Positions 1 through 56,676 of a stretch of 56,676 nucleotides of DNA are shown here, piece by piece. Under the pieces are notes generated by a model. The model was not told the DNA's origin. It saw nothing but the letters and a program-made list of their open reading frames with translations, and ran no database searches. The position numbers and the translations under genes were made by a program. Position 1 is the first letter of the stretch; each line of letters opens with the position of its first letter. The DNA lies in NCBI RefSeq assembly GCF_943181405.1, contig NZ_CALPBY010000010.1:1-56676 (forward strand), written 5' to 3'. Source of the stretch: Cellulosimicrobium sp. Marseille-Q4280. GTDB taxonomy: Bacteria; Actinomycetota; Actinomycetes; Actinomycetales; Cellulomonadaceae.

Positions 1-1
1 G

Positions 2-190
2 CCGCGGGGGCGCGGGCTCCGCGCACTGCTCGCCGCCGCGTCCGCGCTCGCCGTCGGCCTCTCAGCGGCGCTCCTCGCGGGGCCGGCCGCTGCCGACGCC
101 GGGCCCGCCGTCGAGCTGCCCGCTGGTGGCCTGTCCGTCACGGGCGACACGTCCCCGGTCCACGGCCACGCGCTCGTCGTCGCCGGCGAC
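2..190 (+). CDS. 5' fragment of a possible secreted protein (partial)
   Basis: Read on the plus strand from base 2, the window edge starts inside what looks like a signal peptide: basic residues (RGRGLR), a hydrophobic Ala/Leu core (LLAAASALAVGLSAALLAG) and an AAADAG cleavage-like region, followed by a threonine/valine-rich mature start. The start codon lies outside the window or in damaged sequence. The frame then runs into G-rich, adapter-containing sequence and cannot be followed as a protein. It faces the 3' end of the GH81 gene, and a scaffold join or chimera could explain that. No function can be assigned. Confidence 0.3.
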
Positions 191-690
191 GCCGGGGGGT
201 GCGGCGGGTGGCGGGTCGGGGGGGAAGGGGTCGGCGCGCGGCGGAGCGTGGACCACGGCGGGAGCGGGGAGGACGAGGGGGGGCGCGGCGGGCTCGTCGG
301 GACGGGCCGCGCGGGACATCCCGAGGTGCGGGGCGGGGGGGCGACTGTCCGGGTCGAGGATGAGCGCGAGGGCGGAGCGCGCCGAGCCACAGGGTCGCCG
401 TGGTGGGAAGGGTGGGATGGGTATAAGAGAGAGGGGCGGGGGCCGGGGGTCGCGCGAGAGCGCGCCGGCGGGGGGGAACGCGGACCCCGCGGCGCCGGGC
501 GGGGCGAGGGGGACGGCCGCGCGGCGCGCGCAGGCGGCCCGGGGCGGGGAGGTCGCGGCGTGGCTCGGCGCGCGCCCGACGGCGGCCCTCATGCGCGCCG
601 GGCCCCGCTCGCCGCGTCCCTCGACGCCGTACGCGAGTCGGGGGCGGCGCGTGGGGCCGGCGCCGCGGACGACCGGCCCGCCGACGGCGC
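190..690. other. Low-quality, G-biased contig-end sequence
   Basis: The plus strand becomes extremely G-rich here, with several runs of six or seven G, and no frame keeps a plausible protein composition. The GH81 reading frame stays open on the minus strand, but its translation becomes Arg/Pro/Ala low complexity unlike any family. An adapter remnant lies in the middle. G-biased miscalls are expected from two-colour Illumina chemistry, where no signal is called G. I treat this stretch as unreliable sequence rather than biology. Confidence 0.7.
401..433 (+). other. Nextera transposase adapter remnant
   Basis: Bases 415-433 match the Tn5 mosaic end AGATGTGTATAAGAGACAG at 16 of 19 positions. The 14 bases before it match the Nextera read-1 adapter TCGTCGGCAGCGTC at 9 of 14. 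Of the eight mismatches, seven are changes to G (402, 405, 411, 414, 415, 420, 431) and one is C to A (408). This is the library adapter read at low quality, so sequence on its two sides need not be contiguous in the genome. Confidence 0.85.
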
Positions 691-3121
691 CCCCGCCGCT
701 CCACGTGCTCGCGCCGGTCGTCCCCGTGGTGCCGGCCGCGACGTCGAGCGTCGTGCCGTCCGAGAACGTCACCGTGAGGTCCTGGGCGGAGACGTTCGAC
801 GCGACGTACGTGCGTGCGCCGTCGCGCACGAAGGTCGCGGCGAGCGGGTGGTCCGCCGTGACGGCCGTGTCCACGGTGCCGAGACGAGCGAGGTTCGCGA
901 CCCAGTGGAACGTGTGCGCTCGCGACTCGCCCTCCTCGGGCGTCGGGTAGCCGGCGCGGACCTTCGCCAGCGCGGCGTCCGCGTCCCCGAGCGCGAGGAA
1001 GTTCCACAGGATGTCCTGCCAGACCGTCGGCGGGCCACCGTTCACCGTCTCGAGGTGGGCGTACAGCTCGCGCACGCGCTCGGGCGCGTAGCCCAGGTAC
1101 AGGTGCGATCCGGTGATCGGGAGCGTGTTGATGCCCTGGATCATCTCGGCCTCGGCGCTGAACCACGTCGCGTACGCGCCGCCGTCGCCCCAGACCATGC
1201 CGACCGTCTCGTGGTCGAAGCCCTCCGGGAAGGTGGTGCCGTCGGCGTCGAGCCAGTACTGCTGGATCGCGGCGGCCTGCGTCGTGTAGAGGTAGACGCC
1301 GGCGTCGCGGACCTCGCGGTCGCCCGTCGCCTCGCCCCACTGGATCAGGGCCCCGGCGAAGTTCATGCCCTCCGACGACGACTCCTGGTTGTTGCCCGCC
1401 GCGAACGCGCCGTGGCCCGACGCCCAGTCGTGGCCCGCGTAGACGTCGAAGTCGCGCAGGTACGGGAAGAGCGTCTCGTCCCGGTCGTAGCCGTTCGCGT
1501 CGCGCACCAGGAGGTCCACCATGCCGCCGTACTCCTGCGCCCACTGCGGGTCGAAGCGTGCGAGCGTCGCGGCCGCGGCGACGTAGTAGCCGTAGTGGAA
1601 GTGGTGGTCGTTGAGCTCCTTGTCCGACCCGTACGACGCCGGGTAGCCGATGAGCGTGCCCCACGCGTCGTCGTACGCGAAGACGCGCTCGGTCTTGCCG
1701 GGCGTCGCGGTGAACCAGTCCGTGAGGACGTCACGCACCGCGTCGAGCGCGGCGTCGCGCTGTGCCGTCCGGCCGAGCTGGTCGGCGATCTCGACCACGC
1801 GCGTCGCGCGCCCGAGCGCCTTGCCCGTCCAGTACGTGTCTCCGCCGAGCTGCCCGAGCGGGTCGCCCGCGACCTGGTCGAGGTACGCCTCGAGCTGCGC
1901 GCGGTCCGCGCCGGACGACGTCGCGACCGCGGGGACCTCGGGCAGCACGCCACGGAATGCGTCCTGCGTCGTGAACGCGTCGACGCCCGCGAGGACGGTC
2001 AGGTCGCCGCGCGCCGACGTGTACGTCGCGTCGAGCGGCTCCGTCGACGGCGACGTCCCGGCCAGGTGCGCCGCCTGGTGCGGGTAGAGCGCCGCGACCG
2101 TGCCGGACGCCTCGGGGGTGCCGGGCCACGGCGTCGTCTCGAGCGCGTACGTCGTCGTGACGCGCGCCGTCGCCTCGTCGTACGCGTAGTCCGCCGTCGT
2201 ACCGGTCACCGGCGCGTACGCGGCGGCCGCGTAGGTGTCGGCGAGGTCGGCGCGCGCGGAGGGGTCGCCGTCGGGCAGCACGGCGACCGAGAAGAAGCCG
2301 TCTCCGCCGAGCGGTGCCGTGAACGTCGTCCCCGAACGGGTCCACGACGCCCCGGGCGGTGCGAAGGCCACGTAGTCGTGGCCGTTCACGCTCAGGCCGA
2401 GGCGCGCGCCGTCGGACAGCCACACCTCCGGCGCGGCGCTCGCGGTGAGGACGGCGTCACCGCCCGTGGCCTCGAACCAGGCGAAGGGCAGCCCGTGGCC
2501 GATCGTCGCGCGCAGGGTGCGGGCGCCGTCGTCCCAGAGCGGGGAGACGGTCCAGTCGGTCCAGTCGTCCACCGCGACGTGCGGCGCCGCGAGGCCCGAG
2601 ACCCCGGCGCGCAGGTCCTCGACGTACGGGTAGTGGTACTCCGAGACACCGGCACCCGAGCCCGAGATCGCGGGCGTCGTCGTGTAGGAGATGCCGAGGC
2701 CCTGCGGACCGGGCTGGTACGACGCCGGGTGGGCGTGCAGCGGGGCGCTCCACGCGCAGTCGAGCCGCTTGTACGCGAGCGAGGTCCACCAGTCGTTGGT
2801 CGGCAGGGGAGTGCTCGGGGCGTCGTCGGTGACGAACGCGCGGGGGTCGGCCTCGACCGCCGCGCAGCCCTCGGGCGTCGGCCCGACGGGGTCCGTCGTG
2901 TAGCTGCCCGAGCCGACCGGGACGGTGTCGGCGGCGGCCGTCGTCGCCTGCGTCACCGTGAGCCCGCCCGCAGCGAGCAGGGAGGCGAGCAGCGCCGCGG
3001 TCAGCCGTCGTCCGGACCGGCCGTGGCGGGTCGTCGGACGCGACCTTCCGGCGGGGTCGGGTCCGGTCGGATCGGGGCGGGGGGGTTCGGTCGGGGTCGT
3101 TCGTGCACTGTCGTGGGTCAC
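689..3121 (-). CDS. Secreted GH81 endo-1,3-beta-glucanase (3' end damaged)
   Basis: Laminarinase-type enzyme that cleaves beta-1,3-glucans such as callose, laminarin or fungal wall glucan outside the cell. The GTG start is preceded by a good ribosome site (GAGGTGAG). A long basic N-region and hydrophobic core (about residues 38-64) form a signal peptide. The GH81 domain spans roughly residues 70-790 and shows the family blocks PTNDWWTSL, NDHHFHYGYY (about 507) and NNQESSSEGMN (about 576-585), which holds the catalytic glutamate region. The family usually continues into a linker and carbohydrate-binding modules; here the frame degrades after about residue 800, so the given 3' end is only the last trustworthy codon. 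A CelR-type operator overlaps the predicted transcription start. Confidence 0.9.
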
Positions 3122-3206
3122 GACGTCTCACCTCGGAGGGTCACGCGCGGCACCTCGTCGTCCCGCGCTCGTCGCCCGGCGTCGTCGCCGGGCCGGGACG
3201 CCCGCC

Positions 3207-3220
3207 TGGGAGCGCTCCCA
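3207..3220. promoter_or_regulatory. CelR/CebR-type operator
   Basis: Perfect 14-bp palindrome TGGGAGCGCTCCCA. This exact sequence is the established operator of the cellobiose-responsive LacI-family repressors CelR (Thermobifida fusca) and CebR (Streptomyces). It lies just downstream of the predicted -10 of the GH81 gene, over the transcription start, where a bound repressor would block initiation. Inference: the glucanase is induced by cellobiose. Confidence 0.85.
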
Positions 3221-3225
3221 CGTCC

Positions 3226-3253
3226 ACGGTACGAGGGTGCGCCACGTCCGCAA
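3226..3253 (-). promoter_or_regulatory. Promoter of the GH81 gene
   Basis: On the minus strand, a -35 TTGCGG (3248-3253) and a -10 TACCGT (3226-3231) are separated by 16 bp. The start site would fall near 3219, giving a leader of about 100 nt. The leader holds a GC-rich 8-bp hairpin with a TCGT loop (3174-3193). Confidence 0.55.
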
Positions 3254-3294
3254 GCGGGGGATGGTTCCCGACCGGTCGTCCGGGGGAGCAGGGT

Positions 3295-3375
3295 GCGCGA
3301 GGCGGGACTCGAACCCGCACGTCCGAGGACACCAGGACCTAAACCTGGCGCGGCTGCCAGTTACGCCACTCGCGC
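3295..3375 (-). tRNA. tRNA-Leu (UAG anticodon)
   Basis: Minus-strand cloverleaf with a GCGCGAG/CTCGCGC acceptor stem, anticodon stem CCAGG/CCTGG around the loop TTTAGGT (anticodon TAG, reads CUA), an enlarged variable arm typical of class II tRNA, and a T-arm with GTTCGAGTC. The CCA end is not fully encoded. Confidence 0.93.
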
Positions 3376-3474
3376 GCGGTGGTCAGTCTACGGCCGAGCG
3401 ATGCACCGACGGCCGCCGTGTGCACGACCTCGTGCATCGCCCGGCCGCGGGTGCACCGCTCGGCGCGTGCCCCA

Positions 3475-3969
3475 CTACCTCGGGTCGATGCCCAGGTCGC
3501 GGCGCAGCTTGGCGACGTGGCCCGTCGCCTTGACGTTGTACTGCGCGAGCTCGACGGTGCCCTCCGGGTCCACGACGACGGTCGAGCGGATCACGCCGAC
3601 CACGGTCTTGCCGTAGAGCGACTTCTCGCCCCACGCGCCGTACGCCTCGAGGACGGTCTTGTCCACGTCGGACACGAGCGGGAACGTCAGGTGCTCGGCC
3701 TCGACGAACGCCGCGATCTTGTCGACCGGGTCGGGGGAGACGCCGACGACGGAGTACCCCGCGCCCTGAAGGGACGCGAGGTTGTCGCGGAAGTCGCACG
3801 CCTCGGTCGTGCAGCCGGGCGTGCCGGCGGCGGGGTAGAAGTACACGACGACGTGCTTCCCGCGCAGGTCCGAGAGCGTGACGGTGGACCCGTCGGCGGC
3901 GGGGAGGCTGAAGTCGGGGGCGGTGTCGCCGACGGCGAGGCGCTGGGACTGGGCAGACGTGGTGGACAT
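3475..3969 (-). CDS. bcp: Thioredoxin-dependent thiol peroxidase (Bcp/PrxQ)
   Basis: Cytoplasmic atypical peroxiredoxin that reduces hydrogen peroxide and organic hydroperoxides using thioredoxin. The 164-residue length fits the family. The peroxidatic motif TPGCTTEACDFRD is intact: Cys53 is the peroxidatic residue and Cys58 the usual resolving partner of the BCP subgroup. The ATG start has a clear ribosome site (AAGGAGAT). It is divergent from the GroES-like gene with 66 bp between starts; a -10 TACCCT lies at 4006-4011 on the minus strand. Confidence 0.96.
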   Translation of the reverse strand: MSTTSAQSQRLAVGDTAPDFSLPAADGSTVTLSDLRGKHVVVYFYPAAGTPGCTTEACDFRDNLASLQGAGYSVVGVSPDPVDKIAAFVEAEHLTFPLVSDVDKTVLEAYGAWGEKSLYGKTVVGVIRSTVVVDPEGTVELAQYNVKATGHVAKLRRDLGIDPR

Positions 3970-4005
3970 GGATCTCCTTCGGTCCGGGACTCGGGTGTCC
4001 TTCCG

Positions 4006-4028
4006 AGGGTAGGTGACCCGGGTAGCGT
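4006..4028. promoter_or_regulatory. Divergent -10 elements for bcp and the GroES-like gene
   Basis: Minus-strand TACCCT (4006-4011) sits about 36 bp from the bcp start. Plus-strand TAGCGT (4023-4028) sits 7 bp before the GTG at 4036, so the GroES-like mRNA is probably leaderless. The two elements are only 11 bp apart. Confidence 0.5.
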
Positions 4029-4035
4029 TGTGGCT

Positions 4036-4386
4036 GTGAGCAAGACGACGTCCGCCCCCACCTCGCGCCCCGCCGACCTCCCCGTCCGCATGCTGCACGA
4101 CCGCCTCCTCGTGGACCCCGAGGTCGACGCGAGCGAGCGGCAGAGCTCGGCCGGCCTCGTCATCCCGGCGACGGCGGTCGGGCCGAAGCGGCTCGGGTGG
4201 GCCGTCGTCGTGGCCGTGGGCGAGCACGTGCGCCAGGTCGCGGTGGGGGACCGCGTGCTGTTCGACCCGGACGAGCGCGCCGAGGTCGAGCTGGGCGGCA
4301 AGGACCTCGTGCTCCTGCGCGAACGCGACGTCCACGCGGTGTCGCAGGAGGTCGAGGAGGGCGGCTCGACCGGTCTGTACCTCTAG
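4036..4386 (+). CDS. GroES-like co-chaperone-family protein
   Basis: A 116-residue protein with the GroES fold pattern: VRMLHDRLLV at the first strand, the mobile-loop region SSAGLVIP, then GWAVVVAVGEHVRQVAVGDRVLF and the closing LVLLRERDVHAV. True GroES is about 97 residues and is encoded beside groEL; no chaperonin gene is near, so this is a stand-alone relative whose partner is unknown. The start is set by the GTG 7 bp after a TAGCGT -10 with no ribosome site, indicating leaderless translation. A hairpin follows the stop codon. Confidence 0.85.
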   Translation: MSKTTSAPTSRPADLPVRMLHDRLLVDPEVDASERQSSAGLVIPATAVGPKRLGWAVVVAVGEHVRQVAVGDRVLFDPDERAEVELGGKDLVLLRERDVHAVSQEVEEGGSTGLYL

Positions 4387-4406
4387 CGGGGCGACCTCCC
4401 GGGGGG

Positions 4407-4426
4407 ACGGGCCCGGGTCGGCCCGT
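4407..4426 (+). terminator. Hairpin terminator after the GroES-like gene
   Basis: ACGGGCC/GGCCCGT stem of 7 bp with a 6-nt loop, 20 bp after the stop codon and before tRNA-Lys. There is no U-tract, as is common in GC-rich actinobacteria. Confidence 0.45.
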
Positions 4427-4501
4427 GTCACCGACGTCACAGGTCGGGCACCCGGGTCGATTTCCACCCCTGGTCCGGCTGCTGCTAGTGTTTTCTCTCG
4501 C

Positions 4502-4574
<73 letters not shown>

Positions 4575-4635
4575 CCACTCTTCGACACTGGCCGACGCCC
4601 GGGATCCCGGGCTGCTGCTCGTGTCCTTCCCGCAT

Positions 4636-4708
<73 letters not shown>

Positions 4709-4728
4709 CCACCGCGGCAGCCGCCGCT

Positions 4729-4762
4729 CGCAGGCCGTCCACCCCCGGGTGGGCGGCCTGCG
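4729..4762 (+). terminator. Terminator hairpin after tandem tRNA-Lys
   Basis: About 14 paired bases (CGCAGGCCGTCCAC with GTGGGCGGCCTGCG, one G-U pair) closing on a short C/G loop, 18 bp after the second tRNA CCA end. Confidence 0.6.
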
Positions 4763-4862
4763 TCGTTCCCGGCGGCCTGCGTCGTTCCCGGCGGACGGAG
4801 GCCGGCCCGCGCGACGGGGCCCACGGTCCCGAGCGCCGCCCGCCGCCCGCCGCCCGCCGCCC
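4752..4862. repeat. Short tandem repeats upstream of the phosphoesterase gene
   Basis: A 19-bp unit beginning GGCGGCCTGCG occurs twice head to tail (4752-4770, 4771-4789). Further on, the 7-bp unit GCCGCCC occurs four times (4835-4862). The rest of the 4712-5030 spacer holds no recognisable gene. Confidence 0.7.
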
Positions 4863-5030
4863 GCCGTGCTGCAGCCCTTCGGCGCGGGACCGTTCGCCGG
4901 TCGTTCTCCCCCCGTTCGTCCGCCCGCGTCCGAGAGTTCACCCCTGCCCGGAAGGGTCCGGTGCGGGGACGGACGCTCCGGACACCGGTCGGGCCGTGCC
5001 CTTCGCCTGTCGACGACGAAAGGACACCCG

Positions 5031-8000
5031 ATGCACGCTCTCGTGCACACGCCCCGGACCCGGAGAAGACGACGCGCGCTCGCCGCCGCGCTGGGAGCGA
5101 CCCTGGCCGCGGGGGTGCTCGTCCCCGCGGCCGCCACCGCGGCGCCGGGCTCGGCCACCACCTCGTCCGCCGGCGCCGCCCGCGCGGCCGCCGCCGGCCC
5201 GGAGGAGCCCAGCGGGACGCCGGTCCTGCACCCCACGACGGGGACCTACCTCGACGGCACGGTGCCCGTCGAGGCCCAGCCGGTGATGGCCGGCGACGCC
5301 GTCGCCGAGCTCGCGGTCGACGGCACGCCCCTCGCCGCGACGCCGACCCCCGCGACCGCCCGCCTGCTGTTCGACGTCGGCAGCAACTCGATCGAACGGC
5401 GCTACGGCAACCACGTGCTCGTCAACGGCGCGCGCATCGACCTCGACCGCGACATGGTCTCGGAGCGCGTGGCGCTCGACGTCCCGACCGACCTCCTGGT
5501 CCAGGGCGTCAACGACGTCCAGTTCGTCGTCGGGACGGTCGAGACGTCGTGCGGCACGAACTACGACGACTACGACGTCACCGAGGTGTCGCTCGAGCTC
5601 CTCGGCGAGGCCGCCGACGGCTCGGCCAACAGCTTCTCCTACGCGTTCGGCGACGGGTCGTGCGGCACGAACACCGCCCGCGTCCAGAGCGCCGACCTGA
5701 CCTTCGACCTCGCGCAGGACCCGGCGGCCACCACGGGACTCGTCGCCGAGCTCGACACCACGACGCTCGAGAACGGCGCCCACACGCTCACGGCGACGAC
5801 CGCCGCGGGCCTCACCGCGACGAGCGCAGTCACCGTGAACAACTCCGCCCCCGGCGCGCCGGCGATCACGCCCGCCGACGGCGCGCTGCTCGACGGCCTG
5901 CAGACCGTCCTCGCGTCGCCTCCCGAGGGCGGTGACGCGCCTACCGGCATCGCCGTCGACGGCACGGCGCTCGCGACGACCGAGACGCTCGGCGCCGGGT
6001 CCTCCGTCTTCGCGTTCACGGTCGGGTCGAACTCGATCGAGGCGCGCTACACGAACCACCTGCTCGTCAACGGCCAGCGCATCGACCTCGTCGACCGCGA
6101 CTACGTGAGCGAGACGGTGCGTCTCGACGTGCCGAACGCGTACCTCGTGCCCGGCCGCAACACGGTCCGGTTCGTCACGGGCACGTTCCCGACGGCGTGC
6201 GGCGACAACCGCGACGACTTCGCGATCTCGGGCATCGCGCTCGAGCCGCGCCACGGCACCGCGACGCCGGTCGGCATCGCCCCGTCGTACTCGCTGGGCG
6301 ACGGCGACTGCGGCACGAGCACGACGAAGCCGCGCGAGGTCGACCTCGTCTTCGACGTCGTCCGCGACGAGGACGCCCCGGCCCCCGGCCTGCGTGCCGA
6401 CCTCGACACCGCGACGCTCGCGGACGGCGAGCACGTCATCACGTCGGCGACGGCCGCGGGCGCCACGGCGTCCCGTACGGTCACGACCGACAACACCGGC
6501 CCGGCGGTCGCGTCGAGCACCCCGGCGACGGGCGCGGAGCTCTCGACGGCGTCGACGCTCGCGGTCGAGCTGACCGACGCGTCGGGAGTGCTCGACGGCC
6601 CGCACGTCACGCTCGACGGCGAGGCCGTCGAGTCGGGCGCCCTCGTCGGTCCGGGGCTCGCTCCGGGCGAGCACGTGCTCGTCGTCACGGCGACGGACGT
6701 GCTCGGCAACGAGAGCACGCACGAGATCGCGTTTACCAGCCTCGGCATCCCGGACGTCCCCGCCGACCTGACGCCCGCGCACGGGACGACCGGCGTCGAG
6801 GGCTCGGTCGAGCTGGGCGCGCGCGTCGCCGTCCCCGGCGGCGGCGACGTCACGGCCACCTTCTCGCGCGCCGAGACCAGCGCCCCGGTGCTGGCGGCCC
6901 AGGGCGAGACGACGTCGCTCCCCACGACGCTGCACGTCGAGGGCGAGCAGTTCGCACCGGTCGACGCGCTCGTCCCCGGCGACGACGCGACGCTCGACTC
7001 CGCGAAGAGCCGTGACGTCGCCTACCAGCGGTTCGAGATCCCTGCCGAGGGGGACGCGACGGGTCAGGTCGTGCGCTGGGAGGGCGTGGTCGATCCGCAG
7101 CGCCTCGCGACGCTCCACGTGTGGGACGGCACCGCGTGGGCCCCGCTCGGGTCCGCGCGCGGTGCGGTCGAGGGCACGACGGAGCTGACCGCGGTCCTCG
7201 GCGCGCGACACGCCCACGACGGGACCGTGCACGTGCTCGTCACCGGCACCGACCCGTTCGCCGACGACATCGCCGCGGGCGGCTCGCGCGACGAGACGGA
7301 CTTCGCCCCGCGCGACTCCTACGACTTCTCGATGGTCCACTTCACCGACACGCAGTACCTGTCGGAGGGCGCCGTCGAGCAGGAGACGCCGGAGGAGCGC
7401 GCCGTGTGGGCGAAGACCTACACGGACCTCGTGCAGTGGGTCGTGGACAACGCCGAGGAGCGGGACATCGCCTACGTGGGCCACACCGGTGACGTCAACG
7501 AGAACTACACGCGGGTGCCGGCCGACGAGGCCATGGCGGCGCAGGTCCGCGGCGAGTTCGAGTTCTCGTCGTCCGCGCAGCGGCTCCTCGACGACGCGAA
7601 CATCCCCAACGGCGTGCTCGCGGGCAACCACGACAACCTCACGGGCCAGGACAACGGCCCGGGCGCGCTGTTCAACGAGTTCTACGGGCCCGAGCGCTAC
7701 GCGGCGCTGTCCGAGGGCTGGGAGGACGCGTCCTACGGCGGGCCGTGGCGCGAGGGCGACAACCAGAACCACTACGACCTCTTCACGGCGGGCGGCCTCG
7801 ACTTCGTCGCCGTGTACCTGTCGTACGGCGTGACCGACGAGGAGGCGGCGTGGGCCGACGGCGTGCTCGAGCAGTTCGCCGACCGCAACGCGATCGTCCT
7901 CACGCACGACTACCTCGTGCCGAGCCCGAACCCCGACGGCCGCGGCTCGGAGATCTCGACGCCGGACGGCCGCCTCGTGCACGCCAAGGTCGTCGAGCCG

Positions 8001-8843
8001 AACGAGAACGTGTTCCTCGTGCTCGCCGGTCACCGGCACGGCGTCGGCATCAACGTGCGCCAGGACACCGGCACGGGCAGCGGCGTCGTCGAGCTCCTCG
8101 CCGACTACCAGTTCTACGAGGTCACGGCCGAGGAGGCGGGCCTGACGGAGGTGGGTGGTTACACGCCGGACCAGGGCCTGCGGCTCGGCGCGAGCTTCCT
8201 GCGCCTGCTGCAGTTCGACGTCGACCGCTCGGAGATGATCGTCGACACGTACTCGCCGTGGCTGTCGGACTTCGGCGCCACCGAGTACGACGACGAGCAG
8301 CGGTACGACGGCCGTGAGGACGACTTCACGGTCCCCGTCGACCTCACGAGCCGCACGACGACCCTGTCGACGGACGCCGTGTCGCTGTTCGGCGAGGCCG
8401 AGGAGATCGGCTCCGCGACCGTGCCGTCGGGCGAGGTCGCGACCGTGACGTGGGACGGGCTCGAGGCAGGCACCCGGTACGCGTGGTCCGTCACGGCCAC
8501 GAGCGCCGGCGGCGGCACCACGGTCTCGCCGGTGCGGTCGTTCACGACGGCGCCCGCGCCCGAGGGACTCGTCGTCAGCACGACGGCGCGCGCCCAGTGC
8601 CTCGCCGGGACGGCGTACGTCGCCGTCCGGGCGACGAACGACGACACCGTGCCGGTGGACGTCACGCTCGCGACGCCGTTCGGCTCGCGCACCGTGACCG
8701 ACGTCCAGCCCGGGCGCTCGGCGTACCAGTCGTTCGCCGTCCGCTCCGGCTCGGTCGAGGCGGGCACCGTCCAGGTGACGGCGATCGGCGACGGTCGCTC
8801 GTTCGCCGCGGACGTGGAGCACGACGCGGTGACCTGCGGCTGA
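5031..8843 (+). CDS. Large secreted calcineurin-like metallophosphoesterase
   Basis: A 1270-residue exported protein. The ATG at 5031 follows AAAGGA and begins a twin-basic signal peptide (TRRRRRALAAALGATLAAG). Order: signal peptide (1-42); two copies of an unnamed module of about 210 residues centred near 114 and 327, each with VGSNSIExRYxNH, LVNGxRIDL and paired CG motifs; Ig-like linkers; the phosphoesterase domain (about 765-1040) with HFTDTQ, GHTGDVN, GNHD, LTHD and GHRHG metal-ligand motifs all present; an Fn3-like module (about 1116-1175); and a C-terminal beta-rich module. The substrate is unknown; exported relatives act on nucleotides or phosphodiesters. It stands alone, ending at a long hairpin. 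Confidence 0.85.
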   Translation: MHALVHTPRTRRRRRALAAALGATLAAGVLVPAAATAAPGSATTSSAGAARAAAAGPEEPSGTPVLHPTTGTYLDGTVPVEAQPVMAGDAVAELAVDGTPLAATPTPATARLLFDVGSNSIERRYGNHVLVNGARIDLDRDMVSERVALDVPTDLLVQGVNDVQFVVGTVETSCGTNYDDYDVTEVSLELLGEAADGSANSFSYAFGDGSCGTNTARVQSADLTFDLAQDPAATTGLVAELDTTTLENGAHTLTATTAAGLTATSAVTVNNSAPGAPAITPADGALLDGLQTVLASPPEGGDAPTGIAVDGTALATTETLGAGSSVFAFTVGSNSIEARYTNHLLVNGQRIDLVDRDYVSETVRLDVPNAYLVPGRNTVRFVTGTFPTACGDNRDDFAISGIALEPRHGTATPVGIAPSYSLGDGDCGTSTTKPREVDLVFDVVRDEDAPAPGLRADLDTATLADGEHVITSATAAGATASRTVTTDNTGPAVASSTPATGAELSTASTLAVELTDASGVLDGPHVTLDGEAVESGALVGPGLAPGEHVLVVTATDVLGNESTHEIAFTSLGIPDVPADLTPAHGTTGVEGSVELGARVAVPGGGDVTATFSRAETSAPVLAAQGETTSLPTTLHVEGEQFAPVDALVPGDDATLDSAKSRDVAYQRFEIPAEGDATGQVVRWEGVVDPQRLATLHVWDGTAWAPLGSARGAVEGTTELTAVLGARHAHDGTVHVLVTGTDPFADDIAAGGSRDETDFAPRDSYDFSMVHFTDTQYLSEGAVEQETPEERAVWAKTYTDLVQWVVDNAEERDIAYVGHTGDVNENYTRVPADEAMAAQVRGEFEFSSSAQRLLDDANIPNGVLAGNHDNLTGQDNGPGALFNEFYGPERYAALSEGWEDASYGGPWREGDNQNHYDLFTAGGLDFVAVYLSYGVTDEEAAWADGVLEQFADRNAIVLTHDYLVPSPNPDGRGSEISTPDGRLVHAKVVEPNENVFLVLAGHRHGVGINVRQDTGTGSGVVELLADYQFYEVTAEEAGLTEVGGYTPDQGLRLGASFLRLLQFDVDRSEMIVDTYSPWLSDFGATEYDDEQRYDGREDDFTVPVDLTSRTTTLSTDAVSLFGEAEEIGSATVPSGEVATVTWDGLEAGTRYAWSVTATSAGGGTTVSPVRSFTTAPAPEGLVVSTTARAQCLAGTAYVAVRATNDDTVPVDVTLATPFGSRTVTDVQPGRSAYQSFAVRSGSVEAGTVQVTAIGDGRSFAADVEHDAVTCG

Positions 8844-8861
8844 CGCCCCGCGAGACGTGAG

Positions 8862-8908
8862 CCTCGGCCCCTGGACCGGACCGGACTGGACCGGTCCAGG
8901 GGCCGAGG
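8862..8908. terminator. 18-bp perfect hairpin between phosphoesterase gene and trmB
   Basis: CCTCGGCCCCTGGACCGG (8862-8879) pairs perfectly with 8891-8908 around an 11-nt loop. It lies 18 bp after the phosphoesterase stop and 8 bp before the trmB -10, so it probably ends the upstream transcript and insulates the trmB promoter. Confidence 0.7.
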
Positions 8909-8916
8909 TGCGCGCG

Positions 8917-8922
8917 TACCCT
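8917..8922 (+). promoter_or_regulatory. -10 element of trmB (leaderless)
   Basis: TACCCT ends 6 bp before the GTG at 8929. There is no ribosome site, so transcription probably begins at or beside the start codon. Confidence 0.5.
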
Positions 8923-8928
8923 GGTGCG

Positions 8929-9696
8929 GTGCCCGAACCGACCCCCACGACGACCCCCGCGACGGAGAGCCCTCGCTACCGCACCCAGCCGGTGTCGTTC
9001 GTGCGACGCAGCGGACGCCTCGGCACCCGCCAGCAGCGAGCCTGGGACGAGCACCGCGACCGCTACCTCGTCGAGGCACCGCGTGACGTCGCGCGCACGT
9101 CGGTCGATCCGTCGTTCGTGCTCGACCCCGCGGTGCTCTTCGGGCGCTCGGCCCGCCTCGTCGTGGAGATCGGATCGGGCCAGGGCGAGGCCGTCGTGGC
9201 GGCTGCCGCGGCCGACCCGTCGACGGACTTCCTCGCGGTCGAGGTCTACACGCCCGGGCTCGCACAGACGGTCCTGCGCGCGGCGCAGCGCGACCTGACG
9301 AACCTGCGGCTCCTCCAGGTGAACGCCGTCGAGGTCCTCGCCACGACGCTGCCCGCGGGCAGCGTCGACGAGCTGTGGGTCTTCTTCCCCGACCCCTGGC
9401 ACAAGTCGCGCCACCACAAGCGCCGGCTCGTCACGCCGTCGTTCGCGACGCTCGTCGAGCGCGTGCTGCGCGCGCCGGACGACGGCGCGCCGGGCGGGGT
9501 CCTGCGCCTCGCGACGGACTGGGACGGGTACGCGGACCAGATGGTCGAGGTGCTCGACGCCGCACCCGGCCTCGCCAACGCCCACGGCCCGGGCGGCGTC
9601 GCCCCGCGCTTCGAGGGTCGGGTGCTCACGGGGTTCGAGCGCAAGGGCACCGCCGTCGGGCGGGTCATCACCGACCTCGAGTACGTGCGTCGCTGA
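8929..9696 (+). CDS. trmB: tRNA (guanine-N7)-methyltransferase TrmB
   Basis: Makes m7G46 in the variable loop of tRNAs using S-adenosylmethionine. The SAM-binding motif VVEIGSGQGE and the family signature VFFPDPWHKSRHHKRRLV are intact, as is the C-terminal ATDWDGYADQM block. The protein is 255 residues, with an N-terminal extension rich in Pro/Thr that is common in actinobacterial forms. I chose the GTG at 8929 because a TACCCT -10 lies 6 bp ahead and the frame further upstream runs into the terminator hairpin. It is monocistronic. Confidence 0.96.
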   Translation: MPEPTPTTTPATESPRYRTQPVSFVRRSGRLGTRQQRAWDEHRDRYLVEAPRDVARTSVDPSFVLDPAVLFGRSARLVVEIGSGQGEAVVAAAAADPSTDFLAVEVYTPGLAQTVLRAAQRDLTNLRLLQVNAVEVLATTLPAGSVDELWVFFPDPWHKSRHHKRRLVTPSFATLVERVLRAPDDGAPGGVLRLATDWDGYADQMVEVLDAAPGLANAHGPGGVAPRFEGRVLTGFERKGTAVGRVITDLEYVRR

Positions 9697-9734
9697 CCGT
9701 GCGGGGCGGGTGCGGCACCCGGTGACCGGACCGG

Positions 9735-9774
9735 CCGCAAGAGGTCCTTGCGGACCAAAGTGATCTACGGCACA
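9735..9774. promoter_or_regulatory. Hairpin and CRP/GlxR-like site upstream of the symporter operon
   Basis: CCGCAAG/CTTGCGG (9735-9753) is a 7-bp hairpin. Next to it, 9759-9774 reads AGTGATCTACGGCACA, matching the CRP/GlxR consensus TGTGA-N6-TCACA at 8 of 10 defined positions. GlxR controls acetate and other carbon genes in Corynebacterium; its role here is inference. Confidence 0.35.
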
Positions 9775-9873
9775 TTGTGCCGGGGGCGAGAACGTCGCCC
9801 CGAGCACGCGGTGTCGCGTGGGCGTCGAGCACCCGGCGGCACGTCGTGCTCTCCATGAGCCAACGGAGGCGTC

Positions 9874-10224
9874 ATGACCGACGTACCGGCCGCACCCGGA
9901 CAGGTGCCCGCCGAGGAGACCGACTACCAGCGCGTGCAACGCTCGCCGGAGTTCCAGGACCTGCGCAGACGCTTCCGGAACTTCGTGTTCCCGATGACCG
10001 CTCTGTTCCTCGTCTGGTACTTCGTCTACGTGCTGCTCGCGAGCTACGCGCACGACTTCATGAGCATCCGCGTCGCCGGGAACATCACGGTCGGCCTGCT
10101 CTTCGGGCTGGGGCAGTTCGTGTCCACCTTCGCGATCACGATGATCTACGCCCGCTGGGCGAACCGACGCTTCGACGCCGCGGCTGACGAGCTGCGCCGC
10201 GAGATCGAGGAGGACGAGCTGTGA
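9874..10224 (+). CDS. DUF485 small membrane protein
   Basis: A 116-residue protein with two predicted membrane helices (about residues 38-60 and 72-97), a charged N-terminus (RVQRSPEFQDLRRRFRNFVFP, a typical DUF485 opening) and an acidic C-terminal tail. DUF485 genes are commonly found just upstream of acetate/monocarboxylate:cation symporters (ActP, MctC, MctP) and are thought to assist them. The ATG has a GGAGG site. It overlaps the next gene by 4 bp (GTGA), so the two proteins are probably translationally coupled. Confidence 0.92.
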   Translation: MTDVPAAPGQVPAEETDYQRVQRSPEFQDLRRRFRNFVFPMTALFLVWYFVYVLLASYAHDFMSIRVAGNITVGLLFGLGQFVSTFAITMIYARWANRRFDAAADELRREIEEDEL

Positions 10225-11867
10225 ACCACCACCTCCTGGCCGCCGAGGCCACCGACGTCGGCAACCCCGTCGTCAACGTCGCCATCTTCGCCGTCTTCGT
10301 CGCCGTGACGCTCGTGATCGTGCTGCGCGCGTCCCGCCAGAACAAGTCCGCGGCCGACTACTACGCCGGCGGGCGCAACTTCACCGGACCGCAGAACGGC
10401 ACCGCGATCGCCGGCGACTACCTGTCCGCCGCGAGCTTCCTCGGCATCTGCGGCGCCATCGCGATCAACGGCTACGACGGGTTCCTCTACTCGATCGGCT
10501 TCCTCGTCGCGTGGCTCGTCGCGCTGCTGCTCGTCGCCGAGCTCCTGCGCAACACCGGCAAGTTCACGATGGCCGACGTGCTGTCGTTCCGCCTCAAGCA
10601 GCGACCGGTCCGCATGGCGGCCGCGATCGCGACGCTCGCCGTCGTGTTCTTCTACCTGCTCGCCCAGATGGCCGGGGCGGGCGGGCTCGTCGCGCTCCTG
10701 CTCGGCGTCGACTCGACCGTGGGCCAGAGCGTCGTCGTCGCGGTCGTCGGTGCGCTGATGATCCTCTACGTGCTCGTCGGCGGGATGAAGGGCACCACGT
10801 GGGTGCAGATCATCAAGGCGGTGCTCCTCATCGCGGGCGCCGCGGTCATGACGTTCTGGGTGCTCGCCAAGTTCGGGTTCAACCTCTCGGACCTGTTCCA
10901 GGGCGCGATCGACATGGCCGGCCCCGGGGGCGAGGCGCTCATCGAGCCGGGCAAGCAGTACGGCGCGAGCGGCACCACGAAGCTCGACTTCCTCTCGCTC
11001 GCCCTCGCTCTCGTGCTCGGGACCGCCGGCCTGCCGCACGTCCTCATGCGGTTCTACACGGTGCCGTCCGCCAAGGAGGCGCGCCGTTCGGTCGTGTGGG
11101 CGATCTGGCTCATCGGCATCTTCTACCTGTTCACGCTCGTCCTCGGGTACGGCGCCGCCGCGCTCGTCGGGCCGGAGACCATCGCCGCCGCACCAGGTGG
11201 TGTGAACTCCGCGGCACCGCTGCTCGCGTTCGCGCTCGGTGGCGAGATCCTGCTCGGGTTCATCTCGGCCGTCGCGTTCGCGACGATCCTCGCGGTCGTC
11301 GCGGGCCTGACGATCACGGCCGCGGCGAGCTTCGCGCACGACATCTACGCCAACGTCATCAAGCGGGGCGAGGTCAAGCCCGACGGTGAGGTGCGGGTCG
11401 CGCGCATCACGGTCGTCGTCATCGGGATCCTCGCGATCCTCGGTGGCATCTTCGCGCAGGGCCAGAACGTGGCATTCCTCGTCGCGCTGGCGTTCGCCGT
11501 CGCGGCGAGCGCGAACCTCCCGACGATCCTGTACTCGCTGTTCTGGAAGCGGTTCAACACGTCGGGCGCGCTGTGGAGCATGTACGGCGGGCTCATCTCG
11601 TGCATCGTCCTCATCGCGCTCTCGCCCGTCGTGTCGGGCAAGGTCGACCCGGTGACGGGCGCGAGCCTGTCGATGATCAAGAACACCGACGTCGACTTCG
11701 CGATCTTCCCGCTGAGCAACCCGGGCATCGTGTCGATCCCGCTCGCGTTCCTCCTCGGGATCGTCGGGACGTACCTGAGCAAGGAGAAGCCGCACCCGGA
11801 GAAGTTCGCCGAGATGGAGGTCCGCTCCCTCACGGGCGCCGGCGCCGAGAAGGCGACGGTCCACTGA
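10221..11867 (+). CDS. ActP/MctC-type cation:monocarboxylate symporter (SSS family)
   Basis: A 548-residue sodium:solute symporter with about 13 membrane helices, fitting the acetate-permease group. Family blocks seen: SAADYYAGGRNFTGPQNGTAIAGDYLSAASFLG near the first helices, QMAGAGGLVALLLG, the GLPHVLMRFYTVPSAKEARRS loop, and NLPTILYSLFWKRFN. It likely imports acetate, propionate or pyruvate; the exact substrate cannot be read from sequence. It is encoded with DUF485 as a two-gene operon with a strong terminator after it. Confidence 0.93.
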   Translation: MNHHLLAAEATDVGNPVVNVAIFAVFVAVTLVIVLRASRQNKSAADYYAGGRNFTGPQNGTAIAGDYLSAASFLGICGAIAINGYDGFLYSIGFLVAWLVALLLVAELLRNTGKFTMADVLSFRLKQRPVRMAAAIATLAVVFFYLLAQMAGAGGLVALLLGVDSTVGQSVVVAVVGALMILYVLVGGMKGTTWVQIIKAVLLIAGAAVMTFWVLAKFGFNLSDLFQGAIDMAGPGGEALIEPGKQYGASGTTKLDFLSLALALVLGTAGLPHVLMRFYTVPSAKEARRSVVWAIWLIGIFYLFTLVLGYGAAALVGPETIAAAPGGVNSAAPLLAFALGGEILLGFISAVAFATILAVVAGLTITAAASFAHDIYANVIKRGEVKPDGEVRVARITVVVIGILAILGGIFAQGQNVAFLVALAFAVAASANLPTILYSLFWKRFNTSGALWSMYGGLISCIVLIALSPVVSGKVDPVTGASLSMIKNTDVDFAIFPLSNPGIVSIPLAFLLGIVGTYLSKEKPHPEKFAEMEVRSLTGAGAEKATVH

Positions 11868-11885
11868 CCGTGGGGCACCCCGCCT

Positions 11886-11945
11886 GCCGAACCCCGGGTC
11901 GTGCGCCGTTCCAGGTCGTGAGCGGCGCGCAGCCCGGGGTTCGGC
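11886..11945 (+). terminator. Terminator of the DUF485-symporter operon
   Basis: A 13-bp perfect stem (GCCGAACCCCGGG at 11886-11898 with 11933-11945) encloses a second stem GCGCCG/CGGCGC. It begins 18 bp after the symporter stop. Confidence 0.65.
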
Positions 11946-11999
11946 GTGCCACGGCGGTGCCGGGGAGCGGATCGGCGGCGCTGACGTGAGGATGGACGC

Positions 12000-13562
12000 A
12001 TGACGACCGACATCCCCACGACCGCGACGCCGACCACCGGGACCGCTCCGACCGACACCTACGACGTCATCGTGATCGGGGGCGGGCCCGTCGGCGAGAA
12101 CGTCGCCGACCGCGCCGGCCGCACGGGACTCTCCGTCGCGCTCGTCGAGGCGGAGCTCGTCGGCGGCGAGTGCTCCTACTGGGCATGCATCCCGTCGAAG
12201 ACGCTGCTGCGGCCGGGCGCGGTGCGCGCCGAGGCGGCGGGCGTCCCGGGCGTCGCCGCGCCGGGGGACCTCGACGTCGCTGCGGTGCTCGCCTGGCGCG
12301 ACTCGATGGTGTCGGACTGGGACGACGAGGGCCAGGTCGGCTGGGTCGAGGGTGCGGGCATCTCGCTCGTGCGCGGGCTCGGACGCGTCGTGGGGGAGCG
12401 GCAGGTCGAGGTCGTCGCGGAGGACCGGGACGCCGACGTCGACGACCTTCCTCCGTCCCGCCTCCTCACCGCCCGGTACGCGGTCGTCGCGGCGACGGGC
12501 AGCGTGCCCGTCCTGCCGGACGTGCCCGGGCTCGCCGAGGTGAGCCCCTGGACCAGCCGCGAGGTGACTGCGGTCGAGGACGTGCCCGACTCCGTCGCGA
12601 TCGTCGGCGGCGGCGTGGTCGCGTGCGAGATGGCCTTCGCGCTCACGGACCTCGGTGCGCGCGTCACCGTGCTCTCGCGTGGCGGGCTGCTCGGGCGGAC
12701 CGAGCCGTTCGCGGGGGAGGCCGTCGCCGCGTCGCTGCGCGCCGCCGGCGTCGACGTGCGGCTCGGGGTGGGAGCGAGCGCCGTCGAACCCCTGCCCGAC
12801 GGCGGGGCGCACCTCGTGCTGGAGGCCACCGGCCCCGACGGGGGCGAAGGCCCGGACCTGACCCCCGTGGAAGCAGCCCGCGTGCTCGTGGCGACCGGGC
12901 GCGCGCCGCGCACGCAGGACCTCGGCGTCGACGTGCTCGGCCTGCGGCCGGGGCGGGCGCTCGAGGTCGACGACTCGATGCTCGTCCAGGGCGTCGAGGG
13001 CGGCTGGCTGTACGCCGCGGGCGACGTGACCGGTCGGGTCGCGACAACGCACCAGGGCAAGTACCAGGGGCGGGTCGCGGGCGACGTGATCGCCGCGCGC
13101 TTCGGCGACGCCGGCACGGCGGACGCCCCGACCTCCGGGGACGCGCCGCCGGTCGCCGGCGACGCACCGGCCCCCTGGTCGCGCTACGCGGCGACTGCGG
13201 ACCACGTCGCGTCGCCGCAGGTCGTGTTCACGCGGCCCGAGGTGGCCGCCGTCGGGCACACCGAGAGCTCCGCGCGCGACGCCGGCCTCGACGTGCGCGT
13301 CGTCCGGTACGACCTCGCGAACGTCGCCGGTGCCTCGGTCCGGGCGACGGACTACGCCGGCACCGCCCAGATCGTCGTCGACACGTCCCGGGACGTGATC
13401 GTCGGGGCGACCTTCGTCGGTCCCGACGCCGCCGAGATGCTGCACGCCGCCACGATCGCGGTCGTCGGCGAGGTGCCCCTGGGCCGCCTGTGGCACGCCG
13501 TGCCGTCCTACCCGACGGTGAGCGAGGTCTGGCTCCGGTTCCTCGAGGAGTACGGGTTGTGA
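12000..13562 (+). CDS. FAD/NAD(P)-dependent disulfide-reductase-family enzyme
   Basis: A 520-residue class I pyridine nucleotide-disulfide oxidoreductase related to dihydrolipoyl dehydrogenase and mercuric reductase. It has the FAD-binding motif VIGGGPVGE, the redox-active pair in GGECSYWACIPSK, the NAD(P) motif VAIVGGGVVACEMA, and a second FAD motif LYAAGDVTG. The C-terminal dimer motif, normally HPTxSE with a catalytic His-Glu pair, reads SYPTVSE, so the histidine is replaced by tyrosine. This argues against an ordinary lipoyl dehydrogenase; a quinone or other disulfide substrate is possible. It stands alone, with a GAGG ribosome site before the ATG. Confidence 0.88.
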   Translation: MTTDIPTTATPTTGTAPTDTYDVIVIGGGPVGENVADRAGRTGLSVALVEAELVGGECSYWACIPSKTLLRPGAVRAEAAGVPGVAAPGDLDVAAVLAWRDSMVSDWDDEGQVGWVEGAGISLVRGLGRVVGERQVEVVAEDRDADVDDLPPSRLLTARYAVVAATGSVPVLPDVPGLAEVSPWTSREVTAVEDVPDSVAIVGGGVVACEMAFALTDLGARVTVLSRGGLLGRTEPFAGEAVAASLRAAGVDVRLGVGASAVEPLPDGGAHLVLEATGPDGGEGPDLTPVEAARVLVATGRAPRTQDLGVDVLGLRPGRALEVDDSMLVQGVEGGWLYAAGDVTGRVATTHQGKYQGRVAGDVIAARFGDAGTADAPTSGDAPPVAGDAPAPWSRYAATADHVASPQVVFTRPEVAAVGHTESSARDAGLDVRVVRYDLANVAGASVRATDYAGTAQIVVDTSRDVIVGATFVGPDAAEMLHAATIAVVGEVPLGRLWHAVPSYPTVSEVWLRFLEEYGL

Positions 13563-13606
13563 CGCGCCCCTCGGCGCCCCGCTCCCCGCGCCCGCGCCGC
13601 GTCACC

Positions 13607-13612
13607 TAGTCT
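13607..13612 (+). promoter_or_regulatory. -10 element of the ATP-grasp gene (leaderless)
   Basis: TAGTCT ends 6 bp before the GTG start at 13619, with no ribosome site between them. Confidence 0.5.
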
Positions 13613-13618
13613 CGACCC

Positions 13619-14542
13619 GTGACGACCGAGACCTCCGCCCCCCGCGTCGCCCTCGCGACGTGCTCCGTCCTGCCCGACCTCGACGGCGACGACGCCCCGC
13701 TCGTCCGAGCGCTCGGCACCCGAGGCGTCGACGCGGCACCCGCGGTCTGGGACGACCCGGACGTCGACTGGGACGCCTTCGACGCGGTCGTCGTGCGCTC
13801 CACCTGGGACTACTCCGCCCGCCGCGACGAGTTCGTCGCCTGGGCCGCGCGCGTCCCGCGCATCCTCAACACCGAGCGCGTGCTGCGCTGGAACACCGAC
13901 AAGGGCTACCTGCGCGGGCTCGAGGAGGCGGGGGTCCCCGTCATCCCGACTCTCTGGCTCGACCCGGCGCGCAACCTCTCGTCGCGCGCGATCCACACGC
14001 GGCTGCCCGCGCAGGGCGACTTCGTCATCAAGCCCGTGGTCAGCGCGGGCGCCAAGGACACCGGGCGCTACCAGTCGGGCGAGGCGCACTCGCGCGGCCT
14101 CGCCATCCAGCACGCGAAGAACCTCCTCGTCTCCGGGCGCGAGGTCATGGTGCAGCCCTACGTGACGAGCGTCGACACCGCGGGGGAGACCGGCCTGGTC
14201 TTCGTCGACGGCGAGCTGTCGCACGCCGTGCGCAAGAACGCGCTCCTCACCGGGCCGCACCGCCCGACGCGCGGGCTGTACCAGCAGGAGGAGATGAGCC
14301 CGTTCACCGCGACCGACGAGCAGGTCGCCGTCGCGCAGAACGCCCTCGCGGTCGCCGCGGACGCGGTCGCCGACGGCGACGCGTCGTCCTTCCTCTACGC
14401 GCGCGTCGACCTCGTGAACGGCAACGACGGCGGGCCGGTCGTCATCGAGCTCGAGCTCACGGAGCCGTCGCTCTTCATGGCGCTCGCCCCCGGCGCCCTC
14501 GACCGCTTCGCCGACGCGATCGCGGCCCGCGTCCGCCGCTGA
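13619..14542 (+). CDS. ATP-grasp family ligase of unknown substrate
   Basis: A 307-residue protein with the ATP-grasp layout of glutathione-synthetase/RimK-like ligases, which join a carboxylate to an amine through an acylphosphate. Visible features: an N-terminal preATP-grasp region with VVRSTWDYSARRDEF, the central ATP-binding block GDFVIKPVVSAGAKDTGRY, VMVQPYV, and the metal-binding C-terminal YARVDLV..VIELELTEPSLF. Leaderless start at GTG 13619. No neighbouring pathway gene indicates its substrate. Confidence 0.85.
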   Translation: MTTETSAPRVALATCSVLPDLDGDDAPLVRALGTRGVDAAPAVWDDPDVDWDAFDAVVVRSTWDYSARRDEFVAWAARVPRILNTERVLRWNTDKGYLRGLEEAGVPVIPTLWLDPARNLSSRAIHTRLPAQGDFVIKPVVSAGAKDTGRYQSGEAHSRGLAIQHAKNLLVSGREVMVQPYVTSVDTAGETGLVFVDGELSHAVRKNALLTGPHRPTRGLYQQEEMSPFTATDEQVAVAQNALAVAADAVADGDASSFLYARVDLVNGNDGGPVVIELELTEPSLFMALAPGALDRFADAIAARVRR

Positions 14543-14580
14543 GCCGACCGACACGTTTGCGGGCCGGTTCGGGTGGGTCC

Positions 14581-14690
14581 GGTGGGGTCGGGGGCCGACG
14601 ACGACGGGTCTACCATCCGCCGCCCTCGTCCCCCGGGCCGCTCCCCCCAGACCCGCCACGACCCGCTCGTCGTCGGCCCCCGCCCCCACC
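14581..14690. ncRNA. Candidate structured RNA or hairpin element, copy A
   Basis: Basal stem: 14589-14604 pairs perfectly with 14667-14682 (16 bp), extended after a 1x1 mismatch by GGTGGGG/CCCCACC (14581-14587, 14684-14690). The apical part starts CGGGTCTACCATCCG (14605-14619), then an inner hairpin (14619-14625 with 14635-14641, one C-C mismatch) with a 9-nt loop TCGTCCCCC, then CCAGACCCGCCACGACCCGC (14647-14666). The same apical sequence occurs in copy B with a different basal stem. CGGGTC can pair with either of two downstream copies of GACCCG. Strand is not determined. It lies 38 bp after the ATP-grasp stop; the rest of 14543-14871 shows nothing else. Confidence 0.55.
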
Positions 14691-14871
14691 TCGTCCGTCG
14701 TCTCACCGCACGCGCACGACGTCACGACCGTCGCCACTCATCGACCTCGGCGGCCGGGTCTCGTCGGGCTACGGGCGGTCGGGCCGTTCGCTGACACCTC
14801 GGTCGGCGTCGCGCGCGTCGGCTGCTCGGCGCGAGGCGACCTCACGAAGGTCGGGGCGACCGGGGACGGGC

Positions 14872-15786
14872 TCAGGCCAGGTCGTTCTCCGCGAGCCAGT
14901 CGGCGGCGATGTCCTCGGTCGAGCGCTGGTCGACGGTCGACTGGACGTTGAGGTCGACGAGACCCTCCGGCGTGAGGGCGGCGCTCACGGGGTTGATGAC
15001 GTCCGCGATCTCGTCGGCGACGTCCGTGCTCACGAGCGGAACGACGTTCGACGCGAGGAACAGGCCCTCGGGGTCGTCGAGCGTGACGAGGCCCTCGGTC
15101 TGGATGCGCGGGTCGGCGCTGAAGACGTTGGCGACGTTGACCGTGCCGGCGACGAGGTCCTGGACCGTCGTGTCACCCGTCGCGACGAACGAGACGTCGA
15201 CGCCGTAGACGTCCTGCAGGCCCGTGGGTCCGTACGGGCGCTGCTCGAGCTCGGCGGGGCCACCGAGGGTGAGGTCGACGTCGAGGTCAGCCAGGTCGGC
15301 GAGGCTGCTCACGTCGTACTGCGACGCGAAGTCCTCCGTGACGTTGTACGAGTCCTGGTCGCTGGCCTCGGACTGGTCGAGGACCGTCAGGCCCTCGGGC
15401 AGCGCCTCCTGGAGCTCGGCGTAGACGTCCTCGGGCGAGGTCGCCGTCGTCTCCGGGTCGAAGAACTGCAGGAGGTTGCCCGTGTACTCGGGGAACAGCG
15501 TGACCTCGCCGTCCTCCAGAGCCGGCATGTACGCGTCGCGCTGGCCGATGCTGAAGTTGCGCTCGACCTCGAAGCCCTCGGCCTCGAGCGCCTGGGCGTA
15601 GATCTCGGCGATGATCTCGTTCGAGTAGTAGGCCTGGGAGCCGATGACGATCGTGTCGGAGGGGGCGGAGCCGCCTCCGTCGCCGGTGTCCTCGTCGAGC
15701 GGGTCGGAGCTGCTGCAGGCGCCGAGCGCGAGGGCTGCGGTCGCGGCGCCGGCGAGGAGGGCGAGGGTGCGGCGTGAGGTGCGCAT
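14872..15786 (-). CDS. Glycine betaine/osmoprotectant ABC transporter binding lipoprotein
   Basis: A 304-residue OpuAC/OsmF-like substrate-binding lipoprotein. Signal peptide with lipobox LALGAC (lipidated Cys near residue 24), an acidic linker, then the two-lobed domain with IVIGSQAYYSNEIIAEIYAQALEAEGF, LFPEYTGNLLQFF and the distal YGVDVSFVATGD/ADPRIQ blocks typical of betaine/choline binders. It is the last gene of the four-gene importer operon, 81 bp after the second permease, and delivers ligand to the membrane complex outside the cell. The exact osmolyte is not determined. Confidence 0.92.
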   Translation of the reverse strand: MRTSRRTLALLAGAATAALALGACSSSDPLDEDTGDGGGSAPSDTIVIGSQAYYSNEIIAEIYAQALEAEGFEVERNFSIGQRDAYMPALEDGEVTLFPEYTGNLLQFFDPETTATSPEDVYAELQEALPEGLTVLDQSEASDQDSYNVTEDFASQYDVSSLADLADLDVDLTLGGPAELEQRPYGPTGLQDVYGVDVSFVATGDTTVQDLVAGTVNVANVFSADPRIQTEGLVTLDDPEGLFLASNVVPLVSTDVADEIADVINPVSAALTPEGLVDLNVQSTVDQRSTEDIAADWLAENDLA

Positions 15787-15867
15787 GGGTGGAGTCCCTT
15801 TCTGAGGTGGGGTCCCGGTGGCGGTCTGGGTTGCGGTGCGATGGAGGGGGCTGGGTGTCCGGTGGGG

Positions 15868-16599
15868 TCAGCCGGGGTTCGGGGCGGTGGCGGTGCGCCG
15901 TCGACGGCGGCCCGGGCTCTCGGTCGCGCGACCGGCGGCCACGCCGCGCGGGACGACGAAGCGCTGCAGGAGCGCGAAGACGGCGTCGAGCACGAGCGCG
16001 AGGACGACGACGAGCAGCGCGGCGCCGAGGATCTGCGCGAAGTCGCGGATCTGGATGCCCTGGATGATGTAGAACCCGAGGCCCCAGTTGCCGACGTACC
16101 CGGCGAGGGTCACGGTCGCGACGACCTGGAGCGTCGCGGAGCGCAGCCCGCCGATGAGCAGGGGGAGGCCGAGGGGCGTTTCCACCTTGTGCAGCACCTG
16201 CCAGGGCGTCATGCCCACGGAGCGCGCGCCGTCGACCACGCGGCGCTCGACCGCCTCGACGCCGGCGTACGCGCCCGCGAGGATCGGCGGGACGGCGAGG
16301 AGCACGAACGCCGTGATCGAGGCGCCGATCTTGTGCGTGACGCCGAGGACGAGCACCAGCAGCAGCACGAGCCCGAACGACGGCACGGCGCGCGCCGCTC
16401 CCGAGAGGGCGACGGCGATCTCGCGCCCCCGACCGGTGTGGCCGATGAGCCAGCCCGCGGGGATGGCGACGACGGCGGCGATCAGGACGGAGACGAACGT
16501 GAAGGCGAGGTGGGTCCAGATCGCCTCGGAGAGCGGCAGCGCGCCCTCCGCCCGGGCGGGCGAGAAGATCCAGGCGACGGCCTCGGCGAAGAGGTTCAT
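15868..16599 (-). CDS. Osmoprotectant ABC transporter permease (second)
   Basis: A 243-residue BPD-type inner-membrane permease with about six helices and the coupling motif VDGARSVGMTPWQVLHKVETPLGLPLLIGG. The ATG overlaps the stop of the upstream permease (ATGA). A C-terminal basic tail follows the last helix. It partners the other permease, the ATPase and the lipoprotein in an Opu/OsmVWXY-type glycine betaine or choline importer. Confidence 0.93.
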   Translation of the reverse strand: MNLFAEAVAWIFSPARAEGALPLSEAIWTHLAFTFVSVLIAAVVAIPAGWLIGHTGRGREIAVALSGAARAVPSFGLVLLLVLVLGVTHKIGASITAFVLLAVPPILAGAYAGVEAVERRVVDGARSVGMTPWQVLHKVETPLGLPLLIGGLRSATLQVVATVTLAGYVGNWGLGFYIIQGIQIRDFAQILGAALLVVVLALVLDAVFALLQRFVVPRGVAAGRATESPGRRRRRTATAPNPG

Positions 16600-17237
16600 G
16601 CGCGCACCGCCCGGGTCCAGGGGAGCACCAGCCGGCCGAGCAGCACGAGCAGCCAGTCCACGAGCAGGGCGATGACGACCACCGCGACCACGCCGGCGAG
16701 GATCTCGGCGACGATCTGCCGCTGGTAGCCGTTCGTGAACAGGTAGCCGAGGTTGTCGATCCCGATGAGGATGCCGACCGTGGCGAGGGAGATGGTCGAG
16801 ACCGCGGTGACGCGCAGCCCGGCGAGCACGACGGGTCCCGCGAGGGGGAGGTCGACCTGCCAGAACCGGCGCCAGGGCCCGTACCCGACGGCCACGGCGG
16901 CCTGCCGCACGACCGGGTCCACCGAGTCGAGGGCGTCCGCGACGAAGCGCGTCATGATGGCCACCGCGTAGATCGTCAGCGCGACGATCAGGTTGACCTC
17001 GGACAGGAAGCTGATGCCGAGGATCGGCGGCAGGAGCGCGAAGAGCGCGAGCGAGGGGATCGTGTAGAGGAGCCCGACGAGCGTGAGCACGAGGCCGCGC
17101 GTGAGCCGGAACCGGTAGGCGAACCAGCCGGCGGGGATCGACACGAGGAACCCGAGCAGGATGGGGACGGCGCTCTGGCGCAGGTGCTCGACCGTGAGGC
17201 GTCCGATGAGGTCGAGGTTGTCGGCGACCCAGGTCAT
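16596..17237 (-). CDS. Osmoprotectant ABC transporter permease (first)
   Basis: A 213-residue BPD-type permease with about five to six helices; the EAA-like loop is AVAVGYGPWRRFWQVDLPLAGPVVLAGLR. The start codon overlaps the ATPase stop (ATGA) and its own stop overlaps the next permease start, so all three are tightly coupled. Two separate permease genes are the usual arrangement for OpuB/OpuC/Osm systems, unlike single-permease ProU. Confidence 0.93.
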   Translation of the reverse strand: MTWVADNLDLIGRLTVEHLRQSAVPILLGFLVSIPAGWFAYRFRLTRGLVLTLVGLLYTIPSLALFALLPPILGISFLSEVNLIVALTIYAVAIMTRFVADALDSVDPVVRQAAVAVGYGPWRRFWQVDLPLAGPVVLAGLRVTAVSTISLATVGILIGIDNLGYLFTNGYQRQIVAEILAGVVAVVVIALLVDWLLVLLGRLVLPWTRAVRA

Positions 17238-18055
17238 GCGCCGTCCTCGACGAGGACCCCCTGGGTGCGGCCGTTCGTGTCCACGAGGACCGTGCCGCGC
17301 GCGGTGCGCTTCGTGTGCAGGGCACGGGCCCCGCGCTCGACGCCGATGAAGCTCGCGACGAACTCGGTCGCGGGGTTCTCCAGGATCTCGCTCGGCGAGC
17401 CGACCTGGGCGATCTTCGCGCTCTTCTCGAGGATGACGACCTGGTCGCCGAGCAGGAACGCCTCGTCGACGTCGTGCGTGACGAACACGATCGTCTTCTG
17501 CAGCTCCTGCTGCAGCCGCAGGGTCTCGGTCTGCAGCTCGGCGCGGACGATCGGGTCGACGGCGCCGAAGGGCTCGTCCATGAGGAGGATGTTGGGGTCG
17601 GCGGCCAGGGCGCGTGCGACGCCGACGCGTTGCTGCTGCCCGCCCGAGAGCTGGCTCGGGTACCGCTCGGCGAGCGTCCTGTCGAGCCCCACGGTGTCGA
17701 GGAGCTCGAGCGCGCGGTCGCGCGCGACCCGCTTCGGGGTCTTCTCGAGCCGCAGGACGGTCGTCACGTTGTCCATGACCGTGTGGTGCGGCAGCAGCCC
17801 CCCGTTCTGCAGGACGTAGCCGATGCCGCGGCGCAGCCGGACCGGGTCCTTGTCCGCGATGGGCTCGCCGTCGATCTCGATGACGCCGGCCGTCGGGTCG
17901 ACCATCCGGTTGATCATGCGCAGCAGCGTGGTCTTGCCGCTGCCCGACGACCCGACGAGCACCGTCGTGCGGTGCGGTGGCACGACGAGGCTGAAGTCGT
18001 CGACCGCGGCGGTGCCGTCCGGGTAGGTCTTGCTGACCGAGCGGAATTCGATCAC
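17234..18055 (-). CDS. Osmoprotectant ABC transporter ATPase
   Basis: A 273-residue nucleotide-binding subunit. Walker A VGSSGSGKTT, Q-loop VLQNGGL, signature LSGGQQQR, Walker B ILLMDEPFGAVD and the switch histidine FVTHD are all present. The C-terminal tail is short and lacks the two CBS domains that act as osmosensor in OpuA-type ATPases, so any salt gating must come from elsewhere. GTG start with GGAGGAAG 9 bp upstream. It is the first gene of the operon. The 18056-18334 leader region contains no clear consensus promoter. Confidence 0.94.
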   Translation of the reverse strand: MIEFRSVSKTYPDGTAAVDDFSLVVPPHRTTVLVGSSGSGKTTLLRMINRMVDPTAGVIEIDGEPIADKDPVRLRRGIGYVLQNGGLLPHHTVMDNVTTVLRLEKTPKRVARDRALELLDTVGLDRTLAERYPSQLSGGQQQRVGVARALAADPNILLMDEPFGAVDPIVRAELQTETLRLQQELQKTIVFVTHDVDEAFLLGDQVVILEKSAKIAQVGSPSEILENPATEFVASFIGVERGARALHTKRTARGTVLVDTNGRTQGVLVEDGA

Positions 18056-18334
18056 GGGGCACTTCCTCCGAGCCTCGGTGGTTCCGGCGTCCCAGCCGAT
18101 CACAGTCGGCGGGCGCGCGCGAGCCGGTCGCGGGGCGCGGCGCGGATCGTTACCCGACCGTATGTCTTTCGGCGGTTCGTCGCGTTCGCACCGGTCCGTC
18201 CCGATGGCGTCGTCGAGCCGGTGAGGCCGGCCCGGCGTCGTCGGCCTGGCGTGTCCTGGGGGGAGAGTGCGCGGGCCTGGTGCGTCGTGGGCCCGGGTGC
18301 CGAGGCATGGAGCCGTGACGGTCCGGAGACGGCA

Positions 18335-18364
18335 GCAGGGCCCCTCGCGAACGAGGGGCCCTGC
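18335..18364 (-). terminator. Terminator downstream of tRNA-His
   Basis: A perfect 13-bp stem (GCAGGGCCCCTCG, 18335-18347, with 18352-18364) closed by a CGAA tetraloop, 7 bp beyond the tRNA-His 3' end on the minus strand. Confidence 0.8.
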
Positions 18365-18371
18365 GCGCTGG

Positions 18372-18445
18372 GGTGAGTAACGGGACTTGAACCCGCGACC
18401 CCCTGGACCACAACCAGGTGCTCTACCAGCTGAGCTATACCCACC
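18372..18445 (-). tRNA. tRNA-His (GUG anticodon)
   Basis: Acceptor stem GTGGGTA/TACTCAC, anticodon stem CCTGG/CCAGG around TTGTGGT (anticodon GTG), T-loop GTTCAAGTC. The extra G at position -1 (base 18445) pairs with the discriminator C (18372), the identity element of histidine tRNA. CCA is not encoded. Confidence 0.96.
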
Positions 18446-18529
18446 ATGTGCGACCCACCCGGAGCGGCGGACCACCGACCGGGGCGTGAGCACCGGCCGT
18501 CGAAAAGTGTACTAGGTCCGCGAGGGGGT

Positions 18530-19231
18530 TCAGGACCGCGTGGCGTCGTCGGTCGTCCCGGGGTCTGTGACGGTGGCCACGGCGGGCTCCTCGGGGATCG
18601 GAGCGACGGGTCGGGCGACGGAGGACGCCTTGACCCGCGCGGCGATCTGCCGGGCGGTCGCCGAGTCCGGTCCCGGCTGGGGGACGAAGACGGCCTCGCG
18701 GTAGTAACGGAGCTCGTCGATGCTCTCGAGGATGTCGGCGAGCGCCCGGTGGCCGCCGTTCTTCTCCGGCGACGCGAAGTAGGCCCGCGGGTACCAACGG
18801 CGGGAGAGCTCCTTGACGGAGGACACGTCGATGATCCGGTAGTGCAGGTGGCTCATGAGAGCGGGCATGTCGCGGTCGAGGAACCCCTTGTCGGTGCCCA
18901 CGGAGTTGCCGGCGAGCGGTGCCTTGCCCGGCTCGGGGACCCAGGTGCGGACGTAGTCGAGGACGCGCTGCTCCGCCTCCGCGAGCGTGAGCCCGGACTC
19001 GAGCTCGTCGAGCAGGCCCGACGTCGTGTGCATCTGACGCACGAAGTCGCCCATCTGCTCGATCGCCTCTGCGGGCGGTCGGACGAGGACGTCCACGCCC
19101 TCGCCGAGCACGGTGAGCTCGGAGTCGGTGACCACGGCGGCGACCTCGACGAGGGCGTCCGCGCCCAGGTCGAGTCCGGTCATCTCGCAGTCGATCCAGA
19201 CGATGCGTTCGTTGGCGTTCACGGGACTCAC
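18530..19231 (-). CDS. orn: Oligoribonuclease
   Basis: 3'-5' exonuclease that degrades 2-5-nt RNAs (and pGpG in other bacteria) to mononucleotides. DEDDh motifs are complete: [10 protein letters not shown] (ExoI, residues about 13-22), HTTSGL with the following acidic residues, and the C-terminal [11 protein letters not shown] with the catalytic His. The protein is 233 residues against about 181 in E. coli; the extra length is a Pro/Ala/Val-rich C-terminal tail. The start GTG lies 7 bp after TAGGCT on the minus strand, so translation is probably leaderless. Confidence 0.96.
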
Positions 19232-19238
19232 GCCCGAC

Positions 19239-19244
19239 AGCCTA
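19239..19244 (-). promoter_or_regulatory. -10 element of orn (leaderless)
   Basis: TAGGCT on the minus strand, separated from the GTG at 19231 by 7 bp with no ribosome site. Confidence 0.5.
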
Positions 19245-19302
19245 GTCGCGGGAGACCCGGAGGGATTCCCGGTGCGCGGTCCGCACCGCGCCCGGGGACG
19301 AC

Positions 19303-19352
19303 GAAGGCCCCGGCTGCGCGGACCGTGACGGGTCCGGGTGGCCGGGGCCTTC
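19303..19352 (-). terminator. Terminator of the 49-residue small gene
   Basis: GAAGGCCCCGGC (19303-19314) pairs perfectly with 19341-19352 around a 26-nt loop. It lies 56 bp beyond the small gene's stop codon and upstream of orn, consistent with ending the small transcript. Confidence 0.6.
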
Positions 19353-19408
19353 GGGGTGAGCCGCGATCCGTCGAGGAGGGTCCCCGTGCGGTGCGCGGTC
19401 GGTACGTG

Positions 19409-19558
19409 TCATGCGGTGCGCCGCGGCAGGCGGGCCTGCCGGGTGCGTGCCGGGACGCGGGTGGTCGTGCGGCGCAGCTGCTCACGGCGCAGGGTCTGCT
19501 CCTGCAGCTGCTCGCGGCGGCTGAGGGCCGCCACGTCGAACGTGATGAGGGGATGCAT
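19409..19558 (-). CDS. Small basic protein, 49 residues
   Basis: Not recognised. The sequence begins MHPLITFDVAALSRREQ and continues as an Arg/Gln/Leu-rich helix (REQLQEQTLRREQLRR) with heptad-like spacing, then a basic Thr/Arg/Pro tail. Almost every codon ends in G or C, as in real genes here. The ATG at 19558 is preceded by only a weak ribosome site (ACGAGAG). The gene sits alone between orn and the divergent PAP2 gene and is followed by a good terminator. The amphipathic, strongly cationic composition would suit nucleic-acid or membrane-surface binding, but that is inference. The 19559-19782 spacer shows no clear promoter for it. Confidence 0.55.
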   Translation of the reverse strand: MHPLITFDVAALSRREQLQEQTLRREQLRRTTTRVPARTRQARLPRRTA

Positions 19559-19770
19559 GGTGTGTGCTCTCGTGACGTCGGAATGCTGGGCCTGGCCGGA
19601 CCCTCCACCGCCCGGTACGGACCGGACGGACGTCACCGCGGTGTGTGACCACAGAACCACGCGCGGCACGGAGGGCGCACCTGATTTACGCGCAGGGCGT
19701 CGACGCCGCGGCGGCCGGGCGACCGTCGGCACGCGCACCGGTCCGACCTGCGAGGACGTGCGGCACTGCG

Positions 19771-19776
19771 TAGCGT
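19771..19776 (+). promoter_or_regulatory. -10 element of the PAP2 gene (leaderless)
   Basis: TAGCGT ends 6 bp before the ATG at 19783; no ribosome site intervenes. Confidence 0.5.
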
Positions 19777-19782
19777 CCGGGG

Positions 19783-20574
19783 ATGAGCGGCGTGGAGGAG
19801 CGGGGCGAGGTGGTCGACGGGAGCGGGGCGCCGTCGGAGGGTGCGGGCCGCGAGCGTGCTCCGCAGGGCGAGGAGCGACGGCCGGCGTCCCAGGTGCTGG
19901 CCCTCGTGTGGCCCGGGGTCGCGCTCGTCGTGCTCGGTGTGCTCGGGTTCGTCGTGCTGCTGGACGCGGTGCGCGACCGCGACGACCTGTGGCAGCTCGA
20001 CGATCCCCTCCTCGAGTGGCTGGTCGCGCACCGGACCCCGGCGGTGACGTCGGTGCTCACGGTCGTGACGAACCTCTTCGGGCCGTTCGTGCTGCCTCTC
20101 CTGGTCGCCGTCGGCTGCGTGGTGTGGGCGCGACGCTCCGGGACCTGGTGGGAGCCCGGACTGCTCGCGGGCGCGATGGTGCTGGCCACGCTCACGTCGA
20201 CGGTGCTCAAGGCGTTGATCGCGCGTCCGCGCCCTCCGGGCGAGTCGATGGTCGTCGCGGGGGTCGAGCGGTCCTTCTCCTTCCCCTCGGGCCACACGAT
20301 CGGTGCGGCGACGCTCGTCCTCGTGGGCGGCTACCTCGTGTGGCACCGGCACCACAGGGGGCGGCTGCTCGCCGGGTGGGCCCTGGCGTCGGTCGTCGTG
20401 GTGGGGGCGGTCGCGGGGAGCCGGCTCTACCTCGGGTACCACTTCCTCACCGACGTGCTGGCCGGGATCTCGCTCGCCGTGGCCGTGCTCGGAGTCGTCG
20501 TGGTCGTGAGCCGGCTGCACGACGCCTCCGCCGCGAGCGGAAGTGCTCCGGGGACGACGACCGGAGAACGCTAA
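19783..20574 (+). CDS. PAP2-family membrane phosphatase
   Basis: A 263-residue integral membrane lipid-phosphatase-type protein (undecaprenyl-pyrophosphate or phosphatidate phosphatase family). The three catalytic blocks are intact: KALIARPRP, SFPSGHT and SRLYLGYHFLTDV, the last two carrying the catalytic histidines. About six helices follow a charged 35-residue cytoplasmic N-terminus. Its stop codon lies inside the left arm of the palindrome that controls the next gene. Confidence 0.92.
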   Translation: MSGVEERGEVVDGSGAPSEGAGRERAPQGEERRPASQVLALVWPGVALVVLGVLGFVVLLDAVRDRDDLWQLDDPLLEWLVAHRTPAVTSVLTVVTNLFGPFVLPLLVAVGCVVWARRSGTWWEPGLLAGAMVLATLTSTVLKALIARPRPPGESMVVAGVERSFSFPSGHTIGAATLVLVGGYLVWHRHHRGRLLAGWALASVVVVGAVAGSRLYLGYHFLTDVLAGISLAVAVLGVVVVVSRLHDASAASGSAPGTTTGER

Positions 20575-20611
20575 AGAAGTCTTGCGCAAGGGTTCTTTAG
20601 CGTTGTAGCGT
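20567..20611 (+). promoter_or_regulatory. Palindromic operator and promoter of the ArsR-MFS operon
   Basis: AACGCTAAAGAA (20567-20578) and its exact inverse (20593-20604) flank a second palindrome CTTGCGCAAG (20581-20590). The whole 38 bp is symmetric except for GT/GG beside the centre. A -35 TTGCGC (20582-20587) lies in the centre and a -10 TAGCGT (20606-20611) just after, 18 bp apart, so a bound repressor would cover the promoter. The -10 ends 7 bp before the regulator's ATG (leaderless). The same structure could also terminate the PAP2 transcript. Confidence 0.75.
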
Positions 20612-20618
20612 CCCTCGC

Positions 20619-21245
20619 ATGAGCCCATCCGCGCCGCAGCCCGGCCGTGAACCCCTCGTCACGTCCGACCCGGAGCGCATGCGTGCCCTTGCGCACCCCC
20701 TCCGGCTGCGCATCCTGTCCCTCCTCGACGACGAGGGCGATGTCACCGCCACGCGGTGTGCCGAGGCGACGGGGGAGTCGGTCGCCAGCTGCTCGTTCCA
20801 CCTGCGGATGCTCGCCAAGTACGGCTTCGTGGAGGCAGCCGAGCGGCGCGGCAAGGAGAAGCCGTGGCGCGCCGTCGGTCAGGGCCGCCGGACCCGCTTC
20901 GACCCGGACGTCCCGGGGTCCCTGCCGGCGGCCGGAGCCGTGGCCGCGCTGCTCCTCGACCAGGAGGCCGGCCGTGTGCGCGACTGGCTGGCGCGCGCCG
21001 GTTCCGAGGCGCCGGAGTGGCTCCTCGCCTCGACGCTCACCACGGCGTCGTTCTGGGCCACGCGCGACGAGCTCGCCGACCTCGCACGCGAGGTCGAGGC
21101 GCTGACCGACCGGTTCGCCGGGCGGTGGGACGACCCGTCGCTGCGGCCTGCCGGGTCGCGGCCGGCGCGCCTGCTCGGCGTCGTCAACGCGGACGTCCCG
21201 GCGCGCCGCGACGGCACGCCCCCCGTCGCGGGAGACGCCCGATGA
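20619..21245 (+). CDS. ArsR-type winged-helix transcriptional regulator
   Basis: A 208-residue DNA-binding regulator. The N-terminal winged helix (about residues 18-85) shows RMRALAHPLRLRILSLLDDEG, the recognition-helix region ESVASCSFHLRMLAKYGFV and the wing RGKEKPWRAV. The rest is an alpha-helical ligand or dimer domain not recognised. It overlaps the MFS gene by 4 bp (ATGA), so it probably represses both genes through the 38-bp palindrome covering its own promoter and responds to a substrate of the pump. Confidence 0.88.
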   Translation: MSPSAPQPGREPLVTSDPERMRALAHPLRLRILSLLDDEGDVTATRCAEATGESVASCSFHLRMLAKYGFVEAAERRGKEKPWRAVGQGRRTRFDPDVPGSLPAAGAVAALLLDQEAGRVRDWLARAGSEAPEWLLASTLTTASFWATRDELADLAREVEALTDRFAGRWDDPSLRPAGSRPARLLGVVNADVPARRDGTPPVAGDAR

Positions 21246-22546
21246 GCGGCGAGGGCGCAGGGGCGCCGTCGGCACCCACCGCCGACGCCGGTCCCGCGCG
21301 CACTCCTGGCACGTCCGCCCGGGCCGGCGCCGTCGACGCGCGGACCGCCCTGCGGTCGCGCCCGTTCCGGCTCCTCACCGTCGGCTGGGCGTTCACGAAC
21401 TTCGCCGACTCGGTCCTCGCGATCATCCTCGCCGTCTGGGTCAAGGACCTCACCGGGTCGAACGGTGCCGCCGGGCTCGTGTTCGCCGCCCTCGGGCTGC
21501 CCGCCCTCGTCTCGCCCGTCCTCGGCCAGGTCGCGGACCGCGTGTCGCGGCGGCGGATGCTCGTCGTGTCGTACCTCGTGGGCGCGCTGACGCTCCTGCT
21601 GCTCCTCGCGGTGCGCGGGCCGGGCCAGGTGTGGCTCGTCTTCGCCGTCACCGTCGTGTACTCGGGCGTGGGCTTCGCCACGGCCGCGGCGCAGTCGGGG
21701 CTGATCCGCGACATGCTGCCCGACGACGCGCTCGCGCCCGCCAACGGCCGGCTCACGACGATCGACCAGGTGTTCCGGCTCCTCATGCCGGTCGTCGGCG
21801 CCGGGGCCTACGCGCTCGCAGGTCCGGTCCCGCTCGTCCTCGCCGCGTCGGGGGCGTTCGGGGTGGCCGTGCTCGTCGTCGGGCGGATCACGCTCGTCGA
21901 GACGCCGCCGACCGCGGCGGCGGACCGCGAGCCGTTGCTCGCGGAGGCCACCGCGGGCTTCCGGCACCTCGTGCGCACGCCTCCGCTGGGCGCACTGACC
22001 GTCGCCCTGGTCGTCGCCTTCGCGGCCGTCGGGCTGCTCAACGCGGTGAGCTTCGCGATCATCGAGGACGGGCTCGGTCTCCCGCCCGAGCTCCTGGGAC
22101 CGATCTCGTCGGTGCAGGCCGTGACCGCGATCGTCGCCGGGCTCACCGCGGCACGGCTCGTCGCCCGCTGGGGTGCGCAGCGGCTCGTGGCGGTCGCGCT
22201 CGTCGTGCTGGGCCTCGGCGTCGTCCCGGCGCTCGGGTCGCACCTCGTCGCGATCATGGTCGGCCTCGGCGCTGTCGGGCTGGGCGTGACGTGGGCGATC
22301 GTCGGCTTCGTCACGGAGCGGCAGCTGCGCACGCCCGCCGGGCTGCAAGGGCGCGTGTCCGCGGCGACGAACATGCTCCTCAACGTCCCGCAGCTCGCGA
22401 TGACGGTGCTCGGTGCGGCGCTCGTCGGGGTGGTCGACTACCGCGCGATGCTCGTCGTCACGGTCGTCACCATCCTCGCCGCCGCCGTCCTCGCGCTCCG
22501 CGGCCGCGCCACCTCGCCGAGGAAGGACCCCGCCTCCGCGAGGTAG
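21242..22546 (+). CDS. MFS transporter
   Basis: A 434-residue major facilitator with 12 predicted helices after a 35-residue disordered N-terminus. The loop 2-3 signature appears as GQVADRVSRRRML. Resembles actinobacterial MFS exporters of the MFS_3/enterobactin-exporter-like type. Co-transcribed with the ArsR-type regulator, which suggests efflux of a toxic compound or antibiotic. The stop codon TAG lies inside the first full unit of the 21-bp minisatellite, and a degenerate unit lies within the last codons, so the repeat appears to have grown from the gene's 3' end. Confidence 0.92.
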   Translation: MSGEGAGAPSAPTADAGPARTPGTSARAGAVDARTALRSRPFRLLTVGWAFTNFADSVLAIILAVWVKDLTGSNGAAGLVFAALGLPALVSPVLGQVADRVSRRRMLVVSYLVGALTLLLLLAVRGPGQVWLVFAVTVVYSGVGFATAAAQSGLIRDMLPDDALAPANGRLTTIDQVFRLLMPVVGAGAYALAGPVPLVLAASGAFGVAVLVVGRITLVETPPTAAADREPLLAEATAGFRHLVRTPPLGALTVALVVAFAAVGLLNAVSFAIIEDGLGLPPELLGPISSVQAVTAIVAGLTAARLVARWGAQRLVAVALVVLGLGVVPALGSHLVAIMVGLGAVGLGVTWAIVGFVTERQLRTPAGLQGRVSAATNMLLNVPQLAMTVLGAALVGVVDYRAMLVVTVVTILAAAVLALRGRATSPRKDPASAR

Positions 22547-22703
22547 TACCCCGGTAGCGCGAGGAAGTACCCCGGTAGCGCGAGGAAGTACCCCGGTAGC
22601 GCGAGGTAGTACCCCGGTAGCGCGAGGTAGTACCCCGGTAGCGCGAGGTAGTACCCCGGTCGACGACAGCGGTACTACCTCGGCGTACTGCGGTACTACC
22701 TCG
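22537..22703. repeat. 21-bp minisatellite with inverted copies
   Basis: Five full units and one partial unit of CGCGAGGWAGTACCCCGGTAG run head to tail from 22537 to 22659; units 2 and 3 carry A and the others T at the variable site. Two inverted partial copies GGTACTACCTCG follow (22671-22682, 22692-22703). A decayed unit precedes the array inside the MFS gene. The array sits between convergent genes (MFS and bioN). Confidence 0.9.
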
Positions 22704-22709
22704 CTCGTC

Positions 22710-23318
22710 TCAGTCGTCGAGGCCCCGGGCGCGCAGCGCGTCCCCCGTCGCGTCGGCGTGGCGCAGTGAGGCGACGACGAGCGGGACGGCGTACGCGCGG
22801 ACGTCGTGATCGCGTCCCCGCGCGCGGCACGCGTCCCGCACGCGCCCCGCGAGCGCGGCGACCACGGGGACGGCGCGCACGGCCAGCGAGAGGACGAGGG
22901 CGACGCGCGCGACGTCGAGGCCCGCCCGACCGAGCGGCCTCAGGCCGCGCTCGATCGCCGCGAGCACGTCGGACGAGCGTGTCGTGACGAGCACGAGACC
23001 GGCCAGCGCGACGAGGACGACGAGGCGAGCGGTGAGCACGACGGCGGGCACGGGGCCCAGCGTGAACCACTGCACGGCGAGCAGCAGCGGGACGACGACG
23101 CGCAGCGCCCGGACCTGGCTCCACAGCACGCGCGGGCCGGCTCCCGCGAGCGCGTAGAGCGCCACGACGGCGAGCGCGGCGACGCCGACCGCGAACGGGT
23201 CGCCGAGCAGGAGGACGCCGGTGCCCGCGACCGCGAGCCCCACGAGCTTCGCACCCGCCGGCGCGCGGTGGAGGGGTGAGGTACCCGGGCGGTACGCCGC
23301 CACGGAAGGGCCGCTCAT
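22710..23318 (-). CDS. bioN: Biotin ECF transporter transmembrane subunit BioN
   Basis: EcfT-family protein of 202 residues with four to five helices, ending with the coupling-helix region RARGRDHD and the ALRARGL motif that contact the ATPase. BioN joins the S-component BioY to the ATPase BioM for biotin uptake. The ATG overlaps the bioM stop. Assignment to biotin rests on bioY in the same operon. Confidence 0.88.
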   Translation of the reverse strand: MSGPSVAAYRPGTSPLHRAPAGAKLVGLAVAGTGVLLLGDPFAVGVAALAVVALYALAGAGPRVLWSQVRALRVVVPLLLAVQWFTLGPVPAVVLTARLVVLVALAGLVLVTTRSSDVLAAIERGLRPLGRAGLDVARVALVLSLAVRAVPVVAALAGRVRDACRARGRDHDVRAYAVPLVVASLRHADATGDALRARGLDD

Positions 23319-24217
23319 CGGGTTCCGTCCTGCGCACCCCGCGACTCCCGGACCTGCGTCGCGGCGGGCGGCCGCAGAGCCGTGGCCGGCACGGACGACG
23401 ACGGGAGGTCGTCGTCGACGAGGCGGCGGTAGTGGGCGAGCGCCGGGCCGGGCTCGTCGTCGGCCACGACCCGGCCGTCGTCGACGACGAGGACGCGGTC
23501 CATGGCGGACACGATCTCAAGGTCGTGCGAGACGAGGACGACCTGCTGGGGCAGCGACGCCAGCTCGGCCGCGACGCGGCGGGTGTTGCGCCGGTCGAGC
23601 AGGGTCGTCGGCTCGTCGGCGACCACGAGGTCGGGCTCGGTGACGAGCACGGACGTCAGCGCGAGGAGCTGCTTCTGCCCGCCGGAGAGCAGGTGCGCCG
23701 GATGGTCGGCGTGGTCCGCGAGCCCGCGAGCCTCCAGGGCGTCGCGCACCCGGGCGTCGCGCGCGGCACCGGCCGGGACCTTCCGCAACGAGTAGGCGAC
23801 GTCCTCGGCGACCGTCGGCATGACGATCTGCGCGTCCGGGTCCGTGAACACGAAACCGACGCGGCGTCGTACCTGCGCGCCGTGCCGCCGGGTGTCGAGG
23901 CCGTCGACGAGCACGCGGCCGGTCGTCGGCACGACGAGCCCGTTGAGCAGCCGGGCGAGCGTGCTCTTGCCCGAGCCGTTCGCCCCGACGACGCCGATGC
24001 GCCGTTCGCGCAGCACCAGGTCGACGCCGCGCAGCACGTCGCGCTCGCCGAGGCGGACGTGCACGTCCTCGAGGGTCACGACGCAGCCGGGCACCCCGCG
24101 CATAGGACGCTCGTCCTCGGACCGGCCGCTCGTGCCGTCACCCGGCAGGTTGCTCGCGCCGTCGCCCGGCAGGTCGCTCGAGCGACGGTCTCGGGCGCGT
24201 GCGGACGGCCACCTCAT
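23315..24217 (-). CDS. bioM: Biotin ECF transporter ATPase BioM
   Basis: CbiO-type ABC ATPase: Walker A VVGANGSGKST, Q-loop region FVFTDPDAQIVMPTV, signature LLSGGQKQL, Walker B LVVADEPTTLLD, switch VLVSHD. I set the start at the ATG overlapping the thiolase stop (ATGA, 24217), giving 300 residues; the first 38 are a low-complexity stretch with a repeated LPGDG, so the internal ATG at 24103, which has a GAGGA site, is a real alternative. The C-terminal tail past about residue 265 is also disordered. Confidence 0.9.
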   Translation of the reverse strand: MRWPSARARDRRSSDLPGDGASNLPGDGTSGRSEDERPMRGVPGCVVTLEDVHVRLGERDVLRGVDLVLRERRIGVVGANGSGKSTLARLLNGLVVPTTGRVLVDGLDTRRHGAQVRRRVGFVFTDPDAQIVMPTVAEDVAYSLRKVPAGAARDARVRDALEARGLADHADHPAHLLSGGQKQLLALTSVLVTEPDLVVADEPTTLLDRRNTRRVAAELASLPQQVVLVSHDLEIVSAMDRVLVVDDGRVVADDEPGPALAHYRRLVDDDLPSSSVPATALRPPAATQVRESRGAQDGTR

Positions 24218-25446
24218 CGGACCACCTCCACGAGCGCCGCGACGCCGAGGCCTCCGCCGACCGCAGCGGTCGCGAGCCCGCGCGTCCCCGCCGGGGCGCC
24301 CGCGCGCACGAGGCGGGAGAACAGCCGGACGACCGACACGGCCCCGCTGGCACCCCACGGGTGGCCGAGAGCGAGCGCCCCGCCGTCGGCGCACACGCGC
24401 TCGTCACCGCCGAGCGGGTCGAGGCCGAGAGCGTCGGTGACGGCGAGCACCTGCGCCGCGAACGCCTCGACCATCTCGACGGCCGCCAGGTCGTCGACCG
24501 ACCAGCCCGCCCGGTCGAGCGCGGCCCGCGTCGCGGGCACCGGGCCCCAGCCCGGCTCGGCGGGGTCGCACCCGACCGTCGCCGAGGCGACCAGGCGCAG
24601 CCCCGGGACCCCGAGCACACGGCGGACCGCCTCGGGGACGACGGCGACCGCCGCCGCGCCGTCGCTCACGGGGCTCGAGGTGCCGGCCGTCACCGTCCCG
24701 TCGGGCGTGAACGCCGCCGGCAGCCGTGCGAGGCGCGACCCGTCGAGACGGCGCGCCCGCTCGTCGCGGTCGAGCCGCCCGCGGCCCGCCGTCGGCACGC
24801 GGGACGGCCCGGCCTGCGGCGCACCGACGCCGACGACCTCCGCGTCGAACCGACCCGCCGCGTGCGCGGCGAGGGCTCTGGCGTGGCTGCGGACGGCGTA
24901 GGCGTCCTGTCGCTCCCTCGTCACCGTGCGCCGTCGGGCGAGGGCGTCGGCCGCCGCGCCCATCTGCGGGTCGGCCCACGGCACGGGCGTGAAGGCCGCG
25001 CGCGCATACCCGGCGGGCGCGCCGCGGAACGTCCGGGCCGGCGCCGTCGACGCGCTCTCCGTCCCGCCCGCGAGGACGAGCCGGGCGTCGCCCGCACGCA
25101 CCTGCTGGGCGGCGAGCAGGACCGCAGCGAGCCCGGAGGCGCACTGCCGGTCCACGGTGAGTCCCGGGACGCGGACGCCCAGCCCCGCGGCGAGCGCCGC
25201 GACCCGCGCGACGTTGCCGCCCGGTCCCGTGCAGCACCCGAGCACGACGTCGGCGACGGCGCCCTCGACGCCGGCCGCGCGCGTGTCGTCGGTGACGGCC
25301 CGCAGCACCGCGGCGGCGAGGTCGACCTCGGTGCGCGCGCGGTGGCCGTAGCCGGCCGTGCCGATCCACGTGCGCCGGGCGGCGACGACCACGGGAGCGT
25401 CCTCCGCGACCCCGGAGCTCGCTCCGAGCGCGGTCCGGGCCGTCAC
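24214..25446 (-). CDS. Thiolase-family protein lacking standard catalytic residues
   Basis: A 410-residue thiolase fold. The nucleophile motif VDRQCASG (Cys102) and GGALALGHPWGASG (His362) are present. The usual NEAFA asparagine is valine (MVEAFA, Val326) and the C-terminal base cysteine of CxGGGxG is alanine (TAAVGGG, Ala395). Loss of both would impair classical Claisen or thiolytic chemistry, so a changed reaction is likely. It lies between the ligase and bioM with 4-bp overlaps. Bacillus subtilis has a similar set, yhfS (thiolase), yhfT (acyl-CoA ligase) and the BioY homologue yhfU, so a role in acyl or pimeloyl precursor handling for biotin is plausible but unproven. Confidence 0.85.
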   Translation of the reverse strand: MTARTALGASSGVAEDAPVVVAARRTWIGTAGYGHRARTEVDLAAAVLRAVTDDTRAAGVEGAVADVVLGCCTGPGGNVARVAALAAGLGVRVPGLTVDRQCASGLAAVLLAAQQVRAGDARLVLAGGTESASTAPARTFRGAPAGYARAAFTPVPWADPQMGAAADALARRRTVTRERQDAYAVRSHARALAAHAAGRFDAEVVGVGAPQAGPSRVPTAGRGRLDRDERARRLDGSRLARLPAAFTPDGTVTAGTSSPVSDGAAAVAVVPEAVRRVLGVPGLRLVASATVGCDPAEPGWGPVPATRAALDRAGWSVDDLAAVEMVEAFAAQVLAVTDALGLDPLGGDERVCADGGALALGHPWGASGAVSVVRLFSRLVRAGAPAGTRGLATAAVGGGLGVAALVEVVR

Positions 25447-26900
25447 GGCAGCGCGACCAGGTCGGCTGCGGGGTGCTCCAGCGCGCCCAGCGCCTCGCTC
25501 AGCGCGCCGCGCGCGGGCTTGCCCGACGGCGTGCGGGGCAGTGCAGGCGTCCCGTACCAGCGCCGTGGGCGCTGGCTCGGCGCGAGCGCCGACCGGGCGA
25601 CGCGCTCGAGGTGCGCGCGCAGGCCCGGCCGTGCGTCGCACTCCACGACGGCGGTGACGACCGCCCCGAGCCGGCGGTGCGGTGTCCCGAGCACGACGAC
25701 GTCGCGCACTCCCGGCACGGCCCGCAGCACGACCTCGACGTCCTCGGGGACGACGGTCGCCCCACCGGTGAGGATCGCGCCGTCCCCGCGGCCGCGCAGG
25801 ACGAGGCGGTCGTCCGGCAGAGGCTCGGCGAGCGGGTCGGCGAGGTCCCCGACCGTCGACCAGCCGTCCTCGCGGCGCAGCGGCCCGGTCGCGTGCGCGA
25901 GGTAGCCCCGGGCGACCCACGGCGAACGGACCCACACCTCGCCGACGCTCGCTCCGGGGAGCGGGCGCACGTCGAGCTCGACGCCCGGGAAGGCGCGCAG
26001 CCCGGTCCCGTCGGGGTCGTGGGCGACGAACGAGAGCTCGACCGCGCCGTAGTACGCCATGAGGTCGAGACCGTGGCGGGCGGCCCGCCCGCGCACGCCC
26101 GGCGGGAGGGACGCGCCCCCGACGACGACCTGCCGCAGGCGTGCGGGCGCGCCCGCGTCGAGCGCGTCGAGGATCTCCTCCAGCACGGACGGCACGAGGT
26201 GCACGACGTCGCAGCGGGCGAGCGCGGCGGTCATGGCCGCGGGTGTGCGCGCGAGGTAGGCGCACGCGCCGAGGGCGAGCGTGTGGACCGCCGCGAAGCA
26301 GTACAGCGACGACGCGAGCGGCCCGGGGACGAGGACCGTGTCCGTCGGGCGGGCGCCGGTCAGGCGCGTCACGTCGTCGAACGAGTCGACCCACGACGCG
26401 CGCGTCCGCACGACGGCGCGAGGCCGACCCGTGCTCCCCGAGGAGAACCCTGCCCACGCGAGGTCGTCGGGGCCCGGTCCCGGGGCGCTCGCGGCCGCCG
26501 CACCCCCCTGCGGTGCGGCACGCCCGCGAGCCCCCGTCGTCTCCTCGTCCCGCACGGTCCCGCGCGGGAGCGGGACCTCGACGAACGTGCGGGGTCGGAC
26601 CGCGCGCAGGACCTCGGCGCGGTGCGCGCGCGGCCAGGCCGGGTCGCACACGAGCGGTGTCGCGCCCGCCAGGTCGACCGCGAGGACGGCGGTCAGCAGG
26701 TCGACCGGGTCCGGCAGCGACACCGCCACGAGGTCGCCCGGCGCCGTCCCGGCGGCGCGCAGGAACGTCGCGCCGGCCCGCACGTCGGCGCCGAGCGCGG
26801 CGTACGTGCGCGAGCGGTCGGCGGTGCGCAGCGCGGGGCGGTCGCGGACGGCGGGGTCGACGGCGTGGCGCAGGACCTGGGGGGCGACGGGCACGGGCAC
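25443..26900 (-). CDS. AMP-dependent acyl-CoA synthetase/ligase
   Basis: Adenylate-forming enzyme of 485 residues, expected to activate a carboxylic acid as acyl-AMP and then a CoA thioester. Motifs: FSSGSTGRPRAVVRT (P-loop), YYGAVELS, GDLAD with the following GRGDGAILTGGATVVPEDVE hinge, and the C-terminal PRTPSGKPARG catalytic lysine. Start taken at the GTG 15 bp after bioY; a second in-frame GTG 6 bp later is equally possible and ribosome sites are weak. Its position between bioY and a thiolase suggests a fatty-acid or pimelate-like substrate linked to biotin. Confidence 0.88.
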   Translation of the reverse strand: MPVPVAPQVLRHAVDPAVRDRPALRTADRSRTYAALGADVRAGATFLRAAGTAPGDLVAVSLPDPVDLLTAVLAVDLAGATPLVCDPAWPRAHRAEVLRAVRPRTFVEVPLPRGTVRDEETTGARGRAAPQGGAAAASAPGPGPDDLAWAGFSSGSTGRPRAVVRTRASWVDSFDDVTRLTGARPTDTVLVPGPLASSLYCFAAVHTLALGACAYLARTPAAMTAALARCDVVHLVPSVLEEILDALDAGAPARLRQVVVGGASLPPGVRGRAARHGLDLMAYYGAVELSFVAHDPDGTGLRAFPGVELDVRPLPGASVGEVWVRSPWVARGYLAHATGPLRREDGWSTVGDLADPLAEPLPDDRLVLRGRGDGAILTGGATVVPEDVEVVLRAVPGVRDVVVLGTPHRRLGAVVTAVVECDARPGLRAHLERVARSALAPSQRPRRWYGTPALPRTPSGKPARGALSEALGALEHPAADLVALP

Positions 26901-26914
26901 ACTCTCGCAGGTCG

Positions 26915-27601
26915 TCAGCGCCGCGCGGTCCGGGCCGCCGGGTAGGCGCGCAGCACGCCGACGGTCACGGCGGCGGCTGCGCCCGCCTTGAGCACGTCCC
27001 CCGGCAGGAACACGAGGGAGAGCTGCACCGTCGTGGCGAGGGGCACGCCGGTGAGCAGCGCCTGGACCGGGATCCCGAACCCGTAGACGACCGCGACACC
27101 GCCCACGAGGCACGCGCCCAGGACGGGCCAGAAGGTCGGCCGTCGGAGCCTGTCCACGAGGAGGCCGACGGTCAGGGCCCCTGCGAGGAAGCCCACGAGG
27201 TAGCCCGCGGAGGGACCGACGAAGACGGCGATCCCGCCGCGACCGCCCGCCAGCAGCGGGAGGCCGGCCGCGACGAGCGCGAGGAACGTCGCGACGGAGA
27301 GCGTGCCGAGCCGGGCGCCGAGCACCGCGCCCGCGAGCATGACGCCGAGCGTCTGGAGCGTGACGGGGACGGCGTTGCCGAGCAGCGCGACCGACCCGGG
27401 CACACCGAGCGCGGCGATCAGCGCGGCGAACGTCGCGACGCGAGCCGCGTCGCCCGCGGTGAGGGTGAGGAGGTGCCCCCGTCGCGCGGCGACGTCGCCG
27501 GTCGGCGCGTCGGCGACGTGACCGGGGGCGGCGGACGGGGTGGTGGCGAGGGTCGGGTGTGCGGCGCGGGCCGTCGTCGGCTCAGGTGTCGCGTCGGTCA
27601 C
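26915..27601 (-). CDS. bioY: Biotin transporter S-component BioY
   Basis: A 228-residue membrane protein with six helices after a disordered 38-residue N-terminus. BioY features include PVTLQTLGVMLAGAVLG, the GGRGGIAVFVGPSAGYLVGFLAGA block with the substrate-binding GPSAGYL, and a C-terminal VFLPGDVLKA segment. It binds biotin in the membrane and works with bioM and bioN at the far end of this operon. GTG start with an AGGAG site. First gene of the operon; no TANNNT promoter is obvious, but a pair of inverted palindromic sites lies 114-177 bp upstream. Confidence 0.93.
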   Translation of the reverse strand: MTDATPEPTTARAAHPTLATTPSAAPGHVADAPTGDVAARRGHLLTLTAGDAARVATFAALIAALGVPGSVALLGNAVPVTLQTLGVMLAGAVLGARLGTLSVATFLALVAAGLPLLAGGRGGIAVFVGPSAGYLVGFLAGALTVGLLVDRLRRPTFWPVLGACLVGGVAVVYGFGIPVQALLTGVPLATTVQLSLVFLPGDVLKAGAAAAVTVGVLRAYPAARTARR

Positions 27602-27714
27602 GGGTGCTCCTGTCGTGGTCGGGCAGGTCACCACAACTCTCGCGGGCGAGCCGGCTCGAGGCCGACGGGGCGACGGACGACGCCGGGACGCCGTCGTGCA
27701 CGGAACCCACAACG

Positions 27715-27778
27715 CGTTGGAGGATCCCTCCAGAACCGTGCCCACGAGGGGCGGCGGTCCGGGAGGAATCCTCCAACG
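27715..27778. promoter_or_regulatory. Inverted pair of near-identical palindromic sites upstream of bioY
   Basis: CGTTGGAGGAT (27715-27725) and its exact inverse (27768-27778). Reading inward from each end, the next bases also agree: CCTCC, then G, then ACCG, so 21 of 24 positions match between the two oppositely oriented sites. Each site is itself palindromic (TGGAGGATCCCTCCA; GGAGGAATCCTCC). Could be a double operator for the biotin operon or a paired repeat. Confidence 0.6.
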
Positions 27779-27785
27779 GGTGCGC

Positions 27786-27833
27786 GGGGTGGGCTCCACC
27801 CCGGGTGCGCCGGGCGCCCGACCGGACGCCCGG
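27786..27833 (-). terminator. Double terminator after the signalling operon
   Basis: Two hairpins directly after the FHA gene stop: CCGGGCG/CGCCCGG (27810-27833, 10-nt loop) and GGGGTGG/CCACCCC (27786-27802, 3-nt loop). Confidence 0.6.
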
Positions 27834-28742
27834 TCAGGCCTCGCCCGGGAGCGCCTTGCGGACGACGAGCCGGGTCCACGCGCCGAGGTAGACCCGGTCG
27901 CCGTCGCCGAGCTCGCGACGCTGTCCGGCCGGGATCGGGTCCGTGGGCAGCGCCTCGCCCGCGGGGCTCACGTACGTCCCGTTCGACGACTGCAGGTCCT
28001 CGACCCACCAGCGCTGACCGTCGGTGCTGAGCTGGCAGTGCCGCCGGGAGACCCCCGTGTCGGTACCGCAGTCGACCTGCGGGTGGATGCCCCGCGAGAC
28101 CGACGGACGGCCCACGAGGACGCTGCGCTCGCGCAGCACGACGAGGCCGGGCAGCCCGGCCGACGGCATGGGGTCCTCAGGCTTCTGAGCCGTGTACCAG
28201 TCGGGGTCGATCCAGATCTCGACGACCCACTGGTCGGGTCCCGGCACGGACGGGGTCGGCAGGTGGCTGCTCGACGACCCGGGCGACGTCGGTGCACCGG
28301 CTGCGGCCTCGGGCGCCCCGGTCTCCCCGGCGACGGGCAGGGGCGAGCCCGCGGGCGTCTCGGGGGCGGGCACGGCGGCCGAGTGCGCCGGGTCCGCCGT
28401 CGGTGGCGCGCTCGGGACGGGCGAGCCCGACGCCGGCCGTGCGGGCGTGCCCGGTGCCGGCGGGTCGAGCGAGAGCGCCGACGGCGGCTCCACCGGGTCC
28501 GGGAGCGCCCCCGTGGTGAAGTCGTACCCGCAGTTCTCGCAGAAGAGCGCGCCCGCGGCGGCGGGGAAGTCGCAGTTCGGGCACGTCGTCGCGGGGGTGG
28601 ACGCCGAGGCGGCGGGTGTCGGGTCGGCGCTCGCCGACGGGGCGGCCGGGGCCGCGGCCGACGCCGCGATCGGCTCCCCGCACACGTCGCAGTAGTCCGT
28701 CGACTCCGACGGGTGCCCGTTCGGGCACACGACCGCGCTCAC
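27834..28742 (-). CDS. Zinc-ribbon and FHA domain protein
   Basis: A 302-residue cytoplasmic protein. The N-terminus has two zinc-ribbon-like pairs (CPNGHPSES..YCDVCG and CPNCDFPAAAGALFCENCG), then about 100 residues of Pro/Ala/Ser linker, then a C-terminal FHA domain with LVGRPSVSRG, GVSRRHCQL and LQSSNGTYV, the residues that bind phosphothreonine. Last gene of the locus; GTGA overlap with the vWA gene. It differs from GarA/OdhI, the known PknG substrates, which are about 150 residues with an N-terminal ETTS motif; no ETTS is seen. Likely reader of a phosphorylated partner in the same locus. Confidence 0.9.
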   Translation of the reverse strand: MSAVVCPNGHPSESTDYCDVCGEPIAASAAAPAAPSASADPTPAASASTPATTCPNCDFPAAAGALFCENCGYDFTTGALPDPVEPPSALSLDPPAPGTPARPASGSPVPSAPPTADPAHSAAVPAPETPAGSPLPVAGETGAPEAAAGAPTSPGSSSSHLPTPSVPGPDQWVVEIWIDPDWYTAQKPEDPMPSAGLPGLVVLRERSVLVGRPSVSRGIHPQVDCGTDTGVSRRHCQLSTDGQRWWVEDLQSSNGTYVSPAGEALPTDPIPAGQRRELGDGDRVYLGAWTRLVVRKALPGEA

Positions 28743-30019
28743 CGGCGCACCCGCGTCGTCTTCGTCGAGGCGGTGTCGAGCGCCATCTCGTCGAGCGTGG
28801 AGGTGTTGCGCTTGAGCCGGACGGTGCCCTGCTCCTCGCTGTCGATGTCGACGACCTTGCGCAGGCGCGTCGTGGCCTCCGCGTTGCCCGTCTGCTGCGC
28901 GAGCTGGACCGCGCGGCCGAGCTTGACGGTGGCCGTCGCCTCGTCGCCCGACGCCTTCGCGGCGAGGCCCTCCTGGATCGCCGCGGCGAGCTCGGTCTGG
29001 CCCGTGTAGTGCGCGACCTCGGGGTTGATGCGCGTGGTGAGCGAGTCGTCGTCGGACCACTTCGCCTTGACCAGCCCGGACGAGACGACCTCGCCGTTCA
29101 CCGCGAGCTGGACGCGCGCGGCGAGCTGCTCGGAGCCCACCGGCTTCGACGCGACGCGCACGGCCACGTGGTAGTCGCGCGACTCGTCGCCCCAGGACCC
29201 CGTGGGGTACGCGCCGGTGAGCGGGTTGACGTCGCTGCGCCGGGTCGTCAGGTCCTCGACCGTCGGCGCGACCTGGCGCACGAACAGCACCTGGGCTCCC
29301 TGCGGCGCCCACACCCGCAGGTCCGCGGACGCGACGCCGCGAGCCATCGACGCCCGCATGAGTGCCTCGAAGTCGGCCGCGATCTCGCTGGGATCCGCGA
29401 TGAGGTCGACCGTGCCGAGCAGCGCGGTCGCGATCTCGCGCAGCTCGTCGACCTGCCAGCGCGAGCCGACGCCACGGGCGTCGCACTGGAAGTGCCCGGT
29501 CACGTCGCGCACGGCCGCGGAGAGGTTCGCGCGCGGCTCCGACTCGTTCTTGCCGTCCGTGAGGAGGATCGCGTGCCGCTGCGTCGCCTGCGGCACGGTC
29601 TCGAAGAGCTGGTCGGCGAGGCGCAGCCACGTGCTCATCGCGGTGCCGCCGCCCGGCGCCATCATCGAGATCGCGCGCTTCGCCTCGGCGCGCGCGCCGG
29701 GTTCCATCTGGACCATCGCGACGCGCGCGTTCGGGTAGGGGAACGCGCGGTGGGCGACGTGGCTGCCGCCGACGATCGCGAACCACGTGCCGTCGAGGAC
29801 CTGGTCGACCGCGACCTGGGCCGCGTGCTTGGCCGCCTCGATGTTGCGCCCGGACATCGACCCGGACGTGTCGACCATGATGATCTCGGCCACCCCGCCG
29901 GCGGTGCCGCCCCCGGCCGTGCCCGCTCCCGAGCACGTCACGGTGACGATCGCGTGGACGTCGGTCGCGCCGTCGGACAGGAACTCGTTCTGGTAGACCT
30001 CGGCGGAGAACTCGGCCAT
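28739..30019 (-). CDS. vWA-domain protein
   Basis: A 426-residue protein with a von Willebrand factor A domain (about residues 44-230) carrying a complete MIDAS: DTSGSMS (50-56), the GGGTAMSTW threonine and the LLTDGKNE acidic residue. The C-terminal part is beta-rich, then helical. No signal peptide, so it is cytoplasmic. vWA proteins paired with PP2C phosphatases and kinases are known from TerY-type stress systems; here it follows the PP2C gene by 162 bp and overlaps the FHA gene. ATG with AAGGAG. Confidence 0.92.
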   Translation of the reverse strand: MAEFSAEVYQNEFLSDGATDVHAIVTVTCSGAGTAGGGTAGGVAEIIMVDTSGSMSGRNIEAAKHAAQVAVDQVLDGTWFAIVGGSHVAHRAFPYPNARVAMVQMEPGARAEAKRAISMMAPGGGTAMSTWLRLADQLFETVPQATQRHAILLTDGKNESEPRANLSAAVRDVTGHFQCDARGVGSRWQVDELREIATALLGTVDLIADPSEIAADFEALMRASMARGVASADLRVWAPQGAQVLFVRQVAPTVEDLTTRRSDVNPLTGAYPTGSWGDESRDYHVAVRVASKPVGSEQLAARVQLAVNGEVVSSGLVKAKWSDDDSLTTRINPEVAHYTGQTELAAAIQEGLAAKASGDEATATVKLGRAVQLAQQTGNAEATTRLRKVVDIDSEEQGTVRLKRNTSTLDEMALDTASTKTTRVRR

Positions 30020-30181
30020 GGGGGCTCCTTCGGTGATGCGGTGTTCGGGCAGGCTATCGGGTCGGTCCGGGCGGGTTCGAGCGGAACGCTCGAGGGGGCG
30101 GGTGGGGCGGCTTCGCCTCGGCCGGTCGGACGGCGGGTTCGGCGTCCGTCGGCGGTCGGTGGCCGCTGGTCGACGGCCGGG

Positions 30182-31579
30182 TCAGGCGGCTGCTCCTGCG
30201 CCGAACCGGGCGAGCGTGACCGTGATGTTGTCCCGGCCGCCCTGCGCGTTCGCCCAGCGGACGAGGGCCGCGGCGAGCGCCTCGGGGTCGGAGCCGTCCG
30301 AGCCCTCGGTGGCGTGGACGAGGCCCGCGAGGTCGCCCGCGGCGGAGCAGTAGTTCCACAGCCCGTCCGAGCACACGAGGACCCAGCCCGGGCGGTCGGG
30401 GATCGTGGCCGCCGTCCGGGCGGTGGGGTCGGGCGCGTCGTGGCCAAGCCAGCGCGTGATCGCGTGCGCCTGCGGCGACGTCTCCGCCTGGGCCCGCGGG
30501 ATGCCCTGGGCGATCATCTCCTGCGCCCACGAGTCGTCGACGCTGAGCTGGTGCGCCTCGCCGGCGTCCGGCAGCCAGTACGCGCGCGAGTCGCCGACCC
30601 AGCCCGTGACGACCAGCGGACCGTCGACGACCGCGGCGACGAACGTGCACGACGGCGGGTTCTCCCGGTCCGCCGTGCCCGGTACCGCGGCGAGGACCGC
30701 CTCGTTCGCGGCGCGCGCCGCGTCGCCCAGCAGGACGGACCAGGCGCTGAGCCGCGCCGTCGTCTCGCCCTGCACGGGAGCGTCGCCGGCGGGGCCGCCC
30801 GCGGCGAGGGTGTCACGCGCGGCGCGCGCGGCGGCGAGGCTCGCGACGTCGGAGTCGGGTGCGCTGGACACGCCGTCGCACACGACGAGCGCGGCGAAGG
30901 GCCGGTCGGTCAGGCCATGTCCGGCCGTGCCCTCTCCCGCCGTGCCTTCCGGTGCGCTCGCGGTACCCGGCACGCGTGCGGTACCGGGCCCGCCGACGGG
31001 CGCCGGCCCGCTCGCGGCGAGCGCCATGGCGTCCTCGTTGCGGACGTGCCGCACGCCGCGGTCGCAGACGCCCGCGACCCAGGCGGCCGGTCGCTCGGCC
31101 CAGTGGTCGCGCTCGGTCGCCGCGGGCTCGCCGCACTGGGCGCAGTAGCCGTCGTCCGCGATCGTGCCGCCGCAGCGCACGCACGGCCGTGCGCCGTCGG
31201 CGCGGCCACCACCGTCCGGGTCGTCGGCCTCCGTCGCCGTGCCGGGGTGGGCGGCCGAGGCCGCAGCGTCCTGGTCCGCCTCGTCCGCGCCGTCAGTGCC
31301 GTCAGTGCCGTCAGCGCCGTGAGCGCCGGTGGTCGCCGGCTCGGGCGGGAACGACGCGAGCGGGGTGCCGCAGGCCTCGCAGAACCTCGCGCCGGGGTGC
31401 GAGGGCTCGCCGCACGCCGGGCAGGCGAGGAGCGCGCTCGTGGCCTCGCCGTCCACCTCCGCCGGGTCCGTCGCCTCCGTGGCGGTCGCGCTCGGAGACG
31501 TCGCACCGGTGCTCTCGTCCGGGGCGGTCGCGTCGGGACCCGGCGACACGGGATCGGTCGCGCCGGTCGGGGCGCTCAT
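30182..31579 (-). CDS. PP2C-family protein phosphatase with zinc ribbons
   Basis: A 465-residue Ser/Thr phosphatase. The N-terminal 170 residues hold two zinc ribbons (CPACGEPSH..FCEACG; CVRCGGTIADDGYCAQCG) separated by an acidic linker with 9-bp DNA repeats encoding TDG. The PP2C domain is complete: RNEDA, VVCDGVSSAPDSD, GWVGDSRAYW, LVCSDGLWNY and GGRDNITVTL supply the metal-binding aspartates. The ATG overlaps the kinase stop, so kinase and phosphatase are made together. Likely reverses phosphorylation by that kinase. The 30020-30181 gap to the vWA gene shows nothing notable. Confidence 0.93.
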   Translation of the reverse strand: MSAPTGATDPVSPGPDATAPDESTGATSPSATATEATDPAEVDGEATSALLACPACGEPSHPGARFCEACGTPLASFPPEPATTGAHGADGTDGTDGADEADQDAAASAAHPGTATEADDPDGGGRADGARPCVRCGGTIADDGYCAQCGEPAATERDHWAERPAAWVAGVCDRGVRHVRNEDAMALAASGPAPVGGPGTARVPGTASAPEGTAGEGTAGHGLTDRPFAALVVCDGVSSAPDSDVASLAAARAARDTLAAGGPAGDAPVQGETTARLSAWSVLLGDAARAANEAVLAAVPGTADRENPPSCTFVAAVVDGPLVVTGWVGDSRAYWLPDAGEAHQLSVDDSWAQEMIAQGIPRAQAETSPQAHAITRWLGHDAPDPTARTAATIPDRPGWVLVCSDGLWNYCSAAGDLAGLVHATEGSDGSDPEALAAALVRWANAQGGRDNITVTLARFGAGAAA

Positions 31580-33948
31580 CGCACGGTCCAGCGGCGGACC
31601 TCGTTCGCCCGGTCGACGAGCGTGATGCGCTCGTCGCGCGAGTCCGTGAGCGACGCGAGGTCGCGGTACGCGCCCTCGAGGGCGTCGCGCAGCGCGGGCT
31701 CGTCCGCCGGGACACCGGCGATCCGCGTCGTGGGGGACGGGCCGGACTCGGTCACGGTGTCGAGCGCCGAGCGCAGGACCCCCACCGAGAGCTCGGCGCG
31801 CTCGCGCGGCGCGATGGTCACCGCGCCGACGCTCGCGAGCGCGTCGGCGAGCGCCGCCAGCCCTCGGCCGGAGTCGGCGAGGAGATGGGCGCGCAGCACG
31901 CGTGACTCGACGTACGAGCTGCGCGTGGGCGTGACGAGGTCGAGCGCGTGCAGGGCGCCGTCGAGGTCGCCCCGCTCGCGGCGGATCCGGGTGAGGCCGA
32001 AGGCGGCCGGCGCCGTGTAGTTCGCGTCCGACCGGGCGCAGATCACGTAGAGCGACTCGGCGATGTCGGGCTCTCCGCTCAGCTCGCAGGCCGTCGCGAG
32101 CGCGAGCTTGGGCGCGAGCTCGCCCGGCACCTGGCCGTAGACGGCGTTGAACGACGCCCGCGCCGCGACGGAGTCGCCGCGCGCGAGCTCGTCGAGGCCG
32201 CCGAGCCACGCGGCGCGCCACTCCCACGGGTCCTCCGCGAGGATCTCGGCGATCGTCGCCTGCACGACGTCGCGCCGTCCTGCCTCGATCGCGGCACGGG
32301 TCCGGGCGAGACGCACCTCGACGGTGTCCTCCGGGGCGTCGGCGAGCGCCGCGAGCCGTGCGTCGGGGTCCGCGATGTTGACCCCGGCGAGCCAGCTCGC
32401 CATGGGGTCGTGCTCGTCGGCACGCAGCACGGGCAGCTCGTCCCAGTCGAGCGGGCGCTCCGCGACGTCGGAGACGGGTGCCTCGAACAGGACGGACGCG
32501 GCCGAGTGGAGGGCCGCGGTGCCGGGACCCCGGTCGGTCGCGACGACCTCGCGCAGGACGCCGACGAGCTGGGCCCTCATCTCGTCGACGGTGGCGAAGC
32601 GGTCGGACGGGTCGAGCGCGCACGCCTTGGCGAGCAGGCGGTAGAACGAGTCGTACGCCTGGAAGACCGGCGTCTCGGCGACCGGCGGGAGGGACGCGAC
32701 GTACGTCGTGGTGTTCCCCCGGAAGTCGAGCACGAGCGTCGCGAGCGAGCGGCCGATCGTGTAGATGTCCGACGCGACGGACGGGCCGACCTCCGCGACC
32801 TCGGGCGCCTGGTAGCCGACGGTGCCGAAGATCGCGGACTGGAGGTCGTCGAGACGCCGCACGCCGCCGAGGTCGATGAGCTTGACCCCGTCGCCCTGCT
32901 GGATGACGTTCTCGGGCTTGAAGTCGCAGAAGATCAGGTCGTGGTCGTGCAGGTAGGCGAACGCGGGGAGGACCTCGAGGACGTAGGCGAGCGCCTGGTC
33001 GACGGGCAGCGGGTCGATCGCACCGCCGTTCGCGTCGCGCCGGTCCTGGAGGATGTCCTTGAGGGACTTGCCGCCGACGTACTCCATGACGGTGTAGCCC
33101 GCGCCGTCGTGCATGGCGAAGTTGTAGATCTCGACGATGAGCGGGTGCTCGACCTCGGCGAGGAACTGGCGCTCGGAGATCGCCGCGGCGTAGGCGTCCG
33201 GGTCGCCCGAGTTGAGCAGGCCCTTGAGCACGACCCACCGGCCGGACACGTTCTGGTCGCGCGCGAGGTAGATCCAGCCGAGGCCGCCGTGCGCGAGGCA
33301 GCCGACGACCTCGTACTGACCGCCCACGACGTCACCGGGGGACAGCTGCGGCGAGAAGTCGAACCGGTTGCCGCAGTGCGGGCAGAACCCGGAGGTGCGT
33401 CCGGGCTGACCGTCGCGACCGCGGCCGACCTTCTCGCCGCACGTGGGGCAGAAGCGCTTGCGCTCGGCGACCTCGGGCACGGCCATGACGGCCTGCAGCG
33501 GATCCGTCACGGGTGCCGAGGGCACCGTGGTGAGGCCGGCGCCGAGACGGTGGCCGCGCAGGCGCGTCGAGGACGTGCCGACGCGACGGGTCGCCTTGGA
33601 CCCCGTGGCGGCGGTGCGGGCGGAACCGAGCGCTGCCGTCGCGAGGCGGCTCGAGCTCGTGCGTCCCGTGCGCGTGGAGCGCTCGGCGTCGGGGTCGGAC
33701 CCGCCGGGGGAGACCGCGCCGGTGCGCCCCTGGACGAAGCCCGTGCCGAGCATCGCCGACGGCGACGCGGCGGTCGCGGAACCCGCGCCCTGGGCCTGCC
33801 CGGTCGACGTGCCGGTCGAGGCGCCCGCGGTCGCGGACGTGCCGCCCGGGGTGCCGCCGGCCGGCGCCCCGCAGACGTTGCAGTAGCCGTCCTCGATGGT
33901 GCCCGGGCAGCCGGGCTCCGAGCACGGGACGGTCGTGGTGGTCGTCAC
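31576..33948 (-). CDS. pknG: PknG-type Ser/Thr protein kinase
   Basis: A soluble 790-residue kinase with the PknG layout: an N-terminal zinc ribbon (Cys9, 14, 23, 26), a Ser/Thr/Arg-rich segment, a rubredoxin-like site (Cys167, 170, 189, 192), the kinase domain (about 210-470) and a TPR-like helical C-terminus. Catalytic features: glycine loop AHGGLGW, VLK Lys242, CDFKPEN (Asp342, Lys344, Asn347), DLG in place of DFG (359-361) as in PknG, and GYQAPE. In Mycobacterium and Corynebacterium PknG phosphorylates GarA/OdhI to control 2-oxoglutarate dehydrogenase, driven by GlnH and GlnX. GTGA overlap with the upstream gene. Confidence 0.95.
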   Translation of the reverse strand: MTTTTTVPCSEPGCPGTIEDGYCNVCGAPAGGTPGGTSATAGASTGTSTGQAQGAGSATAASPSAMLGTGFVQGRTGAVSPGGSDPDAERSTRTGRTSSSRLATAALGSARTAATGSKATRRVGTSSTRLRGHRLGAGLTTVPSAPVTDPLQAVMAVPEVAERKRFCPTCGEKVGRGRDGQPGRTSGFCPHCGNRFDFSPQLSPGDVVGGQYEVVGCLAHGGLGWIYLARDQNVSGRWVVLKGLLNSGDPDAYAAAISERQFLAEVEHPLIVEIYNFAMHDGAGYTVMEYVGGKSLKDILQDRRDANGGAIDPLPVDQALAYVLEVLPAFAYLHDHDLIFCDFKPENVIQQGDGVKLIDLGGVRRLDDLQSAIFGTVGYQAPEVAEVGPSVASDIYTIGRSLATLVLDFRGNTTTYVASLPPVAETPVFQAYDSFYRLLAKACALDPSDRFATVDEMRAQLVGVLREVVATDRGPGTAALHSAASVLFEAPVSDVAERPLDWDELPVLRADEHDPMASWLAGVNIADPDARLAALADAPEDTVEVRLARTRAAIEAGRRDVVQATIAEILAEDPWEWRAAWLGGLDELARGDSVAARASFNAVYGQVPGELAPKLALATACELSGEPDIAESLYVICARSDANYTAPAAFGLTRIRRERGDLDGALHALDLVTPTRSSYVESRVLRAHLLADSGRGLAALADALASVGAVTIAPRERAELSVGVLRSALDTVTESGPSPTTRIAGVPADEPALRDALEGAYRDLASLTDSRDERITLVDRANEVRRWTVR

Positions 33949-35051
33949 GACGACGCTCCTTCCGAGGTGGGCAGGTCGCGGGTGAGGAAGTGGTACTGCT
34001 CGACGAGGAAGCGCGCGAGCACGACGTCGCACGGTGTCGCCTCGACGGCGTCGCGAGCCTCGGTGAGGCCGGCGCGGACGGTGGGGGACGCGGAACGGCC
34101 GTTCGCGTCGGCCTTGGCGGAGAGCTTCTCGAGGCTGTACCGCAGCTCGGCGCGCTCGCGCAGGGGGCGGGCGTAGGCGTCCTCGACGGTCTGGACCGCG
34201 CGCGCGACGGCGTCGAGGCGGGCCGAGTAGGCGTCGAGCTCGAACCGGGAGTCCGGCACGGGGCCGAGCCGGGACACGTCGGGGACGGCGAGCCGCGGCG
34301 GGTGCGCGATCTCGCGGCGGCAGCGCGTCACGAGCTCGCGCAGCGCCGGCTCGCGTCCCTCGAGGGCGTCGCGCCGCTCGGTCGTCCGCGAACGGTCCCG
34401 CCCGAGCTCGCGCCGCTGCGCGGAGGCCACGATGAGGTCCCGCTCGGCGCGGGCCACCTCGGTCTCGAGCTCCGCGAGCGGACCCGAGACGTCGGCTCCG
34501 CGGGCGGCCTGCGCGACGAGCCGGTCGAGCCGGCCGCGCAGCGCCTCGATCCGCCCGCGCGCGTCACCGTCGGACCCGGCGAGGTCCTCGCAGCGCACCA
34601 GCTCGGCGCGCACGCCGCGCAGCCGCGCGACCTGGTCGGCCGTGTGCGGGTCGAACGACAGGCGTGTGCGGAGCTGGACGACGAGGGCGTCGCACAGCTT
34701 CACGGCCTCGACGAGCGAGACGAGCGCCGCGCCCGAGCCGGAGTCGAGCCGGCCCCAGACCAGGACCGACATCTTCTCGCGCGCGACGGCGTCGACGCGG
34801 CCCGAGTCCCACGTCACCCGCAGCTCGTCGGCGCGTCCACGGATCGCCTGCCACAGGGACAGCGCGAGCACGAGGTCGGCCGTGTACGCGTCGGGCGTCG
34901 CGGCGGCCTGGGCGGCGGCGTCGAGCCGGTCGAGCTCGGTCCGCCGCGCGTCGAGCCACGTCTCGAGCGCGCCGAGGTACGCCATGAGGTCGGCGGCGGG
35001 GATCGCCTCGCCGAGCCGTCCCGGCGCCTCGGGTGCGACGGGACGGCTCAC
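33945..35051 (-). CDS. Coiled-coil protein of unknown function in the PknG locus
   Basis: A 368-residue soluble protein, not recognised. It is mostly charged alpha-helix: LETWLDARRTELDRLDAA near the N-terminus, long Arg/Glu/Leu-rich heptads between about residues 150 and 260, and a conserved-looking C-terminus LARFLVEQYHFLTRDLP. No signal peptide or membrane segment. It lies between the GlnH-like lipoprotein and the kinase with 4-bp overlaps on both sides, so stoichiometric production with the kinase is expected; an adaptor or scaffold role is inference. Confidence 0.82.
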   Translation of the reverse strand: MSRPVAPEAPGRLGEAIPAADLMAYLGALETWLDARRTELDRLDAAAQAAATPDAYTADLVLALSLWQAIRGRADELRVTWDSGRVDAVAREKMSVLVWGRLDSGSGAALVSLVEAVKLCDALVVQLRTRLSFDPHTADQVARLRGVRAELVRCEDLAGSDGDARGRIEALRGRLDRLVAQAARGADVSGPLAELETEVARAERDLIVASAQRRELGRDRSRTTERRDALEGREPALRELVTRCRREIAHPPRLAVPDVSRLGPVPDSRFELDAYSARLDAVARAVQTVEDAYARPLRERAELRYSLEKLSAKADANGRSASPTVRAGLTEARDAVEATPCDVVLARFLVEQYHFLTRDLPTSEGASS

Positions 35052-36082
35052 GGCGTGCGGCCGTAGACCGGCGCCGGGGGCGTCGGAGCGTCGCCGAGCA
35101 CGCCGAGCCAGCGGTCGTAGCTCGCGGCCCACGTCCCGTCGCTCTTCATGCCCTCCAGGACGCCGTTGACGAAGCGCACCATGTCGACGTCGGCGGCAGG
35201 GACGCCGACGCCGTAGGGCTCGTCGCTGATCGCCTCGCCGACGACCTTCGCGTACGGGTCCTGAGCGGCGAACCCGGCGAGGATCGTGTCGTCGCCGGTG
35301 ATGGCGTCGACGCGGCCCTGCTGGAACAGCACGAGGCACTGCGTGTGCGTCGTCGCGGGGACCGCCTCGATGCCGGGGTACTCCTCGAGGCGCGTGAGCG
35401 TCGTGGTGCCCTCGGGCGCGCACACGCGCTGGCCCTCGAGGTCGGCGATGCCGCCGGCCTCCGAGTCGCGCGTGACGAGGACCTTCTGCCCCGCGTGGTA
35501 GTACTCCGCGGAGAACGCGATCTGCTCCCAGCGGTCGCAGTTGATGGTGAACGCACGGGCGACGAGGTCGACGTCGTCGTTCTCGAGGACCTCGATGCGC
35601 TGGCCGGACGTGATGACGCGGAACTGGAGCCGGTCGGGCTCACCGAAGATCGCGCGCGAGACCTCGCGCAGCACGTCGATGTCGAATCCCTCGATGTCGC
35701 CTGACAGCGGGTTGCGCGACCCCATGAGGAGCGTGTCCGCCGACACCCCGACGCGCAGCACGCCGCGCTCCCGGATCTCGGCCATCGTGCTGCCCGCGGG
35801 GAGCGCGTCCGGCCCGGGGAGGGCGCCCTCGGGCGCGTAGGACGCGAGCGGGTCGGAGCACTCGGCGGGTGCGGCGGCAGCGGGCGGGGCGCTCTCCTCG
35901 GCAGGCGGCTCCTCCGCGGCGAGGCGCAGGTCGTCGGCGCCGCTCGGTCCGGTGCAGGCGGCGAGCACCAGCGTCGTCGCGGCGAGCGCTGCCGCGAGAC
36001 CGCGCTTCAGGCGGGTCCCGCGCGGAGCGGGGCGGCGGGACCGGCCCGTGGTGGCCGCGGGGTCGGCGTTCGTCGTCGTCAC
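35048..36082 (-). CDS. glnH: GlnH-like amino-acid-binding lipoprotein
   Basis: A 344-residue SBP_bac_3 family protein. Basic N-region, hydrophobic core and lipobox LVLAAC anchor it outside the membrane; a Pro/Ala/Glu linker precedes the binding domain (about 100-330), with VLRVGVSADTLLMGSRNPLSGDIEGFDIDVLREV and TTTLTRLEEYPGI as typical lobes. No amino-acid ABC permease or ATPase is encoded nearby, so it acts as a sensor rather than an importer. In M. tuberculosis GlnH binds Asp/Glu and signals through GlnX to PknG. Overlaps both neighbours. Confidence 0.9.
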   Translation of the reverse strand: MTTTNADPAATTGRSRRPAPRGTRLKRGLAAALAATTLVLAACTGPSGADDLRLAAEEPPAEESAPPAAAAPAECSDPLASYAPEGALPGPDALPAGSTMAEIRERGVLRVGVSADTLLMGSRNPLSGDIEGFDIDVLREVSRAIFGEPDRLQFRVITSGQRIEVLENDDVDLVARAFTINCDRWEQIAFSAEYYHAGQKVLVTRDSEAGGIADLEGQRVCAPEGTTTLTRLEEYPGIEAVPATTHTQCLVLFQQGRVDAITGDDTILAGFAAQDPYAKVVGEAISDEPYGVGVPAADVDMVRFVNGVLEGMKSDGTWAASYDRWLGVLGDAPTPPAPVYGRTP

Positions 36083-37419
36083 CGGTACTCCTCCAGTCGT
36101 GCCGTCATGCCGCGCCACGCGAGCAGGGCCGCGACGAGCCCCGCGACCAGGAGCAGCCACCCGGCGACCGCCGCGCTCGTGCTCGCCGAGCCGAGGTCGT
36201 CCCGGGTCGCTGCTGCGTTCGTCTCGATGTCGTCGCGCGCCGCGGCGGAGAACGCGTCGAACGCCGCGTTCGCGCTGTCGGGCTCGGTGCTCGTCGCGAG
36301 CGCGACGGCCCCGTCCCAGTCGCCGCCGTCGTCGAGCGCGCGGATCTCCGCGTGGTGCGCCACCCACTCGTCGAGCGCCTGGGCCGTCGACCCGTCGAGG
36401 ACGCCGTCGGCAGCCGCGGCGTCGAGCCGCTCGCTCGCGTCGGCGGTCGCGGCCTGGAACTCCTCCTCGTAGGCCTGGCCGGACCCGCGCTTGATGAGGG
36501 TGAAGGCCTCCATGGACTTCGCCTCGTTCGCGAGCGCGTACGCCTGCGACGCGGCGAGCGTCGCGGCGTACGGGCCGGTCCGCACGTCCTGGGCACGGGT
36601 CGAGGCCTGCGACAACAGGATCGTCCCCACGAGCCCGACGACGAGCACGACCACCGTGGCCGACGCGAGGCCGACGTTGAGCACGCGGTGCGTCCGGCGA
36701 GCGAGCCACACCTGGCCCAGGACGAGCACGGCGAGCGCGACGAGGCACCCGGCGAGGACCCACAGCGCGTTCCGCACGCCCGAGAAGTCCGCGGCGACGC
36801 GGTCGGCGTCGTCGAGGACGACCTCGTCGAGCGCGGGCAGCATCTCGTCGCGCAGGATCGTGGACGCCTGGTCGAGGTACGCGGCCCCGACCGGGAAGCC
36901 CTGCCGGTTGTTCGCGCGCGCCTGCTCGACGAGCCCGGTGTACACGGTGAGGTCGGCGGCCACCTGGCCGAGGATCTCGGCGTCCGCCTCGTTGCTGCCG
37001 GACAGCGTCGCGAGGTCGGCCGCCGCCTGGTCGACGAGCTCGTCGTAGCGCGCGCGCTGCTCGGCCGGCTCGAGGCCGCCGACGAGGAACGCGCCGGTCG
37101 CCGTCGCGTCGGCCGCCACGAGCGCGTTGCGCACGTCCTGCACGCCGACGAGCTGCGCCGAGTCCTCGGCCGCGGCGTCGAGCGCGCGGGACTGGACGCT
37201 GCCCGCCTGGAAGCCGAGCAGGCCCAGCGCCACGGAGGCGAGGACGGACAGCGCGAGGACGAGGCGCAGGCGGCCGGGCGTGCGCCGCAGCGCGCCGCGC
37301 GCCCGGGCGACGGTCGCGCTGCCGACGGGCTGCACCGCCTGGCCGGCCGGGGCCGAGGGCGCCACGAGGACGGTGCCCGACGGCGGGGGCGCGGCCTGGC
37401 GGACCGGGGTGGTCGTCAT
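36079..37419 (-). CDS. glnX: GlnX-like transmembrane signalling protein
   Basis: A 446-residue membrane protein with four helices: near residues 50-70, two central ones about 218-265, and one at the C-terminus (about 417-437). The two large segments between helices (about 150 residues each, helical, Asp/Ala-rich) would lie outside and resemble four-helix-bundle sensor domains. This is the expected topology of GlnX, which relays GlnH occupancy to PknG. Assignment rests on topology and on its position between glnH and the AAA+ gene. The ATG overlaps the AAA+ stop. Confidence 0.82.
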   Translation of the reverse strand: MTTTPVRQAAPPPSGTVLVAPSAPAGQAVQPVGSATVARARGALRRTPGRLRLVLALSVLASVALGLLGFQAGSVQSRALDAAAEDSAQLVGVQDVRNALVAADATATGAFLVGGLEPAEQRARYDELVDQAAADLATLSGSNEADAEILGQVAADLTVYTGLVEQARANNRQGFPVGAAYLDQASTILRDEMLPALDEVVLDDADRVAADFSGVRNALWVLAGCLVALAVLVLGQVWLARRTHRVLNVGLASATVVVLVVGLVGTILLSQASTRAQDVRTGPYAATLAASQAYALANEAKSMEAFTLIKRGSGQAYEEEFQAATADASERLDAAAADGVLDGSTAQALDEWVAHHAEIRALDDGGDWDGAVALATSTEPDSANAAFDAFSAAARDDIETNAAATRDDLGSASTSAAVAGWLLLVAGLVAALLAWRGMTARLEEYR

Positions 37420-39098
37420 GCGTTCTCCTCGACGGTGGGGTGGACGGGAGGTGAGGTCGTGGTGCCGGACGCGTCGGGCACCTCGGGTGTCTCGGGCGGG
37501 TCGAGCGACGCGAGCAGAGCGGGCGCGCCCTCGCCGTCGACGAGGTCGGCGGGAAGCAGGAGGCGCAGCTCGTCGACCGTCGGGGCGGGCACGTCGCGCA
37601 GCCGCCATGCGTGGCGGGCGATCGCGGCGTCGAGCACGTTGCGCGCCCAGCGCGCGTTGCCGAAGCCCTCGGTGCGCGCCTGGGCGGCGGCCAGGCGGCC
37701 GAACGTCTCGAGCGCCTCGGGCGTCGGCTCGAAGTCGGACCGGTCGGCCATGCCCGCGAAGATGTCGCGCAGCTCGTCGTCCGTGTAGTCCTCGAACGTG
37801 ATGGTCGTCGAGAAGCGCGACTCGAGACCGGGGTTCGTCGCGAGGAAGTCCGCCATCGGGCCGGGGTACCCGGCGACGACGACGACGAGCTCGTCGCGGT
37901 GGTCCTCCATGTCCTTGACGAGCGTGGTGATCGCCTCGGCGCCGTACTGGTCCTCCGCGAGCCCGTACGCCTCGTCGACGAACAGCACGCCGCCGAGCGC
38001 CGTGGCCACGACCTCCGACGTCTTCACGGCGGTCTGGCCGAGGTAGCCCGCGACGAGCTCGGAGCGGTCGACCTCGACCAGGTGGCCCTTCGCGAGCAGC
38101 CCGAGAGCGCGGTAGATGCCCGCGACGAGCCGCGCGACGGTCGTCTTGCCCGTGCCCGGGTTCCCGAGGAACACGAGGTGGCGCGTGAGCGTCGGTCGCG
38201 TGAGCCCGGCGTCGGTCCGCAGCTTCTCGACGCGCAGCAGCTCGGTCTGGCGGTGGATCTCGTCCTTCACGCGACCGAGCCCCGTGAGCGCGTCGAGCTC
38301 GGCGAGCAGCTCCTCGAGCGGGCGGGCGGGCTCCTCCTCGGTCTCGGCGGCCTGCGCGGAGGTCGTCTGCGCGGCCGCCGCCGGCGCTGCTCCCACCGTC
38401 CCGCCCGCGTCGGTCCCGTTCCGAGCGGTGCCCGACGACGCGGGGCCCCCCGGGGGCGTCGGCGTCCCGTGCCCGCGCGCCCCGAGCGCGTCGAGGATCG
38501 ACTCCACGGACGGGACGTCGGGCGGGGTCGGGCGCGCGCCCTGGAGGCGGGTGCCGAGGTGCGCGAGCTCGCCGAGGTCGAACGGGTTCGCCGACGCCGG
38601 ACGGTCGCCGAGCGGCCCGCCGGCAGCCGGCGCCGTCGGGCCCGGCGTCGCGAGACCAGGTGCCGCGGGACCGGGCGAGGTCGCGACGGGCGGGCGTGTC
38701 CTGGCCGACGCCGCCCGCTGCACCGCCGCGGTCCCGGCGGCGCTCCCGGCGACGTGCGGACCGGGCGTGCCGAGGGCGGCAGCGGCCGATGCGACGTCGG
38801 CCAGGGCGGCGCCGTAGGCGGCGGCGCGCGTCGAGCGCGCGGCGACGAGGCCGGCGAGCACGTCGGTGGGCGACGACCGCCAGCGGCGCGCGCTCGAGGC
38901 GGCGGTGAAGAACGCGCCCGTCGCAGCGGGGTCGTGGCCGAGCGCGGCGAGCCAGGCCGCGGGAGCTCCGGTCGAGGACTCGGCGACCGCTGCTGCGAGG
39001 CGTGCGCCCTCGTCGCGGGCGGCGTCCTCGTCGACCCCCGCGTCGCGCGCGGCGGCGGCCAGCGCGTCGAGCGCGGTGGCGAGGTCGGGCGTCGTCAC
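37416..39098 (-). CDS. CbxX/EccA-type AAA+ ATPase
   Basis: A 560-residue ATPase. The N-terminal 110 residues are helical, then a long Pro/Ala/Gly-rich linker (about 110-255), then a CbxX/CfxQ-type AAA+ domain: Walker A GNPGTGKTT (312-320), Walker B VLFVDEAYGL (371-380), sensor region VVVAGYPGPMADFLATNPGLESRF with its arginine, and a C-terminal lid (NARWARNVLDAAI). Relatives remodel protein complexes (Rubisco activase CbbX; EccA in type VII secretion). Here it may remodel a component of the signalling locus. GTGA overlap with the upstream gene. Confidence 0.92.
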   Translation of the reverse strand: MTTPDLATALDALAAAARDAGVDEDAARDEGARLAAAVAESSTGAPAAWLAALGHDPAATGAFFTAASSARRWRSSPTDVLAGLVAARSTRAAAYGAALADVASAAAALGTPGPHVAGSAAGTAAVQRAASARTRPPVATSPGPAAPGLATPGPTAPAAGGPLGDRPASANPFDLGELAHLGTRLQGARPTPPDVPSVESILDALGARGHGTPTPPGGPASSGTARNGTDAGGTVGAAPAAAAQTTSAQAAETEEEPARPLEELLAELDALTGLGRVKDEIHRQTELLRVEKLRTDAGLTRPTLTRHLVFLGNPGTGKTTVARLVAGIYRALGLLAKGHLVEVDRSELVAGYLGQTAVKTSEVVATALGGVLFVDEAYGLAEDQYGAEAITTLVKDMEDHRDELVVVVAGYPGPMADFLATNPGLESRFSTTITFEDYTDDELRDIFAGMADRSDFEPTPEALETFGRLAAAQARTEGFGNARWARNVLDAAIARHAWRLRDVPAPTVDELRLLLPADLVDGEGAPALLASLDPPETPEVPDASGTTTSPPVHPTVEENA

Positions 39099-39652
39099 GG
39101 GGCCTCCAGGCGTCCGGTCAGGTCGGGCGGCGGCGTCCCGGCACCGGCACCCGGTGACAGCGAGATCGAGGAGTCGCGGAACTTGTCCGCGAGGAACTGC
39201 CCGTGCGCGACGAGCGCCGCGGCGTCGGCCCGCGAGACCGCGTCGGAGATCTTGTCGAGCGTCACGCCGAGCAGGTCGAGCTGGTCGCACAGGAGCATGA
39301 GGGACGTCTTGCCGTGCGCGACGACTCGGCGGTCGGCGAAGTCGCGCGGCAGGCGCAGGTACGCGCCCACGGCCTCGGGCAGGTAGCTCGTCGCGGTCGC
39401 GACGACCGTGTGCGCCTGCTGCGAGCCACCGCCGAGGCGGTCGAGGCGCGGCACCATCTCCTCGACCGTGCCGGTGATGCGGTGCACGCGCGCCGTCACC
39501 GCCGGGGGTACGCGGCCCTCGATCTGCTGCTCGATGCGCTCGACGGACTCGAGGATGTCCGCGCTCGTCGGAGGCGGGGGCAGCTCGAGGGCGGGTTCGG
39601 TCGTGCGGGAGCGACCGCCCAGGCGGGCGACCACGTCGGAGATCCAGCCCAT
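39095..39652 (-). CDS. Unknown 185-residue protein between telA and the AAA+ gene
   Basis: Not confidently recognised. Soluble and mainly helical: MGWISDVVARLGGR at the N-terminus, SADILESVERIEQQIEGRVPPAVTARV, a central YLPEAVGAYLRLPRDFA block, then LLCDQLDLLGVTLDKISDAVSRADAAAL and a Pro/Gly tail. TelA genes are often partnered by small XpaC-like genes; the YLPEAVxAYLxLP pattern and position fit such a partner, but I cannot confirm the family. The ribosome site is weak. It follows telA by 103 bp and overlaps the AAA+ gene. Confidence 0.8.
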   Translation of the reverse strand: MGWISDVVARLGGRSRTTEPALELPPPPTSADILESVERIEQQIEGRVPPAVTARVHRITGTVEEMVPRLDRLGGGSQQAHTVVATATSYLPEAVGAYLRLPRDFADRRVVAHGKTSLMLLCDQLDLLGVTLDKISDAVSRADAAALVAHGQFLADKFRDSSISLSPGAGAGTPPPDLTGRLEAP

Positions 39653-39755
39653 CTAGGCGACCGTCCAGCTCGGGGTGCGTGCGGGAGATGACAGGGGAAA
39701 CTCTGCGGATGGTGCGGGTGCTGCTGCAGGTGTCGGCGTCGTCATGCGGGGCGGC

Positions 39756-40973
39756 TCAGAGCCGGCCGATGTCGAGCGAGCCGTTGCCGGCCTGCGACAC
39801 GTCGGAGCGGCGCGCCCGGTCGAGGTACTCGTTGGCCTTCGTGGTCTCGGTCTCGAGGACGCCGATCGTCTGCGCCATCGAGTCGAGCGCCTGCGTCTTG
39901 AACGTCGAGATCGAGTCGAGCGTCGCGTAGATGTTCGCGAACGCCTGCTGGAGCTGCGGGAGCCCCACGGTCGCGCTCGCCGCCTGCGACTGGATGGTCG
40001 CCGACTGGTCCGCGAGCATCTTCGACGTCGACGCGATCATGTTCGACGTCGTCGTGTTGAGCGCCGTGATCTGGTCCAGCACGAGCTTCTGGTGGGCGAG
40101 CGCCTGCGCGACGATGACGGCCGTGCGCAGCGCCGAGATGGTGGTCGTCGTCGCGCGGTCGACGCCCTTGATGAGCTCGAGGTTGTTCTTCATGATGATG
40201 TCCATCGCGAGGTAGCCCTGGATGGACACCGCGAGCTGCGTCAGCAGGTCCTGGTGCTTCTGACGCACGTAGAACTGCACGTCCTCGCGCAGGGCCTGGG
40301 CCCGCTCGGGGTCGGTCGTCTCGAGCTGGGAGATCTTCGTGGAGAGCTCGGTGTCGAGGCGCTCGGCGATGAAGATGTACTGGTTGAGGCGCCCCATCGT
40401 GTCCCAGAGGTTCTGCTTCTCCAGGTTGAGCGCGGCGTTGTCCTTGCGGAGCTCGTCCTGCCCGTTGTAGAGCGACTGGACGATCGCGTTGAGCTGGGAC
40501 TGCGAGCTCTCGTAGCGACGGAAGTAGTCCTGGATCTTGCCGCCGAACGGGATGATGCCGAGCAGCTTCTTGCCGATCGGTGCCTCGCTCGGGTCGAGGT
40601 CCTCGACGGTGCGGCGCAGCTCGAGGAGGGACTTGCTGATCTTGGAGCTGTCGGAGACCCCGCCCTCGCGGAACTCCTTGACGGGCATGTCGAGCATGCG
40701 GTTCGACACGTCGGCCGCGGCGCGGATGTCGGCGTCGCCCATCTTGCGGACGTCGTCGGCCTTGGCGGCGAACTCGGGGGAGCGGGTGTCCGCGGACAGG
40801 AGCTGGTCGAGGTACGAGCCGACCTTGGCCTCGAGACCCGGGATCGCGGCCTCGTCGACGCGCGGCGCCAACGAGGGGGCCTGCGTGGCGGCGACGGGCT
40901 TGACGGGTTCCGGCGCGGTGAGCGTGAGCGTCTCCGTCGGGGCGGGGGGCTGGAGCGGTGCTGCCTCGGTCAT
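39756..40973 (-). CDS. telA: TelA-family (toxic anion resistance) protein
   Basis: A 405-residue helical cytoplasmic protein of the TelA/KlaA family. After a Pro/Thr-rich N-terminus (about 45 residues) comes the family core: LGIIPFGGKIQDYFRRYESSQSQLNAIVQSL, DNAALNLEKQNLWDTMGRLNQYIFIAERLD and MKNNLELIKGVDRATTTTISALRTAVIVAQALAHQ. Named for tellurite resistance, but the biochemical role is unresolved. First gene of the signalling locus, with an AAGGA site and a leader of about 110 nt holding palindromes. Confidence 0.94.
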   Translation of the reverse strand: MTEAAPLQPPAPTETLTLTAPEPVKPVAATQAPSLAPRVDEAAIPGLEAKVGSYLDQLLSADTRSPEFAAKADDVRKMGDADIRAAADVSNRMLDMPVKEFREGGVSDSSKISKSLLELRRTVEDLDPSEAPIGKKLLGIIPFGGKIQDYFRRYESSQSQLNAIVQSLYNGQDELRKDNAALNLEKQNLWDTMGRLNQYIFIAERLDTELSTKISQLETTDPERAQALREDVQFYVRQKHQDLLTQLAVSIQGYLAMDIIMKNNLELIKGVDRATTTTISALRTAVIVAQALAHQKLVLDQITALNTTTSNMIASTSKMLADQSATIQSQAASATVGLPQLQQAFANIYATLDSISTFKTQALDSMAQTIGVLETETTKANEYLDRARRSDVSQAGNGSLDIGRL

Positions 40974-41041
40974 CTCGATCCTTCGCTCGTGCGTGCCGTC
41001 GGTCGCCGTCGGTGGCGGCTGGGGGAGGGCTGTCGCACGCC

Positions 41042-41097
41042 CCCGGGTACCCGGGCGAACCGGGCGGAACCGGCCCAGGGCCGGTCCGGCGAGTATA
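41042..41097 (-). promoter_or_regulatory. Promoter and palindromes upstream of telA
   Basis: Minus-strand TATACT (41092-41097) in a rare A/T-rich patch is a good -10. Downstream of it lie ACCGGCCC-A-GGGCCGGT (41069-41085), over the expected start, and the perfect palindrome CCCGGGTACCCGGG (41042-41055). Both are placed where a repressor could act on the whole signalling operon. The rest of the 40974-41288 spacer shows nothing else. Confidence 0.45.
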
Positions 41098-41288
41098 TCT
41101 ACGACGGCTGGCCCGATCTTTACCCTTTCCCACCCCAGGAGGGTGAGAACTGCCCATGCCGAGCACAACGTGCGCGCGGCCGATGAGTTCCACGCACGGG
41201 CGCCGTCGTCCCTGTCGACCGCGCGGCGCGGGCACGTGCACGGGCACGGCCGCGGACGTGCCGCGGACATCGAGGAACGGGGACGACC

Positions 41289-42032
41289 GTGCAGCTCGCC
41301 GGGAAGAACGCCGTGGTCTACGGGGCCGCCGGGTCGATGGGGTCGGCGGTGAGCCGGGCCTTCGCCGGCGCGGGCGCCCGCGTGTTCCTCGCGGGGCGGA
41401 CGGCCGCGACGCTCGACGCGCTCGTGGACGAGATCCGGGCCGCCGGGGGAGCGGCCGAGGCCGCGGTGCTCGACGTCGACGACCTCGGCGCGGTGCACGA
41501 CCACGCGGCACACGTCGTGGCGACCGCGGGGAGCCTCGACGTGTCGTTCAACGCGGTGGGGATGGACGCGGTGCAGAACGTGCCGTTCGTCGACATGGAT
41601 CCCGACGACGTCCTGGTCCCCGTGACGCAGGCCGTGCGGCGCCACACGCACACCGCGGGCACCGCGGCGCGGCACATGGTCGCCTAGGGCTCGGGCGTCG
41701 TCGTGGTGCTCTCGTCGACGGCGGCGCAGGAGTCGCGGCACGAGATGGGCGGGTTCAACGTCGCGTGCGCCGCACTCGAGGCGCTCGTGCGCGGGCTCGC
41801 GGGCGAGGTCGGGCGCGACGGGGTGCGCGTCGTCGGGCTGCGGCCCAACTTCACGCCGGAGACCGCCGGGGCGAAGGACGAGGACCTGCCCGACCTCGTG
41901 GACGACACGCTGCTCGGCCGGCTGCCGCGGCTCGCCGAGGTCGCGGGCAGCGCGGTCTACCTCGCGTCCGACGCCGCGGGCGCGACGACGGGCGTCGTCC
42001 TCGACCTGTCGTGCGGCGCGATCGTCGGCTGA
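41289..42032 (+). pseudogene. SDR-family gene interrupted by an in-frame stop
   Basis: A single frame from GTG 41289 to 42032 encodes a 247-residue short-chain dehydrogenase-like protein, interrupted by TAG at 41685-41687. Before it: GAAGSMGSAVSRAFAGAGARVFLAGR (nucleotide-binding glycine motif) and LDVSFNAVG; after it: GSGVVVVLSS and the C-terminal Rossmann half. Relatives typically read MVxQGSG at this point, so CAG to TAG is the simplest explanation. The usual active-site YxxxK reads FNVAC, so even the intact protein would lack the classical catalytic Tyr and Lys. A second start could make the downstream half, but it has no ribosome site. Confidence 0.85.
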
Positions 42033-42103
42033 TCCGGACGATCCGGCTGGTCCGCTGGACCGGCGCACCGATGAGTCGGCCTCTCGGACACGGTCGGGAC
42101 ACC

Positions 42104-42538
42104 ATGACCGACCACGGCTCGTCCATCGCCCAGGCCTCACCCGGCCCCGCCCACGTCCCCGAGGGCGCTCGTGCGCTCGTCGCGGGACCGCACGTCGCGC
42201 ACCTCGCGACGGTCCTGCCCGACGGCGCCCCGCACGTCGTGCCCCTCTGGGTCGCCTGGGAGGGCGACCGGCTGGCGTTCCTCACCGGTCCGGGCTCGCG
42301 CAAGGCCCGCAACCTCGCGCGCGACCCGCGCGTCGCGGTCTCGGTGACCGAGACCGCGAACCCGTTCGTCATGGCGACACTGCGGGGCCGCGTCGTCGAG
42401 GTGCTCGACGGCGAGCCCGGCTGGGCGGTCGTCGACCGCATCTCGGTCCTCTACACGGGCGGGCCCTACCCGCGGGGCGAGGAGCGGCACGCGTTCCTCG
42501 TGGAGATCGAGCACGCCGACGCGCAGTCGTTCGGCTGA
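42104..42538 (+). CDS. PPOX-class (pyridoxamine-phosphate-oxidase-like) flavin/F420 enzyme
   Basis: A 144-residue split-barrel protein. Family blocks: HVAHLATVLPDGAPHVVPLWVAWEGDRLAFLTGPGSRKARNLARDPRVAVSV, with the KARNL motif typical of F420-dependent PPOX-class proteins, and LRGRVVEVLDG. Probably binds F420 or FMN and reduces a small substrate; substrate unknown. An in-frame ATG at 42071 would add 11 residues; neither start has a clear ribosome site. It follows the broken SDR gene by 71 bp. Confidence 0.85.
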   Translation: MTDHGSSIAQASPGPAHVPEGARALVAGPHVAHLATVLPDGAPHVVPLWVAWEGDRLAFLTGPGSRKARNLARDPRVAVSVTETANPFVMATLRGRVVEVLDGEPGWAVVDRISVLYTGGPYPRGEERHAFLVEIEHADAQSFG

Positions 42539-42597
42539 CCGACCGCCGCGGGGCGCTTGATCCTGCCCGCAGCGCGGCTGCCGGGCCCCAGGTGTGG

Positions 42598-42670
<73 letters not shown>

Positions 42671-42726
42671 GCGCAGCCATCGTAGTGTGCGGGTCGCGTG
42701 CCCGGCAGGTCACGACCGCCACCCGG

Positions 42727-42795
42727 CCTGCAGGCCGACCTGCAGGCCGACCTGCAGCCGACCCGCAGCCGACCTGGACGGACGGCGCGTACGTT
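42727..42795 (+). repeat. Decaying 12-bp tandem repeat and promoter before the first GTPase gene
   Basis: CCTGCAGGCCGA occurs twice (42727-42750), followed by 11-bp variants CCTGCAGCCGA and CCCGCAGCCGA (to about 42772). Just after it, TACGTT (42790-42795) is a candidate -10 for the GTPase operon. Confidence 0.55.
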
Positions 42796-42829
42796 TTGCG
42801 GGGTCGGGTCCAGGCGTCAGGATGAACCC

Positions 42830-44509
42830 GTGAGAACCCGAGACGTCGCGACCGGCGCCCAGAGTGCCGCAGGCCCGGGCGGCGTGGCGGGCCGCGGCCG
42901 TGCCGAGCAGGGCGAGGAGCTGGGCGTCACCGTCTTCGACGTGGCCCGTGACCTGCGGCGGGACGTGGCCGCCGTCGAGCTCCCGCTCGCGATCGAGGGC
43001 GCCGACGAGGCGGCCGCGTCACGGGACCGCCTGCTGACCCAGCTCGACGAGCACCTGCTGCCGCGCCTCAAGGAGCTGTCGTCGCCGGCCGTGGTCGTGG
43101 TGGCCGGGTCCACCGGCGCGGGCAAGTCGACGCTGTACAACTCGCTGCTCGGCGAGGAGGTGTCGCAGGCCGGCGTGCTGCGCCCGACGACGCGCGAGCC
43201 CGTCCTCGCGTTCAACCCCCTGGACGCCGACGTGATCGTCGAGGGCCCGGCGACGCGCGTGTCGCGCGTCATCGACCACGACGGCGTGCCGCGCGGCACC
43301 GCGCTGCTCGACGCCCCCGACCTCGACTCGCTCCTGTCGGAGAACCGCGAGACGGCGGGCCTGCTGCTCGAGGCGGCGGACCTGTGGCTGTTCGTCACGA
43401 CGGCGTCGCGCTACGGCGACGCGCTCCCCTGGAAGGCCCTGAGCCGCGCGATGGAGCGTGGCGCGAGCGTCGCGATGGTCCTCAACCGCGTGCCGCGCGA
43501 GACGCTCACGACGATCCGCGGCGACCTGCTGCAACGTCTGCGCGAGCACGGCATGGACGGCGTGCCGCTGTTCGTCGTGCCCGACGTCGGCCCGCACGAG
43601 GGTCTGCTGGACCGATCGGTCGTGGCGCCCGTCGCGCGCTGGCTGACGATGCTCGCCGGGCCGGACCGCTCGCGCGCGGTGATCGTGCGCACGCTCAAGG
43701 GCTCGCTCGCCGCGCTGCCGTCGTGGGTGACGGGCGTCTCCGACGCGGTCGAGCAGCAGATCGAGGCGGCGCAGGTGCTCCGTGACGCGGTGACCGCCGC
43801 GCTGCCACCGGTGCGCGCGCAGGCCCGGGAGTCGGTCCTGCGCGGAGACTCGTCGCGCGGGTCCCTCGCGGCGCGCTGGTCCCAGATCGCCGGCGCGGAC
43901 AAGGTCGACCGGGTGAAGGTGCGGGGCGGCGTCGTGCGCTCGACGCGTCGTCGGGGCAGGGCACGCGACGTCGCGCTCGGGCCGCTCCACGCCGAGGTCC
44001 GTGCCGTGGTCGGCCGCACCCTCGCCGCGCACGGGGCGCAGGCGCACGACGCGCTGCGCGCGGCGCTCGTCGGCTCACGACCGCTCCCGGGCGGGGCCGC
44101 CGTCGCACCCGACGGCGAGGCGGCGACCGCTCCGCGCGAGGCCGCCGCCGCTCGTCACGTGGACGAGTGGACCGCGCGGGCCGACCAGGTGGTCGAGCAG
44201 CTCGGTGCACCGAACGCGACGGACGCGGCGCGCGCGGCGGTCAAGGCGTTCGGGGAGCGCGGTCTCGCCGCCCTCCTGCTCGCCGCGGCCGCCGGGAGCG
44301 ACGACGCCGCGGCCCTCGTCCGCACGACGCTCGCCGACACCGCGGACGACGCCCTCTCCGCCCTGACGTCGGACCTGGCGGACCGCGCCGAGGCGATGGT
44401 CGACCGGGAGGCCGAGCCGGTCCTCGCGGCGCTCGACGTGCCCGCGCTCGCCCCGGACGCCGCCGTCGGCCTGCGCCTACGACTCGCCGAGCTGAGGAGG
44501 CTCATGTGA
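42830..44509 (+). CDS. Dynamin-like GTPase, type A (pair 1)
   Basis: A 559-residue protein with a dynamin/YfjP-like GTPase domain: G1 AGSTGAGKST (92-101), G2 region GVLRPTTREPV, G3 LLDAPDLDS, G4-like VLNRVP. The C-terminal half is helical (stalk-like) with a basic patch RSTRRRGRARD and no clear membrane helix. Its neighbour (type B) has membrane helices. Co-encoded dynamin pairs such as DynA/DynB of Streptomyces remodel membranes at division septa; a similar role is inference. GTG start chosen 35 bp after a candidate -10. Its closest relative in the window is the first gene of pair 2. Confidence 0.88.
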   Translation: MRTRDVATGAQSAAGPGGVAGRGRAEQGEELGVTVFDVARDLRRDVAAVELPLAIEGADEAAASRDRLLTQLDEHLLPRLKELSSPAVVVVAGSTGAGKSTLYNSLLGEEVSQAGVLRPTTREPVLAFNPLDADVIVEGPATRVSRVIDHDGVPRGTALLDAPDLDSLLSENRETAGLLLEAADLWLFVTTASRYGDALPWKALSRAMERGASVAMVLNRVPRETLTTIRGDLLQRLREHGMDGVPLFVVPDVGPHEGLLDRSVVAPVARWLTMLAGPDRSRAVIVRTLKGSLAALPSWVTGVSDAVEQQIEAAQVLRDAVTAALPPVRAQARESVLRGDSSRGSLAARWSQIAGADKVDRVKVRGGVVRSTRRRGRARDVALGPLHAEVRAVVGRTLAAHGAQAHDALRAALVGSRPLPGGAAVAPDGEAATAPREAAAARHVDEWTARADQVVEQLGAPNATDAARAAVKAFGERGLAALLLAAAAGSDDAAALVRTTLADTADDALSALTSDLADRAEAMVDREAEPVLAALDVPALAPDAAVGLRLRLAELRRLM

Positions 44510-46092
44510 CGTCCCACGACGCCCAGCTGCGCGCCCGCACCGAGGACCTCGAGCGCGCGGTGGACCTCGCGGGCGACCGGCTCGACCCGGCCGTCGCGGC
44601 GCAGGTGCGCGACGCGATCGGCGGTGTGCGCGAGCGGCTCGCGCTCGGCGTCGACCACACGGTCGTCGCGCTCGCGGGCGGCACCGGGTCGGGCAAGTCC
44701 AGCCTGTTCAACCGCGTCTCGCGGCTCGACTTCGCGGACGTCGGCGTCAAGCGCCCGACCACGGCGCGCATCACCGCGTGCGCGTGGAGCGACGCGGCGA
44801 CGGCGCTGCTCGACTGGCTCGAGGTCGACGCGGAGCGCCGCATCACGCGCGACGGCATGCTCGACGCCGACGACGAATCGGCGCTCGGCGGCCTCGTGCT
44901 GCTCGACCTGCCCGACCACGACTCGATCGAGCCCGCGCACCGGGCCGTCGTGGACCGCGTGCTGCCGCTGGTCGACCTGCTCGTGTGGGTCGTCGACCCG
45001 CAGAAGTACGCCGACGACGCTCTTCACTCCGGATACCTCCAGAAGTCCGCGGGGCTCGAGGGGTCGATGGTCGTGGTGCTCAACCAGATCGACACCGTGC
45101 CGGAGAGCCGGCGCGCGTCCCTGGTCGACGACATGGACCGGCTCCTGGCCGAGGACGGGCTCACCGGCGTCTACGTCACGACGGTGTCCGCCCGCACGGG
45201 CGAGGGTCTGGACGAGCTGCGCGACCTGCTCGAGCAGGCCGTCGCACGACGCAGCGTCGCGGCGAGCCGGGTCGCGGGCGAGCTCGACCGCGCGGGCGCG
45301 CTGCTGCTCGCGGAGATCCCGGGGGACGTGCCGTGGACGATGAGCACGGCGGTCGAGGAGGAGGTCGACAGGCTCGCCGAGGCCACCGGGCTCGCGGCCG
45401 TCGCCGGTCAGGTCGGCGCCGCGGTCCGCAACGGCTACGGGCGTCCCGAGTTCTCCCCGCCGCAGCCCGACGCGGTCGCCCTGTCGCGGTCGCGCTGGAT
45501 CGAACGGGCGGGCCGTGCGCTGCGCCCGGGCTGGCGGCAGGCGCTCGACGGCACCGTCGCGCAGGCGAGGGGCATCACGGAGGCGACCGTCGCGGCGCTG
45601 TCGAAGATCCCGCTGGACACGCGCGGCCCGGCGTCCGCGCGGCCCACGCGCCGCGCCGCGTGGGTGGCGCTCGCGGTCGGGGTGGTCGCGGGTGTGCTCG
45701 CCGTCCTGGGCTCCCTCGGTGTGCTCGACCTGTCGCGCGCGCTCGTCACGGTGTGCGCGGTCGTGGCGGCCGTCGCGGTGCTCGGTGCGGTCGTGTGCTT
45801 CCTCGCGGTGGTCCAGGTGCGCCGCACGCTCGCCCGACGGCGCGAGCAGCAGGTCCTCGCGTCGGGCCGCGGCGCGATCGAGCGGGTGGTGCAGGAGGCG
45901 ATGGGCCGGCCCACCCAGGACCTGCTCGACACGCACCGGCAGGTCCGCGAGCTCGCGCAGTCCGCGCGGGACCGGGCGCCCGCCGCGCCGCTGACCGGGC
46001 CGCTACGGCTACCCACAGGCCCGGATCTGGAGGCGTCGTCCACAGGCGAGCGCACGACGTCGGACGGCGGCACCGCGCGCAGCGCACCCTGA
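44506..46092 (+). CDS. Dynamin-like GTPase, type B, with membrane helices (pair 1)
   Basis: A 528-residue protein. The GTPase domain has G1 AGGTGSGKSS (57-66), G2 GVKRPTTAR, G3 LLDLPDHDS and a proper G4 NQID, plus SARTGEG (G5-like). Two adjacent membrane helices (about 386-440) and a basic cytoplasmic tail follow. Translation is coupled to the type A gene (overlap at 44506-44509) and driven by GAGGAGG. The block DLLVWVVDPQKYAD is shared with the second gene of pair 2, showing common descent. Confidence 0.9.
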   Translation: MTSHDAQLRARTEDLERAVDLAGDRLDPAVAAQVRDAIGGVRERLALGVDHTVVALAGGTGSGKSSLFNRVSRLDFADVGVKRPTTARITACAWSDAATALLDWLEVDAERRITRDGMLDADDESALGGLVLLDLPDHDSIEPAHRAVVDRVLPLVDLLVWVVDPQKYADDALHSGYLQKSAGLEGSMVVVLNQIDTVPESRRASLVDDMDRLLAEDGLTGVYVTTVSARTGEGLDELRDLLEQAVARRSVAASRVAGELDRAGALLLAEIPGDVPWTMSTAVEEEVDRLAEATGLAAVAGQVGAAVRNGYGRPEFSPPQPDAVALSRSRWIERAGRALRPGWRQALDGTVAQARGITEATVAALSKIPLDTRGPASARPTRRAAWVALAVGVVAGVLAVLGSLGVLDLSRALVTVCAVVAAVAVLGAVVCFLAVVQVRRTLARRREQQVLASGRGAIERVVQEAMGRPTQDLLDTHRQVRELAQSARDRAPAAPLTGPLRLPTGPDLEASSTGERTTSDGGTARSAP

Positions 46093-46138
46093 GGCGGTCG
46101 CCGGGACGGGCCCGGCGCACCGGCCTCAGGAGGCACCC

Positions 46139-46597
46139 ATGCACGGTGACGTCACCGTCACGTTCTCGGGCTTCGTCGCGACGACGCCCACGCTCTTCAC
46201 GTCCGAGTCCGGCACGGACTTCACGAGCTTCCGCATCGCGCAGACGCGCCGCTACCTCGACCGCGAGCGCGGCGAGTGGGTCGACGGGCGCACGCTCTGG
46301 TTCACGGTCAAGGCGTTCAAGCACGTCGCGCGGAACGTCGCGACGTCGCTGCACAAGGGCGACCCCGTCGTCGTGACGGGTCGGCTGTCGGTCGACGAGT
46401 GGGTCGGTCCCGACGGGCCGCGGACGAGCCTCGTCGTCGAGGCGACCTCGCTCGGCCACGACCTGACGCTCGGCGAGTCCCGGTTCGCGCGCACGGTGCA
46501 CCGGCGCGAGGACAGCGCGACGGCCGCCCTCGACGCGACCGAGGGCGTCGTGGAGGAGGAGGCGCCGGCGGACGAGGAGCACCTCGCGACGGTCTGA
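46139..46597 (+). CDS. Single-stranded-DNA-binding-protein paralogue
   Basis: A 152-residue SSB-family OB-fold protein: VTVTFSGFVATTPTL, FRIAQTRRYLDRERGEWVDG, LWFTVKAFKHVARNVATSLHKGDPVVVTGRLSVDEW and an acidic C-terminal tail. The tail lacks the DDxPF-type tip of housekeeping SSB and the gene is not beside rpsF/rplI, so this is probably an accessory SSB. AGGAGG ribosome site. It lies between GTPase pair 1 and ettA. Confidence 0.9.
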   Translation: MHGDVTVTFSGFVATTPTLFTSESGTDFTSFRIAQTRRYLDRERGEWVDGRTLWFTVKAFKHVARNVATSLHKGDPVVVTGRLSVDEWVGPDGPRTSLVVEATSLGHDLTLGESRFARTVHRREDSATAALDATEGVVEEEAPADEEHLATV

Positions 46598-46653
46598 GCG
46601 GTCCCGCCGCACGGTGCACCGTCCGTCAGGACCCGTGCGGCGGCCCGACCGCG

Positions 46654-46659
46654 TACGCT
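46654..46659 (+). promoter_or_regulatory. -10 element of ettA
   Basis: TACGCT, giving a leader of about 50 nt before the GTG at 46717. Confidence 0.4.
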
Positions 46660-46716
46660 GAGTGGTCGAGAATCCCGACTCCACTCCAGACCGACCGAAC
46701 GGTGGAAACACAGGCT

Positions 46717-48399
<1,683 letters not shown>

Positions 48400-48407
48400 T
48401 CGGTCCC

Positions 48408-48444
48408 GACGACGCCGGGCGGGTGCTTCCCGCCCGGCGTCGTC
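48408..48444 (+). terminator. Terminator of ettA
   Basis: A perfect 16-bp stem (GACGACGCCGGGCGGG, 48408-48423, with 48429-48444) and a TGCTT loop, 8 bp after the stop codon. Confidence 0.85.
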
Positions 48445-48477
48445 GTGCTGCGTGCGGCGTTCGGTGCGGCTACCTCC

Positions 48478-48584
48478 GCCCGGCGTCCACGACGGCGCGC
48501 GCGGGTCTACCATCCGGCCGCTCGTGCCTCGCGGCCTCCCGCCAGACCCGCCACGACCCGCGCGCGCCGTCGTTCCCGCCGGGC
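48478..48584. ncRNA. Candidate structured RNA or hairpin element, copy B
   Basis: Basal stem: ACGACGGCGCGCG (48489-48501) pairs perfectly with 48561-48573; after a TCC/TCC internal loop it extends with GCCCGGCG/CGCCGGGC (48478-48485, 48577-48584). The apex repeats copy A: CGGGTCTACCATCCG (48502-48516), an inner hairpin GGCCGC/GCGGCC (48516-48521, 48531-48536) with loop TCGTGCCTC, and CCAGACCCGCCACGACCCGC (48542-48561). Both stems differ from copy A in sequence yet remain paired. It lies beyond the ettA terminator and 190 bp before the next gene. Strand undetermined. Confidence 0.55.
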
Positions 48585-48706
48585 TCGCGTGCCGTCTCGC
48601 CTTCTCGTCGTCCACATGGGTTTCGTCCTGCCTCTTGCTCCCCATGTCGTCGACGTCACGGGGTTCGTCCCTCCTCTCGTCCACGGCCCGTCCCTGTCGC
48701 GGATGG

Positions 48707-48712
48707 GATAAT
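48707..48712 (+). promoter_or_regulatory. -10 candidate for GTPase pair 2
   Basis: GATAAT inside GGATAATCC, the most TATAAT-like site in the 48585-48774 spacer, 62 bp before the ATG at 48775. Confidence 0.4.
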
Positions 48713-48774
48713 CCGTCCTCGCGGCGGTGGGCCGTGCGCGCGCCTGGCCTGGGGCGTTGCGGCAGACTGGCGGG

Positions 48775-50928
48775 ATGACCGACCCCGGAGCGCCTCGTGC
48801 CGACGCCGCTGCCGGCGATGTCGAGGAGCACGGCGGCGACGTGGCGGCGCTGACGAGCGCGGGGGCGGGGACCGCGGGGCTGGTCGAGGCGCTGGAGATC
48901 CTGCGGGGGCGGCTCGCGGCGCTGCGTCTGCCGCTCGAGGTGCCGGGCGTCGCGACGGCGCGGCACGACCTCGCGCTCGCCGTGGACCAGCTCGACGACT
49001 ACCTGCTGCCGCGGCTGAGGTCGCACGCCGCGCCGCTGCTCGTCGTCGTCGGGGGGTCGACGGGAGCGGGCAAGTCGACGCTCGTCAACTCCCTGCTGGG
49101 CGAGCACGTGTCCGCGCCCGGCGTGCTGCGGCCCACGACGCGCGCGCCGGTGCTCGTCCACCATCCGCTGGACGAGCGGTGGTTCTCGACCGACCGCGTG
49201 CTGCCCGGGCTCGCGCGGGTCAGCACGCACCGCGCTGCCGACCGTGGCACCGGCACCGGCACCGGCACCGGCACCGGCACCGGCACCGGCACCGGCACCG
49301 GCACCGGCACCGGCACCGGCACCGGCACCGGGGCGGGCGCGGCAGGTGGCGGCACGGACCTGTCCCGCTCGCTGCGGTTGGTGGCGAGCGACGCGCTGCC
49401 GCAGGGGCTGGCGCTCGTCGACGCGCCCGACGTCGACTCGGTCGAGACGGCGAACCGGGAGCTCGCCGCCCAGCTGCTCGGTGCGGCCGACCTGTGGCTC
49501 TTCGTCACCACCGCCGCGCGGTACGCGGACGCCGTCCCGTGGGACCTGCTGCACCGGGCCGCCGAGCGGCGGGCCCAGGTCGCGATCGTGCTCGACCGCG
49601 TGGACCCCGGCGCCGAGGCCGTGGCCGACGACCTGCGGCGCATGATGGCCGAGAACGGGCTGGGCGCGTCGCCGCTCTTCGTCGTCGGCGAGTCCGACCT
49701 CGTGGACGGGTTCCTGCCCGAGCGGTCCGTCGCCGAGGTGTCGGCCTGGCTCACGGAGCTGGGCGTCGACGCCGACGCGAGGGACCGGATCGCGCTCGCG
49801 ACGCGTGACGGCGTCGTCGACGACCTCGTGCGCCGCGCCGTGCTCGTCGCCGGGGCCGCGGACGCCCAGGGGACGTCGGACGCGCGGCTGCGGGACGTGG
49901 TCGAGCGCGCGTACGCGGACGCGGCGGCCCAGGTCGACGCCGCGACGAGCGACGGCGCGCTCCTGCGCGGCGAGGTGCTCGCGCGGTGGCAGGACTTCGT
50001 CGGCACGAGCGAGATCTTCCGCGCCGTGGAGCAGGGGGTGGGACGGGTCCGCGACGCGATCGCGTCGTTCTTCCGCGGACGTCCCGCGCAGGCGCCGCAG
50101 GTCGAGCAGGCCATCGCGCACGGCCTGGAAGCGGTCGTCCTCGACGCCGCCGACACCGCCGCGGATCGCGCCCACGGCACGTGGCGCTCCGACCCGTCCG
50201 GCCTCGCGCTGCTCGACGGGCTCGACCTCTCGCGGTCCTCGGCCGGCGCCCGCACCGAGGTCGCGGCGCAGATCCGGGCATGGCAGGGCGACGTGCTCGA
50301 CCTCGTACGCGAGCAGGGTGCCGGGAAGCGGGGCGCGGCGCGCGCGCTGTCGTTCGGGATCAACGGGCTCGGCGTCAGCCTCATGGTCCTGGTCTTCGCG
50401 TCGACCGGGGGGATCACCGGCGCGGAGGTCGGGATCGCCGGCGGCACGGCGATCGTCGCCCAGAAGCTGCTCGAGGCGGTGTTCGGCGACGACGCCGTGC
50501 GCCGCCTCACGCAGACGGCCCGCGAGCGGCTCGCCGAGCGCGTGGACGAGGTGCTCGACGCCGAGGCCCGGCGGTTCACCGCCCAGCTCGACGCCCTGGG
50601 GAGCGCCGACGCGGTGACCGCCGCCCAGGGGGTGCGCGACGCGGCGCACGCGGTCGAGACCGCCGCACGCGCCGAGCGAGCCGGTCGACCCGCACCGGCC
50701 GGCCCGGTGACGGGCCGCCACGCGGCGCGACCCCTGCGCGGTGCCGGACGCGGGACCGCCGACGAGACGACGACGGGCGAGGTCGTCGACGACGGCACGC
50801 GGGCAGGCTTCTGGCGCCGGCTCTTCGGCCGGCCCGCACGGGACGCGACCGCGGGGGCCGGCGGCCAGGACTCGCCGCAGGACTCGCCGCAGGACGAGGC
50901 GCCGGCCGAGGGAGAGGGTCAGCAGTGA
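48775..50928 (+). CDS. Dynamin-like GTPase, type A, with Gly-Thr repeat (pair 2)
   Basis: A 717-residue paralogue of the 42830 gene. GTPase motifs: G1 GGSTGAGKST (93-102), G2 GVLRPTTRAPV, G3 LVDAPDVDS, and LDRVDPG at the G4 position. Between G2 and G3 it carries fourteen Gly-Thr pairs (residues 158-185) encoded by a 6-bp DNA repeat; the pair-1 paralogue has no such stretch. A hydrophobic segment (about 520-565, GINGLGVSLMVLVFAS) may insert in the membrane. The C-terminal tail is disordered with QDSPQDSPQDE repeats. The stop overlaps the type B start (GTGA). Confidence 0.88.
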   Translation: MTDPGAPRADAAAGDVEEHGGDVAALTSAGAGTAGLVEALEILRGRLAALRLPLEVPGVATARHDLALAVDQLDDYLLPRLRSHAAPLLVVVGGSTGAGKSTLVNSLLGEHVSAPGVLRPTTRAPVLVHHPLDERWFSTDRVLPGLARVSTHRAADRGTGTGTGTGTGTGTGTGTGTGTGTGTGTGAGAAGGGTDLSRSLRLVASDALPQGLALVDAPDVDSVETANRELAAQLLGAADLWLFVTTAARYADAVPWDLLHRAAERRAQVAIVLDRVDPGAEAVADDLRRMMAENGLGASPLFVVGESDLVDGFLPERSVAEVSAWLTELGVDADARDRIALATRDGVVDDLVRRAVLVAGAADAQGTSDARLRDVVERAYADAAAQVDAATSDGALLRGEVLARWQDFVGTSEIFRAVEQGVGRVRDAIASFFRGRPAQAPQVEQAIAHGLEAVVLDAADTAADRAHGTWRSDPSGLALLDGLDLSRSSAGARTEVAAQIRAWQGDVLDLVREQGAGKRGAARALSFGINGLGVSLMVLVFASTGGITGAEVGIAGGTAIVAQKLLEAVFGDDAVRRLTQTARERLAERVDEVLDAEARRFTAQLDALGSADAVTAAQGVRDAAHAVETAARAERAGRPAPAGPVTGRHAARPLRGAGRGTADETTTGEVVDDGTRAGFWRRLFGRPARDATAGAGGQDSPQDSPQDEAPAEGEGQQ
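49246..49329 (+). repeat. In-frame (GGCACC)14 microsatellite
   Basis: Fourteen perfect copies of the hexamer GGCACC, encoding (Gly-Thr)14 within the GTPase domain of the 48775 gene. Unit gain or loss keeps the frame, so loop length could vary between strains. Confidence 0.95.
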
Positions 50929-52682
50929 GCATCGACCTCGCGGACCGGACCGCCGCGCTCGAGTCGGCCCTCCTCGCGGGCGACGGGCGGCTCGACGCGA
51001 CCCTCGTGGCCGACGCGCGCGACGTCGCCGGACGTGCGCGCGAGCGCGCCGGGCTGTCCGCCGACCACACGGTCGTCGCGCTCGCCGGGGCGACGGGCTC
51101 GGGGAAGTCGTCGGTCTTCAACGCGCTGGCCGGCGGCGAGCTCGCGACGGTCGGGGTCCAGAGACCGACGACGTCGCACGCGCTCGCGGCGGTGTGGGGA
51201 CAGGGCGGAGCGGGTCCGGCCGGCGCGCTGCTCGACTGGCTCGAGGTGTCCCGGCGGCACGAGATGGGCACGCCCCTCGCATCGGGCGACACCGCGGAGC
51301 AGGACATGAGGCCGGGCGGCCTGCGCGGGATCCTGCGCGGCACGGGCCGCCGACCGGCCGAGCTGACGAGCGGGCTCGTGCTGCTGGACCTGCCCGACCA
51401 CGACTCGGTCGTCACCGAGCACCGGGTCCGCGCAGAGCGCCTCGTCGAGCGGGCCGACCTCCTCGTGTGGGTCGTCGACCCGCAGAAGTACGCGGACGCC
51501 GCGCTCCACGAGCGCTACCTGCGGCCGCTCGCCGGGCACGCGTCGGTCGTCGTCCTCGTGCTCAACCAGGTCGACCGTCTGTCGCCCGCGGACGCCGACG
51601 CGTGCCTCGCCGACCTCCGCCGCCTCGCCTCGCATGACGGGCTCGCCGACGCGCGCGTCCTCGGCGTCTCGGCGCGCACGGGTCAGGGGATGGACGCGCT
51701 GCGTGGACTGCTCGCCGACGCGGCCGCACGCCGTCGGGCCGCGAACGACCGGCTCGCCGCCGACGAGCGCGCCGTCGCCCGGCGCATCGCCGACGCGTGC
51801 GGCGACCCCCCGCCCGAACGCGCGGCACAGCGGGCGCGCGACGGGCTGGTCGACGCCCTGGAGGCCGCGGCGGGCGTGCCGACGGTCGTCGCGGCGGTCC
51901 GCGGCTCCGCGGTGCGCGACGCGCGCGCGGCGACGGGGTGGCCCGTCACGCGCTGGCTCGGGCGGTTCCGACCCGACCCGCTGCGCCGCATCGGCCTGCG
52001 CTCCGGGCCGGCGCCGGGCTCGCGCGCGGCGCGCACGGCGAAGGCGCTGGGCGGCCCCGGCACCGCCGGTCCGCCGCGCGAGGACCTCGGGCGGACCTCG
52101 CTGCCGGCCGTCCCCGCGGCGCTGCGTGCGGGGGCGCAGACGGCGGTGCGCGACTACGTGGACGCCGCGACGCGCGGGGTGCCGGACGCCTGGGCGCTCG
52201 TGGCGCGCCGTCGGGCGGCGGACGGCACGTCCGACCTCCCGGACGCGCTCGACCGCGCGGTCGCGGGGACCGAGCTCGAGGCGTCGCGCCGACCCGCGTG
52301 GTGGCGCGTCGTCGGTGTTCTGCAGTGGCTCGTGCTCGCAGCGCTCGTCGCGGGGCTGGTGTGGCTCGCCGTGCTCTGGCTGTTCGCCTACCTGCGGCTG
52401 CCCGAACCGCCGACTCCCGTGCTCACGCTCGGCGGTGCCGGCGCGCCCGAGCTCCCGTGGCCGACGCTGCTCGTCCTCGGCGGCGTCGTCGTCGGGGTCG
52501 TGCTCGCGCTCGCCGCGCGGGTCGCGGCCGCGGTCGGCGGCAGGCGCCGTGCGGCCCGTGCCCGACGGCGCCTGCGCGCCGCGATCACCCAGGTCGCCGA
52601 CGCCGTCGTGCGCCTCCCCGTGGGCGAGGAGCTCGCCGCGCTCGCCCGGTGCCGCGCCGGAGCTCTCGTCGCCGCCTCCTGA
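50925..52682 (+). CDS. Dynamin-like GTPase, type B, with membrane helices (pair 2)
   Basis: A 585-residue paralogue of the 44506 gene: G1 AGATGSGKSS (54-63), G2 GVQRPTTSH, G3 LLDLPDHDS, the shared DLLVWVVDPQKYADAALH, G4 NQVD, G5-like SARTGQG. Two C-terminal membrane helices (about 460-490 and 506-530) are separated by a short Pro-rich loop. GTG overlaps the type A stop. Expected to form a hetero-complex with its type A partner at the membrane. Confidence 0.9.
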   Translation: MSIDLADRTAALESALLAGDGRLDATLVADARDVAGRARERAGLSADHTVVALAGATGSGKSSVFNALAGGELATVGVQRPTTSHALAAVWGQGGAGPAGALLDWLEVSRRHEMGTPLASGDTAEQDMRPGGLRGILRGTGRRPAELTSGLVLLDLPDHDSVVTEHRVRAERLVERADLLVWVVDPQKYADAALHERYLRPLAGHASVVVLVLNQVDRLSPADADACLADLRRLASHDGLADARVLGVSARTGQGMDALRGLLADAAARRRAANDRLAADERAVARRIADACGDPPPERAAQRARDGLVDALEAAAGVPTVVAAVRGSAVRDARAATGWPVTRWLGRFRPDPLRRIGLRSGPAPGSRAARTAKALGGPGTAGPPREDLGRTSLPAVPAALRAGAQTAVRDYVDAATRGVPDAWALVARRRAADGTSDLPDALDRAVAGTELEASRRPAWWRVVGVLQWLVLAALVAGLVWLAVLWLFAYLRLPEPPTPVLTLGGAGAPELPWPTLLVLGGVVVGVVLALAARVAAAVGGRRRAARARRRLRAAITQVADAVVRLPVGEELAALARCRAGALVAAS

Positions 52683-52697
52683 GGCGGGCCCCTCAGG

Positions 52698-52782
52698 GTG
52701 CCGAACACGACCTGACGGTCGTCAAGACGTCCAGAACGACCTTCAGGTCGTGCTCGACGGCGGGCAGGGTCGTGCTCGGCAC
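52698..52782. promoter_or_regulatory. Nested inverted repeats upstream of the thioesterase gene
   Basis: GTGCCGAACACGACC (52698-52712) and GGTCGTGCTCGGCAC (52768-52782) are inverted with one mismatch in 15. Inside, CACGACCTGA (52706-52715) is the exact inverse of TCAGGTCGTG (52743-52752). The left arm can thus pair with either of two right arms. It may terminate the GTPase operon or be an operator for the 52863 gene. Confidence 0.5.
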
Positions 52783-52862
52783 CAGCGGCAGGGCTGCAGA
52801 ATGGTCGTCGCACCAGCGCGCCGTCGGCGCAGAGCACCGCCCGCAGCACCGAGAGGACCTCC

Positions 52863-53363
52863 ATGACCCGCCTGCACGTCCCCGTCCCGTTGCGGTGGTC
52901 GGACCTCGACGCCTACGCCCACGTGAACAACGTCGAGATGTTCCGCCTGCTCGAGGACGCGCGCATCACCGCGTTCTGGACGCATCCCGAGGCGGGAGAG
53001 GACGCGTGGCCCACCGCGGTGCTCGAGACGGGCCCGCACGCCACGAGCCACACGCTCGTCGCGCGCCAGGAGATCCAGTACCTGCGGCCGCTGGGGTTCA
53101 CGCGGACGCCGGTCCGGGTCGAGCTGTGGGTCGGTCACCTCGGCGGTGCGAGCCTCGAGGTCTGCTACGAGGTGCACGACGGCGTCCCCGGCGGCTTCGG
53201 ACGGACCGGCCCCACCTCCGGCGGCGAGGCCTACGCGAAGGCCACGACGACGATCGTCGTGGTCGACGCCGCGACCGGCAGGCCGCGCCGCCTCACCGAC
53301 ACCGAGCGCGCGGCGTGGGAGCCCTACGTCGAGGAGCCGCTGGTGTTCCGCCGTCGGGGCTGA
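52863..53363 (+). CDS. Hotdog-fold acyl-CoA thioesterase (4HBT family)
   Basis: A 166-residue single hotdog domain that hydrolyses acyl-CoA thioesters. The 4-hydroxybenzoyl-CoA-thioesterase/FadM-type signature RWSDLDAYAHVNNVEMFRLLEDAR carries the catalytic Asp; EIQYLRPLGFTRTPVRVELWV follows. ATG with GAGAGGA. Convergent with the GH9 gene across a strong hairpin. Confidence 0.93.
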   Translation: MTRLHVPVPLRWSDLDAYAHVNNVEMFRLLEDARITAFWTHPEAGEDAWPTAVLETGPHATSHTLVARQEIQYLRPLGFTRTPVRVELWVGHLGGASLEVCYEVHDGVPGGFGRTGPTSGGEAYAKATTTIVVVDAATGRPRRLTDTERAAWEPYVEEPLVFRRRG

Positions 53364-53373
53364 GCATCGGTCC

Positions 53374-53404
53374 GCGGGCGGGCCGCCCGCTCCGGCCCGC
53401 CCGC
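53374..53404. terminator. Bidirectional terminator between thioesterase and GH9 genes
   Basis: A perfect 11-bp stem GCGGGCGGGCC/GGCCCGCCCGC with a 9-nt loop in the 47-bp gap between convergent stop codons. Confidence 0.7.
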
Positions 53405-53410
53405 TCGGCG

Positions 53411-56676
<3,266 letters not shown>

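Follow-up and report, generated by a model that had tools for sequence, protein, structure and literature searches.

In the transporter operons of Escherichia coli, the stabilised gene is invariably the binding protein, according to the part drawn on here of an account of differential operon decay (PMC5927463). The hairpin family examined in this study is similar to the malE-malF-type structures presented in the same part (PMC5927463), as it forms a stable structure just behind the stop codon between the cistrons of operons, including between a binding protein and a permease. It differs from them in that its apex is shared over several families while the sequence of its stem is free. To our knowledge, the intercistronic structures of E. 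coli have no shared apex of this kind.

Three other described systems bear comparison. As with the REP/BIME sequences and their RAYT, described in the portions of two accounts used here (PMC2817692, PMC12306157), the element is dispersed, extragenic, palindromic and multi-copy, lies near gene ends and is present or absent at a given site depending on the species. In contrast to those sequences, its palindrome is not shared (the apex alone is common), its stems are longer, its tip is constant, and the Y1 domain (PF01797) was found in 0 of 12 genomes, nine of which carry the element, in a search that covered the Y1 family alone and was positive in 5 of 14 controls. Actinobacterial intrinsic and bidirectional terminators, as portrayed in part of a third account (PMC8269248), share with it a strong GC-rich hairpin in convergent gaps, and at one locus of this study (locus A) the element stands where relatives have a hairpin of this sort. 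However, it is longer than the terminators in that part of the account (PMC8269248), has a conserved internal loop, is common inside operons and nearly always lacks a T-tract. Finally, template switching in DNA replication, which copies one arm of a hairpin from the other, has been described for RNA hairpins (PMC8794818, in the part consulted), and the element likewise has long perfect stems whose sides change together, mostly without visible intermediates. While that part of the source (PMC8794818) reconstructs the histories of rRNA genes, the present case is a multi-copy dispersed element with such a pattern. A full-text literature search, covering titles and abstract openings and with subscription journals mostly outside its coverage, returned no description of the element, which is an addition to the known intercistronic and 3'-end hairpins; by two features it is not REP/RAYT, nor is it a T-tract terminator.

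Two hairpins in one window

The window, which is the whole stretch of 56,676 nucleotides analysed here from Cellulosimicrobium sp. Marseille-Q4280, contains two copies of the hairpin, A and B (Table 1), at the positions given by the first-pass annotation, a reading of the letters made before this study. Folding agreed with that reading in finding the basal stems perfect over 16 bp in A and 13 bp in B, both resuming beyond a small internal loop, and the apex CGGGTCTACCATCCG ... TCGTnCCnC ... CCAGACCCGCCACGACCCG is indeed common to the two copies. It had also pointed out that CGGGTC can pair with either of two GACCCG partners; this is true of A and B, where minimum-energy folds pair CGGGTC with the first partner (AGACCCG) in A and with the second GACCCG in B, but does not extend to the family, many relatives having at least one partner altered. 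The suggestion that TACCAT resembles a -10 was not sustained, as these letters sit in the internal loop and are replaced by TACCGC or CCCACC in relatives.

Table 1. Positions in the window of copies A and B, their parts and the hairpin in front of copy B
Feature	Positions	Strand	Details
Copy A, whole hairpin	14581..14690	+	convergent gap between genes 13619-14542 (+) and 14872-15786 (-)
Copy A, outer stem, 5' arm	14581..14604	+	16-bp perfect part CGGGGGCCGACGACGA, then 7 bp past a 1x1 mismatch
Copy A, CGGGTC, inner end of outer stem	14605..14610	+	partner GACCCG at 14650-14655 or 14660-14665
Copy A, conserved 5' internal-loop strand TACCATCC	14611..14618	+	following G likewise conserved
Copy A, variable inner hairpin	14619..14641	+	9-nt loop TCGTCCCCC at 14626-14634
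Copy A, conserved 3' internal-loop strand TCCCCCCAGACCCGCCAC	14642..14659	+	
Copy A, outer stem, 3' arm	14660..14690	+	GACCCG, extra C at 14666, rest of arm
Copy B, whole hairpin	48478..48584	+	between ABC-F-like gene 46717-48399 (+) and dynamin-like gene called from 48841 (+)
Copy B, outer stem, 5' arm	48478..48507	+	8 bp, 3x3 internal loop, 13 bp, CGGGTC
Copy B, conserved 5' internal-loop strand	48508..48515	+	
Copy B, inner hairpin	48516..48536	+	loop TCGTGCCTC
Copy B, conserved 3' internal-loop strand TCCCGCCAGACCCGCCAC	48537..48554	+	
Copy B, outer stem, 3' arm	48555..48584	+	
Plain 17-bp terminator-like hairpin	48407..48445	+	precedes copy B

The element was unmatched in Rfam, in agreement with the earlier remark that no RNA family with this pattern was known. 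At gathering scores, Rfam 15 identified only tRNAs in the window, among them a tRNA-Lys(CTT) pair (4502-4577 and 4636-4711) with equal Rfam scores and a spacing of 58 bp. A permissive search of 18 loci gave four matches, all far below the gathering score and none credible, with two on the minus strand of the element (L332 and L320), one overlapping its plus strand by 14 nt (L312) and a fourth, to cspA, located elsewhere. The window also holds plain long perfect hairpins between or behind genes at 53374-53404, 18335-18364 and 48407-48445, which the plain terminators of Cellulosimicrobium may resemble. A hairpin resembling the last of these stands behind the same gene in most related species, with or without the element.

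Anatomy and pairing of the family

The family is much larger than two copies, and the first-pass description of a structured element with conserved loops and covarying stems was borne out; further copies, which that annotation had proposed to look for in relatives, were found in the genus and in other genera with their stems paired. From 5' to 3', the layout in 61 copies is outer stem, TACCATCCG, inner stem, a 9-nt loop TCGTTCCTC or similar, inner stem, CTCCCGCCAGRCCCRCCAC and outer stem. Common to the family is the asymmetric internal loop formed by TACCATCCG on the 5' side and CTCCCGCCAGRCCCRCCAC on the 3' side, while both stems vary in sequence yet stay Watson-Crick paired. The terminal loop is mostly 9 nt and is replaced in several relatives (L317, L324, L364), and the innermost CGG/CCG of the outer stem differs in wider family members. 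Beyond GTC/GAC, the outer stem has a median length of 26 bp in the genus (94 distinct arms) and 25.5 bp over 108 distinct arms including other genera. Two variants of the 3' internal-loop strand were observed, with a longer insert containing TTCGCAAGCTCACTACGGAGTCTCCCTCGG replacing or enlarging it in L036 and L054, and a shorter CGTCAT-containing form in L053, L059 and L080.

Among the 61 distinct copies (from 70, with six cut or aberrant copies and three variants left out), standard pairs made up 92.5% of pair cells, compared to 66.8% after shuffling and 40-46% when the partner was slid, and 405 cells had changed on both sides compared to 122 in shuffles. Because this set was fetched via the exact 14-mer GGGTCTACCATCCG, that stretch is constant in it by design; among copies found with a covariance model it varies. 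An alignment of 46 sequences from many genera (A4), which was fitted to the model and is therefore biased towards structure, had 93.9% of its 1295 cells paired and 436 double-changed cells versus 129 when shuffled. It was built with a stricter cut-off than a previous alignment (A3), which was set aside because it held nine reverse-strand palindrome matches.

Wobble pairs are scarce in all of these sets. Plus-strand G.U was found in 13 and A.C in 11 of the 1295 cells of A4. For the 13 innermost pairs in 124 of 134 genus copies (10 with a broken register were dropped), C.A and A.C together occurred 27 times versus five times for G.T and T.G, out of approximately 1600 cells from phylogenetically non-independent copies, and a smaller mixed set had minus-strand versus plus-strand wobble of 16 to 3. 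Wobble as an argument for one strand was given up, because the genus sets favour the minus strand and the wider set is even (11 to 13). In 108 comparisons of copies with matching neighbours, mostly from Cellulosimicrobium and not independent of one another, there were 218 double Watson-Crick changes, 138 single changes (six involving G.U) and 11 doubles of another kind. A plus-strand RNA helix under selection would be expected to tolerate G.U, yet G.U is nearly absent, which appears to fit template switching between the arms. Copying of one arm from the other may account for much of the covariation, and covariation alone is no proof of RNA function. The premise that structured RNA is recognised by its covarying stems needs a caveat here, since the pairing is almost purely Watson-Crick, as would be expected if template switching copied one arm from the other.

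At one locus (L013; G000 C3 near 583700), short tandem repeats in one arm match those in the other and every unit retains the mismatch CTCC/CTCC, a symmetric growth that would be expected from expansion in one arm copied to the other. The plus-strand loops of the element are C-rich and its minus strand is purine-rich. Purine-rich unpaired stretches are common in many structured RNAs, and because the minus strand is like them in this respect, either strand may be the sensing one.

Copy number, distribution and site occupancy

The exact apex 15-mer CGGGTCTACCATCCG occurs 21 times in the window's genome, compared to 0 for its reversed control, and 17 of 17 Cellulosimicrobium genomes contain the 14-mer, with no match to its reversed control in any of them. 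Counted in the window by itself with as many as three mismatches allowed, the 14-mer showed no excess over chance (5 found versus 5.66 expected). Model R1 (E ≤ 0.01) returned 48 matches in the window's genome, corresponding to approximately 46 copies, as one match is the reverse strand of another and one falls below the reverse-strand level of 34.8 bits; two more, on the overlapping ends of contigs C5 and C8, are possibly a single copy. R1 also matched in 52 of 150 genomes and 11 of 25 genera of the family, while model R2 (E ≤ 1e-5) matched in 20 of 297 genomes and 14 of 95 genera of the order (including G177, which is 7% contaminated) and in 7 of 394 genomes of the class, four of them outside the order; the searches over 40 genomes had stricter filters, so these counts are lower bounds. 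G177 belongs to another family and has 12 matches, of which L336 and L353 are possibly not its own. Among the class-level copies outside the order, L363 and L364 have the full internal-loop letters and L361 and L362 have parts only. The matches listed by a separate scan include many species of Cellulosimicrobium, Luteimicrobium, and records labelled Sphaerisporangium cinnabarinum ATCC 31213.

Several copies in the window's genome are situated at contig ends, within approximately 140 bp on C1, C5, C6 and C8, and on C3 a copy is truncated by the end itself. The ends of C5 and C8 overlap, with 195 of 202 positions identical, and look like neighbouring contigs broken at one hairpin. Contigs 6, 10, 13, 17 and 19 of C. 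cellulans MP1 also end inside or within approximately 140 bp of the hairpin, and such breaks are probably failures of sequencing or assembly in a strong hairpin. The idea that IS or rRNA ends stand behind the contig-end copies was dropped, as the C5/C8 overlap fits breakage at one hairpin.

Occupancy of the two loci differs among species. Locus A (the gap holding copy A) is occupied by the element in the window's genome, G012 and G014 (continuous match), and 11 of 12 readable element-free gaps instead have a plain hairpin of at least 12 bp (that of G003 being only 8 bp), with the gaps of approximately 3 kb in G004 and G005 outside this count. At locus B, where most species have a plain hairpin behind the ABC-F gene, the element was found within 420 nt only in the window's genome, G012, G014 and G016. 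Over 112 bp, copy B shares 98% identity with a second copy in the window's genome, the similarity ending near the hairpin base, and one identical 93-mer is present in 16 copies from three genomes (chosen for equal model score) whose flanks have diverged. These two patterns suggest that copying or conversion also acts on the hairpin as one unit in Cellulosimicrobium, where many copies resemble a spreading repeat and are less strictly oriented.

Many members of the 93-bp-identical subfamily (L141-L156; G004, G013, G008) have units similar to GAGGTAGA[AG]CC[GC]TGGT[CT]C before the element and the reverse complements behind it, a second palindromic repeat. GTAG-plus-palindrome units (GGTAGA[AG]CCGTGGTC) round one subfamily had suggested membership in REP/RAYT, which was dropped given the result for PF01797 (0 of 12 genomes).

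Position relative to genes and possible roles

Genes were called by a purpose-written codon-usage script. Outside Cellulosimicrobium, the 71 loci analysed are every other-genus locus delivered by the model searches (best matches only), including L334 (34.0 bits) and L335 (32.9 bits), which score under the reverse-strand maximum of 34.8 and rest on position. At 50 of the 71 loci, a stop codon on the same strand precedes the element by at most 150 nt (5-130 nt, median approximately 30), although these represent 39 distinct upstream C-termini, eight of which are infB variants, and are not all independent. The remaining loci comprise two near an antisense stop only, 18 overlapping a called ORF and one with neither. 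Between tandem genes, 33 copies are co-directional and three antisense. Recurrent operon sites are infB|rbfA (several genera and the window's genome, L011) and nrdE|nrdF (other genera and Cellulosimicrobium, L206), and copies at the same operon site differ in their stems across several genera. Further sites are kdpA|kdpB (L139), the position behind ilvC (L320) and, by NCBIfam and Pfam matches below the cut-off, binding protein|permease (L138). The window's genome additionally has the element at gyrB|gyrA (L018), urtA|urtB (L006), mpa|dop (L012) and cimA|lplAB (L013), with some of the proteins at its sites being fragments cut by the locus that score under the cut-off. Site names derive from NCBIfam/Pfam for one scanned locus each and were extended to other genera via the same terminal sequences.

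Inside the genus, where 173 Cellulosimicrobium copies collapse to 87 neighbourhoods, a plus-strand stop codon lies within 150 nt in 49 of 87 (median 66), while 10 neighbourhoods have a minus-strand stop only, 19 have neither and nine overlap a called ORF. The most frequent gap class is convergent (31), followed by tandem gaps with both genes on the plus strand (22) or on the minus strand (19), then divergent (3) and incomplete (3), so that divergent gaps make up 3 of the 75 neighbourhoods with both neighbours called. The plus-strand gene is the nearer one in 27 of the 31 convergent gaps, and where two convergent genes have one copy each (L042-L044, L083), the two copies face inwards, each following the gene to which it belongs. 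A hairpin of at least 9 bp separates stop codon and element in only 3 of 68 cases, a set consisting mostly of Cellulosimicrobium, and four of the 108 distinct arms, or four of the 94 from the genus, have five or more T within 9 nt behind the stem. The orientation of the element is strict outside the genus and loose inside it. Outside the genus, the placement is that of a hairpin immediately after the stop codon of an operon gene and on the strand of that gene; inside it, the placement is mixed. The first-pass interpretation as structured RNA rather than a decayed repeat is accordingly upheld mainly by position outside the genus (50 of 71; 33 to 3) and more weakly inside it (49 of 87; 22 to 19). 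In L099 and L157 (G000 C6, start), an ORF is called over the element and GGTGGGTCGGTGGGCG-type repeats follow it; this element is possibly within or beside a repetitive coding region.

We slightly favour a reading in which the element is a cis-acting, co-transcribed 3'-UTR or intercistronic hairpin that would protect, or set the level of, the upstream message. It would be transcribed on the plus strand as the 3'-UTR or intercistronic part of the preceding gene, and its outer stem of 20-30 bp would block 3'-5' exonucleases, and perhaps also certain polymerases, a short way past the stop codon. The upstream cistron would then accumulate above the downstream one, as with the malE-malF structure of the E. 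coli malEFG operon. A putative factor would recognise the conserved asymmetric internal loop at the tip, while the arms would be free to change because it is mainly their pairing that matters, and they may change together through template switching in replication that copies one arm onto the other. In Cellulosimicrobium, the element would also have multiplied to approximately 46 copies, spreading and homogenising as a unit bounded by the hairpin base. A stabilising role is supported by position and strand outside the genus, by the rarity of the T-tract and by presence inside core operons, and the conserved apex would imply a reader. However, many Cellulosimicrobium copies may have no role in the preceding gene. 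That every genus copy has one is doubted because of the nearly balanced tandem gaps and the neighbourhoods with an antisense stop only, no nearby stop or an ORF overlap, and because copy B stands behind an existing terminator-like hairpin. Also weighing against a stabiliser are the 18 outside loci that overlap a called ORF, and are hence unplaced, and the rarity of G.U (13 of 1295 cells), which is odd for a helix selected only as RNA.

A more specific proposal, possible but doubtful in our judgement, is that the element is a regulatory RNA device thinly spread over the class, in which the constant loop TACCATCCG / CTCCCGCCAGRCCCRCCAC on disposable stems is read by a dedicated actinobacterial protein that sets the levels of adjacent cistrons in core operons (infB-rbfA, nrdE-nrdF, gyrB-gyrA), with the stems kept by DNA template switching and not by RNA selection. 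If this were true, a textbook covariation signal would arise largely by mutation.

Two other explanations, each of which we regard as unlikely when taken by itself, may both be partly true. The first is termination or attenuation of transcription by the hairpin, often in both directions where genes converge, which would need no T-tract and would take place either alone or with Rho. Rho prefers C-rich RNA, and the unpaired strands of the apex are similar. Convergent gaps are the largest class in the genus, and the convergent gap of locus A has a plain hairpin in 11 of the 12 genomes counted without the element, both of which favour termination, whereas so few stems are followed by five T that an intrinsic terminator is not what the sequences suggest. 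In addition, many copies lie within an operon, a short distance before the next gene on the same strand, such that full termination would silence rbfA or gyrA; a plain hairpin is already in front of the element at locus B; and a terminator would not need a conserved apex.

The second is that the element is selfish dispersed palindromic DNA (REP/MITE-like), with the hairpin recognised by a putative mobilising or recombining enzyme and the gene-end position reflecting tolerated insertions. This would account for the identical 93-mer with differing flanks, the near-identity of copy B to another copy with the similarity ending near the hairpin base, the presence of the element at loci A and B in some species only and the nearly neutral tandem orientation in the genus. 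It is less easily reconciled with the strict co-orientation outside the genus (33 to 3) and with the occupation of the same operon sites in several genera by different stems, and the result for PF01797, representing the Y1 transposase family only and found in 0 of 12 genomes, also counts against it.

A trans-acting small RNA derived from 3'-UTRs, whose C-rich loops (TCGTTCCTC, CTCCC) would pair with Shine-Dalgarno regions, is very improbable: small RNAs with C-rich loops do so elsewhere, and the loop letters are kept while the stems change in a multi-copy element co-oriented with genes outside the genus, but the copies lie between cistrons and are not free-standing units, and the 9-nt loop is replaced in the three relatives mentioned above. 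A CsrA target or sponge, suggested by GGA motifs on the minus-strand reading, was rejected because CsrA (PF02599) was not found in the one genome searched, that of the window (0 of 1), while the same search was positive in 3 of 14 controls.

With this element, the intercistronic and 3'-end hairpins gain a family whose stems are exchangeable and whose tip is constant and apparently recognised, recurring at the same core operons in genera whose copies differ in their stems. An actinobacterial factor that specifically binds the apex is predicted, and the family offers a route to the genes whose message ends may be tuned. Additionally, it offers a natural case in which very strong covariation may stem from template switching between the arms of a hairpin, a possibility that matters for every method taking covariation as proof of RNA structure.
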